Origin: Opitutaceae bacterium
GTDB lineage: Bacteria; Verrucomicrobiota; Verrucomicrobiia; Opitutales; Opitutaceae
Length of the DNA stretch: 45,724 nt
Direction of reading: 5' to 3'
NCBI GenBank assembly: GCA_030693515.1
Contig: JAUYAK010000036.1
Span: 1-45,724 of the forward strand
Position numbers and translations under genes: made by a program. The notes under the pieces were generated by a model that worked only from the letters and a program-made list of their open reading frames with translations, was not told the DNA's origin and did no database searches. Positions 1-45,724 of this stretch are shown here, in pieces. The number at the start of each line of letters is the position of its first letter. Positions within the stretch are counted from its first letter, which is position 1.

Positions 1-122
1 GCTTGGAAGATCACCTCTTCGCCGCCTCACGCGAATGGACCCAACCGGCCAAAGTCGCGGGTCTCATCCACCGCTGGCTCGCCGATCAGGTAAACTCTGG
101 CGCACCAATCTATAGTCTATAA
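1..122 (+). CDS. C-terminal end of an unrecognised protein (cut by window edge)
   Basis: An open frame runs in from the left edge and stops at TAA 120-122. The last 40 or so residues contain the stretch WTQPAKVAGLIHRWLADQ. No family is recognisable from so little. The end of the frame is AT-rich compared with the rest of the window. The next open frame (126-377) is in the same reading frame, one codon after this stop, so the two could be one gene split by a nonsense change. They could equally be two adjacent genes. Confidence 0.4.
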   Translation, partial: LEDHLFAASREWTQPAKVAGLIHRWLADQVNSGAPIYSL

Positions 123-125
123 GCT

Positions 126-377
126 ATGGGACGTTGGTATAAACACCCCGCTTTCGCCGATCTGGCGAAGGACTGGTCCATCCGCGGCGACGAGGCGACC
201 GGCATGCGCTTCCTCACGCCAGCAGTGCGCACGCAGCTCCGGCAATCAGCACCCGGTGAGGCTTGGTCCATCGGGGCTGGCTGGGTATGCTGCTCCAGCA
301 ATGGCTTCTTCGCCGCCGAGCAGCTCGACCGTTTCCTCGCGCACGCGCGCGGCGTGCTGGCGTCCGGGCGGCGCTAG
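126..377 (+). CDS. Hypothetical 83-residue protein
   Basis: This small frame starts at ATG 126, three bases after the TAA of the preceding frame and in phase with it. No Shine-Dalgarno sequence is visible in front of it. The product has no signal peptide or membrane segment; it has a CC pair near residue 55 and a basic end. It finishes seven bases before the convergent stop of folC. I do not recognise a family. It may be a real small gene, the continuation of the upstream frame past a nonsense codon, or a chance frame in GC-rich DNA. Confidence 0.35.
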   Translation: MGRWYKHPAFADLAKDWSIRGDEATGMRFLTPAVRTQLRQSAPGEAWSIGAGWVCCSSNGFFAAEQLDRFLAHARGVLASGRR

Positions 378-383
378 GCCGCC

Positions 384-1649
384 TCACTGCAGCCGCGCCA
401 TCACCTCGCCGAGCAGGTAGATCGAACCGGTCACGACGACCACATCCTCCGGACCGCCGGCGGTGCAGCGATCGCGCTCCGGGAACAGCCTCGAGACATC
501 AGCGCGCACCACCCGCCCGCGATAGCCGGCGGGGAGCAGCCCGATCAGCTCGTCGTGCGAGCACGCGCGCGGCTGTTGCGGAACCACCAAGTGAATCTCG
601 CCCGCATGGCGTGCAATCGTCTCGATAAGCGGCCGGGCGCGGGCGGCGCCCATGACACCCGTGATGACGACCGGGGCACGACCGGTCTCCGCAACGAGGT
701 GGGCGAGGTTGGAGTCGAGCACCTGTGCGCCCTCCGGGTTGTGCGAGGCATCGAGGATGGCGAGCCGGCCACCGATCGCGACCCGCTGCCAGCGGCCCGG
801 CCAATCCACGTGGGCGAGGCCGCGCGCGATCGCGGCGTCGCTGATTTTCCAGCGCGGCGCGAGCGCACGCGCGGCGAGTGTGGCGGTCGCGGCGTTCCAA
901 CGCTGGTAGTCACCCTCCAGATTGGTGTGCGGATAGCGCTCTAGGTCGTCGCCAAATTCCTGCGTGACCGAAATCACCCGCGCCCCGCGTCTCGCCGCGA
1001 TCCGCCGGATCTCCGCTTCCGCCGCTGGCGGCACGCGGCCGAGGACGATCGGGAGGCCCGGTTTGATGATGCCGCCCTTTTCCGCGGCAATTTTTTCCAT
1101 GGTGTCACCAAGGATTTCACAGTGATCCATCGCGATCGAGGTGATGAGCGCGACTTCGGGGGTGACGAGGTTGGTGGCGTCGAGCCGCCCGCCGAGGCCG
1201 ACCTCGATCACGGAGATGTCGCAGCTCTTCCGCGTGAATTGCAGGAAGGCCATCGCGGTGAGATATTCGAAGAAACTCGGCAGCGCCTCAGGGTCGGCCA
1301 GGGCCAGCCGCTCCGCGATCGGCCGCAACTCCGCCACGTAGTCCATGATTTCGTGTGGCGTAAGCGGTGTGCGATCTACCTGCACGCGCTCGCCGAGCTG
1401 CACGAGATGCGGTGACGTATAGAGCCCCGTGCGCCAGCCCGCGGCGTGGAGGATGGCGTCGAGCATGGCCGCGACGGAGCCTTTGCCGTTGGTGCCGGCA
1501 ATGTGCAGGCACGGCACCGCGCGCTCCGGATGGCCAACCACAGCGGCGAGCGCGGCCATGCGATCCACGCCGAAGCGGGCTCCTTGCGGCTTCTGGGCAA
1601 AGAGCCACTCCGTCACCGCGGCGTAGCCGGCCGGCCCGTGCGCAGGCAT
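384..1649 (-). CDS. folC: Bifunctional folylpolyglutamate synthase / dihydrofolate synthase
   Basis: FolC adds L-glutamate to dihydropteroate and then to reduced folates with ATP, in the cytoplasm. At 421 residues it has the normal family length. The P-loop is at residues 52-58 (GTNGKGS), followed by the usual GLYTSPHL segment. A second signature, VIEVGLGGRLDATN, is near residue 150, and the C-terminal Mur-ligase-type domain contains ILDASHNPEGA. It is the last gene of the operon ruvX-truA-comF-accD-folC, ten bases after accD. An accD-folC pairing is known from other bacteria and fits housekeeping expression. Confidence 0.95.
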   Translation of the reverse strand: MPAHGPAGYAAVTEWLFAQKPQGARFGVDRMAALAAVVGHPERAVPCLHIAGTNGKGSVAAMLDAILHAAGWRTGLYTSPHLVQLGERVQVDRTPLTPHEIMDYVAELRPIAERLALADPEALPSFFEYLTAMAFLQFTRKSCDISVIEVGLGGRLDATNLVTPEVALITSIAMDHCEILGDTMEKIAAEKGGIIKPGLPIVLGRVPPAAEAEIRRIAARRGARVISVTQEFGDDLERYPHTNLEGDYQRWNAATATLAARALAPRWKISDAAIARGLAHVDWPGRWQRVAIGGRLAILDASHNPEGAQVLDSNLAHLVAETGRAPVVITGVMGAARARPLIETIARHAGEIHLVVPQQPRACSHDELIGLLPAGYRGRVVRADVSRLFPERDRCTAGGPEDVVVVTGSIYLLGEVMARLQ

Positions 1650-1659
1650 GGCAGACGGC

Positions 1660-2535
1660 TCAGGACGACGCCACGGCCGCCGGCGCGGCCGTCTTTTTCC
1701 TCAGGTGCAGCGCCGAAAGCAATTCGTGCAGCCGCTCGCGAAGATCGAGCCGGCTCACGATCTGATCGATGAGGCCGTGCTTGAGGAGAAACTCGGCGGT
1801 CTGGAAGCCCGCGGGCAGCGTCTGCTTGGTGGTGTCCTTGATGACACGCGCGCCGGCGAAGCCCACGAGTGCGCCAGGTTCCGCAAGAATCACGTCGCCG
1901 AGCGTGGCAAAGCTCGCCGTCACGCCGCCCATCGTCGGATGCGTGAGCACGGAGATGAACGGCAGGCCGGCCTGCCCGAGGCGGCCGAGCGCGGCGCTCG
2001 TCTTGGCCATCTGCATGAGCGAGTAGATGCCCTCCTGCATGCGTGCGCCACCGGAGGCGCTGAAGATGATGCACGGGATGCGGCGATCCAAGGCGGTCTC
2101 GATCGCGCGCGTGATTTTTTCGCCGGCCGCCGCGCCCATCGCGCCGCCGCAAAAGCGGAAGTCCATCACTGCGACGGACACCTCAAGGCCGAGGATCTTG
2201 CCGGTGCCGCAGATGACGGCCTCGGGCAGGCCGCTGTCCTTTTCGTAGCGCTTGATGCGCTCGGGATACGGCTGAGAATCGACGAACTTCAACGGGTCGC
2301 TCGACTTCACACCCGCATCAGCTTCGGCGAAGGTCCCCTCGTCGAAGAGTTTCGCGATGCGCGCCCGGGCGCCGATAGGGAAATGATGGCCGCTCTTGGG
2401 CGCGACCATCTGGTTGTCCTCCGCCTCCTTGTTGAAAACGATGTCCCCGGTCGTCGGGTCTTTCGTGTAAAGACCCTTGGGGATGTCCTTCTTGCGGGAG
2501 CGGCGGACGGTGTAGGTCGGTTTGTCGAAATGCAT
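1660..2535 (-). CDS. accD: Acetyl-CoA carboxylase carboxyltransferase subunit beta, zinc-less variant
   Basis: AccD with AccA transfers the carboxyl group from biotin to acetyl-CoA, giving malonyl-CoA for fatty acid synthesis. The 291-residue product aligns with E. coli AccD along its length: FCGGAMGAAAGEK, SASGGARMQEG, SLMQMAKTSAAL and PTMGGVTASFA are all present. The N-terminal zinc ribbon is altered. The four cysteines that bind zinc in E. coli AccD (27, 30, 46, 49) correspond here to D26, T29, A45 and S48, while flanking residues (YTK, the G after the second site, PK, HH) are kept. The fold segment therefore seems present without metal. The gene lies 6 bases after comF and 10 before folC. 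Confidence 0.93.
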   Translation of the reverse strand: MHFDKPTYTVRRSRKKDIPKGLYTKDPTTGDIVFNKEAEDNQMVAPKSGHHFPIGARARIAKLFDEGTFAEADAGVKSSDPLKFVDSQPYPERIKRYEKDSGLPEAVICGTGKILGLEVSVAVMDFRFCGGAMGAAAGEKITRAIETALDRRIPCIIFSASGGARMQEGIYSLMQMAKTSAALGRLGQAGLPFISVLTHPTMGGVTASFATLGDVILAEPGALVGFAGARVIKDTTKQTLPAGFQTAEFLLKHGLIDQIVSRLDLRERLHELLSALHLRKKTAAPAAVASS

Positions 2536-2541
2536 GGCGAA

Positions 2542-3288
2542 TCAGCCGTGGCCGAAGGTGACGACGTCGAGGTTCAGCGCACCGGCGCGGCGCAGCGTGA
2601 GCGCGCAGCTGTTGAGCGTGGAACCGGTGGTGAAAACGTCATCAAGGAGGGTGTAATGCTGGCCGGGAGTAAGGTTCGCGCCCTCAGCGAGTGCAAAGGC
2701 ATTTTTCAGGTTGGCCATGCGCGTGCGGCGATCGAACGCCGTCTGCGTGCGGGTGTCGATCACCCGGCGCAAAAGCCGCTCGACGCGGGTGCCGCCGCCG
2801 GCGAGTCCGGCCAGGATGTCCGCGAGGAGTTCGGACTGGTTGTAGCCGCGATGCCGCAGCTTCGCGGCATGCAGCGGGACCGGCACGATCACGGAGCCGC
2901 GCACGAGGTCGAGCACGTGCGGGCTGCGGCGCAGGATCTCCCGCATGTCGTGCAGCACATGCAGGCCGCGGTGATATTTGAGTTCGATCACGAGGGCGCG
3001 CACGGCGCCCTTGAACAGCACCGCCGTGCGGCCCTCGCGGTAAGCCGGCTCCAAGCCCTCGCACTTCATGCACAGATGCGCGCCCTCGACCACGCCGTAG
3101 AAGGGATGACCGCAGGTCGCGCAGTGCGGGGGCCTGGCATACTCAATCTGCAGCGTGCAACGCGCACAGACGTGGCGCAGCTCACCGGGCGCCTCGGCGG
3201 GCTCGACCAACCCGCGACAATGCACGCAGACCGGCGGAAACACCGTGTCGGCCAATCCCTGCGCCAGCTGCCGCAGCCCCGGGTTCAT
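2542..3288 (-). CDS. comF: ComF family protein (phosphoribosyltransferase-like)
   Basis: This 248-residue protein has the ComF layout. The N-terminal zinc region carries four CxxC pairs (C21/C24, C41/C44, C56/C59, C73/C76). The C-terminal half is a type I phosphoribosyltransferase domain with VPVPLH and the PRPP loop LLDDVFTTGST. In Gram-positive bacteria and Haemophilus the family is needed for DNA uptake; its biochemical reaction is not firmly known and it is widespread in non-competent species. It sits between truA (4 bases upstream) and accD (6 bases downstream), so it is co-transcribed with housekeeping genes and nothing nearby suggests a competence operon. Confidence 0.88.
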   Translation of the reverse strand: MNPGLRQLAQGLADTVFPPVCVHCRGLVEPAEAPGELRHVCARCTLQIEYARPPHCATCGHPFYGVVEGAHLCMKCEGLEPAYREGRTAVLFKGAVRALVIELKYHRGLHVLHDMREILRRSPHVLDLVRGSVIVPVPLHAAKLRHRGYNQSELLADILAGLAGGGTRVERLLRRVIDTRTQTAFDRRTRMANLKNAFALAEGANLTPGQHYTLLDDVFTTGSTLNSCALTLRRAGALNLDVVTFGHG

Positions 3289-3292
3289 CGTC

Positions 3293-4039
3293 TCAATAAA
3301 AGACCTTGGTAAGAAACAGCCCCTGCGGCGGCGCGGTCAGCACCGCGGCGACGCGCTTTTTCGACTCGAGGATGGCCGCCAGCTCAGCGGGCGTGACCTT
3401 GCCGAGGCCGACCGCGACGATCGCGCCGACGAGACTGCGGACCATCTTGTAGAGGAAGCCCGGGGCCTCGGCGGTGATGCGGATGCGGCGGCCGGACCGC
3501 ACCACGTCGAGCCGGGTGACCTCGCGCACGGTATTTTCACGCGGCGTGCCGTTGAGCGCCGTGAAGGCCCGGAAATCATGCCGTCCGCGCAGCACTGCCG
3601 CCGCCGCGCGCATCGCCGCGAGATCGAGCGGAAGGAACACCGGCCAGCAATACGGCCGCGTGAACGGGTCGGCATCGCCCACCTGCACGAAGTAGTCGTA
3701 GCGCTTTCGTTTCGCGCTGAAGCGCGCGTGAAACTTCTCCGACACCGGACGCAGCGAGATGATTTGCAGTTGCTCCGGGAGGCGCGAGCGCAGCGCCGCC
3801 AGGAGCTTGTCCGGCGCGTGCCGCCACGCCGCGTCGAAGTGAAACACCTGGGCGCGCGCATGCACGCCTGCATCGGTGCGCCCGCTCGCGTGCGTGCGCA
3901 CGAGCTCGCCGAAAATATCCACGAGGCGCGCCTCGACGATGTCCTGCACGCCGCGCTTCTGGTCCTGGCTTTGCCAGCCGATGAACGCCGAGCCGTCGTA
4001 GGCGCAGGTGCATTTCCAACGGCGCACTTTCGGGCTCAT
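3293..4039 (-). CDS. truA: tRNA pseudouridine synthase A
   Basis: TruA isomerises uridines 38-40 in the anticodon arm of tRNAs. The 248-residue length matches the family. The catalytic aspartate is D56 in GRTDAGVHA, with KCTCAYDGSAFIGWQ at the N-terminus and FLYKMVRSLVG near the C-terminus, both typical of TruA. The start overlaps the end of ruvX by four bases (4036-4039), indicating translational coupling in the ruvX-truA-comF-accD-folC operon. Confidence 0.96.
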   Translation of the reverse strand: MSPKVRRWKCTCAYDGSAFIGWQSQDQKRGVQDIVEARLVDIFGELVRTHASGRTDAGVHARAQVFHFDAAWRHAPDKLLAALRSRLPEQLQIISLRPVSEKFHARFSAKRKRYDYFVQVGDADPFTRPYCWPVFLPLDLAAMRAAAAVLRGRHDFRAFTALNGTPRENTVREVTRLDVVRSGRRIRITAEAPGFLYKMVRSLVGAIVAVGLGKVTPAELAAILESKKRVAAVLTAPPQGLFLTKVFY

Positions 4040-4476
4040 GCGGGCTCCTCCTCCGGCGGCGGGACGAGCGGCACCTTCTGGTTGAGATAGTCCTGCAAGA
4101 TCAGCGTCGCTGCGCGCGAGTCGATGATGCCGCTCGCGCGCACGTCGCGGCGCTGGGTTTTCGACATCGTGGACTCCGCGTCGTAGCTCGTGAGCCGCTC
4201 ATCGATCAGATGCACGGGCAGGCCGGTCTCGGCGCGCAAACGCGCGGCGAGCGCCTCGGCCTCCCTGGCCTTGGGTCCGACGGAGTCGTCCATGTTGAGC
4301 GGATAACCGATCACGAGGTCCGTGATCCGCCGCTGCGTGATGAGTGTGTGCAAGTCGGCCCAGCGTTTGGCCGGGTCGGCGTCGATGAGCGCAGGCAGCG
4401 GCGTGGCGACGCCGATTTCGTCGCCGTAGCTGAGCCCGATGCGGCGGGTGCCATGATCGATTCCTAGACAACGCAT
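4036..4476 (-). CDS. ruvX: RuvX/YqgF Holliday junction resolvase-like protein
   Basis: A 146-residue RNase H-fold protein of the RuvX/YqgF family, implicated in 16S rRNA 5' end processing and proposed as a Holliday junction resolvase. The acidic motifs are visible: GIDHGTRRIGLS at the start, LIDERLTSYDAE in the middle and IDSRAATLILQDYL near the end. I chose the ATG at 4476 because a GGAG lies five bases in front and family members start with a short MRxLGxDxG. Starts at 4485 or 4512 are also open. It is the first gene of the five-gene minus-strand operon and is divergent from the MoeB-like gene at 4556. Confidence 0.92.
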   Translation of the reverse strand: MRCLGIDHGTRRIGLSYGDEIGVATPLPALIDADPAKRWADLHTLITQRRITDLVIGYPLNMDDSVGPKAREAEALAARLRAETGLPVHLIDERLTSYDAESTMSKTQRRDVRASGIIDSRAATLILQDYLNQKVPLVPPPEEEPA

Positions 4477-4555
4477 CGGCTCCATACCGGCGGGCCGCGC
4501 GCGACGGGGCAATTTCCAATTGCGGCGCGGGCGCTTCCGGCTCTCTTTCGCCTCG

Positions 4556-5725
4556 ATGTCCGCCGCCCTGCCCGCTCTCTCGCCCGCCGAACTCGCGCGC
4601 TACAGCCGGCACATTCTGCTCGATCAGTTCGGTGTCGAAGGCCAGCGCAAGCTCGCCGCCGCGCGTGTGCTGGTGATCGGCGCTGGCGGCCTCGGCAGCC
4701 CGGCCGCGCTCTACCTGGCGGCGGCGGGCGTCGGGACGCTCGGCATCGCGGACCTCGACCGCGTCGAGCCGCACAACCTGCAACGCCAGCTCCTGCACGA
4801 CGACGCCGCCGTCGGCCGGCCTAAGGTCGAGTCCGCCACCCGGCGCCTCTGCGCCACGAATCCGTTCATCCAGGTTCATGCCCACGCCGAGGGCGTGACG
4901 GCGGAAAACGCCCTCGTGCTGTTCGCCAGCTACGACGTAATCGTCGATGGCACGGACAACTTCGGCTCGCGCTACCTGAACAACGACGCGGCGCATCTCG
5001 CCGGCAAGCCGCTCGTGCACGGGAGTGTTTTCAAATTCGAGGGCCAGGTCACTGTGCTCGATCCGGCGCGCGGCGGACCGTGTTACCGTTGCCTTTTTCC
5101 CGAGCCACCCACGCCCGGCTCGGTGCCCGGCTGCGGCGAGGCCGGCGTGCTCGGCGCGCTCTGCGGCGTCATCGGCAGCCTCCAAGCCCTCGAGGCGATC
5201 AAACAGATCACGGGCGTGGGAGAAACGCTGCGCGGCCGCCTGCTCACCTACGATGCGCTGACGCAATCGTTCCGCACCCTCACTCTCCCCCGCGATCCGC
5301 GTTGCCCGCTCTGCGGCGACGCCCCCGTCATCCGCACGCTCGATCCGCGGCACTACGCCGCCATCACCTGCGCCCCTACTCCCACCATGGCCGATACCGA
5401 ACACCCGATTGAAATCACCGTCACCGAAGCCAAACGCCTCCTCGATGAGTCGCCGTGCGGCGTCATGCTCATCGACGTCCGCGAGCCCCATGAACTGGAA
5501 ATCGCCAAGGTAAATGGCGCCGAGGCCATCCCGATGCGGCAGATCCCGGAGCGCCTGCACGATCTGCCGCGCGACGAACACCTGCTCATCATGTGCCATC
5601 ACGGCGGCCGCAGCCGGCGCGTGACGGAGTTTCTGCGCGCGCAGGGCCTGACCGCAGTGAGCAACATCGCCGGCGGCATCGACGCCTGGGCCGCGGAAAT
5701 CGACCCGAGCCTGCGACGCTATTGA
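4556..5725 (+). CDS. MoeB/ThiF-type adenylyltransferase fused to a rhodanese domain
   Basis: An E1-like enzyme that adenylates the C-terminal glycine of a sulfur-carrier protein (MoaD or ThiS type) and passes sulfur through its rhodanese domain. Of 389 residues, about 10-255 form the ThiF fold with the nucleotide loop GAGGLGSPAALYL (43-55), CYRC at 176-179 and CPLC, the last two giving the structural zinc site. Residues about 285-389 form a rhodanese domain with catalytic C347 in MCHHGGRS. The start MSAALPALSPAEL at 4556 fits the family better than the upstream in-frame ATG at 4520. Its stop touches the stop of the convergent aminotransferase with no bases between. Thiamine, molybdopterin or another sulfur route cannot be decided from the window. 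Confidence 0.9.
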   Translation: MSAALPALSPAELARYSRHILLDQFGVEGQRKLAAARVLVIGAGGLGSPAALYLAAAGVGTLGIADLDRVEPHNLQRQLLHDDAAVGRPKVESATRRLCATNPFIQVHAHAEGVTAENALVLFASYDVIVDGTDNFGSRYLNNDAAHLAGKPLVHGSVFKFEGQVTVLDPARGGPCYRCLFPEPPTPGSVPGCGEAGVLGALCGVIGSLQALEAIKQITGVGETLRGRLLTYDALTQSFRTLTLPRDPRCPLCGDAPVIRTLDPRHYAAITCAPTPTMADTEHPIEITVTEAKRLLDESPCGVMLIDVREPHELEIAKVNGAEAIPMRQIPERLHDLPRDEHLLIMCHHGGRSRRVTEFLRAQGLTAVSNIAGGIDAWAAEIDPSLRRY

Positions 5726-6640
5726 CTAGACGCGCAGTGCTGGCCGCGCGACGCCAACCGCCCGGATGTGCGCGTCAAACGCCGTTTGCAGCCGTGCCGT
5801 CACGGTGCCGGCGCTGACCTTGAACGCGCGCGCATCGATCGCCCCCACGGGCGCGATGTTCTTGGTCGTCGAGAGCACGAAACACTCGCTCATGGCCCCG
5901 AGTTCGTCCGGCCGGATCGCCGTCTCCCGCACCGCCACGCCGGCGGCGGGCGCGATGATCTTGAGCACGACCGCGCGCGTAATGCCCTCGAGGATGCCGG
6001 CCGACACCGGAGGCGTGACGATTTCCGTGCCGCGCACGAAAGCGATATTGGACGTGGAGGCCTCGGTGATCTCGCCGCGGAGATTTAGCATCAGGACTTC
6101 GTCCGCCCCGCGGACCCGTGCCTCGCGCAGGCCGAGGAGGTTGTTGAGGTAATTGCCCGTCTTCCACGCGGGATCGAGGCTCTCGATCGGGTTGCGGCGC
6201 AGGGTCGTCGCGATGGAAAGCCGGAGACCGTCGCGCAGCACCGCCGGTGCATTCTCCGGGCAGGGTTGGACGAGAAGGACGAACGTTGCCTGATCGGCGA
6301 GCGCCACATCCAGCCCGATCGGGCCGGCGCCACGCGACACTTGCAGCCGGATGTAGAGTTCGCCGGCGAACGAGGTCGCCGTGCGATACGCCGCCGCGGT
6401 CCGGCGCACCTCTGCCAGCATTTCATCCGCCGTCCACGGCAGGTTCATATGCAGCGAAGCTGCCGAGCGACCGAGCCGGGCCCAGTGCTCGTCCCACGTG
6501 AAGATCACACCTTGGTGCGTGCGCCAGACCTCATAGATCGCATCGCCATAGAGAAACCCGCGATCGAGAGGGGAAATCGACGGTTCGGTGGCCGAGTGGA
6601 GGCGGCCGTTGGTGTTGGCTTGGATAAAGGACGGGGTCAT
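5726..6640 (-). CDS. Class IV PLP-dependent aminotransferase
   Basis: A 304-residue fold-type IV aminotransferase. LDRGFLYGDAIYEV at the start is closer to D-amino-acid aminotransferases than to IlvE. The PLP lysine is K160 in DPAWKTGNYLNN, and EITEASTSNIAFV and SAGILEGITRAVV are the usual phosphate-binding segments. It could be a branched-chain aminotransferase, a D-amino-acid aminotransferase or an aminodeoxychorismate lyase relative; the motifs seen do not separate these. The stop codon (TAG) abuts the stop of the opposite MoeB-like gene. Upstream lies the terminator of the small HTH gene, so this gene is probably transcribed alone. Confidence 0.88.
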   Translation of the reverse strand: MTPSFIQANTNGRLHSATEPSISPLDRGFLYGDAIYEVWRTHQGVIFTWDEHWARLGRSAASLHMNLPWTADEMLAEVRRTAAAYRTATSFAGELYIRLQVSRGAGPIGLDVALADQATFVLLVQPCPENAPAVLRDGLRLSIATTLRRNPIESLDPAWKTGNYLNNLLGLREARVRGADEVLMLNLRGEITEASTSNIAFVRGTEIVTPPVSAGILEGITRAVVLKIIAPAAGVAVRETAIRPDELGAMSECFVLSTTKNIAPVGAIDARAFKVSAGTVTARLQTAFDAHIRAVGVARPALRV

Positions 6641-6649
6641 GCCGCCTCA

Positions 6650-6682
6650 CAAAACAAAGCGCCCTCGCACGCAGCGAGGGCG
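6650..6682 (-). terminator. Rho-independent terminator of the small HTH gene
   Basis: A perfect 9-bp stem (6660-6668 with 6674-6682, core GCCCTCGC) with a 5-base loop is followed on the minus strand by CTTTGTTTTG (6659 to 6650). It lies 32 bases past the stop of the gene at 6714-7070 and just before the start of the aminotransferase gene. Confidence 0.75.
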
Positions 6683-6713
6683 AAATAACACAGCGCGAGC
6701 GCTTGGCCTGGGC

Positions 6714-7070
6714 CTATTTCGATTTCACGAGTCCGAGGGACTTCTTGATATTGTGCACACTCGGCACGGAGATCTTCACGACCTTTGCAATGTCGGTGCC
6801 GCTCTTGCCGGCTTCGAGGAGCTTCTTCACCTGCTGACGCATCTCATCGGTAATGACGGCGCGCCGGCGGCGATTCTTGGCCCCGGGCTTGCGTCCACGG
6901 CGAGCGCCGGCGGCAGCCTTCACGGCCGCGATAAATTCCCCCACCGAGGCGAAGCCATACTGCGCCGGCAGCGCGGCGAGTTCCTTCTTCAGTTCATCGG
7001 CAATGGATTGCTCGAGATTGGCCAGTTTGGCCCGGGCGACTTCAAGTTCCTTTAGTTTATTAGTGACCAT
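6714..7070 (-). CDS. Small coiled-coil, basic-linker, HTH protein (nucleoid-associated-like)
   Basis: A 118-residue basic protein in three parts. Residues 1-52 form a helical, probably coiled-coil segment rich in Leu, Glu and Lys. Residues 57-70 are a strongly basic linker containing RRGRKPG and RRRR, resembling an AT-hook. Residues 74-112 look like a small helix-turn-helix (GKSGTDIAKVVKISVPSVHN) of the resolvase/transposase type. Oligomerising N-terminus plus DNA-binding C-terminus resembles the plan of H-NS-like nucleoid proteins, but I see no clear homology to H-NS, MvaT or Lsr2. It has its own candidate promoter (TATAAT at 7159-7154) and terminator, so it is a monocistronic gene. Function is inferred from layout only. 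Confidence 0.8.
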   Translation of the reverse strand: MVTNKLKELEVARAKLANLEQSIADELKKELAALPAQYGFASVGEFIAAVKAAAGARRGRKPGAKNRRRRAVITDEMRQQVKKLLEAGKSGTDIAKVVKISVPSVHNIKKSLGLVKSK

Positions 7071-7153
7071 AGGATCTCACATTGAAAAACCGCGGCCTGA
7101 GTAGCAAGCCGGCGAATATCGACGCGTCAGATCAGCTCGAAGGCCGAGCCCCT

Positions 7154-7159
7154 ATTATA
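7154..7159 (-). promoter_or_regulatory. Candidate -10 element for the small HTH gene
   Basis: The minus strand reads TATAAT here, a perfect -10 hexamer in very GC-rich DNA. It overlaps the stop codon of the upstream SDR gene. The predicted transcript would have a leader of roughly 75 bases. No good -35 hexamer is visible at the right spacing. Confidence 0.4.
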
Positions 7160-7946
7160 TCGTCATCGCATGATAGCCGCCATCGACGACGATTTCGGAG
7201 CCGGTAATGAAGCCACCGGCTCCATCGCTGGCGAGCAGCAGCGTCGCGCCGACCAGCTCGCGCGCCTCGCCGAATCGCTTCATCGGCGTGTGTCCCATGA
7301 TGGAGGCGACGCGTTCCGGGGAGAGAATCTTCTTGTTCTGCTCGGCCGGGAAGAAGCCGGGCACGAGCGTGTTCACGCGCACGCGCTGCGGCGCCCACTC
7401 GCGCGCGAGGTTTTTCGAGAGGTTATGCACCGCGGCCTTGGTCGCCGAATAGGTAAAGACCCGCGAGAGCGGCACGATGCCCGACATCGAGCCGAGGTTG
7501 ATGATCGAGCCACCCTGCCCGCGCTCGACGAGATACTTGCCGAAAATCTGGCAGCCCAGAAACACACCCTTGTAGTTGATCTTCACGATCCGTTCGAACT
7601 CGTCCTCCGCGATGTCGAAGAAGGGCGTCGCCGAGTTCGTGCCGGCGCCGTTGACGACGATATCCACCCGGCCCGAGCGCTTGAGCACGGTCTCCAGCAG
7701 CTGCTGGAGCGCGGCCTTCTCGCTCGCCTCGGCGGAGACGAAATACGCCTTGCCCCCGCCTGCGGCGATGCGCGCGAGCCGCGGCTGGGCTTTCTCCTCA
7801 TTGCGCCCGACCAGCACCACCTCCGCGCCGGCCCCGGCCAGACCCTCGGCCATGGCACCGCAGAGTTCGCCCGTGCCGCCAATGACGACCGCGACCTTGC
7901 CCGTGAGGTTGAAGAGTGAACCGAGATAGCCGGATGAGTTGCTCAT
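7155..7946 (-). CDS. SDR family oxidoreductase
   Basis: A 263-residue classical short-chain dehydrogenase/reductase. The cofactor loop is [14 protein letters not shown] (21-34), NGAG is at 100, and the catalytic residues are S153, Y166 and K170 (YSATK). The C-terminus [17 protein letters not shown] is typical of classical SDRs. Overall style is like gluconate 5-dehydrogenase, KduD or mannonate-type sugar-acid dehydrogenases, but substrate cannot be read from the sequence. The start MSNSSGYLG at 7946 was preferred over 7991 because SDRs begin shortly before the first strand. It is divergent from the HTH-MBL gene at 8050. Confidence 0.9.
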
Positions 7947-8012
7947 GAAACGCCCAGCAGAAGCGGGCCCCGCGCCCGCTGGCAACGGCAATTCCTGTCA
8001 CCTACGCCGCAC

Positions 8013-8041
8013 TTGCCGCGTCTGCTCGCCGCGCTTAACTT
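8013..8041 (+). promoter_or_regulatory. Candidate promoter of the HTH-MBL gene
   Basis: TTGCCG (8013-8018) and TAACTT (8036-8041) are separated by 17 bases. The ATG at 8050 is only 9 bases after the -10 box, so the transcript would be almost leaderless. A similar arrangement lies in front of fabV (30482-30511). Confidence 0.35.
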
Positions 8042-8049
8042 ACGGCACC

Positions 8050-8928
8050 ATGCCTCGCATTCCGCTCGAAGACAATTTCAACGACGTCATCAACAAGGCC
8101 CAGCGCGGCCTCAAAATCAGCGACGAGGAACTGTCCAAGCTCTCCGAAGTGTCGCCTGAGGACCTCACCGCCGCCAAGGCCGGCTCGCCGAACTACGGTG
8201 TCATCCGCCGCCTCGCCCGCCACCTCCGGCTCTCACCCGACGCGCTCGAAGTGCTGGCCAAGAAACGCTGGTATCCCAAGCAGCCTGTGTTCCCTCGGAG
8301 CTTCGCCGCCTTCAACACCCCGCACGAGGACATGACCGTCAACAGCTACCTCATCTGGGATCCGCGCGATCGCAGCGCCGCCGCCTTCGACACCGGGGCA
8401 AACTGCGAGGAGATGCTTAGCCTCATTTCCGCCGAAAAACTCAACCTGCATTATATCTTCCTGACCCACACTCATCCGGATCATATCGCGGCCCTGCCGC
8501 AACTGGCGGCTGCCACCAAGGCGCAGGTCTGGTCCAGCGAGCTAGAGCCCGTCGATTTTCCCGGCGCGCGAACCTTCAAGGAAAACGCGCATTTCCACCT
8601 CGGCAGTCTCGCCATCAAGACGCTGCTGACCTCCGGCCACTCGCCGGGCCAGACCACGTTCTACGTCACCGGCTTGAGCTGGCCGCTCGCCATCGTGGGC
8701 GACTCGATCTTCGCCAGCTCGATGGGGAGTAGCCCCACCCACCACTCCGAGCAATGGCGCAACGACCGCGAAAAAATCCTCGTGCTGCCTCGTGATACGG
8801 TGCTCGCCTGTGGCCACGGACCACTCACGACCGTCGCGCAGGAGCGGGAGAACAATCCCTTCTTCGCCCATCCCAAGCCTGTGAATAAGCCTTCCACCCC
8901 CAACGTCCCAGACAATGAACATGCCTGA
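8050..8928 (+). CDS. MBL-fold metallohydrolase with N-terminal HTH-like domain
   Basis: A 292-residue protein in two parts. Residues about 15-70 read like an XRE-type helix-turn-helix (GLKISDEELSKLSEVSPEDL, then IRRLARHLRLSPDALEVLA). Residues 80-275 are a metallo-beta-lactamase domain with H140, H142, D144, H145 (HTHPDH), H197 in GHSPGQT, D218 and H256. The hydrolase half resembles glyoxalase II-type enzymes. Start 8050 was chosen because the upstream extension in the same frame covers the intergenic region. Its stop overlaps the start of the next gene. Together the two genes may act on the same small-molecule pathway; the substrate is unknown. Confidence 0.85.
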   Translation: MPRIPLEDNFNDVINKAQRGLKISDEELSKLSEVSPEDLTAAKAGSPNYGVIRRLARHLRLSPDALEVLAKKRWYPKQPVFPRSFAAFNTPHEDMTVNSYLIWDPRDRSAAAFDTGANCEEMLSLISAEKLNLHYIFLTHTHPDHIAALPQLAAATKAQVWSSELEPVDFPGARTFKENAHFHLGSLAIKTLLTSGHSPGQTTFYVTGLSWPLAIVGDSIFASSMGSSPTHHSEQWRNDREKILVLPRDTVLACGHGPLTTVAQERENNPFFAHPKPVNKPSTPNVPDNEHA

Positions 8929-9805
8929 AAAAATTGCCTTCGTCGGTGTCGGTCGCATGGGCGCCAACATGGCGCGCCGCCTCAAAGAGTGTGGCTACGC
9001 CGTCACCGCCGTCCACGACCGCCATGCCCCGGCCGCCACCGAGCTCGCCCAGGAAATCGGGGCCAAGGCGGCGACGAGCCTCGCCGAGGTCACCGCCGCG
9101 GCCGATGTGATTTTCACCGTCGTCACCGATGACGCCGCCCAATTCGGCGTGTTTGCCGAAAAAGGCGATTCCCTGCTCACCGGCGCCAAGGGCAAGGTCT
9201 TTATCAACTGCGCCACGATCTCGCCGGCCACGCACGTGGAGGTCGAGCGACGCGCAAAGGGTGCCGGTGCCGTCACCCTCGAAGGCTGCATGGCCTCCTC
9301 GATCCCGCAGGCCCGCGCCGGCACGCTCTACCTCATGTGCGGGGGCGACCGCGCCACGTTCGATCGTGTGAAACCAATCCTCGAAAAACTAAGCTCCGCG
9401 CTCCGCTACATCGGCGCGACGGGCCAGGCCGCGCAGGTGAAGGCCCTCGTCAACATGGTCATGAACATCAACACCGCCGGCCTCGCCGAAGGCTTGGGCC
9501 TCGGCGCCGCCCTCGGCCTCGATCTCGCGATGCTGCGGGAGGTGTTTCTCCAAACCGGCGCAAACTCGCAGGTCCTCAAGACTGACGGCGAGGACATGCA
9601 GAACCGCGATCATTCGTGTTTCTTCTCCGCTGCCCACGCCGCCAAGGACTCCACCATCGCGTGGACGCTCGGTGCGCAGGCCGGCCTCAACCTGCCGCTC
9701 GCCGCCGCCACCAAGCAGCAATACGAACGCATGGTCGCGCTTGGCCTCGGCGACCTCGACAAGAGCGGCCTCGCCGAACTCACGTTCAAAGGCCGCCGGG
9801 CCTGA
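8915..9805 (+). CDS. NAD(P)-dependent beta-hydroxyacid dehydrogenase (3-hydroxyisobutyrate dehydrogenase family)
   Basis: A 296-residue member of the 3-hydroxyisobutyrate / tartronate-semialdehyde reductase family. The Rossmann loop is GVGRMG (11-16), the catalytic lysine is K176 with N180, and the C-terminal all-helical domain contains the AAHAAKDSTIA segment. The substrate loop reads EGCMASSIPQARAGTL in place of the common DAPVSGG motif, so the exact substrate may differ from the classical enzymes. The gene starts inside the last codons of the MBL gene (overlap 8915-8928), so the two are translated together. An ATG at 8921 is an alternative start. Confidence 0.9.
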   Translation: MNMPEKIAFVGVGRMGANMARRLKECGYAVTAVHDRHAPAATELAQEIGAKAATSLAEVTAAADVIFTVVTDDAAQFGVFAEKGDSLLTGAKGKVFINCATISPATHVEVERRAKGAGAVTLEGCMASSIPQARAGTLYLMCGGDRATFDRVKPILEKLSSALRYIGATGQAAQVKALVNMVMNINTAGLAEGLGLGAALGLDLAMLREVFLQTGANSQVLKTDGEDMQNRDHSCFFSAAHAAKDSTIAWTLGAQAGLNLPLAAATKQQYERMVALGLGDLDKSGLAELTFKGRRA

Positions 9806-9838
9806 CCCTGTCATGCACGCCGCATTCGAGACCATAAA

Positions 9839-9901
9839 GGTAGCGCGAGGCTTCGGCCGCGCCCGGGTGCGAAGCGGCGCGGGCTGAAGCCTCGCGCTAC
9901 C
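9839..9901. repeat. Paired GTAG-type palindromic (REP-like) element
   Basis: Two arms of 16 bases (GGTAGCGCGAGGCTTC at 9839-9854 and its exact complement at 9886-9901) enclose a GC-rich centre. Each arm begins with GTAG and continues into its own imperfect hairpin, for example GCGCG-A-GGCT-TC-AGCC-C-GCGC on the minus strand. This is the layout of a REP doublet. It lies between the dehydrogenase gene and the crystallin-like gene. Confidence 0.75.
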
Positions 9902-9930
9902 CCGGGTGCCTGACAACTTTCCTCCCCGCC

Positions 9931-10947
9931 ATGAAAATCCCCACCCGCTTCACGCTGCGCCTCGTCACGGTCTTCGTGCTCGCCCTCGGTTTCGGGCGCG
10001 CGCAAGCCCCAGCCAATCTCAGCCCGGATCGGGTGGTGTTCTTCACCGAGCCCAACTACCGCGGCGAGTCGCTCATCATCGAAGCCGGCGCTTCGGTCGA
10101 AAATCTCGAGCGCCTCGCGCGGCCCAGCCAGCTGCCGTGGGCCTTCGCCATTTCCTCCGCGAAGATCGAGGGCGCGGCCCGCGCCACGGTCTTCAGCAGC
10201 CCCGGCTACTCCGGAGATCGCTTGGAAATCACTCGCAGCATCCCCGACCTCTATGGCGAGCGCCGCAGCCGCGATGCGGGCGCGACCTGGGATCGTGCCA
10301 TCGTCTCGGTGGCGGTGGCGGGCCCGCAACGCGTTGTCGCGCCCCCCGCCCCGGTGCCCGCCGGCCGTGGCGCACCGCCGCCCACGGTCGTCATCGTGCA
10401 GCCGCCCGCGCCTCCGCCCGTGATTGTGCACGAGGTCCGCCCGCGCCTCGATCGCCGCACCGCCGAGGCCATCGTGCAGCGCGCCTTTCGCGAGGTGCTC
10501 GACCGCCCCGCCGATCCCGAGGGCCTGCGCACATACACTGACCGGCTGCTCCGCGAAGGCTGGTCCGAGCCGCAGATGATCCAGCAGTTGCAGCGCAGCT
10601 CCGAGGCGCGCGGCATCAACGCCGATCAAGCGATCACCAAAATCTACCGCGACGTGCTCGGCCGCGATCCCGACCCGCGAGGACTCGCCCACTATCGCTC
10701 CAAATGGAAGGACGGTTGGACCCAGGGACAAATCCGCGACGACCTCCGCCGCAGCCCCGAGGGCCGCGACAGCTACATCCGCAACGCCATCACGCGCGCC
10801 TACCGCGAGGTGCTCGGCCGCGAGCCTGATCCGGGCGGCTACGCCACCTATGAAAAGGCGATGCGCGAGCGCGGCTATACCGAGCAACAAGTGCGCGCCG
10901 CCCTCATGAGCGGCGATGAGTATCGGCAGCGTCGCGGGAAAAAATAG
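9931..10947 (+). CDS. Secreted protein: beta/gamma-crystallin-like domain plus three DUF4214-type repeats
   Basis: A 338-residue exported protein. A signal peptide covers about residues 1-25 (ending GRAQA). Residues 34-130 resemble a beta/gamma-crystallin pair of Greek-key motifs (VVFFTEPNYRGESLII, then ATVFSSPGYSGDRLEI). Residues 131-170 are a Pro/Val linker. Three repeats of about 48 residues follow (178-227, 232-279, 285-334), each with a core like YREVLGREPDPGG and a trailing aromatic helix. These match the DUF4214 repeats found in bacterial surface proteins. Crystallin-like domains often bind calcium. A role at the cell surface or in the envelope is inferred; no enzyme motif is seen. The gene stands alone, with a REP doublet in front. 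Confidence 0.85.
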   Translation: MKIPTRFTLRLVTVFVLALGFGRAQAPANLSPDRVVFFTEPNYRGESLIIEAGASVENLERLARPSQLPWAFAISSAKIEGAARATVFSSPGYSGDRLEITRSIPDLYGERRSRDAGATWDRAIVSVAVAGPQRVVAPPAPVPAGRGAPPPTVVIVQPPAPPPVIVHEVRPRLDRRTAEAIVQRAFREVLDRPADPEGLRTYTDRLLREGWSEPQMIQQLQRSSEARGINADQAITKIYRDVLGRDPDPRGLAHYRSKWKDGWTQGQIRDDLRRSPEGRDSYIRNAITRAYREVLGREPDPGGYATYEKAMRERGYTEQQVRAALMSGDEYRQRRGKK

Positions 10948-10961
10948 CTGCTCGTGCAGTC

Positions 10962-10986
10962 GTAGCAACGGGTGTCCCCCCGCTAC
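10962..10986. terminator. Possible bidirectional hairpin between convergent genes
   Basis: GTAGC (10962-10966) and GCTAC (10982-10986) flank CGGG and CCCG, giving an interrupted stem in the 59-base gap between the crystallin-like gene and der. It may be a terminator or a degenerate GTAG-type palindrome. There is no strong T tract. Confidence 0.3.
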
Positions 10987-11006
10987 TTTCTCATCTCACC
11001 TTCGAA

Positions 11007-12497
11007 TCAGTCCTCCGGCAGCCCGCCGCTCTCCTCGGCCGCCTTCCACTTCGGTTTGTGCTCGCTGGGCTTGGCCAAGGCGCGGCCCTCCGGACGGCCG
11101 GTGCGATCCGCGTGCTTCTCCTTGCCGACGAGATCGAAAAAGATCGGGCAGCCCGCGAGGTCGAACTCCGCGACGATGCCAGCCTCAAGGTAGCGCCGGT
11201 AGCTCTCCGTGAGCTTCTCCTCGCGGTTGCAAAACAGCTTGAGGCGGAAAGGCCGCGTGCCGGTGTGCGTCGCGTAATAGATGCGGAAGCGCTTGCCACC
11301 GATCGCGGCCGGCGGGTTACGGTCGGCAAGATAGGTCAGGATCTGGTTCAGCCGCGCGGTCGCGAGGCGCTTGTCCAAGGTGCGATGGATTTTCACCGCG
11401 GCGTTGAGCATGCGGTCGATTTCGTAGCCGCTCAGCGCCGAGACAAAAATCAGCGGCGCGCCCGGCGTGAAGAACAGCCGCTCGAAGAGGGCCTTTTCGT
11501 ATTTCTCCCGGTAGTCGCGCTCGCTGGTGTAGGGCTTGAAGCCGCCCTGCTTCGCGAAGCGCTCGACGATGAGATCCCACTTGTTGATGACGATGATGAT
11601 GGGCTTCCCCTCCTTCACCGCCTCGCCCGCGATCGCCTTGTCCTGCTGCGTCACGCCATCGAGCGCGTCGAGGACCAGGAAGACGACATCCGTCTGCTTG
11701 ATCGCTTCCATCGAGCGGAGACGGGAAAAATACTCGACCGGCGAACTGAGCTTCGTCGCGGCACGGATGCCGGCGGTGTCGATGAGCTTGAAGGGATAGT
11801 CGGCGCCGTCGCGACCCTTGAAGACAAACGGGAGCTCAATCGCGTCGCGCGTGGTCCCGGGCATGTCGCTCACGATCAGGCGATCACTCTGGAGGAGGCG
11901 GTTGCTGAGGGAGGATTTTCCGACGTTGGGCCGTCCGATGAAGCACACGCAGAGCGGATCGGCGGCCGAGCGGCCCGACACGACATCGTCGGCCGGCGCG
12001 GGACCAAGCTCCTCGATAATCGCCTCACGCAGATCGACCTCCCCGTTGCCGTGCTCGGCGGAGACGCGCAGGGGCTCGCCGAGCCCGAGGCGATAGACTT
12101 CGTCGAGCGCCACCTTCGAGTCGTCGAAGTCGGCCTTGTTCACCACGAGGCGCACGGTCTTTTTGCTGCGGCGCAGCATCGTCGCGATTTTCTCGTCGAG
12201 CGAGGACAGCCCGGCGAGCCCATCGACCACGAACAGGATCAGATCAGCCGAGGCGATGGCGAAATCCACCTGCTGCTCCGAGGATTTGGTGAGCGCGGCC
12301 GGCGTGTCGCTGCCCGTGTAGCCGAGGCCGCCGGTGTCGAGCAGCGTGTAGCCACCGTCCTCAATCTCCGCGGTGATCACGTCGCGCGTGATGCCGGGCT
12401 GATCGTGCACGATCGAGATGCGCTTTCGCGCGAGGCGATTGAAGAGCCGGCTCTTTCCGACGTTGGGACGACCGACGATGGCGACAATGCGGGACAT
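11007..12497 (-). CDS. der: Ribosome biogenesis GTPase Der (EngA)
   Basis: Der is an essential GTPase for assembly of the 50S ribosomal subunit. The 496-residue product has two tandem GTPase domains. The first carries GRPNVGKS, PGITRD, DTGG and NKAD; the second carries GRPNVGKS, PGTTRD, DTAG and NKWD. A KH-like domain (FRIYYATHTGTRPFRLKLFC) follows, then a charged tail. Start MSRIVAIVGRPNVGKS at 12497 matches the family; a start at 12509 would add four residues. A repeat lies directly upstream. The gene faces the crystallin-like gene. Confidence 0.97.
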   Translation of the reverse strand: MSRIVAIVGRPNVGKSRLFNRLARKRISIVHDQPGITRDVITAEIEDGGYTLLDTGGLGYTGSDTPAALTKSSEQQVDFAIASADLILFVVDGLAGLSSLDEKIATMLRRSKKTVRLVVNKADFDDSKVALDEVYRLGLGEPLRVSAEHGNGEVDLREAIIEELGPAPADDVVSGRSAADPLCVCFIGRPNVGKSSLSNRLLQSDRLIVSDMPGTTRDAIELPFVFKGRDGADYPFKLIDTAGIRAATKLSSPVEYFSRLRSMEAIKQTDVVFLVLDALDGVTQQDKAIAGEAVKEGKPIIIVINKWDLIVERFAKQGGFKPYTSERDYREKYEKALFERLFFTPGAPLIFVSALSGYEIDRMLNAAVKIHRTLDKRLATARLNQILTYLADRNPPAAIGGKRFRIYYATHTGTRPFRLKLFCNREEKLTESYRRYLEAGIVAEFDLAGCPIFFDLVGKEKHADRTGRPEGRALAKPSEHKPKWKAAEESGGLPED

Positions 12498-12501
12498 GAT
12501 T

Positions 12502-12580
12502 TTAACCACTGATGTTCACTAATAAAAAGGAATGTCAGGAATTCCCGAGCATTCCCATCGATTAGTGGAAATTAGTGATT
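12502..12580. repeat. Inverted repeat overlapping the aminotransferase stop codon
   Basis: Two arms related to AATCACTAATTTCCACTAAT (minus-strand reading of 12561-12580, and 12503-12522 on the plus strand; 16 of 20 bases match by eye) enclose an inner GGAATG...CATTCC pair. The region is clearly AT-rich against its surroundings. The right arm supplies the TAA stop of the aminotransferase gene (12574-12572). Confidence 0.6.
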
Positions 12581-13768
12581 TCCCTTCGGATTCTTCGCGG
12601 CATTCACAAACCGCTCCACGCGGTCGCACGCTTCGATAATCTGGTCGTAGGCGGTGGCGAAGCAGGCGCGGACGTGGCCGCGGCCGTTCTCGCCAAAAGC
12701 TGTGCCGGGCACGACGGCGACCTTGTGCTGCTGCAGCAGGCCCACGGCGAAATCCTTTTCACTCATGCCGGTCGGGCTCACGTCGGGAAAAGCGTAGAAG
12801 CTGCCGCGCGGCAGGTGGCACTTCAGGCCGACTTCGTTGAACCGGCGCACGATCAGATCGCGGCGGCGGTGGTATTGCTCGCGCATCTTGACCACGTGCT
12901 CCCAGCCGTGCTTGAGCGCCTCGAGTGCGCCCTCCTGCGCGATGATTGAAGCGCACATCATGGCGTATTGGTGGACCTTCATCATCGCGTCGATGAGCAC
13001 GGCCGGGCCGCAGGCGTAGCCGATGCGCCAGCCGGTCATCGCAAACGCCTTCGAGAAACCGTGCAGGAAGATCGTGCGCTCCGCCATGCCGGGGAAACTC
13101 GCGATGCTCGTATGCGTGCCCTCGAAGGTCAGCTCCGAGTAGATTTCGTCGCTCAGGACGAGGAGGTCCTTCTCGCGGCAGAAGTCGGCGATTTTTTGCA
13201 GCTGCTCGCGCGTGCAGGTGCCGCCCGTGGGGTTGCACGGAAGGTTGAGCATGAGGATTTTTGCGCCCGGCTGCCACGCCGCGCGCAGCGCCTCGGCGGT
13301 GAGCGCGAAATTGTCCTTGGCGTAGGTCGGCACCGCGATGCCCTCGCCGTGCACGAGCGTGATGCTCGGGTGATAGCTCACGTAGCACGGCTGGTGAAAC
13401 ATCACCTTGTCGCCCGGATTGCAGAACGCCCGGAAGCACAGGTCGAGCGCCTCACTCACGCCCACCGTCACGATAACTTGATCGTCGGGCCGGTAGCTCA
13501 CGCCGAAGTGCTCCTCGACGTAGGTCGAGATTTCCCGGCGCAGCTCGATCATGCCGAGATTCGACGTGTAGTAGGTCTTGCCCTTTTCCAGGGCGTAAAT
13601 GGCGGCTTCGCGCACGTGCCACGGCGTGACGAAGTCCGGTTCGCCCACGCCGAGCGAAATCACGTCCTGGCCCTTCATCTTGGCGACCAGTTCGAAGAAA
13701 TCGCGGATGCCGCTTCTCGGGAGCGTGGACACGTGTCCCGCCACCCATCGTTTCGGATCGGTGCTCAT
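12572..13768 (-). CDS. Class I/II PLP-dependent aminotransferase
   Basis: A 398-residue fold-type I aminotransferase of the AspC/PatA style. PLP-contacting residues are NPTGG (179-183), D207 and Y210 in SDEIYSEL, and the Schiff-base lysine K240 in GFSKAFAMTGWRIGY. The C-terminal FAxxY region is FATAY. Candidate substrates are aspartate, aromatic amino acids, or N-acetyl-diaminopimelate; this cannot be settled by eye. It follows an AsnC/Lrp-type regulator by 20 bases on the same strand, which suggests control by that regulator. Its stop codon lies in an inverted repeat. Confidence 0.92.
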   Translation of the reverse strand: MSTDPKRWVAGHVSTLPRSGIRDFFELVAKMKGQDVISLGVGEPDFVTPWHVREAAIYALEKGKTYYTSNLGMIELRREISTYVEEHFGVSYRPDDQVIVTVGVSEALDLCFRAFCNPGDKVMFHQPCYVSYHPSITLVHGEGIAVPTYAKDNFALTAEALRAAWQPGAKILMLNLPCNPTGGTCTREQLQKIADFCREKDLLVLSDEIYSELTFEGTHTSIASFPGMAERTIFLHGFSKAFAMTGWRIGYACGPAVLIDAMMKVHQYAMMCASIIAQEGALEALKHGWEHVVKMREQYHRRRDLIVRRFNEVGLKCHLPRGSFYAFPDVSPTGMSEKDFAVGLLQQHKVAVVPGTAFGENGRGHVRACFATAYDQIIEACDRVERFVNAAKNPKGNH

Positions 13769-13788
13769 GGTTGCGTTCCTTCCAGGGC

Positions 13789-14277
13789 TCAGGGCGCGAC
13801 GACCAGCCGCGTGGTGGGCGCCTCGCCGCCGTCAAGCAGGTAGCCCTGCTCCTTGTAGCAACGCAGCATGAAGTGGGTGGAGGTGGAGAGCACGCCCTCG
13901 ACGGTGGAGAGTTTCTCCGAGACAAACCCCGCGACCTTCTGAAGCGTCGCACCCTTCACGAAAACGAGCAGGTCGTAGCTGCCCGACATGAGGTAACACG
14001 ACTCGACCTCGTCGAACCGCGCGATCCGCTCCGCGAAGCGGTTGAACCCGCCGCCGCGCTCCGGCGTGACCTTGACCTCGATAACGGCGCGCACCGCGGC
14101 CCCGGCGGCGGCCTCGCGGGAAAGATCGAGCACCGGACGCCAGCCGAGGAAGATTTTATCCGCCTTCAACTGCTCCAGGTGCTGATTAACCTCCGCTTCG
14201 GTCAACCCCGCGACCGTGGCCATCTGGCCGGTCGTGAGGCTGCCGCCGTCGATCAAGAGCTTGAGCACTGGGTTCAT
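13789..14277 (-). CDS. Lrp/AsnC family transcriptional regulator
   Basis: A 162-residue protein. Residues 1-50 form a short winged helix-turn-helix (LTTGQMATVAGLTEAEVNQHLEQLKADKIF) and residues 60-150 the RAM ligand-binding domain (VIEVKVTPERGGGF, then VESCYLMSGSYDLLVFVKG). Lrp/AsnC proteins sense amino acids and form octamers on DNA. The start at 14277 (MNPVLKLLIDGG) was chosen because the 65 residues ahead of it in the frame come from the AT-richer intergenic region and look non-coding. It precedes the class I aminotransferase gene by 20 bases, so it probably regulates amino acid transamination and its own operon. Confidence 0.88.
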   Translation of the reverse strand: MNPVLKLLIDGGSLTTGQMATVAGLTEAEVNQHLEQLKADKIFLGWRPVLDLSREAAAGAAVRAVIEVKVTPERGGGFNRFAERIARFDEVESCYLMSGSYDLLVFVKGATLQKVAGFVSEKLSTVEGVLSTSTHFMLRCYKEQGYLLDGGEAPTTRLVVAP

Positions 14278-14484
14278 AGAGGCGGCGTTTATCCGGGAAG
14301 GGGCGGCGTTTGACGAGGACGAAAAATGAGCGCGCCTCGCTCTGACGCAGCAAATCAGAATAGCCCCAAAATCATCACCGCCGAAGCTTACGCGAAACAG
14401 ACCGTAACAAGTGGATCGTTCAGGAAGGTGAGGAACAATGAACTGTAATTCGAGCTGACCGGTGTGCGCCAAAGCCCCTCGGAT

Positions 14485-15102
14485 TCAGCCCGCCTCGTAT
14501 TTCCAATTTCGGGCCTTGCCCTCGGCGAGCCACTGGAGCGTCGTCGCGAGGCGGGATTGGCGTGTGGCGTCGCGCTTCGCCTCGGTGATCCACTCGATGT
14601 AGTCCTTGCGTTTGCCCGGCGGGAAGGCGGCGAAGGTCTTGGTCGCGGCGGCGTTTTTCTTCAGCGCTGCGGCGAGATCGGCGGGCACGGGCAGCGCCTT
14701 GGCGGGCTTCGCCGGACGCGTCCGGCCAGGTGCGCCGGACTCGATCAGCTGGGCGGCGGTGCGCACAAGGCGTTTCAGGACCGCATCGCTCGGCAAATCC
14801 TTGCGGCTCTTGATACGCCCGAGACTGCCCATCGCCACCTCGGGCGAGGCGCGGTGCGGGCCGGCGATTTGCTCCATGCCCTGGTGCCAGAAGCCGAAGG
14901 CGCAGTGGCCCTTGAACGCCGCCATCATGCACAGGATCGAGCCCGCGTGCTCAAAGTGCGGCATGCCCCACTTAATCGTCTCCGTCGCCGCCGGGCAGGC
15001 CTCGTGCACGCGCGCGCGCAGGTGGCGGAGGATGGGTTTGGCGAAGTCCGCCGACTGCGCGATGAAGGCATCGACCCGGGGATCATGAATCGAGGGGTTC
15101 AT
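14485..15102 (-). CDS. YdeI/OmpD-associated family protein (DUF1801 plus YdeI C-terminal domain)
   Basis: A 205-residue protein. The N-terminal part (about 20-115) has the DUF1801 features TIKWGMPHFEHAGSILCMMA and AFGFWHQG. The C-terminal part (about 135-200) is the YdeI-type segment with PADLAAALKKNAAATKTF, PPGKRKDYIEWITEAKR and RQSRLATTLQWLAEGK. The family is common and its molecular role is not established. Start 15102 gives MNPSIHDPRVDAF, the usual N-terminus. The longer open frame continuing to 15630 overlaps the divergent ceramidase gene and is not supported. Confidence 0.88.
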   Translation of the reverse strand: MNPSIHDPRVDAFIAQSADFAKPILRHLRARVHEACPAATETIKWGMPHFEHAGSILCMMAAFKGHCAFGFWHQGMEQIAGPHRASPEVAMGSLGRIKSRKDLPSDAVLKRLVRTAAQLIESGAPGRTRPAKPAKALPVPADLAAALKKNAAATKTFAAFPPGKRKDYIEWITEAKRDATRQSRLATTLQWLAEGKARNWKYEAG

Positions 15103-15156
15103 AGGGGACGACGTAAGCCCCGGGCCCGCGGTCGGCGAGCCGGAAGCGGACAATCC

Positions 15157-15180
15157 GGCGCGAGCAAGCTCGCGCCCTAC
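15157..15180 (-). repeat. Single GTAG-type palindrome
   Basis: On the minus strand GTAG is followed by a perfect 9-bp hairpin, GGCGCGAGC-TT-GCTCGCGCC. It lies in the 153-base gap between the divergent YdeI-type and ceramidase-like genes. Confidence 0.6.
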
Positions 15181-15255
15181 CAAATATTTTCCCCGCGTTG
15201 AACTGCTCCAAACTTTCCCGTGTCCCTCGCGCCTCGTTTCTGCCAAGTCTCCCTC

Positions 15256-16647
15256 ATGCGCCCCTGCCCCACTCCGGTCGCCCTGCTCGCGTTTCTCTTT
15301 TTCTCGTCCGTCGCCTGCGCCGGCGAACTGCGCGTCGGCGCCGCGGCGGTGGCCATCACGCCGCCCAACGCCATCCCGATGGCCGGCTACTATTCGACGC
15401 GCCTCGCCGAGGGCACGCACGACGACCTCCACGCCAAGGCCCTCGTCTTCGAGCAGGACGGCGCCCGCGCCGCGCTCGTCGCCCTCGATCTCGTGTCGCT
15501 CGCACGCCCCACCATCGAGGAGGCCCGCCGCATCATCGCGCGCACCACCGGCGTGCCGGCCGAGGCCGTGATGATCAGCGCCACGCACAGCCACACCGGC
15601 CCGCTGCTCCAGAGCGACTCCCGCCGCCACTCGGCCTACGGCGGCGACACCGATCTCGCGCGCACCTACACCCAGGCGCTCCCGGCCAAAATCGCCGAGG
15701 CCGTGCGCCTGGCCGAGGCGGCGCTCACGCCCGCGAAACTTTCCGCCGCCACCGGCCGCGAGGACTCACTGCCCTTCAACCGCCGCTTCGTGATGCGCGA
15801 CGGCTCCGTCGGCTGGAACGCCGGCAAACTGAACCCCAACATCGTCCGCCCCGCCGGCCCGATCGATCCGGCGGTGCCGGTCGTCTATGCCGAGACACCC
15901 GCCGGCCAGCCGCTCGCGACCTACGTCAACTTCGCGATGCACCTCGACACCGTGGGCGGGCTGAAATTTTCCGCCGACTACCCGTTCACGCTCGCGCAGC
16001 TGCTCGGGCGCGTGAAGTCGCCCGGGATGCTCACGCTCTTCACCATCGGCTGCTCGGGCGACATCAACCACGTCGATGTCTCGACCAAGACCCCGCAAAA
16101 AGGCCCGGCCGAGGCGGCGCGCATCGGCACCGTGCTCGCAGGCGAAGTGGTGAAGACCTACGCGCGCCTCGCGCCCGTCGCCACCGCCGCACCCCGCGTG
16201 CGCTCCGCGTTGGTGCAACTCCCGCTCGCCCCGATCGCCGAGGGCGATGTGGACAAGGCCCGCGCCCTGATCGCGCGCATCGGGAGCAAGGACGATCCGA
16301 AATTTCTGGAGAAGGTCTGGGCCTTCAAAGTGCTCGATGTCTTCGGCCGCACCACGCAGCCACTCGAGGTCGAGGTGCAGGTGATCGCGCTCGGCCGCGA
16401 TCTCGCGTGGGTGAGCCTGCCCGGCGAGGTCTTCGTGGAGCTGGGGCTCGCGATCAAGGCGGCCTCGCCGTTCCGGCACACCATTATCGCGGAGCTGGCC
16501 AACGGCAGCATCGGCTACATCCCCACGCGCCGTGCCTATGGCGAGGGCAACTACGAGCCCGTGAGCGCCCGCTGCGCCGCCGGTTCCGGCGAGCTGCTGG
16601 TCGAGACCGCGCTACGCTTGCTGCGCGAGGCGCACGCAGCGCTTTAA
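15256..16647 (+). CDS. Secreted neutral/alkaline ceramidase-like protein (N-terminal domain only)
   Basis: A 463-residue exported protein with a signal peptide over residues 1-23 (ends VACAGE). VGAAAVAITPP opens the domain and the metal-binding HSHTGP is at 111-116, followed by MHLDTVGG and FTIGCSGDINHVD. This matches the N-terminal domain of neutral/alkaline non-lysosomal ceramidases. Full ceramidases also have a C-terminal immunoglobulin-like domain, absent here, as in many environmental homologues. Ceramide cleavage is therefore not certain; another amide or ester may be the substrate. The start at 15256 places the hydrophobic signal directly after MRPCPTP. It is convergent with the gene at 16654. 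Confidence 0.88.
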   Translation: MRPCPTPVALLAFLFFSSVACAGELRVGAAAVAITPPNAIPMAGYYSTRLAEGTHDDLHAKALVFEQDGARAALVALDLVSLARPTIEEARRIIARTTGVPAEAVMISATHSHTGPLLQSDSRRHSAYGGDTDLARTYTQALPAKIAEAVRLAEAALTPAKLSAATGREDSLPFNRRFVMRDGSVGWNAGKLNPNIVRPAGPIDPAVPVVYAETPAGQPLATYVNFAMHLDTVGGLKFSADYPFTLAQLLGRVKSPGMLTLFTIGCSGDINHVDVSTKTPQKGPAEAARIGTVLAGEVVKTYARLAPVATAAPRVRSALVQLPLAPIAEGDVDKARALIARIGSKDDPKFLEKVWAFKVLDVFGRTTQPLEVEVQVIALGRDLAWVSLPGEVFVELGLAIKAASPFRHTIIAELANGSIGYIPTRRAYGEGNYEPVSARCAAGSGELLVETALRLLREAHAAL

Positions 16648-16653
16648 GCCGGC

Positions 16654-17541
16654 TCATTTCTTGGGCGCGGCCTTCTGCTTCTTTGTTGGCGCGGTTGGCG
16701 TGACCTCGATCACAGGCACGGAATCTTTTTCAACATAGTCCACCACGGTCGCCTCGCCGATCTTCACCTCGGTCTTGAACTGCTCGGTCGCCTTGAGCTG
16801 GACGGGCTTGGCGGTCTCTCGACCGATGTGCGGACCGGCGAGCGCGAGCATCGCGGGCAGCGTCTGCGGGAGCGCGAGTCCGCGCGAGGGGCAGCTGATC
16901 TTGGTCGTCCAGAGCAGGACCTTCTCGCTGCGCGTCGCGGCCGCGTAGTCGTAGGCGGAGATCGCGGCGACGTAGAGATCCTCCGTCGCGAGGTCGGCGA
17001 CCGTCTCCGTCTCCGCGTCGCGAAACAGCGCGCCAGGCAGGAGCAGGTCGTTACGGAAGGCATCCGGCTCCTTGGTGATCAGGCCGAGCTTGTAGGCCCC
17101 CATGAAGCGAAGGAGCTGGTTGCGGTTGATCTGCCGGCCGGGATCATCGGCGTCACCGGAATACATCATGTCCGTGTTCATCGTGCCCCACGTCCAAATC
17201 AGGATCACAGTGGGCGGGTGCTCCGCGGAGCCGGCCAGGTAGCCCTGCTTGGCGAGCACCTTGGCGATGGTCTGCATGACTTCCTCCTTCGGCGGGATCT
17301 TTTCGCCCGCGATGATGCCGCCGAAATCGCGATAGCCCGCGCTCACCGCCTGGTAATAAATCGGATTGGCCGGCGTGGCCGCGCGGCGCAACAGACCGGC
17401 GGGCGTGGTGTCGGTCACGGCGATCACCTGCACGTCGCGCTTGGGAAAAATCCATTCGAGAAAACTCGCGGCACGGAGGGCCGGCGCCGCGGCCAGCACA
17501 GCGAAGATCAGCGGCAACAAGAGGCTAGCCGGTGGGTTCAT
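16654..17541 (-). CDS. Exported protein of unknown function
   Basis: A 295-residue protein with a signal peptide (about 1-24, ending APALRAAS). I recognise no domain. Two features stand out: TVILIWTWGTMNTDMMYSGD in the middle and a Lys/Pro-rich end (TAPTKKQKAAPKK). It is the last gene of a four-gene operon and overlaps the stop of the 1054-residue copper protein by four bases (17538-17541), so the two are translationally coupled and may act together in the periplasm or on the surface. Confidence 0.8.
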   Translation of the reverse strand: MNPPASLLLPLIFAVLAAAPALRAASFLEWIFPKRDVQVIAVTDTTPAGLLRRAATPANPIYYQAVSAGYRDFGGIIAGEKIPPKEEVMQTIAKVLAKQGYLAGSAEHPPTVILIWTWGTMNTDMMYSGDADDPGRQINRNQLLRFMGAYKLGLITKEPDAFRNDLLLPGALFRDAETETVADLATEDLYVAAISAYDYAAATRSEKVLLWTTKISCPSRGLALPQTLPAMLALAGPHIGRETAKPVQLKATEQFKTEVKIGEATVVDYVEKDSVPVIEVTPTAPTKKQKAAPKK

Positions 17542-20500
17542 GGTTTCACTTCCATGACGCCATTCATGATCGGCCAGTGACCGGGAAACGTGCAGACATA
17601 CGGGTAAAGTCCGGGTGCGGTGGGCGCACGGAAACGCAGCGTCGCCACGGCGTGCGGGTCGATGAGCTTGGTGGCGTGGAGGACTTTTTCCGATTTCGGG
17701 ACGAAGTCCTTTTTGATCCCGTCGGGATCCTTGGCCATCTCGTTGGCGGCGACCCCGACCTCCTCCAGTGCGCCGGGCCGGACGACGACGAGGTTGTGCT
17801 GCATCGCGTCGGGATTGCGGAAGACGAGCTTCACCGGCTGCCCCGGTTTCACGGCAAACGATTTCACGTCGAAGACCATCCGCTCCGGCACCGACGAAAT
17901 GGTAATCGTAAACAGATCCGGCTGCCGGTCGAAGGGATCGGCGTCAGCGGCCTTCTTCTTGCCGCCGACCGCCTTGGTGGCGGCCTTGGCCGCCTGATCG
18001 GCGCGCGCCACGTAGGCGGCCGCGGCGTGGGCCGCCGGGCCGTGCGCATGACCTTTCCAGTGCCGGGCCAGCGCCTCGGATTCGAGCGAGGTGCGGATCG
18101 CATAGGCCAGGTGGGCATCCGCCGGCTTTTCGAGCGCGGGCAAAATCGCCTCGAGTGCGCCCATCGTCCCAAGGTAGCTCGCCGCGATCGCGGCCTCCAT
18201 GCGGACAAGGCCGCTCGCATCCGCCGCGCGGGCACGCAGCAGTTCGAGGGCGTCGGGCAGGAGTGCGTGGGCGTGCCGGAGTTGATGCGTGGCGGCGGCC
18301 CGCGCCAGCGGCTCAGCGCAGGCGATCAGCTCGCGGAGCAGCGGCAGATTTGGCGCACCCAAGGCACGCGACAGCCACAGCGCCTCAAGCTGATGGCGGC
18401 GGAACAGCGCGTCTTTGGGATCGAGCGCACGCACCCACGCGTGCAAGGCCGGCTCGACGGCGGCCCGGCCCCGCGCCGCCAGTTCGCGCCGCGCGAGGTC
18501 GCGCACGCGGGATTCGGGCGCTTTCAGCAAGTCGATCTGCGCCGCGAGCGAGGCGCCGGCGAGGCGCGGCATCGGTGGGAGCACCGCGCCCTTGGGCACC
18601 ACGCGCCAGATGCGGCCCGAGGTGCGGTCGCGCCGCTCGTCGCGCAGCGAATACTGCATGTGGCCTTTGATCGGGTTATACCAGTCGCAGACATAGAGGT
18701 CGCCGCGCGGGCCGAACTTCACGTCCACGGGAATGAAGCTGAGGTTGGTCGAGAAGATGAGATCGGAGACGTAGCTCTCCTCAAAGTGATCACCGATCTG
18801 TTTCCAGTCATGGATCTCGATCCGGTTGGTCGGCTTGTAGCGGGCCTTGATCATCCGGCCCTGCAGCTCGGGCGGCCAGACGGGGCTATCGACAAACTCG
18901 TGGCCGCAGGTGCCCGAATAGGCGGGCAGCCCGCGCGCGTCGGCATGCTGCTGCGGAAAGGGCGGATTGGTCGCGTGGAACGCGCTCGCGAAGATCGGGT
19001 GGCTCGCGACGTGGTGGCCCCAGGCGGTGAAGGTCACGCCCCACGGGTTCGTGTTGGGATAGCTGCCAAAGGCGGTGAGCCGATGCGTCGCGGGATTGAA
19101 TTGAAACCACGAGGAGTTACGCGCGCGCACCGGACCGTAGGGCGTCTCGACCTGGCTGTTTTGGAAAATCGCCTCGCGGAAAAGCAGATCCCCGTCGGGC
19201 GTGCGGATGAAGTCATGCAACGAGTGGTGCGAATCCTCGGTGCCAAAGCCCGAGAAGATCACGCGGCGCACATCGGCGCGGTCGTCACCATCGGTGTCCT
19301 GCAGGAAGGTGAGGTGGGGCTGCTCCGAGACGTAGATCCCGCCGCCATCGGCGAACTCGAAACTGAGCGGGATGTGCAGCTTGTCCGCGAAGACCGTGCA
19401 CTTGTCCGCGCGCCCGTCACCATCGGTGTCCTCGAGGATCACGATCTTATCGGCGGGCTCGCGGCCGGGATAGACGTGCGGATAGGTGGTCGAGCAGCTC
19501 ACCCAGAGGCGGCCGCGCGCGTCCCACCGCAGCTGGATCGGCTTGGCGAGATCGGGGAACTGCTCCTCGGAGGCGAACAGGTTCACCTCGAAGCGCGGGT
19601 CCACCTTGAACGCGGCGAGTTCGTTCGCGGGCGTCATCCATTCGTTGGCCGCTTTGCTCCCATCGACGGGCGGCATGGCGGGGACATTGGAATCGTCGAT
19701 GGGCTTTCCGGAAAACTTTTCGCCGCGCGCGAGGCCGTGGAGGCGGGCGTCGCGGTTGGCGAGCATCACATCGAAGCCCTGCATCGCGGGCAGGAAGTCG
19801 AGGTAGCCGTAGGTGGCGTTGCGATCGCCGGTGTAGTAGTAGGTGTTGAGCGGCCGGTAGCGGCGAAAGAACTGACGGTTTTTGTCGGCCACGGCCGCGA
19901 CGAGTTCGGCGCCCGGCTTGGGCGCGGGCGAGACAAACGCGGCCTCGAACAGCGCGCGCGCGAAGGCCGCGTAGCCGGCATCGCCGAGATGCACACCATT
20001 GTCCGTGAGCTGCGTCGCCGGATCGGCCAGCGCCGCGCGCGTCGCCGCAAAGACATCCACGAACCCGACCTGCTGCTCCGCGGCGACGGCCCCCATCGCG
20101 CGGGTGTAGGCCTCGAGGCGCGCGTTGTTGAGATCGGCGGCGGGGATGCCGGGGACGTTTTCGTTGGCGATCGGAGAGACGAGCACGATGCGCGGGGCCG
20201 AGCCGCCGTTGTAGGCGCTCGTCCGGAGCTGCGTGAGAAACTTCACGAGCCGGGCCCGAAACTCCGCCAGCCGCTCCGCGCCGCCGAAGGATTCGTTGAA
20301 GCCATACGCCGCGAAAATCACGTCCGCGCGCTGCGCCGTGAGGTGCTGCTGCAGGTCGCCGAAATTTTTCGGTCGCGGCATCAAATCGATCTCGTCGGCC
20401 GACCATGCGAGCGTGCGCACCGTGAGATCGAGCTGCGGAAAGGCCGTGTGCAGCATGGCCTCGAAGTGCGGGTAGTCGTCGCCGCGCTCGAAGAGCGTGT

Positions 20501-20702
20501 TGCCGATGAGCACAATCCGATCGCCGCGCCGCAGCGTGAGCGGCAGCGAAGTCGCGATGGGCTCGATGGTGCGCGGGCGCGAACCGGTTTTCTCGTCGAG
20601 GCCGAAGCGCACGAGGTCCGGCTTCGGCGCCGGCTGCGCATCCAAGAGGGCCGGAATAACAACAAGCAGGAGAGCAACGCGGAGCAGATGGAGGCGGGTC
20701 AT
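17538..20702 (-). CDS. Secreted SGNH-like / PVC propeller / HEAT-repeat / cupredoxin protein
   Basis: A 1054-residue exported protein with a signal peptide at 1-22. Residues 55-260 are an SGNH-hydrolase-like domain: block III GFN (134-136) and block V D234...H238 are present, but block I reads IGNT (66-69) where GDS is expected. Residues about 360-690 are the PVC-type six-bladed propeller domain (VNLFASEEQFPDLAKPIQLR, two DTDGDxRAD loops, GPRGDLYVCDWYNPIKGHMQ). Residues about 700-900 are HEAT-like helical repeats. Residues 930-1054 form a type 1 copper domain with H969, C1037, H1042 and M1046 (C-x4-H-x3-M as in azurin). No CxxCH haem motif is present, unlike many relatives. It is third in a four-gene exported operon. 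Copper electron transfer is well supported; the substrate is unknown. Confidence 0.9.
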   Translation of the reverse strand: MTRLHLLRVALLLVVIPALLDAQPAPKPDLVRFGLDEKTGSRPRTIEPIATSLPLTLRRGDRIVLIGNTLFERGDDYPHFEAMLHTAFPQLDLTVRTLAWSADEIDLMPRPKNFGDLQQHLTAQRADVIFAAYGFNESFGGAERLAEFRARLVKFLTQLRTSAYNGGSAPRIVLVSPIANENVPGIPAADLNNARLEAYTRAMGAVAAEQQVGFVDVFAATRAALADPATQLTDNGVHLGDAGYAAFARALFEAAFVSPAPKPGAELVAAVADKNRQFFRRYRPLNTYYYTGDRNATYGYLDFLPAMQGFDVMLANRDARLHGLARGEKFSGKPIDDSNVPAMPPVDGSKAANEWMTPANELAAFKVDPRFEVNLFASEEQFPDLAKPIQLRWDARGRLWVSCSTTYPHVYPGREPADKIVILEDTDGDGRADKCTVFADKLHIPLSFEFADGGGIYVSEQPHLTFLQDTDGDDRADVRRVIFSGFGTEDSHHSLHDFIRTPDGDLLFREAIFQNSQVETPYGPVRARNSSWFQFNPATHRLTAFGSYPNTNPWGVTFTAWGHHVASHPIFASAFHATNPPFPQQHADARGLPAYSGTCGHEFVDSPVWPPELQGRMIKARYKPTNRIEIHDWKQIGDHFEESYVSDLIFSTNLSFIPVDVKFGPRGDLYVCDWYNPIKGHMQYSLRDERRDRTSGRIWRVVPKGAVLPPMPRLAGASLAAQIDLLKAPESRVRDLARRELAARGRAAVEPALHAWVRALDPKDALFRRHQLEALWLSRALGAPNLPLLRELIACAEPLARAAATHQLRHAHALLPDALELLRARAADASGLVRMEAAIAASYLGTMGALEAILPALEKPADAHLAYAIRTSLESEALARHWKGHAHGPAAHAAAAYVARADQAAKAATKAVGGKKKAADADPFDRQPDLFTITISSVPERMVFDVKSFAVKPGQPVKLVFRNPDAMQHNLVVVRPGALEEVGVAANEMAKDPDGIKKDFVPKSEKVLHATKLIDPHAVATLRFRAPTAPGLYPYVCTFPGHWPIMNGVMEVKP

Positions 20703-20715
20703 CGTGGCGAAGAAA

Positions 20716-21588
20716 TTATTTGGCCGCAGGCGAGGGTTGCAGGTCGATGCGCACAGGCAAATCGCCGAGGTCGTAATAGCGATGCTCGATGCGATCGTCG
20801 CGCACGATGGCCACGCGCAGGCCGGACTTGGCGCCGCCGAGCGGCTTGCCCACGGGGCCGCTCGTGACGGCCTCCAGATCGCCGTCGCGCGCCTCGGCGT
20901 TGCGGTGGTAATGGCCGCAAAACAGGTAGCGCACGCCGAACTCCCGGAAGAGCGCGAGGTGCGGAGCGCGGCGCGCGAGCGGGATGTTGAAATACTGGTC
21001 CGGCTCCGCGGCGCTCTTCAGGAACCACGGATGATGCTGGAAGACGACGATGTGGCGCGGGTTTTCCGCCCGGGCCTTGGCCAGCTCGGCGCGCAGCCAC
21101 CGCTCCTGCTCCGCGAGCTGCGCAGTGGATTTCTCCGGCGAGTGAATCACGCTGGAGTTGAGCACCACGCCCACGAGCCCGCCGTGGCGAAACACGTAGC
21201 GGTCGGGGCCGAAAATTTTCGTGTAGTTAGCGAGGCTCTCGGGCGTGGGCACGTTCTGCACGTCGTGGTTGCCCGCGATGTGATATACGGGAATCGCCGC
21301 ATCGACCTTGCCGGCGATGCGGCGGTATTCCGCGATCTGCGCGGCGTCGCCGGGCTTATGCACCAGGTCGCCGGTGATGACGACAAACGCCGGCCGCAGC
21401 CGGTTGACCGCCGCGACGGCAAACTCGAAGTTGGCGGCATCCTGCGTGAAATCGCGATTGTCCGTAAACATCCCCAGCTGCGGATCGCTGAGCTGGATGA
21501 AGAAGAACGGCTCCGCCGCGCGCGCCGCCGCCGCCAGCGAGAGCGCACCGGCCAGCGCGAACGCGAGCCGGCGCAGCCGCGCGATCAT
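20716..21588 (-). CDS. Exported metallophosphoesterase
   Basis: A 290-residue calcineurin-like phosphoesterase with a signal peptide (1-24, ending ARAAEP). All metal motifs are visible: QLSDPQLG, TGDLVH, IAGNHDV, FQHHPWF and FCGHYHRN. The closest style is the CPPED1-like group. It starts in a four-base overlap with the GlcG-like gene (21585-21588) and is followed after 13 bases by the copper protein gene. A periplasmic phosphatase acting beside the copper protein is plausible; the substrate is not known. Confidence 0.9.
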   Translation of the reverse strand: MIARLRRLAFALAGALSLAAAARAAEPFFFIQLSDPQLGMFTDNRDFTQDAANFEFAVAAVNRLRPAFVVITGDLVHKPGDAAQIAEYRRIAGKVDAAIPVYHIAGNHDVQNVPTPESLANYTKIFGPDRYVFRHGGLVGVVLNSSVIHSPEKSTAQLAEQERWLRAELAKARAENPRHIVVFQHHPWFLKSAAEPDQYFNIPLARRAPHLALFREFGVRYLFCGHYHRNAEARDGDLEAVTSGPVGKPLGGAKSGLRVAIVRDDRIEHRYYDLGDLPVRIDLQPSPAAK

Positions 21589-22067
21589 TTCAGGGCCGCC
21601 AAGCCGGCCGCGGCGATCTGGCCGTCTTGCGCGGAAGTCACCCCCGAGACGCCGATGGCGCCGACCAGCTTGCCGCCGACCACGATCGGCAGACCGCCCT
21701 CGAGCGGCAGCGCACCGGGGAGCTTGAGGATGCGCAGGCCCTCGCCCCCGGCCGCGACCATGTCCTGAAACGCCTTCGTCGAGCGGCGAAACGCGGCGGA
21801 GGTCCGCGCTTTTTCGAGCGCCACCTCGACGCTGCCGTATTGCGTCGAATCAATCCGATCAAAAGCCACGAGGTGGCCGCCCGAATCCACGATGGCGATG
21901 GCGACGTTCCACTTGTTCTTCACGGCCTCCGCGTGCGCGGCGGCAAGGACCCGCTTGGCGTCCGCGAGCGGAATGGGCGCGCCGTAGTCGGGCATGGGAG
22001 CTTGCGCGCGCAACAGCGGAGCGAGCACGGCGAAGGCGAGAACGAGGAGGAGGCGGGGAGTTTTCAT
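21585..22067 (-). CDS. Exported GlcG/HbpS family haem-binding-like protein
   Basis: A 160-residue protein with a signal peptide (1-21, ending LRAQAP). The GlcG/HbpS (DUF336) fold is indicated by AIVDSGGHLVAFDRIDSTQYGSVEVALEKARTS-type sequence, SAAFRRSTKAF and the C-terminal GALPLEGGLPIVVGGKLVGAIGVSG. HbpS binds haem and senses redox stress in Streptomyces, while GlcG sits in glycolate operons; many members have no known role. It is the first gene of the exported operon and overlaps the metallophosphoesterase start. A haem or redox role next to a copper protein is a reasonable inference. Confidence 0.87.
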   Translation of the reverse strand: MKTPRLLLVLAFAVLAPLLRAQAPMPDYGAPIPLADAKRVLAAAHAEAVKNKWNVAIAIVDSGGHLVAFDRIDSTQYGSVEVALEKARTSAAFRRSTKAFQDMVAAGGEGLRILKLPGALPLEGGLPIVVGGKLVGAIGVSGVTSAQDGQIAAAGLAALK

Positions 22068-22190
22068 GATGGGATGGAGGTTCGCGAGGACGCTAGGCGA
22101 CGCGCCGCAAGCTTGTCAGGGCGAAACGTGCGCCGATCGCGCGAGTCGGCTAAGAAATCGCGTCATCGTCCGTCTTGTGCCCCGAACCCC

Positions 22191-22730
22191 ATGAGCAAGC
22201 TCTATCTCATCACGCCCCTCGCCGCGCTGGCGGTGTTCGCCTTGGCGCAGCGCCGTCACGCGCAGGAGTTTCACGCGCACCAGCGTGATCTACAGCGCAG
22301 CGCAACCGAGGCCCGCGCGACCCGCGATCGGGCCATGGAAGTCGCGCGCGAAACAGCCCGCGCCTCTGCCTTCGCCGCGCAGGAGCAACGCCGCCGGGCG
22401 ACGGAGGATAAGCTCCGCCTCGCCACCACCCAGCGCGCAGCCCGGGAAGAAGCTGTGCGCCGGCGCGACGCCGCCGAACAGCAGGAACTCGCCCTCCAGC
22501 GCCAGCTCCGCGCCCTGCGCGCGGAGATCGAAGCCGAGAACCAAGCGCTCGCCCGCGAACGCGAACGCGTCCGCCAGCTCCAGCTGGAGAAGGCCGACCT
22601 CGACCAAGGCCTCGCCTTCGCCGGCTCAATGCAGGCCGCAATCATCCGGGTCCGGGACAAAATCGAGGCCGCCGATGCGCACCGCAGCATGGCCGCGGGC
22701 GGCACCCAGCCGCCGACGCGGCGGCCCTGA
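22191..22730 (+). CDS. Membrane-anchored coiled-coil protein
   Basis: A 179-residue protein with one hydrophobic segment at residues 5-21 (LITPLAALAVFALAQ) and then a long, highly charged helix rich in Arg, Glu, Ala and Gln (about 22-150), surely a coiled coil. It ends in a short Pro/Arg tail. The start ATG is 123 bases from the divergent GlcG-like gene. There is no enzymatic motif. It could be a structural or scaffold protein at the inner membrane. Low-complexity composition makes homology hard to judge, and the antisense strand is also open, but the start, hydrophobic segment and intergenic position favour this strand. Confidence 0.65.
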   Translation: MSKLYLITPLAALAVFALAQRRHAQEFHAHQRDLQRSATEARATRDRAMEVARETARASAFAAQEQRRRATEDKLRLATTQRAAREEAVRRRDAAEQQELALQRQLRALRAEIEAENQALARERERVRQLQLEKADLDQGLAFAGSMQAAIIRVRDKIEAADAHRSMAAGGTQPPTRRP

Positions 22731-22763
22731 CGAATCGCGGGACGGCCGCGAGCGCGCCCTCGC

Positions 22764-23297
22764 CTACTCCAGCCCAAGCGCCTTGCGCCCGGTCTCGGAG
22801 ATCATCTGCGGCGTCCATTGCGGATCCCAGACGATATGCACGCGGGCCGTCTCGACCGTGGGCAGCGCGGCGATTTTCTGCCGCGCATCCTCCGCGATCA
22901 CCGGGCCCATGCCGCAGCCGGGGGCCGTCAACGTCATCTTCACCTCAATCGCACGCCCACCCCCCGGCGCCTCGCCGATCGCGAGATCGTAGATGAGGCC
23001 GAGGTCCACGATGTTCACCGGGATTTCCGGATCGAAGCAGGTCTTCAGCGCGGCCCACACGGCCTGTTCGCTGAAGTCACCCGCCACCGCCGCGCCTTCG
23101 GCGGCAGGCACGTAGCCGGCGATCGCCGCGACGTGCTCGCGCGCGATGCGGTAGAGGCCGCGATCGGTGCGCACGGTCACGTTGCCGCCGAGCGTCTGGA
23201 CGATGAAGACCTCCGTGCCGCGCGCGAGCGTCGCGGCGTCACCAGCGGGAATGAGCGTGGCCGGGACGTCCCGGTCGAGCGTGTGAGTTTGCGCCAT
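22764..23297 (-). CDS. sufT: Fe-S cluster assembly factor SufT
   Basis: A 177-residue protein of the SufT type. The C-terminal half is a MIP18/DUF59 domain with DPEIPVNIVDLGLIYDLAI and MTLTAPGCGMGPVI, including the conserved cysteine. The N-terminal 75 residues form the SufT-specific extension (ATLARGTEVFIVQTLGGNVTV). SufT helps mature Fe-S proteins under high demand. It is eight bases downstream of sppA and converges with the coiled-coil gene. No other suf genes are in the window. Confidence 0.88.
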   Translation of the reverse strand: MAQTHTLDRDVPATLIPAGDAATLARGTEVFIVQTLGGNVTVRTDRGLYRIAREHVAAIAGYVPAAEGAAVAGDFSEQAVWAALKTCFDPEIPVNIVDLGLIYDLAIGEAPGGGRAIEVKMTLTAPGCGMGPVIAEDARQKIAALPTVETARVHIVWDPQWTPQMISETGRKALGLE

Positions 23298-23305
23298 GTC
23301 CGCAG

Positions 23306-25138
23306 TCAGCGGATCTGGAGCGAATACGGCAAGCGCGCGTAAATTCCCTGCGGATCATTGAGCGCGCGGAGCGTTTTGAGCTCGGCCTCGATGCGCCGCG
23401 TGATCTCGGCACCGACGCCCTGGGCTCGCACCGCACGGGGCGCCGCGTGCTCGAGCAATTCCTGAATCGCTTCGATGAGCTCTTTTTGGCGCGGATATTC
23501 GGTGACGCGGTAATTGCTGCCGAGGCCGGCCTTCTCCGCCGCAAACGCGATCGCGTCGTCCAGGCCGCCGAGTTCATCGACGAGCCCGTTTTGCAGCGCG
23601 TCCGAGCCCGACCACACGCGGCCTTGCGCGATGGCCTCGACTCCCTCGCGGCTGAGGCCGCGCGCCTCGGCGACCTTGCCGATGAATTCGCCGTAGATCC
23701 AATCGACCATGCGCTGGAGGACGGCCAGCTCCTCGGGTGTCTTGGGCCGGGAGATGGTGAGGGCGTCGGCAAACTTGCCGGTCTTCACGCTGTCGAAGGT
23801 CACGCCGAAATCGTTGGCCAGTTTCTTCACATCGAACTGCAGGCCGAAGACGCCAATCGAGCCCGTGATGGTGGTAGGCTCGGCAAAGATGCGATCGCCA
23901 TACGCCGCGATCCAGTAGCCGCCCGAGGCCGCATAGGAGCCCATGGAGACGACGACGGGCTTCACCTTCCTGGTCAGGCGGACCTCGCGGCCAATGACTT
24001 CTGAGGCGGTCGCGCTGCCGCCCGGACTGTTGATGCGCAGGACGACGGCCTTCACGTTCTCATCCTGCCGGAGCTTGCGCAGCTCGCGGGAAAACTTCGA
24101 GCCGCCGACCTCGCCGGTGTCGCCGTCCCCATCGACGATCTCGCCCTCGGCATATACGATTGCGATGCGGCCGCGGCCGGAGCTGGAGGAGGAGGAACCC
24201 TTGTCCTTCCGGCGCGGGCCGTCGGCCACGTCCTTGGCCTGCTTCGCGTAGTCCGTGAGCGCGATCTGCTTGAAGGCTTCCTTGGTGCCGGCCCGGCCGG
24301 TCTTGGCTTTGAGCGTGTCGTAAACTTCGTCGCGGTAGGCGATGCGGTCGATGAGGCCGCCGGCCTTGGCGGCTTCGGCCCGGATGAGGCCCTCGGCATC
24401 GACGGTCGCCTGGATTTTCGCCGGCGTGAGATCGCGGCCGGGGGCGATGTCGCCGAGCAGGCCGCCCCAGATGTCGTTGAGGAGTTTCTGCACTTCCTCG
24501 CGGTTCTCGGGGCTCATCTCGCGGCGCGTGAACGGCTCGACGGCGGATTTGTATTTGCCAACGCGCGTGACTTGCACGCCGATGCCGTATTTCTCGAAGG
24601 CGCCGGCGAAGAACATGGGCTCACTGGCCAGCCCCGGCATGATGATCATGCCGTAGGGATCGAGCGCGAGGTCGCCCGCGACGGACGCGAGGTAGTAGCT
24701 GCGGGTGGTGGCATGGGTGAGGTAGGCCGCGATGGGTTTGCCGGCGGCCTTGAAGTCGGTGAGCGCACCGCGGACCTCCTTGAGCGCCGCATAGCCCGAG
24801 CCGAAGGCGGCGGGGGAGAGTTCGCCGGTGATATAAACGCCGGCGATGCGATCGTCCGCTGCCGCCGCGTGCAGTGCGCGCGTGATAGTCCGGAGCTGGA
24901 GCGTCTCGCCGCTGCCGCCAAAGGGGCCGAAATCCACCGGCGGCGGCGCATCTGTGATATTGGCCGAAAGATCAAACACGAGATAGGCGCCGCGCTCGAC
25001 CGTCGGCGCGCCCTTCTCGATCGATCCGCCGAGCGACGCCATGGCAGCCAAGAGGCCGATGAACAGCAGGAAGCCAAAGACAGAGAACAGCACGAGCGCC
25101 ACCAGCGCCCCGAGCATCGACGTGAAAAAATTCTTCAT
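23306..25138 (-). CDS. sppA: Signal peptide peptidase SppA, 67K type
   Basis: A 610-residue membrane protease that degrades cleaved signal peptides. It has an N-terminal membrane segment (about 8-35, ALVALVLFSVFGFLLFIGLL), then tandem ClpP-like domains as in E. coli SppA. The general-base lysine is expected in KYKSAVEPFTRR in the first domain. The serine nucleophile is in MGSYAASGGYWIA in the second domain, followed by TITGSIGVFG. A low-complexity KGSSSSSSGRGR linker lies between the domains. It is followed by sufT at eight bases and is divergent from the conserved gene at 25310. Confidence 0.94.
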   Translation of the reverse strand: MKNFFTSMLGALVALVLFSVFGFLLFIGLLAAMASLGGSIEKGAPTVERGAYLVFDLSANITDAPPPVDFGPFGGSGETLQLRTITRALHAAAADDRIAGVYITGELSPAAFGSGYAALKEVRGALTDFKAAGKPIAAYLTHATTRSYYLASVAGDLALDPYGMIIMPGLASEPMFFAGAFEKYGIGVQVTRVGKYKSAVEPFTRREMSPENREEVQKLLNDIWGGLLGDIAPGRDLTPAKIQATVDAEGLIRAEAAKAGGLIDRIAYRDEVYDTLKAKTGRAGTKEAFKQIALTDYAKQAKDVADGPRRKDKGSSSSSSGRGRIAIVYAEGEIVDGDGDTGEVGGSKFSRELRKLRQDENVKAVVLRINSPGGSATASEVIGREVRLTRKVKPVVVSMGSYAASGGYWIAAYGDRIFAEPTTITGSIGVFGLQFDVKKLANDFGVTFDSVKTGKFADALTISRPKTPEELAVLQRMVDWIYGEFIGKVAEARGLSREGVEAIAQGRVWSGSDALQNGLVDELGGLDDAIAFAAEKAGLGSNYRVTEYPRQKELIEAIQELLEHAAPRAVRAQGVGAEITRRIEAELKTLRALNDPQGIYARLPYSLQIR

Positions 25139-25309
25139 AGCGTGGCGCGGACGCTAGTCGCTTTCGGACATTGCACCAGACGAAAGGCCGCACCCGCAGA
25201 ATGTCCTAACCCCATCGGCGCTTGTTACGATTAGTTGAGATAACACATGAGCGCCCCCTCCACTGCCTCGTTGCGCCCGCTGCCCTTTGCCCCAAAGACT
25301 GCCCCTACC

Positions 25310-26800
25310 ATGAGCGAAAAACCGGAACTGCTCACCACCAACCGCAAAGCGCTCACCATCAATCTGGACGCGCAGAAATATGGCACATTCGCGGAGATTG
25401 GCGCGGGCCAGGAGGTCGCTCGCGTTTTCTTCCAGGCCGGCGCGGCTTCGCAGACCGTGGCCAAGACCATCTCGGCCTACGACATGACGTTCAGCGACGC
25501 CATCTACGGCAAGGCCCCCCGTTATGTCTCGCGCGAACGCCTCGGCATGATGGTCGAACATGAGTATAATCTCCTCATCGAGCGTCTAGGACCCGCGCGC
25601 GGCGAAAGCTCCACCTTTTTCGTGTTCGCCGACACCGTCGCCACCAAGGGGTTCAAAGGCATTGGCGACGCGCACGGCTGGATGGGCGTCCGCTTTCAGA
25701 CGGAGCCCGGCGGTCCGCCAAGCGAGGTGCTCGTGCATGTCCGCATGTGGGACAAGGAAGCCCTCCTCGAGCAAGAGGCCCTCGGCATCGCCGGCACCAA
25801 CCTGATCTACGCCGCCTTCTATCATCGCGAGGATCCGCGCCGCTTCATCGAATCCCTGGCCGACAACCTCGGCACCGACCGCATCGAGATCGACATGCTC
25901 AAGTTCTCGGGCCCGGCCTTCGAGGGCTACGATAACCGCATCATGGCCCTGCGCCTCGTGCAGTCCGGCCTCACCAACGCCGTGATGTTCGCCCCCTCCG
26001 GCGAAGTGCTGCAGCCTTCCGAGACGCTCTATAAAAAGGCCATCCTCGTCGAGCGCGGCAGCTTCCGCCCCGTCACCCACGTTAACATCGACATGCTCAA
26101 CTGCGCCACCGCGCAGTTCGTCCAGGAGCCCGCCGTGAAGGGCAAAGACGTCGTCGTGCTCATGGAGATCACGATGAACAACCTCCTCTCCTCGGGCACC
26201 CTCGACCCGCGCGATTTCTTGGAGCGTGTCGATCAGCTCGGCGAACTCGGCCTGACTGCGATCATTTCGAACTACTCCGAATACTACCGTCTCACCTCCT
26301 ACTTCCGCCGCTACACCAAGGAGATGATCGGCGTCGCGATGGGCATCAACAACCTCCTCGAGATCTTCAACGAGAAGTATTACGAAAACCTCGAAGGCGG
26401 CATCCTCGAATCGTTCGGTCGCCTCTTCCGCCATGCGGTGCGGCTCTACGTCTATCCGATGCGGCAGGACGCCTACGACCGCTACATCGCCCAGGCCGCG
26501 CCCCACGCCAACGTCGCCCACGCCTTCGCGTCGAACGTCCTCATCAACGCGAAGAACGCCCAGGTCGCCGTCCATCTCCGCAACCTTTACGCCCATCTCC
26601 TTGAGAACCACTCCATCACCTGCATCGTCGGCTTCGACGAGCAGGTGCTCGGCGTCTTCTCGCGCGACGTGCTCAGCCGCATCCGCGACGGCGATCCGTC
26701 CTGGGAACAGATGGTCCCCGCCAGCGTGGCCGCCGCGATCAAGCGGCGCCGGCTCTTCGGCTACAACGGGGAAACCGCCAAGCTCCCGGCCGCGAGCTGA
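25310..26800 (+). CDS. Conserved protein of unknown function (about 500 residues)
   Basis: A 496-residue soluble protein with no signal peptide or membrane segment. From memory it belongs to a family conserved across several phyla, with unmistakable stretches such as YGTFAEIGAGQEVARVFF, TISAYDMTFSDAIYG, EHEYNLLIERL, DNLGTDRIEIDML, PVTHVNIDMLNCA and EKYYENLEGGILESFGRLF. Database names for this family (adenylyltransferase, TonB receptor) appear to be carry-over errors: there is no HxGH nucleotidyltransferase motif and no barrel. I assign no function. Start 25310 (MSEKPELL) was preferred; an in-frame ATG at 25247 would add 21 residues. Confidence 0.85.
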   Translation: MSEKPELLTTNRKALTINLDAQKYGTFAEIGAGQEVARVFFQAGAASQTVAKTISAYDMTFSDAIYGKAPRYVSRERLGMMVEHEYNLLIERLGPARGESSTFFVFADTVATKGFKGIGDAHGWMGVRFQTEPGGPPSEVLVHVRMWDKEALLEQEALGIAGTNLIYAAFYHREDPRRFIESLADNLGTDRIEIDMLKFSGPAFEGYDNRIMALRLVQSGLTNAVMFAPSGEVLQPSETLYKKAILVERGSFRPVTHVNIDMLNCATAQFVQEPAVKGKDVVVLMEITMNNLLSSGTLDPRDFLERVDQLGELGLTAIISNYSEYYRLTSYFRRYTKEMIGVAMGINNLLEIFNEKYYENLEGGILESFGRLFRHAVRLYVYPMRQDAYDRYIAQAAPHANVAHAFASNVLINAKNAQVAVHLRNLYAHLLENHSITCIVGFDEQVLGVFSRDVLSRIRDGDPSWEQMVPASVAAAIKRRRLFGYNGETAKLPAAS

Positions 26801-26895
26801 GGTCTTGGCCCGTCGGTGGCTCGGTTAAACCTGCAGCGCTACACTGCCCTCACCGCGGCGTTGGCAAACGCGGGCATTTCTCCCAGCGTGCGCGC

Positions 26896-27570
26896 ATGCT
26901 CACCGCGCTCGCCCCCGACCTCTGGGAACTCAACGCGCCGCTGTCGGTGCTGGGCATGGCGCTCGGCCATCGGATGACCGTCGCACGCCTGCCCGACGCT
27001 TCGCTCTGGCTGCATTCGCCCGTGGAATTTACCGCGCCGCTGGCCGCTGCGCTCGCCGACCTTGGACCCGTGGCCCACATCGTCGCGCCCAACGCCATGC
27101 ATGACACCTACCTCGAAGCCTGGTTCGGCGCCTTTCCGAGCGCCCGGTTCCACGGCGCGCGGGGTTTCGCGAAATTCCGCCCGGACCTCAACTTCACCGA
27201 CACCCTCGGCGACACACCGGCCGCCGCGTGGGCCGCCACCTTCGACCAGCACCAGTTGCGGGGGATGCCGCGCCTCAACGAGGTCGTTTTTCTCCACCGC
27301 GCCTCCCGCACGCTCGTGCTCACGGACCTCGCCTTCAACCTCGGCCCAGAGATGCCGCTCCTGAGCCGCGCGCTGCTCAGGCTCAATGGCTGCTACTGCA
27401 AGTTCGGGCCTTCGCGCCTCTTGAAATCCACCATCAAGGATCGCGCCGCGCTCCGCCGGTCGCTCGACCAGGTGCTCGCGTGGGACTTCGACCGCGTAGT
27501 TGTGAGTCACGGCAAGAACGTGGAGACCGACGGCAAGGAGCGGCTGCGCGCGGCGTTCGCTTTTCTCTGA
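26896..27570 (+). CDS. DUF4336 domain-containing protein
   Basis: A 224-residue protein of the DUF4336 type, which resembles a degraded metallo-beta-lactamase fold. Visible features are APDLWELNAPLSVLGMALGH, PVAHIVAPNAMHDTYLEAWF and a C-terminal WDFDRVVVSHGKNVE. HIVAPNAMHD replaces the usual HxHxDH, so full metal catalysis is doubtful. Function is not established. It follows the conserved gene by 95 bases and precedes the DapF-like gene by 56 bases. Confidence 0.8.
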   Translation: MLTALAPDLWELNAPLSVLGMALGHRMTVARLPDASLWLHSPVEFTAPLAAALADLGPVAHIVAPNAMHDTYLEAWFGAFPSARFHGARGFAKFRPDLNFTDTLGDTPAAAWAATFDQHQLRGMPRLNEVVFLHRASRTLVLTDLAFNLGPEMPLLSRALLRLNGCYCKFGPSRLLKSTIKDRAALRRSLDQVLAWDFDRVVVSHGKNVETDGKERLRAAFAFL

Positions 27571-27626
27571 GAAAATTTTCCGTGTCTTCCGCGGGTTCCG
27601 TCGGCAATTTCCGCGACTCGTCCCTC

Positions 27627-28481
27627 ATGCGCTTCCACAAATACCACGCCCTCGGCAACGACTACATCGTCCTCGATCCGCGCGATTTCCCCGCGTGGGC
27701 TCCCGCGCCCACCGTCGGCCAGATCCGCGTCGTGTGCCACCGGAACTTCGGCGTCGGCTCCGACGGCATCCTCTGGGGGCCGCTGCCCTCCAAGCAGAGC
27801 GAGTTCGGCCTCCGCATCTTCAACCCCGACGGCTCCGAGGCCGAGAAATCCGGCAACGGCCTGCGCATCTTCTCCCGCTATCTCTGGGACCAGCAGCTCG
27901 TGAAGCAGCCCAACTTCACCATCGAGACCCTCGGCGGCCACGTGCAGGTCGCGATCAAGGACGGGGGCCAGCTCCTCACCATCGCGATGGGCAACGTCAG
28001 TTTCTCATCCGAAAAAATCCCCGTCACCGGCGCGCCCCGCGAGGTGTTGAACGAGAAAATCAAGATCCTCGATCGCGAGTTCACGTTCTGCGCCGCCACC
28101 ATCGGCAACCCCCACTGCGTGCTGCCGATGAACGACATCTCGCCCGAACTCGCGCACAAATACGGCCCGCACCTCGAGACCCACCCGAATTTCCCGCGCA
28201 AGACCAACGTGCAGTTCCTCCGCGTGCTCGACCGGAAGAATATCCAGATCGAAATCTGGGAGCGCGGCGCCGGCTACACGCTCGCCTCGGGCAGCAGCTC
28301 CAGCGCCGCCGCCGCCGTCGCCCACCGGCTCGGCCTCGTCGATCGCGATCTCACCGTCCACATGCCCGGCGGCCAGATCGGCATCGAGATCGGCGACGGC
28401 TTCTCGATCATGATGACCGGCACGGTAAACAAAGTCGCCGAAGGCACCATGCACCCGGAGCTGTTTGCCGTAAAAGTCTGA
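27627..28481 (+). CDS. dapF: DapF family protein with both catalytic cysteines replaced by serine
   Basis: A 284-residue homologue of diaminopimelate epimerase, which interconverts LL- and meso-diaminopimelate for lysine and peptidoglycan. Family landmarks are GNDYIVLD (10-17), FNPDGSEAEKSGNGLR (65-80), ATIGNPHCV (157-165), NVQFL and WERGAGYTLASGSSSS (211-226). The two catalytic cysteines of known DapF, in CGNG and ACGxG, are S75 and S221 here; the DNA (TCC and TCG) is unambiguous. Either this is a variant lineage with another mechanism or it does not epimerise. Start 27627 gives the normal MRFHKYHALGND. A small membrane-protein gene follows after 11 bases. Confidence 0.88.
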   Translation: MRFHKYHALGNDYIVLDPRDFPAWAPAPTVGQIRVVCHRNFGVGSDGILWGPLPSKQSEFGLRIFNPDGSEAEKSGNGLRIFSRYLWDQQLVKQPNFTIETLGGHVQVAIKDGGQLLTIAMGNVSFSSEKIPVTGAPREVLNEKIKILDREFTFCAATIGNPHCVLPMNDISPELAHKYGPHLETHPNFPRKTNVQFLRVLDRKNIQIEIWERGAGYTLASGSSSSAAAAVAHRLGLVDRDLTVHMPGGQIGIEIGDGFSIMMTGTVNKVAEGTMHPELFAVKV

Positions 28482-28492
28482 GGGAGGCCGCC

Positions 28493-28585
28493 ATGCCCTT
28501 TGCCACCAGCAAACGCGAGCGGGTCGCCCTCGCCCTCATCGCCTTGCTGATCGTGCTGGGTTTGATCGGCCTGGCCGTGCTCTGA
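28493..28585 (+). CDS. Small single-pass membrane protein (30 residues)
   Basis: An ATG at 28493 is preceded by a strong Shine-Dalgarno sequence, GGGAGG (28482-28487), at five bases, rare in this window. The product is 30 residues: a basic start (MPFATSKRERV) and one hydrophobic helix (ALALIALLIVLGLIGLAVL) reaching the end. It starts 11 bases after the DapF-like stop, so it is probably co-transcribed with it. It resembles other tiny inner-membrane proteins; its function is unknown. Confidence 0.65.
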   Translation: MPFATSKRERVALALIALLIVLGLIGLAVL

Positions 28586-28633
28586 AGCCGGACCGGACGC
28601 ATGGAAAATACGCCTCGCCATCTCCACCCGGCC

Positions 28634-28664
28634 TGCATCCCCTTTGGGGTCGCGCACGTATGAT
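28634..28664 (+). promoter_or_regulatory. Candidate ECF-type promoter of the sigma/anti-sigma operon
   Basis: TGCATCC (28634-28640) and CGTATGAT (28657-28664) are separated by 16 bases. This is the form of many ECF promoters, which have a CATCC or AACC type -35 and a CGTA or CGAA type -10. It lies about 95 bases before the sigma start, where an autoregulated ECF promoter is expected. Confidence 0.4.
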
Positions 28665-28757
28665 ACGCAAATGTCCACCTGCCTGTCCTTCCTCTCTCCC
28701 GGCCTCCTCGCGGTGGCAGGGCGCGACAGGGCACAGGCCGACGGCTACCGCGACCGC

Positions 28758-29366
28758 ATGACGCTGCCGGCACCCACTTCGCCGACGCCCCCGGACTCGG
28801 ACGAGCGCCAGCAAATCGACGCCGCGCTCGTGCAACGCATGGCCGCGGGCGAACGCGATGCCCTCGGTGATCTTTATGACCGCTTTTCCGGCCCGTTGCT
28901 CGGCGCCGCCCAGCAAATCCTGCGCGATTCAGCCGAAGCGCAGGATGTCGTCCACGATGCCTTTGTCACGATGTGGGAAAAAGCCGTCACCTTCGACCGC
29001 ACCCGCGGCAGCGCCTTTGCGTGGGCCGTCACCCTCGTCCGCAACCGCGCCATCGACCGCGTCCGCATGCGCCGCCGCCGCGCGGAGCTGCTGGAGGGCG
29101 CCGCTCCCGCCGACCTCGGCTACCAGGAGTCCGGCGGCGAAGCCACCGGACGCGAGACGGTGACGATCGGCGAGGAGGCTCGCGCCGTCCGCGCTGCGGT
29201 CGCCACGCTTCCACTGGAGCAACAGCGCGCCGTGGAACTCGCTTTCTTCGGTGGTTTCACCCAGGAAGAAATCGCCCGCAAGCTCGCCGCCCCCCTCGGC
29301 ACCGTGAAGGCCCGCATTCGCCGCGGCCTCCTCAAACTCCGCGACTCGCTCGCGGTCCGGCCATGA
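28758..29366 (+). CDS. ECF sigma factor
   Basis: A 202-residue RNA polymerase sigma factor of the extracytoplasmic function group. Region 2 is DLYDRFSGPLLGAAQQILRD and DVVHDAFVTMWEKA; region 4 is LPLEQQRAVELAFFGGFTQE and GTVKARIRRGLLKLR. It resembles SigK-type ECF factors that pair with RskA-type anti-sigma proteins, which fits the next gene. Start 28758 (MTLPAPTSP) was chosen over longer in-frame starts at 28644 and 28671, which would add unrelated sequence. The stop overlaps the anti-sigma start (ATGA, 29363-29366). Confidence 0.93.
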   Translation: MTLPAPTSPTPPDSDERQQIDAALVQRMAAGERDALGDLYDRFSGPLLGAAQQILRDSAEAQDVVHDAFVTMWEKAVTFDRTRGSAFAWAVTLVRNRAIDRVRMRRRRAELLEGAAPADLGYQESGGEATGRETVTIGEEARAVRAAVATLPLEQQRAVELAFFGGFTQEEIARKLAAPLGTVKARIRRGLLKLRDSLAVRP

Positions 29367-30361
29367 TCGACGAACGCCACGAAGAACTCGCCGCGCTCCA
29401 CGCCCTCGACCTGCTCGAAGGCGCGGAACTCGCCGCCTTCGAGCGGGCCCTCGCCGCCGATCCCAAGTTGCAGGCGCTCGTCCGCGAGCTGCGCGAAGCC
29501 TCCGCCGCGCTGGCTCACACCGCGGCCGCCGCCCCCGCGCCCGCCGCGCTCAAGGCCCGCATCCTCGCCACCATCGACCGCGCCGAGCGCCCCGCGCCCG
29601 ACAATGTCATCCGCCCCGGCTTCGGCGTCTGGCACATCCTGCCGTGGGCCGCCGCCGCGTGCTTCGGTCTCAGCGCTGTCTGGCTCGGCCAGCGTGCCTC
29701 GACAGCCGAGAGCCAGATCGTCGCCCTGCGCAATGAGCAGACCCTCACCAAGGTGTCGCTCCAGACCGCGCTCCAGCAGCTCGAGATCGATCGGCTCGTG
29801 TCGGCCAAGGCGATCGAGGAGACGACCCAAAAACTCGCCGCCGCCACCTCCGACCTCGGCTCCACCCGTTCGCTGCTCGCCGCGCGCGACGAGCAGGTCA
29901 CGTCGCTCTCCGCCCGCATCACCGCGCTCGCTTCCAGCGCCACGGTGCTGGAGCGCCAGCTCGGCGACACCCGTCAGCAGGTCGCCCAGCTCACTGCCGA
30001 CCTCAAGGCGCAGGGCGATCTCGCCAACTACCAAATCACGGCGCTCGCCTCGATGATTGAGGGCTCGCCCAAGTCGGTCGCCGCCGCCGTCTGGAATCCC
30101 TCGAAACAGGAAGGCGTGCTCAAGGTGGAGAATCTCCCCGCGCTCGCCGCCAACGAAGACTACCAGCTCTGGATCGTGGACCCGCGCTATCCGAATCCCG
30201 TCGACGGCGGCGTGTTCACCGTCGATCCCAAGACAGGGGCTCGCAGCATCAGTTTCAAATCGAAGCAGCCCGTGGAGGTCATCAACGCTTTCGCGGTCAC
30301 TCGCGAGCGCAAGGGCGGCGTCCCCGTGGCCGAGGGCCCGTTCGTGCTGCTGGGCAAGTAG
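29363..30361 (+). CDS. RskA-type anti-sigma factor with a long extracytoplasmic coiled coil
   Basis: A 332-residue membrane anti-sigma factor. Residues 1-70 form the cytoplasmic sigma-binding domain, without zinc cysteines. A membrane segment covers about 92-109 (ILPWAAAACFGLSAVWLG). Residues 112-222 are a strong coiled coil of about 110 residues. Residues 238-331 are the RskA C-terminal domain (AAVWNPSKQEGVLKVENLPA, NEDYQLWIVD, PFVLLGK). RskA-type proteins hold the sigma factor until regulated proteolysis. The coiled coil between membrane and sensor domain is longer than usual and could mediate sensing. The gene overlaps the sigma gene by four bases, and its TAG stop lies inside a GTAG palindrome. 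Confidence 0.9.
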   Translation: MIDERHEELAALHALDLLEGAELAAFERALAADPKLQALVRELREASAALAHTAAAAPAPAALKARILATIDRAERPAPDNVIRPGFGVWHILPWAAAACFGLSAVWLGQRASTAESQIVALRNEQTLTKVSLQTALQQLEIDRLVSAKAIEETTQKLAAATSDLGSTRSLLAARDEQVTSLSARITALASSATVLERQLGDTRQQVAQLTADLKAQGDLANYQITALASMIEGSPKSVAAAVWNPSKQEGVLKVENLPALAANEDYQLWIVDPRYPNPVDGGVFTVDPKTGARSISFKSKQPVEVINAFAVTRERKGGVPVAEGPFVLLGK

Positions 30362-30456
30362 GTGGGGCCGCTTCTCCGAAGCGGCCTGGGTTCCCGCTGA
30401 CGACTCGCCCTCCAACCTTGGCCGACTGCGGAGAGCCGGCCCCACCTCCGGCCTAC
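30358..30456. repeat. Paired GTAG-type palindromic element supplying a stop codon
   Basis: GTAG at 30358-30361 opens a repeat with a perfect hairpin GGCCGCTTC-TCC-GAAGCGGCC (30366-30386). A related, more diverged copy runs in from the other side, with its GTAG on the minus strand at 30456-30453. The TAG of the first GTAG is the stop codon of the anti-sigma gene. The doublet fills most of the gap before fabV and may also end transcription. Confidence 0.75.
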
Positions 30457-30481
30457 GCGGGCCCACGCCGCAAAACCGCAC

Positions 30482-30511
30482 TTGCCACTCGCGCGCGCCG
30501 CGCGAGTTAAT
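30482..30511 (+). promoter_or_regulatory. Candidate fabV promoter with internal palindrome
   Basis: TTGCCA (30482-30487) and GTTAAT (30506-30511) are 18 bases apart. Between them lies a palindrome CTCGCGCG-CGC-CGCGCGAG (30488-30506), a possible operator. The ATG of fabV is 9 bases past the -10 box. Confidence 0.35.
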
Positions 30512-30519
30512 GCCCGTGC

Positions 30520-31707
30520 ATGATCATCAAACCCAAGGTCCGTGGCTTCGTCTGCATCACCGCCCATCCGGAAGGCTGCGCGGCCCATGTGCAGGAATGG
30601 ATCGACCACGTGAAATCACGCGGCGCCATCTCAGGCGGCCCCAAGCGCGTCCTCGTGATCGGCTCGTCCACGGGCTACGGCCTCGCCTCGCGCATCGCGG
30701 CGGCCTTCGGCTCCAGCGCCGCGACTGTCGGCGTGTTTTTCGAGCGCCCTTCCGAGGAAGGCCGCCCCGCCACCCCCGGCTGGTATAACACCCTCGGCTT
30801 CACCCAGGCCGCGCGCGCCGCGGGGCTCTACGCCAAAAACTTCAACGGCGACGCCTTCTCCGACGACATCAAGCGCCAGGTCCTCGACGCCATCCGCACC
30901 GACCTCGGACAGGTGGACCTCGTCGTCTACTCGCTCGCCTCGCCGCGCCGCACGCACCCGAAGACCGGCGTCGTGCACAAATCCGTCCTCAAGCCCGTCG
31001 GCCAGTCCTACACCAACAAGACCGTGGACACCGACAAGGGCATCGTCAGCACCATCACCATCGAGCCCGCCAACGAGCAGGAGATCGCCGACACCACCAC
31101 CGTCATGGGCGGCGAGGATTGGGAGCTGTGGATGCAGGCCCTCTCCGATGCCAAGCTCCTCGCCCCCGGCGCGCAATCCGTCGCCTACTCCTACATCGGG
31201 CCCGAGGTCACGTGGGCCATCTACAAAAACGGCACCATCGGCCTCGCCAAAAACGATCTCGAGCGCGCCGCCAAGCACATCGACTCGCTCCTCAAGCTCA
31301 ACGGCGGCGGCCGCGCCTTCATCTCGGTCAACAAGGCGCTCGTCACGCAGGCCAGCTCCGCCATCCCCGTCGTCCCGCTCTACATCTCGATCCTCTACAA
31401 GATCATGAAGGCGGCCGGCACGCACGAGGGCTGCATCGAGCAAATCCAGCGCCTCTTCGCCACGCAGATGTATAACGGCCACACGCCCCAGTTCGACGAG
31501 GCCGGCCGCGTGCGCATCGACGATTGGGAGATGCGCCCTGAGATTCAGGATGCGGTGAAAAGCATCTGGCCCGGCGTCACCACCGAAAGCCTCGCCACCG
31601 AAACCGACATCGCCGGCTACCGCAGTGAATTCCTGAAGCTCTTCGGTTTCGGCCTCCCCGGCATCAATTACGAAGCCGAGACCGAGCCGCACCGGCCGAT
31701 GCTGTGA
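30520..31707 (+). CDS. fabV: Enoyl-ACP / trans-2-enoyl-CoA reductase FabV
   Basis: A 395-residue enoyl reductase that performs the last step of each fatty acid elongation cycle with NADH. It matches FabV along its length: MIIKPKVRGFVCITAHPEGC, VLVIGSSTGYGLASRIAAAF (cofactor site), VDLVVYSLASPRR, and the active-site region SYIGPEVTWAIYKNGTIGLA with a Tyr and Lys in the spacing used by FabV. FabV enzymes are known for low sensitivity to triclosan in other bacteria; whether that holds here is not visible. The gene stands alone, preceded by a palindrome-containing promoter candidate. Confidence 0.96.
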   Translation: MIIKPKVRGFVCITAHPEGCAAHVQEWIDHVKSRGAISGGPKRVLVIGSSTGYGLASRIAAAFGSSAATVGVFFERPSEEGRPATPGWYNTLGFTQAARAAGLYAKNFNGDAFSDDIKRQVLDAIRTDLGQVDLVVYSLASPRRTHPKTGVVHKSVLKPVGQSYTNKTVDTDKGIVSTITIEPANEQEIADTTTVMGGEDWELWMQALSDAKLLAPGAQSVAYSYIGPEVTWAIYKNGTIGLAKNDLERAAKHIDSLLKLNGGGRAFISVNKALVTQASSAIPVVPLYISILYKIMKAAGTHEGCIEQIQRLFATQMYNGHTPQFDEAGRVRIDDWEMRPEIQDAVKSIWPGVTTESLATETDIAGYRSEFLKLFGFGLPGINYEAETEPHRPML

Positions 31708-31732
31708 CGCGGCCCTGCCGCGTCTGGTCATA

Positions 31733-31804
31733 GGTTATGGGTCATGGGTCATAGGTCCGCGTAGCGGGTCGAACCCATGACCCATCACCCATAACCCATA
31801 ACCC
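31733..31804. repeat. Inverted repeat built from ATGGGTC-type tandem units
   Basis: The left arm (31733-31755) begins GGTTATGGGTCATGGGTCAT; the right arm (31774-31796) is its inverted copy with two differences in 23 bases. A further partial unit extends the right arm to 31804. Each arm contains tandem seven-base units. It ends seven bases before the dtd start and could form a long hairpin. Confidence 0.7.
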
Positions 31805-31811
31805 GTTTCCC

Positions 31812-32264
31812 ATGCGCGCCGTCGTCCAACGCGTCTCTTCCGCCCGCGTGACCGTCGCCCGCGAAACCACCGGCGAGATCGGCCGCGGTCTGCTCGTGCT
31901 GCTGGGCGTGGCCCAAGGCGACACCGCCGCCGACGCGCAGTGGCTCGCCGAGAAGATCGTCGCGCTCCGCATCTTCGAGGACGACGCCGGCAAGATGAAC
32001 CTCGCCGTGCGCGACCTCGCCGGCGGCATCTTGGTCGTCAGCCAGTTCACCCTCTTCGCCAGCACGCGCAAAGGCACGCGCCCGTCGTTCAACGACGCCG
32101 CCAAGCCCGACCTCGCCATCCCGCTCTACGAGGCGTTCAACGGTTTCGCCACCGCCGCGCTCGGCCGCCCGGTCGCCACCGGCCGCTTCGGCGCCATGAT
32201 GGACGTCGCCCTTGTGAACGACGGCCCGGTGACCCTCGTGATCGATTCCAAAGTGCGCGAGTAG
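31812..32264 (+). CDS. dtd: D-aminoacyl-tRNA deacylase
   Basis: Dtd removes D-amino acids, and mis-attached glycine, from tRNA. The 150-residue product matches the family: [15 protein letters not shown] at the start, [45 protein letters not shown] and the C-terminal [12 protein letters not shown] containing the Gly-Pro of the chiral proofreading site. A hairpin-forming repeat lies directly upstream. It is followed after 96 bases by the S9 peptidase gene. Confidence 0.96.
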
Positions 32265-32360
32265 CGCCGCGGCGCACAGGCCGCTTTGACGTCGCCCGCT
32301 TCGGGCGAAGCGGACCGCACCGGATTCGACTTCCCGCCGCCGGACCGTTTTCCTCCCGCC

Positions 32361-34622
32361 ATGCTACCCCGTCTTGCCCGCCTTCTCCCTGCCTCCCTGT
32401 CTCTTCTTCTCCCCCTCTCCGCCTCCGCGGCCTCCGCCGCGGACGATCCCGCCCTCGCCTACTTCCGCGACCTCGCCGAGACGCGGAACTTCACCCTCGG
32501 CCGGCCCGTGTCGCCGCGCCTCACGCCCGACGGCAAGCACGCCATCTTCCTCCGCTCCGCCCCGCGCGATCCCACCCTCAAGCTCTACGAACTCGACCTC
32601 GCCGCGCAGCAGGAGCGCGAGCTGCTCACGCCCGCCCAGCTCCTCGGCGGCGCGGAGGAGACCCTCAGCCCCGAGGAAAAAGCCCGCCGCGAGCGGATGC
32701 GGCAAAGCCTGAAGGGCTTCACGGCTTTCCAGATGTCGGCCGACGGTGTCCGGCTTCTCGTTACGCTCTCCGGCAAGCTCTACCTCGTCGCGCGCGCGAC
32801 GCTGAAAGTTACCGAGCTTCCCGGCTCCGGCTGGATTGACCCGCGGTTTTCTCCGGACGGGAGATTCGTCGCCGCGGCCGGCCCGGACCGCGAGCTGCAC
32901 GTGATTGAACTCGCAACCAACACCGCGCGCACGATCACCAGCGGCGCGACGGCGACACTCTCGCACGGCACGGCGGAGTTTGTCGCGCAGGAGGAGATGA
33001 GCCGGCCCCGTGGCTTCTGGTGGTCGCCCGATTCGCAGGCGCTGATCGTGCAGGAGACCGACGAATCCCAAGTCGAGGTCCGCTGGATCGCCGATCCGCT
33101 GCACCCGGAGCAGGCGCCGACCAAATTCTTCTACCCCCGCGCCGGCACGCCCAACGCCCGCGTGCGCCTCCTCGTCGTCGATCGCGCCGGCCGCATCCCG
33201 ACGGTCCGCGTGCGGTGGGATGAAGCGGCGTTTCCCTACCTCGCCGGCGTCACGTGGTCGAAAAACGCCACCCCCACGCTCCTCGTGCAGAACCGCCCTC
33301 AGACCGAGCAGCGCCTGCTCGCCCTCAACCCCGACACCGGCGCCACCGAGGAACTCCTCCGCGAGACCGATGCCGCCTGGCTCAACCTCGACGACAACAG
33401 CGCCGGCTCCAGCGGCGACCGCCGCCCGCCTCTCTGGCTCGCGGACGGCGAGAGTTTCCTCTGGACCACCGAGAGCCGCGGCGCATGGCAGGTCGAGCTG
33501 CGCGACGCCGCCGGCAAGCTCGTCCGCGAAATCACCCCCGTCACCTTCGGCTATCAGGGCCTCGTCGGCCTCGACGAGGAGGTCGGCGCCGTCTTCGTCC
33601 GCGGCGGCCCCGATCCGCGCGAGGCGCAGCTCTGGCGCTTCCCGCTGCAAGGCGACGAGTCGGCCCCCGGGCAGGGCCTCGCCTTGTCCGAGACCCGCGG
33701 CCGCCACCAGGCCACCTACGCGCCCATCGCGCGGCTTTTTCTGCGCACCACCGATCTCTTCGACGGCACTTGGCGCACCGATGTCGTCTCGGCCGACGAT
33801 GCGCGCGTCGTCGCCACCCTGCCCTCGGTCGCTCAGCCGCTCCCCGGGCTGCCCACCACGGTGCTGACGCGCACGCAAGCCGACCCGGCCTTCGACGCCG
33901 CGATCACGCGCCCCCGCGTCTTCGAAGCCGCGAAGAAATACCCCGTCATCCTCTCTGTCTATGCCGGTCCCACGAGCAAACGCGTCGTCGCCGATGCCCG
34001 CAGCTTTCTCACCGACCAGTGGATGGCCGACCAAGGCTACGTGGTCGTGCGCCTCGACGGCCGCGGCACCCCCGGGCGCGGCCGCGACTGGGAACGCATC
34101 ATCAAGGGCAACTTCATCGACATCGCCCTCGCCGACCAGATCGCGGGCTTGCAGGCGCTCGCCCGGCAGCACCCGGAACTCGATCTCACGCGCGTCGGCG
34201 TAAGCGGGTGGTCGTTTGGCGGGTATTTCGCGGCGATGGCGACGATTCGGCGGCCGGATATTTTTCAGGCCGCCGTCATCGGAGCGCCCGTCGTCACCTG
34301 GGAAAACTACGACACCCACTACACCGAGCGCTACCTCGGCCTGCCGCAGACCGCGCCCGAAGCCTACCGCGTGAGCAACGTCACCACTTACGCGGCCCAA
34401 GCCTCGCGCCCGCTGCTGCTCATCCACGGCCTCACCGACGACAACGTCTATTTCCAGCACACCCTCCAGCTCGCCGACGCGCTCTACCTGGCCGGCAAGC
34501 CCTACGAACTCCTCCCCATGCTCGGCACCCACATGGTCAGCGACCCGCTCGTGCGGATGCGCCAGCAGCAGCGGATCATGGAGTTTTTGGGTCGTGTTCT
34601 TCAGCCGACAGCCACGCGGTAA
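32361..34622 (+). CDS. Secreted S9 family peptidase (dipeptidyl-peptidase IV type)
   Basis: A 753-residue exported serine peptidase with a signal peptide (about 1-27, ending SAASAADD). Residues about 60-480 form the DPP IV-type propeller (VSPRLTPDGKHAIFLRS, PRFSPDGRFVAAAGPD, SRPRGFWWSPDSQALIVQ). The C-terminal alpha/beta hydrolase has the triad S618 (GWSFGGY), D693 or D694 (HGLTDDNVYF) and H724 (GTHMV). These enzymes cleave dipeptides, often after proline, from peptide N-termini. The start at 32361 places a hydrophobic segment at the N-terminus; the frame upstream to 32286 is not needed. It is followed at 12 bases by the broken sulfatase. Confidence 0.94.
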   Translation: MLPRLARLLPASLSLLLPLSASAASAADDPALAYFRDLAETRNFTLGRPVSPRLTPDGKHAIFLRSAPRDPTLKLYELDLAAQQERELLTPAQLLGGAEETLSPEEKARRERMRQSLKGFTAFQMSADGVRLLVTLSGKLYLVARATLKVTELPGSGWIDPRFSPDGRFVAAAGPDRELHVIELATNTARTITSGATATLSHGTAEFVAQEEMSRPRGFWWSPDSQALIVQETDESQVEVRWIADPLHPEQAPTKFFYPRAGTPNARVRLLVVDRAGRIPTVRVRWDEAAFPYLAGVTWSKNATPTLLVQNRPQTEQRLLALNPDTGATEELLRETDAAWLNLDDNSAGSSGDRRPPLWLADGESFLWTTESRGAWQVELRDAAGKLVREITPVTFGYQGLVGLDEEVGAVFVRGGPDPREAQLWRFPLQGDESAPGQGLALSETRGRHQATYAPIARLFLRTTDLFDGTWRTDVVSADDARVVATLPSVAQPLPGLPTTVLTRTQADPAFDAAITRPRVFEAAKKYPVILSVYAGPTSKRVVADARSFLTDQWMADQGYVVVRLDGRGTPGRGRDWERIIKGNFIDIALADQIAGLQALARQHPELDLTRVGVSGWSFGGYFAAMATIRRPDIFQAAVIGAPVVTWENYDTHYTERYLGLPQTAPEAYRVSNVTTYAAQASRPLLLIHGLTDDNVYFQHTLQLADALYLAGKPYELLPMLGTHMVSDPLVRMRQQQRIMEFLGRVLQPTATR

Positions 34623-34634
34623 CTTCACCCCTGC

Positions 34635-35138
34635 ATGACCCGCCCCTGGAAGCTACCCTTCGCCCTTCGGCTATTGGCCCTCATCGGTGCCACCGTTGCG
34701 GGAGCGGCAGACCGCCCCGACATTCTCCTGCTCATGCCCGATCAGATGCGGGGCGACGCGCTGTCCGCGGTCGGCCATCCCGTGGGGCGCACGCCGACGT
34801 TTGACCGGCTCGCGGCGCAGGGCGCGCTGTTTCGCCGCGCCTATGCCACCAGCCCGTCGTGCATCCCGGCGCGGCTTTCGCTGCTCACGGGCACGTTTCC
34901 CGCGACGAGCGGGCTGGTGGGCTACGCGCCGTTTCGTATCACTCGCCCCACCTTGCCCGCGCTGCTCGCGCAAGCTGGCTACGCGACCGTGCTCGTCGGC
35001 CGCAACATGCACCAGAACCCGCCTCGACTACCTGCAGACCATCGCCGAGCACAACGCCCTCCCAGCGCACAGTGGGCGGCACGACGGTGCAATAAAACGC
35101 CCTTGGGAGCATCCGGCGGCGCACCTCGGACGAATTAG
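34635..35138 (+). pseudogene. Truncated sulfatase (N-terminal fragment)
   Basis: The first 125 or so residues are a normal sulfatase N-terminus: a signal peptide, DILLLMPDQMRGD, HPVGRTPTFDRLAAQG, and the formylglycine motif C76-I-P-A-R80 followed by LSLLTG. After RNMHQNP (about 35020) the frame loses similarity. Another frame continues with LDYLQTIAEHNALPAHSG and KRPWEHPAAHLGR, which look like pieces of a sulfatase middle region. Sulfatases are usually 450 residues or more, so frameshift and deletion have destroyed this gene. The start is 12 bases after the S9 peptidase. Confidence 0.8.
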
Positions 35139-35143
35139 TCGCG

Positions 35144-37255
35144 ATGATCAATCGCGAGCGCCGTCACCCTCCCACCCAGGGGTCTTCGCCTCCCGCGCGT
35201 GGATGCTGGCCCGCGCTGCTTGCCCTTGGCGCCTGCGGCGCCCCCGCTTTGTTTGGCCAAGGCCTCGCCACGGGAACGCCACTGCCCACGCAGCTCGCAC
35301 CCCTCATCGTGCAGGGGCGCGACACGGATCTGGTCGGCGTCGCCATGTCGGCCTCGCAAGGCATCGTAGGGGTGGCCGAGCTTGAGGCGCGCCCCTTTCT
35401 CCGGCGCGGCGAGTTGCTTGAAGTCATCCCCGGCGTCGTCATCACGCAGCATTCGGGCGACGGGAAGGCCAACCAGTATTTCCTGCGTGGCTTCAACCTC
35501 GACCACGGCACGGATTTCTCCCTCAGCGTCGATGGCCTGCCGGTGAACATGCGCTCTCACGCCCACGGCCAAGGCTACTCCGATCTCAATTTCATCATCC
35601 CTGAGCTGGTCCGGCAGGTGGACTACAGCAAGGGGCCGTTCTTCGCCGAGGTGGGTGATTTCTCCGCCGCCGGGGCCGCGGAATTCCGGCAATTCGACGC
35701 GTTGCGCGCACCCTTTGCGACGCTCACCGTCGGCGAAAACAGCCATGCGCGATTCGCCGGCGGCCTCACCGTGCGCACCGGCGCGGCGGCCACCACCGCC
35801 GCCCTCGAGTTCACGCGCGATGACGGGCCCTGGCAGCTCCGCCAGGACTCCCAGCGCCTCAACGCCTTCCTGCGCCACGCGTGGATCACCCCGCAGGCCG
35901 ACCTTCGCCTCACCGCCACGGCCTATCGCGGCGAGTGGCGCGCGACCGACCAGATCCCCCAGCGCGCCGTCGCCGCCGGCCTGCTCGACCGCTTCGGCCA
36001 TGTCGACGCCAGCAACGGCGGCGAGAGCGATCGCGCGAGCCTCGCGTTCGACGCCACGATCAAGGGCGCCGAGGCCACCACGCGACTCAACGCCTACGCG
36101 ATCCACTATCGGCTGAATCTTTTTTCCAACTTCACCTACTTCCTCGATGACCCGGTGAATGGCGACCAGTTCAACCAGCGCGACCGGCGCTGGGTCGCCG
36201 GTGGCGCGCTCACCCGCACGTGGACGGGCCCGGGCCGCGGCGAGACGACGATCGGCGCGCAAGCGCGCGCTGATCGCATCGGCGAACTCGGCCTGCATCG
36301 CACGGCGCAACGCCATCGGCTCGCCACCGTGCGCGACGACGAAGTCGATGAAGCCAGCCTCGGCGTCTTCGCGCGCAACGAGACACACTGGAGCGATTGG
36401 CTCCGCACGACCGCCGGCGTGCGCGCCGACGCCTACAGCTTCCAGGTCACGAGCAATGACGCGCGCAATTCCGGCCGCCGCCTCGCCGACATCCTCAGCC
36501 CCAAGGCCGGCCTCGCGCTCGGGCCTTGGGCTAAAACCGAACTCTACGCCAACGCTGGCTTCGGCTTCCACAGCAACGACGCGCGCGGCACCACCATCCG
36601 CATTGATCCGACCGACGGCGTGACGCCCGTCGATCGCGTCACGCCCCTCGCCCGCTCGCGCGGCGCGGAAATCGGCGTCCGCTCCGCCGCCGTCCCCGGC
36701 CTCGTCACCTCGCTCACTGCCTGGACGCTCGATCTTGATTCGGAGCTCGTCTTCGTGGGCGACGCGGGCGGTACAGAAGCCACGGGCCGCACGCGCCGCC
36801 ATGGTCTCGAGTGGGCCAACTTCTACCGCGTCTCGCCGTGGCTGGCGTTCGACGGTGATCTCGCGCTCACGCGGGCGCGTTACCGCGACGACGCCGGCAG
36901 CGGCACCCGGATCGCCAACTCGATCTCCTCGGTGCTGACGGCGGGCGCGGTGCTCGGCGGACGCGAGGGCTTCGGCGGCAGCGTGCGCCTCCGCTACTTC
37001 GGCCCGCAACCGCTCATCGAAGACAACTCGGTGCGCGCCGCCTCCTCGCTGTTGTTCAATGTGCGGATCGGCTGGCGCACAAAGGCATGGGACGTGGCAA
37101 TCGACGTGCTGAACGCCCTCGATCGGCGCAGACAAGATATCGCCTATTTCTATCGCTCACGCCTGCCGGGCGAGGCCAACGCGGGCGTGGACGATCGGCA
37201 TTTCCACCCGGCCGAGCCGCGCACCGTGCGCCTCAACTTCACCCGGCGGTTCTAG
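35144..37255 (+). CDS. TonB-dependent receptor (proteobacterial-style)
   Basis: A 703-residue outer membrane receptor. A hydrophobic export segment is near residues 20-40. The plug domain follows: GELLEVIPGVVITQHSGDGK, YFLRGFNLDHGTDFSLSVDG, RSHAHGQGYSDLNFIIPE and YSKGPFFAEVGDFSAAGAA. The barrel ends in the usual aromatic residue (LNFTRRF). The His-rich HAHGQGYSDLNF plug differs from the large receptors typical of Opitutaceae and resembles receptors common in Proteobacteria. The ligand is unknown. The gene lies between two broken sulfatase genes, consistent with insertion or rearrangement. Start 35144 has no clear ribosome-binding site. Confidence 0.88.
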   Translation: MINRERRHPPTQGSSPPARGCWPALLALGACGAPALFGQGLATGTPLPTQLAPLIVQGRDTDLVGVAMSASQGIVGVAELEARPFLRRGELLEVIPGVVITQHSGDGKANQYFLRGFNLDHGTDFSLSVDGLPVNMRSHAHGQGYSDLNFIIPELVRQVDYSKGPFFAEVGDFSAAGAAEFRQFDALRAPFATLTVGENSHARFAGGLTVRTGAAATTAALEFTRDDGPWQLRQDSQRLNAFLRHAWITPQADLRLTATAYRGEWRATDQIPQRAVAAGLLDRFGHVDASNGGESDRASLAFDATIKGAEATTRLNAYAIHYRLNLFSNFTYFLDDPVNGDQFNQRDRRWVAGGALTRTWTGPGRGETTIGAQARADRIGELGLHRTAQRHRLATVRDDEVDEASLGVFARNETHWSDWLRTTAGVRADAYSFQVTSNDARNSGRRLADILSPKAGLALGPWAKTELYANAGFGFHSNDARGTTIRIDPTDGVTPVDRVTPLARSRGAEIGVRSAAVPGLVTSLTAWTLDLDSELVFVGDAGGTEATGRTRRHGLEWANFYRVSPWLAFDGDLALTRARYRDDAGSGTRIANSISSVLTAGAVLGGREGFGGSVRLRYFGPQPLIEDNSVRAASSLLFNVRIGWRTKAWDVAIDVLNALDRRRQDIAYFYRSRLPGEANAGVDDRHFHPAEPRTVRLNFTRRF

Positions 37256-37387
37256 TGCAGCGACCCATTGGAAAAGTGACAGCGACGGCTTGATGCAGCC
37301 ACTTCGTGAGACGGAGCCTCGGGGCGCTCAATCTCCCTGTCGGCCCGCGCTCTCACGATCAGGGCTGTCCAGGCGAGGCGCGAGGAC

Positions 37388-37613
37388 GAGATGTCATGGC
37401 AGCAAGGTGTCGCCGCTCTAGCGTCCGCATTCGGGCACCCCGTTGTGCGCACACCGACATTGGATCGACTCGCGTGCAGGATCCACCACCCTCGCCGCCT
37501 GGCGGGCGCGTATGGTGAAACAGCTCGCCGGCCGGCCCGAGGGATTTTCCGATGGCCAGCGACTCATTGCCGGCCGACCCTACCCCTCCGTCCCGAAACA
37601 CCCCACCCCATGA
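37388..37613 (+). pseudogene. Second broken sulfatase: N- and C-terminal remnants joined by a deletion
   Basis: In one frame 37430-37475 encodes FGHPVVRTPTLDRLA, matching HPVGRTPTFDRLA of the fragment at 34635. In another frame 37482-37613 encodes STTLAAWRARMVKQLAG, RPEGFSDGQRLIAGRPYPSV and PKHPTP before TGA, which looks like a sulfatase C-terminus. The middle (several hundred residues) is missing. The TGA overlaps the ATG of the intact sulfatase, so both were probably once translationally coupled. The stretch from 37256 to 37387 holds nothing I can identify. Confidence 0.65.
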
Positions 37614-39115
37614 AACTGCACCCGTTTACCCCGCTGTTTTTGCTGGCTTCCTGCACGCTTGCGCTCGCGGCGCAAAACCGGCCCAACATCCTCTTTGTCG
37701 CCGTCGATGACCTGCGGCCGGAGTTCGGGGCCTACGGCGCGAGCTACATCCAAAGCCCCCACATGGATCGCATCGCGCGGGCCGGGATCACGTTCAACCG
37801 CGCCTACTGCCAGCAGGCCGTCTGCTCGCCCTCGCGCACGAGCCTTATGACCGGCACGCGGCCCGACACGACCAAGGTCTGGGACCTCGTCACCCACTTC
37901 CGCACCGCGCTGCCCAATGTCGTGACGCTCGGCCAACACTTCAAGAACCACGGCTACTTCGTCCAAGGCATGGGCAAGATCTACCACGGCGGCTTCGACG
38001 ACGCGCCCACCTGGTCCGTGCCGTGGCAACAACCGCGCGGCCAATCCTACGGGCTCCCGGAAAACCTTGCGCTCAACCAGCGGCAGAACGCCGTGACCGA
38101 GCCGGACGCCACCGCGAAAAACAACAAGAAGAAGGCCAACGCCAAGAAAGCCCCCACCTTGCCCGGCTCCCGCGGCCCCGCCTTCGAGGGCGCCGATGTG
38201 CCCGACGACACTTTTGCCGACGGCAAGGTCGCGACCCTCGCGGTCGCTGCCCTCGGCGAAATCGCCCGGAAAAAGGAACCCTTCTTCCTCGCCGTCGGTT
38301 TCGTGAAACCGCACCTGCCCTTCGTCGCGCCGAAAAAATACTGGGACCTCTACGACCCCGCCAAAATCCAGCTCGCGCCCAACAAATTTCGCCCGAAGGA
38401 CGCCCCCGACTATGCCGTCCAGCCCGGCGGCGAGATGCGCGCCTACCACGGCATCCCCGCCGGCTCGATCCCCGACGACCTCGCGCGCCAGCTCAAGCAC
38501 GGCTATTACGCCGCCATCTCCTACATGGACGCCCAGCTCGGCCGTGTGCTCGACGAACTCGAGCGCCTCGATCTCCGCAAGAACACCATCGTGATTCTCT
38601 GGGGCGACCACGGTTGGAAACTCGGCGAGCACGACGCCTGGTGCAAACACACCAACACCGAAAACGACACCAACACCCCGCTCCTCCTCTCTCTGCCCGG
38701 CATGAAGCACGCCGGCGCAAAAACCAACGGCCTCGTCGAGTTCGTCGATGTTTACCCGACGCTCGCCGAGCTCGCCGGCCTGCCGCTGCCCGCGCACCTC
38801 GAGGGCCTGAGCTTCAAGCCACTGCTGGAGAATCCCACCCGCGCATGGAAACAAGCCGCCTTCAGCCAGTATCCACGCTCCAACGCCGGCCAGCAGCTCA
38901 TGGGCTACGCCATGCGCACCGAGCGCCACCGGTTCGTCGTCTGGGTCCACCGCAACGACCACACGAAGATCGACGCCATCGAGCTCTACGATCACGCGAC
39001 CGACCCGCAGGAGAACCAGAACATCGCCAAGCGCCCGGAGCACGCCCCGCTCGTCGAGCAACTGATGACGCAGTGGAAAGCCGGCTGGCGTGGCGCCGGC
39101 CCGCAGCAGCTTTGA
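37610..39115 (+). CDS. Secreted sulfatase, iduronate-2-sulfatase type
   Basis: A 501-residue exported sulfatase with a signal peptide (1-21). Metal residues D33 and D34 are in VAVDDLRPEFG. The formylglycine cysteine is C72 in CSPSRTSLMTGTRP, giving the C-x-P-x-R motif. KVWDL after it, GFVKPHLPFVAPKKYWDLYD and WGDHGWKLGEHDAW are features of iduronate-2-sulfatase-like enzymes. It would remove sulfate esters from glycans after cysteine maturation by a formylglycine-generating or anaerobic enzyme not seen here. A Lys-rich insert (KNNKKKANAKK) is near residue 165. Start 37610 overlaps the stop of the broken sulfatase. A TonB receptor gene lies on each side. Confidence 0.93.
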   Translation: MKLHPFTPLFLLASCTLALAAQNRPNILFVAVDDLRPEFGAYGASYIQSPHMDRIARAGITFNRAYCQQAVCSPSRTSLMTGTRPDTTKVWDLVTHFRTALPNVVTLGQHFKNHGYFVQGMGKIYHGGFDDAPTWSVPWQQPRGQSYGLPENLALNQRQNAVTEPDATAKNNKKKANAKKAPTLPGSRGPAFEGADVPDDTFADGKVATLAVAALGEIARKKEPFFLAVGFVKPHLPFVAPKKYWDLYDPAKIQLAPNKFRPKDAPDYAVQPGGEMRAYHGIPAGSIPDDLARQLKHGYYAAISYMDAQLGRVLDELERLDLRKNTIVILWGDHGWKLGEHDAWCKHTNTENDTNTPLLLSLPGMKHAGAKTNGLVEFVDVYPTLAELAGLPLPAHLEGLSFKPLLENPTRAWKQAAFSQYPRSNAGQQLMGYAMRTERHRFVVWVHRNDHTKIDAIELYDHATDPQENQNIAKRPEHAPLVEQLMTQWKAGWRGAGPQQL

Positions 39116-39423
39116 ACGCGAACGCATGCGGTTGAACCCCTGGCGATCCGCGGGCGCGAGCGCGGACCTCGGGCTTTCGCAACGGGTCTTTGGATACCAG
39201 GCGGGCCGCCAAGCCATCGGCGACGATCCTTGGCGTCCCACGATCCTGACAGCATTGTCAGCCAGAAAGCCGTGAACTGCCGCCGGAGCTGAGGCTTCAT
39301 CATCCATCGGCTTTGATTGACCCCAAACGGCCGCACCCGAATCCAGCCACGCTGGAAATCATCGAGCGCCGTTGCGTGAGCCCGTCGTTACGGAGGCAAC
39401 CAGAGCTCAACACCTCGCTGACT
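39116..39423. other. 308-base gap upstream of the large TonB receptor
   Basis: No convincing gene is seen. The only clear structure is the palindrome at 39246-39261. The open frame of the receptor extends back to 39313, but that part lacks a signal peptide and is best read as leader. Confidence 0.4.
39246..39261. promoter_or_regulatory. Possible operator palindrome
   Basis: CTGACA-GCAT-TGTCAG is a perfect 6-bp inverted repeat with a 4-base spacer, 163 bases before the receptor start. The shape suits a dimeric regulator, but there is no second copy to support it. Confidence 0.3.
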
Positions 39424-42400
39424 ATGAAAAATACCGCCACCATCCCCGGCCTTGCGGCTGCATTGTTTATTGCCGCAGGCCTCACCCCCTCCTCGCTGGG
39501 GCAGCCAGCTCCGTTGCAAAAGGCCTCGTCGCCCGAATCGGTCGTCGAGCTATCGCCCTTTGTCGTCGAGGAGAACAGCGAACTCGGCTACCTCGCCACG
39601 CAGACCCTCGCGGGCGGCCGTCTCCGCACCGAGCTGAAGAATGTCGGTTCCTCCATTCAGGTCATCACCAAGGAATTCATGGACGACCTCGGCGTGACCG
39701 GGGTCGAGGAGCTGTTCCAATACACCACCAGCACCGAAGTCGGCGGAATTTTGGGCAACTTCACCGGTGCGAGCGACGGCGGAGCCGGTGAGACCAGCAC
39801 GGGCGGTGCCCGGCGTGATCCCGACGGCACGAGCCGCGTCCGCGGCCTCGCGGCGCCGGATCGCTCGCGAAACTATTTCAAGACCGACATTCCCTTCGAT
39901 TCGTTCAACACCGAGCGCATCGACATCAACCGCGGCGCCAATTCGTTTCTCTTTGGCCTCGGTTCGCCCGCTGGTCTGGCCAACGTCAGCCTCAGCAAGG
40001 CGCGGTTTCACGACGACAACGAAATCAGCACGCGCCTCGGCAGCGGTGGCAATACGCCCTCCTACCGCGGCTCGTTCAAGCTGAACCGGATCGTCGTGCC
40101 CAATCTCCTCGCGATTCACGCCGCGATGCTGGTGGACCGGACGACCTACCGGCAGGAGCCCACCTACAAAAACGACGACCGCCAGTATGGCGCCGTCACC
40201 CTCCGGCCTTTTCGTAACACCAACACCATCATCCGCGCCTACGTCGAGAACGGCCGGATCAAGGGCAACGCCCCCGACGTCCTCCTGCCGCAGCAGAATC
40301 TCACGACCTTCCTGAACGATCCCATCGTCGGCCGCATGTCGATCAACGCCTACGACAACTTGCAGCGCTTCGCCCATGTCGAGGGCCCGACCCAGGCGCA
40401 GTGGAACCGACTTTCCGCCGCCGAAAAGCAGAAATACGTCGTGAGAAACACCCCCACCGCGAACAGCCTGGGCAATTCCGCGTGGGGCGCAGGCGCCTAC
40501 GGTCTCGTCTTCGACGGCACGAATGGCCGGCAGCCCGCCTTCGCCTACACCGATCAATACCGGGCGGCCGACTACATCGGGCGCGATCCGTTTTTCGCGC
40601 CCGGCCGCACCTCAACCGGCGCGCCCTACAACGTCTATCACGGCAACCGCAGCGACATCCAAGGCACCGGCTGGCTTGACCAAGGCTTCACGGATTTGAA
40701 AACCATGGATTTCAGCCGGGCGAATCTGGGCTGGGACAACGACTATTACACCCGTGATTTCGTGAACTATAACGTCGCCCTCGAGCAGGTGCTGGCCCGC
40801 GGCCAGGCCGGTTTCGAGCTCGCCTACGATTCGCAGGATCTGTTCCGCCGCGACTACGTCGCCTTCAACGGCGGCAACTCCCGTTTGCTTTTCGACATCA
40901 ACGAAACCCTCTGGCTGCCCACCGATCCAAACTACAAGACCTCCAAGGTCGTCGCGCCCGTGCCCAATCCCAACTACGGCCGCCCATTCATCCTCAGCAA
41001 GGGCAGCCGACGGACCATCGACACCCAGCGCGAGGCCCTGCGCTTCACGGGCTTCGCAAAATACGATTTCGCCCAGCACCTGAAACGCGGCTGGCTCTCC
41101 CGCCTGCTGGGCAGCCACACCGTCACCCTGCTGGCCGACCGCTCGACCTACGACGAGAAACTGATCAACTACGTGTTTAATTCCTTCGGCGATCCCGAGC
41201 CGGCCCTCCACATCGGCGACGCCAACGCGCGCCAGACCGCCAACAACGTCCGCAACGTCCCGATCTACGCCTACCTCGGCCCCGCGCAGCCGCGCGCCTT
41301 CACCGATCCGAACTTCCAGCTTTCCGATTTCGTTTTCGGCCCGGCAAACTACCAGCTCCTGCCGGCACCGGATGCCTCGTTTCGGAAACTCAGCTGGAAT
41401 CTCGGGCCCGACGCCACCAACGCGAACATCGGCGAGAGTTCCCGCGCCAACGGCAACGAGGGTTTCGTCTTCGGCACCTTCACTCCCCGCGAGGTGCCGG
41501 CGAGAAACTACCGGCTCCAACACACCAAGGTCACCTCGCTCGCCCTCAACACCCAGTCGTTCTTCTGGGAGCGACTCTTGGTCGTGAACGCCGGCTACCG
41601 CGAGGACACCGTGAAGACTTGGCTGAACACGGAGGCCGATCTCGTCGGGCTCGACGATATTCCCGATCTCTCGCCGGAGCGCTTCCGCGCCGAGGATGGC
41701 AATTTCACCCTCTCCAAGAGCCACATCTTCGGCTACGGCGGCGTCCTGAGCTGGCCGCGGCAACTCATCAAGCTGCCAAGGGCGCTCAACCTCACGTTCC
41801 ACTACAACCAGTCGGAGAACTTCATCCCTGCCACCGAGCGCGTGGATCAATTTCGCCGCCCCGTGCCTTCGCCGACCGGCACCAGCCGGGACTACGGCGT
41901 CACGGTTTACCTGTGGGACAACAAGGTCGTCGCGCGGCTCAACTGGTATAACTCCACCCTCGGCGGCGCGACCGCCAGCGTTTCCGATCTCTTCAACCAG
42001 ACGAACACGAATATTTTCAACCACTTTGGAAATCTCAACCGCAACATCCGCCAAGTGGACGCCAACGATGACGGCAGGATCGACGACGCTGTGCGCAACG
42101 CCATCGTCGTCGATCCCAAGACGGGCCTGACTGAGGACGGCCTGACGCGCGACGCCACTGTCGCGGCACTCTATCCCAATCTCGCGAAAGCCCGCGAGGC
42201 GCGGGCCGCCATCGCGCCGTTTCTGACCGATGCGCTCAAGACCGCCTACAACTATCGCATGGCGCCCGACGGCGCCTCGCAGACCCAATGGGCCGGCGCC
42301 ATCACCGACACCAACGACATCGAGGCCCGCGGCTTCGAGGCCGAGATCACGCTGAACCCGAGCCGCAACTGGCGTATCGCGTTCAATGCCGCCAAGCAGG

Positions 42401-42984
42401 AAACCATCCTCACGAACATCGCACCCGCGCTGACCTCGCTCCTTGAGAAAGTCTGGGTGCCGCATCTCACCCAGTATGGCGACCTCGATTGGAATCTACC
42501 CGTCGAGCCGGTGAACGGGAACACGACGACGCAGCAAATCAACAACCGTCTCCTCGATTACTACGCGATCAAAGGCCAGGAGGGAAAGCCGCAGGCCGAG
42601 CAGCGCAAATGGCGCTTCAACCTGATCAGCCGCTACCAGTTCAGCGAAGGGCGCCTGAAGGGATTTTCCTTCGGCGGTGCTGTTCGCTGGGAAGACACCT
42701 ACGCGACCGGCTACCCGCTGCTCAATGATCCGCGCGGGCTGATTCTGCCCGACGTGGCCCATCCGTATCGCGCCGACACCGAACTCAGCGTCGACCTCAC
42801 GCTCGGCTACCGCCGCCGGATCATGCGCAACCGCGACTGGACCGCGCAGCTTAACATCCGAAATCTGCAAAACTGGAACAGCGACGCCGTGAGCGCGATT
42901 CGGCATCAGCCGGACGGCTCCGTCGCCCGCGTGCGCTTTGACCCACCGCTGCAAATCCTGCTCACCAACACCTTCAAATTCTGA
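39424..42984 (+). CDS. Large TonB-dependent receptor, Opitutaceae type
   Basis: An 1186-residue outer membrane receptor. The signal peptide is at 1-26 (TIPGLAAALFIAAGLTPSSL). The mature start VVELSPFVVEENSELGYLAT, then TLAGGRLRTELKNVGSSIQV and ITKEFMDDLGV, is the TonB-box and plug arrangement of the greatly expanded receptor family in Opitutaceae. RVRGLAAPDRSRNYFKTDIP and ERIDINRGANSFLFGLGSPA complete the plug. The barrel ends LLTNTFKF. These receptors are thought to import glycan fragments, siderophores or similar ligands. The sulfatase upstream suggests a sulfated glycan, by inference. Start 39424 places the signal peptide directly at the N-terminus. Confidence 0.93.
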   Translation: MKNTATIPGLAAALFIAAGLTPSSLGQPAPLQKASSPESVVELSPFVVEENSELGYLATQTLAGGRLRTELKNVGSSIQVITKEFMDDLGVTGVEELFQYTTSTEVGGILGNFTGASDGGAGETSTGGARRDPDGTSRVRGLAAPDRSRNYFKTDIPFDSFNTERIDINRGANSFLFGLGSPAGLANVSLSKARFHDDNEISTRLGSGGNTPSYRGSFKLNRIVVPNLLAIHAAMLVDRTTYRQEPTYKNDDRQYGAVTLRPFRNTNTIIRAYVENGRIKGNAPDVLLPQQNLTTFLNDPIVGRMSINAYDNLQRFAHVEGPTQAQWNRLSAAEKQKYVVRNTPTANSLGNSAWGAGAYGLVFDGTNGRQPAFAYTDQYRAADYIGRDPFFAPGRTSTGAPYNVYHGNRSDIQGTGWLDQGFTDLKTMDFSRANLGWDNDYYTRDFVNYNVALEQVLARGQAGFELAYDSQDLFRRDYVAFNGGNSRLLFDINETLWLPTDPNYKTSKVVAPVPNPNYGRPFILSKGSRRTIDTQREALRFTGFAKYDFAQHLKRGWLSRLLGSHTVTLLADRSTYDEKLINYVFNSFGDPEPALHIGDANARQTANNVRNVPIYAYLGPAQPRAFTDPNFQLSDFVFGPANYQLLPAPDASFRKLSWNLGPDATNANIGESSRANGNEGFVFGTFTPREVPARNYRLQHTKVTSLALNTQSFFWERLLVVNAGYREDTVKTWLNTEADLVGLDDIPDLSPERFRAEDGNFTLSKSHIFGYGGVLSWPRQLIKLPRALNLTFHYNQSENFIPATERVDQFRRPVPSPTGTSRDYGVTVYLWDNKVVARLNWYNSTLGGATASVSDLFNQTNTNIFNHFGNLNRNIRQVDANDDGRIDDAVRNAIVVDPKTGLTEDGLTRDATVAALYPNLAKAREARAAIAPFLTDALKTAYNYRMAPDGASQTQWAGAITDTNDIEARGFEAEITLNPSRNWRIAFNAAKQETILTNIAPALTSLLEKVWVPHLTQYGDLDWNLPVEPVNGNTTTQQINNRLLDYYAIKGQEGKPQAEQRKWRFNLISRYQFSEGRLKGFSFGGAVRWEDTYATGYPLLNDPRGLILPDVAHPYRADTELSVDLTLGYRRRIMRNRDWTAQLNIRNLQNWNSDAVSAIRHQPDGSVARVRFDPPLQILLTNTFKF

Positions 42985-43006
42985 GACGCCGTTCCCCCTC
43001 GGCACA

Positions 43007-44452
43007 CTATCCGCGCTGCAGGATGTGGTAGTTCGCCATCGAGATGCCACTAAGCATCGCGCCGACGATCCCCAGGAATCCCTGGTCGGTGCCGCACAGA
43101 TAAAGATTCGAGAGGGCGGTGCGGCCCTGCCGGTGCTTCACCGGCGCGCCATAGATCGCGCCGCCGAAGTGGCCCGTGAATTTCGTGATCGTGCGCGGCG
43201 TGAACATGTCCGTCGTGAGCGTCGCGTCCGCCAGCGTCGCGTCATCCACCGCTGGCAGGAAGCGCCGCGCGCTGCGCTGCACCTCGGCAAACACGCGGGC
43301 CTTCTCCGCGCGGTAGGCCTCCTCGGGCAGCGCCGCCCATGGGTCGTAGTTGGCGAGACATGTGACGCGAAACACCCCCTCGCTCAGCTCGCGCCCCGGG
43401 CCAAAGTCGAAATTGTTCGGCAGGCAAATCACGCCGCTGCGCGGATCGACTCTGCCGGCGGGGCGCGCGTAGTCGAAGCGCTCCGCATCGTTGAAGAAAA
43501 TGATCGTGTCGCTCCCCCAGCCCAGCGCCGCGGGCTGCCGATTGAGGATGGTGATGGTCTCGACGAAGGAGAGCCGGCCCACTTGCAGGTCGGGGTTTAG
43601 TCCCGACCTGTCGGGCGTAAAGCCCGCCCTACACAAACGCTCGGTCTCCGGCGCGCCGATGGACGAGATGACGTGGTCGGCGGTGATCTCCTCGCCGCTG
43701 TCGAGGACGAGCGCGGTGGCGCGGCCCTCGCGAGTGACGATCTGTTTCACCCCGCACTTCATCCGTCGCTCGCCCCCGGCGGCGCGGTATTTTTCGAGGA
43801 GCACGCGGAGCACGAGCCGCACGCCCTCGAACGGCCGCGCGAAGCCTTCGAGGAAGAGCGCCTTGAACATGATCACGAACTGGCCAAACTCCATGTCCCG
43901 CTCCGTGGCGCTCCCGTAATACATCAGCGGGCAGAACAGCATGTCCTCCAGCAGCGGATCGGCGAGGTGCCGGCGCACGACCTCGCGCGCGGAAATCGGC
44001 TGCGCGTCAAGCGACACGTCGTCATAGGAGCGCACTGCCGCCGTCAGCGCCCGAAAGCCGTCGATCTGTGCGGGGAATCTGGCTGCGACCTCGGCCTCGA
44101 GGACGGCAAAGTCGTTGGTGAACCGCAGCGAAGTCTCGCCGCGCGGACCGAAGGCGATGCGGGACTGCTTCTGCTCGCAGAGTGCGAATTCGTCGCGCTC
44201 AATGCGAAGCTGGCGGAGGAGCTTGGTCAGCGGCGTGCCCTTCACACCGGGCCGCACAAAATTGGTCATCGCGTGCAGGCCCACGTCGAACTTGCGGCCG
44301 GCGATGCTGTAAAAGCTGTTCAGCCCGCCGACGGCGTTGTGGCGCTCGAAGATGCAGACCTTCTTCCCGAAGTGCGCGAGCCGGATGCCCGCCGCGAGGC
44401 CCGACATGCCGGCGCCGATGATGGCGACATCGTAGTGCGAGCGGGTGTTCAT
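43007..44452 (-). CDS. Phytoene-desaturase-like NAD(P)/FAD-dependent oxidoreductase
   Basis: A 481-residue flavoprotein with the dinucleotide motif VAIIGAGMSGLAAGIRLAHF (about 9-28) and FERHNAVGGLNS. The C-terminal FAD contact reads LYLCGTDQGFLGIVGAMLSG. The fold is that of CrtI/CrtISO carotenoid desaturases and isomerases and related retinol-saturase-like enzymes. A 46-base GTAG palindrome lies inside the frame at 43632-43587, encoding roughly CRAGFTPDRSGLNPDL near residue 280. Another palindrome doublet lies directly ahead of the start. The ketosynthase and ACP genes upstream suggest a polyene or unusual-lipid substrate, but a terminator separates the transcripts. Confidence 0.88.
   Translation of the reverse strand: MNTRSHYDVAIIGAGMSGLAAGIRLAHFGKKVCIFERHNAVGGLNSFYSIAGRKFDVGLHAMTNFVRPGVKGTPLTKLLRQLRIERDEFALCEQKQSRIAFGPRGETSLRFTNDFAVLEAEVAARFPAQIDGFRALTAAVRSYDDVSLDAQPISAREVVRRHLADPLLEDMLFCPLMYYGSATERDMEFGQFVIMFKALFLEGFARPFEGVRLVLRVLLEKYRAAGGERRMKCGVKQIVTREGRATALVLDSGEEITADHVISSIGAPETERLCRAGFTPDRSGLNPDLQVGRLSFVETITILNRQPAALGWGSDTIIFFNDAERFDYARPAGRVDPRSGVICLPNNFDFGPGRELSEGVFRVTCLANYDPWAALPEEAYRAEKARVFAEVQRSARRFLPAVDDATLADATLTTDMFTPRTITKFTGHFGGAIYGAPVKHRQGRTALSNLYLCGTDQGFLGIVGAMLSGISMANYHILQRG
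43587..43632 (-). repeat. GTAG-type palindrome embedded in a coding frame
   Basis: On the minus strand GTAG (43632-43629) is followed by CGGGC-TTTAC-GCCCG and then a perfect 8-bp hairpin, AGGTCGGG-ACTAAAC-CCCGACCT (43609-43587). The frame through it reads TGT AGG GCG, so the TAG and TAA within the repeat are out of phase and the reading frame stays open. Confidence 0.7.
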
Positions 44453-44460
44453 GGGGCTGG

Positions 44461-44530
44461 TTGTAGGAGCCCGCTTGCGGGCGATTGAGCGCGAACCGTC
44501 ATTCCATCGCCCGCAAGCGGGCTCCTACAA
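44461..44530. repeat. Paired GTAG-type palindromic element, perfect arms
   Basis: Two perfect 25-base arms (44461-44485 and 44506-44530) flank a 20-base spacer. Each arm has GTAG followed by the hairpin GCCCGC-TT-GCGGGC. The left arm ends eight bases from the start codon of the flavoprotein gene, so the element lies in its leader. Confidence 0.85.
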
Positions 44531-44535
44531 GATGC

Positions 44536-44563
44536 AAAAAGCCGGGCGTGGAGCCCGGCTTTT
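44536..44563 (-). terminator. Rho-independent terminator after the ACP gene
   Basis: A perfect 7-bp stem GCCGGGC/GCCCGGC (44541-44547, 44553-44559) with loop GTGGA is flanked by A5 and T4, so it can act in both directions. On the minus strand it lies 18 bases past the ACP stop and ends the ketosynthase-ACP transcript. Confidence 0.88.
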
Positions 44564-44581
44564 CCTCGACGCTTGAGATGT

Positions 44582-44845
<264 letters not shown>

Positions 44846-44860
44846 GTTCTAGGGGCGCAG

Positions 44861-45724
44861 TTACGGCGCAAAGCGGCGAACAATCAACGTGGAATTTATG
44901 CCGAGCATGCCGAAGGAATTATTGAGGATGGTGTCCACTTTCGCAACGGCCCGGGGCTGATTCAGCACGAGGCCCGGCAGCGCGCACTGCGGATCGAGAT
45001 TATCCACGTTGATCGTCGGATGGACGACGAGGTCGTCGAAGGTCGGGAGGTTGCCCGCGAGCTCCAGCGCACCGGCGGCGCCCATGGCGTGGCCGATGAA
45101 GCTCTTCGTGTTGTTGATGTGAGTGTCGGGGCAGCCTTCGCCGAAGACCGCGCGGATGGCCTCGCACTCCTGGATGTCGCCGAGCGGTGTGGCGGTGGCG
45201 TGGGTGTTGACGATGTGGATGTCGCGGGCCTCGAGGCCGGCGCGACGCAGCGCGGCCCGGACGCACTCGGACTGGCGCTGCGGATTAGGCAGCACGTAAT
45301 CGGTGGCGTCGCTGTTGACGTGATAGCCGGCAATCTCGCCGTAAATCTTCGCGCCCCGGGCCAGCGCATCGTCGAGCCGCTCGAGCGTGTAAAGGCAGCC
45401 GCCCTCGGAAATCACAATGCCGTTGCGGGCGAGGTCAAAGGGGCGCGACGCCTTGGCCGGGTCGTCGTGGGTCGCGAGCGCGTTCTGGGACTTGAACCCG
45501 GCAAAGATGCCGAACGTGTGGATGCTCTCGCTGACGCCGCCGCAGATCGCGAAATCCACCTCCCCCAGACGCAGCATCTGCGTGGCATGGATGAGCCCGA
45601 GGTTGCCCGCGGCACAGGCAGCACCGATCGTGTAGGCGGGACCCGTGGTCCCGAGATTGAGGGAGGCTTCGCCCGCCGCGTTGTTGGCGACGGTGCGGGG
45701 ATTGTGGTAGTGCGACCAGAACTT
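44861..45724 (-). CDS. Beta-ketoacyl-ACP synthase (FabF type), N-terminus beyond window
   Basis: The frame runs off the right edge, leaving 287 C-terminal residues. The nucleophile cysteine is in YTIGAACAAGNLG, and the two histidines are in VNTHATATPLGD and FIGHAMGAAGALE, so the Cys-His-His triad of condensing enzymes is complete. The C-terminus NNSFGMLGINSTLIVR is typical of FabF-like proteins. The early part reads FWSHYHNPRTVANNAAGEAS. The next gene is an unusual ACP. This suggests a dedicated chain-elongation pathway such as an aryl polyene or related system rather than core fatty acid synthesis, though that is inference. Confidence 0.93.
   Translation of the reverse strand, partial: KFWSHYHNPRTVANNAAGEASLNLGTTGPAYTIGAACAAGNLGLIHATQMLRLGEVDFAICGGVSESIHTFGIFAGFKSQNALATHDDPAKASRPFDLARNGIVISEGGCLYTLERLDDALARGAKIYGEIAGYHVNSDATDYVLPNPQRQSECVRAALRRAGLEARDIHIVNTHATATPLGDIQECEAIRAVFGEGCPDTHINNTKSFIGHAMGAAGALELAGNLPTFDDLVVHPTINVDNLDPQCALPGLVLNQPRAVAKVDTILNNSFGMLGINSTLIVRRFAP

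What the first reader, a model, noticed from the sequence alone, without database searches (positions are those of the whole stretch)
27627..28481. DapF homologue with both catalytic cysteines changed to serine
The active-site pair of diaminopimelate epimerase (CGNG and ACGxG) is SGNG (S75) and ASGSS (S221), while substrate-binding residues around both sites are kept. Coordinated change of both residues suggests selection rather than decay. It may mean a different substrate, a different mechanism, or a binding protein in a bacterium that still needs meso-diaminopimelate.
Basis: partly seen in the sequence, partly recalled or inferred. Interest (0 to 1): 0.7.

Follow-up and report, generated by a model that had tools for sequence, protein, structure and literature searches.

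The report
DAP epimerase with serines replacing cysteines
A whole group of bacteria appears to make an essential cell-wall amino acid with an enzyme whose two normally indispensable cysteines are both serines, which standard enzyme chemistry says should hardly work.

Summary
Window 27627-28481 (+) encodes a 284-aa DapF homologue (TIGR00652, 232 bits) with Ser75 and Ser221 in the places of the two catalytic cysteines. It is neither error nor decay: 156 of 197 distinct sequences read are Ser/Ser, 41 Cys/Cys, none mixed, and dN/dS to close relatives is low. The DAP-binding residues whose alanine mutants kill C. glutamicum DapF are kept; Lys74, Tyr217 and Ser224 are class-specific. It is the only DapF found in its genome, which has DapL and LysA but no Ddh. 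Of 196 order genomes at least 95% complete, 162 have Ser/Ser only, 22 Cys/Cys only, 1 both, 11 no DapF, and 8 of those 11 have Ddh. Best explanation: it is the lineage's working LL-DAP to meso-DAP epimerase, with Ser in both acid/base positions. Activity is inferred, not shown; single Cys-to-Ser changes in a relative leave under 0.1% (PMC8225329), so compensation is needed. Other-substrate and binding-protein readings fit less well. My open-access literature searches showed no report of a natural Ser/Ser DapF. New variant of a known kind.

The parts
27627..28481 (+). dapF homologue of the Ser/Ser type, 284 aa
27849..27851 (+). Ser75 (TCC), place of the first catalytic Cys (Cys83 in C. glutamicum; Cys73 in H. 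influenzae)
   Evidence: Ser in 156 of the 156 Ser/Ser-class rows, Cys in 41 of 41 others
28287..28289 (+). Ser221 (TCG), place of the second catalytic Cys (Cys221 in C. glutamicum; Cys217 in H. influenzae)
27846..27848 (+). Lys74, class-specific neighbour of Ser75 (Met in most Cys/Cys relatives)
   Evidence: Lys in 153 of 156 Ser/Ser rows; Met in 32 of 41 Cys/Cys rows
28275..28277 (+). Tyr217, class-specific (Glu in most Cys/Cys relatives, GETLACG)
   Evidence: Tyr in 154 of 156; Glu in 34 of 41 Cys/Cys rows
26896..27570 (+). upstream DUF4336 gene, same strand, 56 bases before dapF; not a constant neighbour
   Evidence: found in 20 of 134 loci examined, flanks of varying length

Best explanation
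This is the working diaminopimelate epimerase of the Opitutales lineage: it binds LL-DAP (made by DapL) as other DapFs do and inverts one alpha-carbon to give meso-DAP for MurE and LysA. Ser75 and Ser221 stand where the thiolate/thiol pair stands and act as, or in, the proton acceptor/donor pair. Because a bare Ser is a poor base, class-specific residues (Lys74 beside Ser75; Tyr217 and Ser224 around Ser221) probably activate the serines or take over part of the proton transfer. Shown: sequence, conservation, predicted fold, single copy, pathway genes, mutual replacement with Cys/Cys DapF and Ddh. Inferred: epimerase activity, product meso-DAP, and all chemistry. I put epimerase function at about 0.75; given that, serines as the direct bases about 0.5, Lys/Tyr-assisted or substituted bases about 0.4.
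For: Only PF01678 protein found in its genome (the two matches are halves of this one frame); no Ddh there; DapL 562.7 bits, LysA 452.7 bits, MurE homologue with DNPR. CgDapF residues whose Ala mutants lose activity (N15, N74, N85, N159, N194, E212, R213, T223; PMC5296763 passages) correspond by alignment to N11, N66, N77, N161, N194, E212, R213, S223 here and are kept in the class (the two N161 exceptions are the plasmid rows). All 185 DapF-bearing genomes among 196 order genomes at least 95% complete were read: 162 Ser/Ser only, 22 Cys/Cys only, 1 both; about 19 with both would be expected if independent (163 x 23 / 196; kinship not corrected). Of the 11 without DapF, 8 have Ddh over the cut-off, against 1 of 10 DapF-bearing genomes that I added to the same search. 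MurEs of Ser/Ser, Cys/Cys and Ddh genomes of the order lie on one side of a branch (SH-aLRT 100, 23 rows). Ser/Ser is one side of a branch (SH-aLRT 99, 103 rows; 100/99, 55 rows). dN/dS 0.06-0.30 in 10 of 12 pairs.
Against: No activity data. Either Cys-to-Ser change in PddB leaves under 0.1% activity, and the same passage says such faint activity was reported for Mt-DapF (PMC8225329); HisR C67S and C209S are greatly reduced (PMC11602996 passages). Ser/Ser stands beside a Ddh in G028, G029, G035 and G532, and beside a Cys/Cys paralogue in G443 and five phylum genomes. G331, G526 and G449 show neither DapF nor Ddh. G042 (0.9 Mb) keeps a divergent Ser/Ser DapF but no LysA match and no MurE over the cut-off; G343 has Ser/Ser and no MurE over the cut-off. 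Opitutaceae were long reported without DAP, and GC/MS found little (PMC5303756). The window ORFs scanned around dapF hold no lysine gene; neighbours in other genomes were not annotated.
Confidence: 0.68

Rival explanations
1. The protein is a DAP epimerase in which Ser75 and Ser221 are not the bases; Lys74 and/or Tyr217 (or a metal or water they hold) move the proton and the serines only position it, as other DapF-fold enzymes use other residues (PhzF, recalled: Glu45).
For: Lys74 in 153 of 156 and Tyr217 in 154 of 156 Ser/Ser rows, rare in Cys/Cys rows; Anabaena DapF has no basic residue within 4 A of its catalytic sulfurs (PMC12039745 section 6 part 1), so a lysine here would be a real change.
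Confidence: 0.3
2. The lineage uses LL-DAP as such in its wall (as Streptomyces does, recalled), the Ser/Ser protein is a slow or vestigial epimerase, and only trace meso-DAP is needed for lysine.
For: Three Lacunisphaera strains gave no DL-DAP by TLC; DAP by GC/MS (isomer not stated in the passages read) was 3-7 nmol/mg, Opitutus terrae included, against 63 in E. coli from another study, with ornithine besides (PMC5303756); Coraliomargarita reported without DAP (PMC3035286).
Against: In genus g26, G051 has Ddh and no DapF while G439, G444 and G446 have Ser/Ser DapF and no Ddh over the cut-off; Ddh makes meso-DAP (recalled). MurE is kept across Ser/Ser, Cys/Cys and Ddh genomes. LysA, specific for meso-DAP (recalled), is in the window's genome.
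Confidence: 0.12
3. The protein no longer epimerises; it is a DAP-binding, regulatory or structural protein, or acts on another amino acid, and an unknown enzyme makes meso-DAP.
For: Loss of both thiols; two plasmid-borne Ser/Ser homologues sit beside oxygenase and molybdopterin oxidoreductase genes rather than lysine genes.
Against: Those two lack the recognition Asn161, Lys74 and Tyr217 that the window's group keeps; near-strict single copy and replacement by Ddh or Cys/Cys DapF; no second DapF or Ddh found in the genome.
Confidence: 0.13
4. Decay or sequencing error.
For: None found.
Against: Ser/Ser in 156 of 197 distinct sequences and never mixed, in many families; low dN/dS; no stop inside any listed match.
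Confidence: 0.01

Closest known systems
Diaminopimelate epimerase DapF, Cys/Cys type (H. influenzae, C. glutamicum, Anabaena, P. aeruginosa 8qzy)
   Different: Both catalytic cysteines are serine; Lys74, Tyr217, Ser224 instead of mostly Met, Glu, Gly
Engineered Cys-to-Ser DapF-fold mutants (H. influenzae 2q9h C73S, 2q9j C217S; PddB C101S, C233S; HisR C67S, C209S)
   Same: Serine at one of the same two places
   Different: Those are single laboratory changes, nearly inactive in PddB and greatly reduced in HisR; here both are natural, conserved and come with other class-specific changes
Aspartate/glutamate racemase with a Cys/Thr pair (Ecl-DER, in PMC8142540)
   Same: Natural replacement of a catalytic Cys by a hydroxyl residue
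   Different: Other fold family (recalled), one Cys kept, reaction reported as one-way
Plasmid-borne Ser/Ser DapF homologues of Streptomyces sp. NBC_01216 and Agrobacterium vitis VAT03-9
   Same: Ser at both catalytic places; on the Ser/Ser side of the tree
   Different: Lack Asn161, Lys74, Tyr217; sit beside 2OG-Fe dioxygenase, molybdopterin oxidoreductase and aldo/keto reductase genes

Membership tests
DapF (TIGR00652 / PF01678) by sequence | Score above curated cut-off | tested here: met
   232.1 bits vs 114.65, residues 1-275 of 284; 182.7 vs 34.7
DapF (TIGR00652 / PF01678) by sequence | Two-domain DapF fold | tested here: met
Canonical Cys/Cys DAP epimerase | Pair of catalytic cysteines | tested here: not met
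   Ser75 and Ser221; so not filed as a canonical DapF
Canonical Cys/Cys DAP epimerase | DAP recognition residues (N11, N66, N77, N161, N194, E212, R213, S/T223) | tested here: met
   all kept in the window protein and nearly always in its Verrucomicrobiota class
Canonical Cys/Cys DAP epimerase | LL-DAP to meso-DAP epimerisation, alpha-H exchange | not testable with these tools
   needs an assay
Canonical Cys/Cys DAP epimerase | Only known source of meso-DAP in the cell (no Ddh, no second DapF) | tested here: met
   own genome; the assembly may have gaps (see the MurE remark)
meso-DAP dehydrogenase (Ddh) bypass in the window's genome | PF16654 match | tested here: not met
   0 matches in G000

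The most novel reading that the evidence does not exclude
Most of a bacterial order, and several more Verrucomicrobiota families, run an essential cofactor-independent amino-acid epimerisation with a natural serine/serine pair (helped by a conserved Lys and Tyr) instead of thiolates. That would overturn the view that this chemistry needs cysteine on at least one side, and might bear on the scant, long-missed DAP of 'subdivision 4' Verrucomicrobia.
Probability: 0.5. Interest if true: 0.85.

Novelty: new variant of a known kind. Interest (0 to 1): 0.63.

Why it matters
DapF is an antibacterial target and a textbook case of thiolate bases pulling a proton of pKa about 29. A conserved natural Ser/Ser form that replaces the Cys/Cys form in related genomes would show a second chemical solution in the same fold, should escape thiol-directed inhibitors, and means that gene annotation by family model alone hides a changed active site. 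It is testable with one purified protein and one complementation plate, and it gives a lead on why DAP was so hard to detect in Opitutaceae.

Tried and rejected
Decay or error: rejected by conservation. Second DapF or Ddh in the genome: none found. Operon evidence: the window ORFs scanned near dapF hold no lysine gene; of ten window ORFs traced in 134 loci with flanks of varying length, the most constant neighbour is an unknown 517-aa gene, in 91, with no Pfam or NCBIfam match. Viral contigs: no match to the peptide patterns. Phages: 28 records match, none read residue by residue. Plasmids: 117 records match, 6 read: 4 Cys/Cys, 2 Ser/Ser. Spread of Ser/Ser outside Verrucomicrobiota was not surveyed further. 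Solved structures: 17 distinct sequences match; alignments of 5 were read, all with Cys at both places. Active-site distances could not be measured: no model coordinates are exposed. I first took the PF16654 hits in G028, G029 and G035 for weak look-alikes; TIGR01921 scores them 312-323 bits, so they count as Ddh. Literature: searches listed no paper whose title, abstract start or passages that I saw report a natural Ser/Ser DapF; the library is open-access only. What I saw: passages of PMC11602996, PMC5303756, PMC3035286, PMC5296763, PMC8142540, PMC8225329; passages plus part 1 of section 6 of PMC12039745; all other papers only as search listings. Two paper searches on peptidoglycan and proline racemases and one with no result were run too.

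Full report

Is Ser/Ser real and kept? In one search, 131 of 132 loci (three of them the window itself) were Ser/Ser; the other, 30% identical, was Cys/Cys. On 197 distinct sequences, 156 are Ser/Ser (154 Verrucomicrobiota, 2 plasmid-borne) and 41 Cys/Cys (37 and 4), none mixed. With the motif columns left out, a quick tree of 103 representatives puts Ser/Ser on one side of a branch (SH-aLRT 99), and a careful tree of 55 rows does so with 100/99; the Verrucomicrobiota Ser/Ser rows without the two plasmid rows are one side with only 77/64. The root is not known, so the direction of change is not shown, and long branches (L050, L292, L295 and others) make details unsure. Simple NG86 dN/dS from the window gene to ten relatives is 0.06-0.30; of two more distant pairs one gave no usable dS and one gave 0.53. 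Ser75 uses both serine codon classes (114 TCN, 42 AGY), so serine as such has probably been kept across codon switches.

What else is kept or changed? In C. glutamicum DapF, alanine at N15, N74, N85, N159, N194, E212, R213 or T223 almost abolishes activity, as does alanine at either Cys (PMC5296763 passages). By alignment these are N11, N66, N77, N161, N194, E212, R213 and S223 here. Among 156 Ser/Ser rows N66, N77, N194, E212 and R213 are invariant; N11 is 155 with one gap; S223 is Ser 150, Thr 6; N161 is 154, the two exceptions being the plasmid rows. Class-specific changes include K74 (153 of 156; Met in 32 of 41 Cys/Cys rows), Y217 (154; Glu in 34 of 41) and S224 (154; Gly in 41 of 41). 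So the DAP-reading machinery is intact, and the acid/base site and its surroundings changed together.

Pathway context. The window's genome (6.6 Mb, 130 contigs, rated 100% complete) has no other PF01678 protein and no PF16654 (Ddh) match, but has DapL (562.7 bits), LysA (452.7 bits) and a MurE homologue with DNPR (that DNPR marks DAP-adding MurE is recalled). That MurE has an unusual P-loop, so the assembly may lack the true murE, and 'complete' must be taken with care. A cleaner case is G030, one contig: one DapF match, Ser/Ser (L020), no Ddh, with LysA (451.6), MurE (521) and DapL (567.4). Some small genomes with Ser/Ser DapF lack a LysA match (G042, G045, G048, G049), of which G045 and G048 have a MurE over the cut-off; there the enzyme would serve the wall alone. 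G042 has no MurE over the cut-off either, which does not fit.

Replacement across the order. Of 196 order genomes at least 95% complete, 185 have a DapF, and all 185 were read: 162 Ser/Ser only, 22 Cys/Cys only, 1 both (G443). If the two kinds were independent, about 19 genomes should hold both (163 x 23 / 196; kinship not corrected). With genomes of lower completeness the count is 181 Ser/Ser, 22 Cys/Cys, 1 both of 204. Of the 11 without DapF, 8 have a Ddh over the TIGR01921 cut-off (G492, G051, G197, G223, G352, G454, G471, G473) and 3 have neither (G331, G526, G449); of 10 DapF-bearing genomes that I added to the same search 1 has Ddh (G532) (Fisher p 0.0075, kinship not corrected). Within genus g26, G051 has Ddh and no DapF, while G439, G444 and G446 have Ser/Ser DapF and no Ddh over the cut-off. 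Against a strict rule, G028, G029, G035 and G532 carry Ser/Ser DapF and a Ddh; among the 57 relatives Ddh was found in G028, G029, G035 and G051 only. MurEs of Ser/Ser, Cys/Cys and Ddh members of the order fall on one side of a branch (SH-aLRT 100, 23 rows), and 26 of 27 MurE loci read show DNPR. Since Ddh makes meso-DAP (recalled), the easiest reading is that Ser/Ser DapF supplies the same product.

Chemistry. Known DapF-fold racemases use a thiol/thiolate pair; a Cys-to-Ser change in PddB leaves under 0.1% (PMC8225329) and HisR mutants are greatly reduced (PMC11602996). A natural Cys/Thr pair exists in an aspartate/glutamate racemase and goes with a one-way reaction (PMC8142540). A natural double Ser is therefore surprising. 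I propose that the serines, at the same places as the cysteines, work with help from Lys74 and Tyr217/Ser224; which residue holds the proton is inference. In Anabaena DapF no basic residue lies within 4 A of the catalytic sulfurs (PMC12039745), and the residue matching Lys74 lies in the loop that curves around the substrate without H-bonding it.

A link to an old puzzle. 'Subdivision 4' Verrucomicrobia were long said to lack DAP; three Lacunisphaera strains gave no DL-DAP by TLC, and these and Opitutus terrae gave 3-7 nmol/mg DAP by GC/MS against 63 for E. coli in another study, plus ornithine; a DapF was listed for strain IG16b, and its active site is not commented on in the passages I read (PMC5303756). 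Coraliomargarita was reported without DAP (PMC3035286). Low DAP could reflect a slow Ser/Ser enzyme or merely little peptidoglycan; I did not test this, and I did not read the DapF of those named strains. A Lacunisphaera MAG in my set (L120) is Ser/Ser.

Beyond the lineage. Ser/Ser also occurs in phylum genomes outside the class (families f41, f48, f51, f57, f76, f82, f88), while the remaining phylum genomes that I chose to read were Cys/Cys. Two plasmid-borne homologues, in Streptomyces sp. NBC_01216 and Agrobacterium vitis, are also Ser/Ser but lack N161, K74 and Y217 and lie beside a 2OG-Fe dioxygenase, an iron-containing redox enzyme, a molybdopterin oxidoreductase and an aldo/keto reductase gene. 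They may act on another substrate, and they show that Ser/Ser is not confined to Verrucomicrobiota.

Verdict. It is not filed as a canonical Cys/Cys DapF because that defining feature fails; that it works like one is inferred from genomics.

Noticed in passing
L297 (NZ_CP108679.1) and L298 (NZ_AP023281.1): A shared gene set (iron-containing redox enzyme, 2OG-Fe dioxygenase, Ser/Ser DapF homologue, molybdopterin oxidoreductase, aldo/keto reductase, EamA transporter nearby) in Streptomyces and Agrobacterium vitis plasmids; looks like a small biosynthetic cluster with a Ser/Ser DapF-fold enzyme, perhaps on a non-DAP substrate.
   Followed up: partly
L241-L245 (genomes G338, G341, G269, G362, G164): A divergent Cys/Cys DapF paralogue (motifs like EPDGSEA.LCGNGTAC and FEFGV.ETLACGTG, binding Arg213 replaced by Phe) beside a Ser/Ser DapF in four genomes and beside another Cys/Cys one in G338; possibly another amino-acid racemase.
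   Followed up: partly
L286 (G000:C71:18617-20014): The only MurE over the cut-off in the window's genome has an unusual P-loop (GAAGKTV where G022 and G029 have GTNGKTT) and scores 420 bits where G022, G029, G030 and G031 score 512-525; a paralogue, or the true murE is missing from the assembly.
   Followed up: partly
window 25247-26800 (+): 517-aa protein without Pfam or NCBIfam match, on the same strand upstream of dapF in 91 of 134 loci examined.
   Followed up: partly
window 28644-30361 (+): ECF sigma factor and an RskA_C anti-sigma factor in overlapping frames, followed by a FabV-type enoyl reductase (30520-31707).
   Followed up: no
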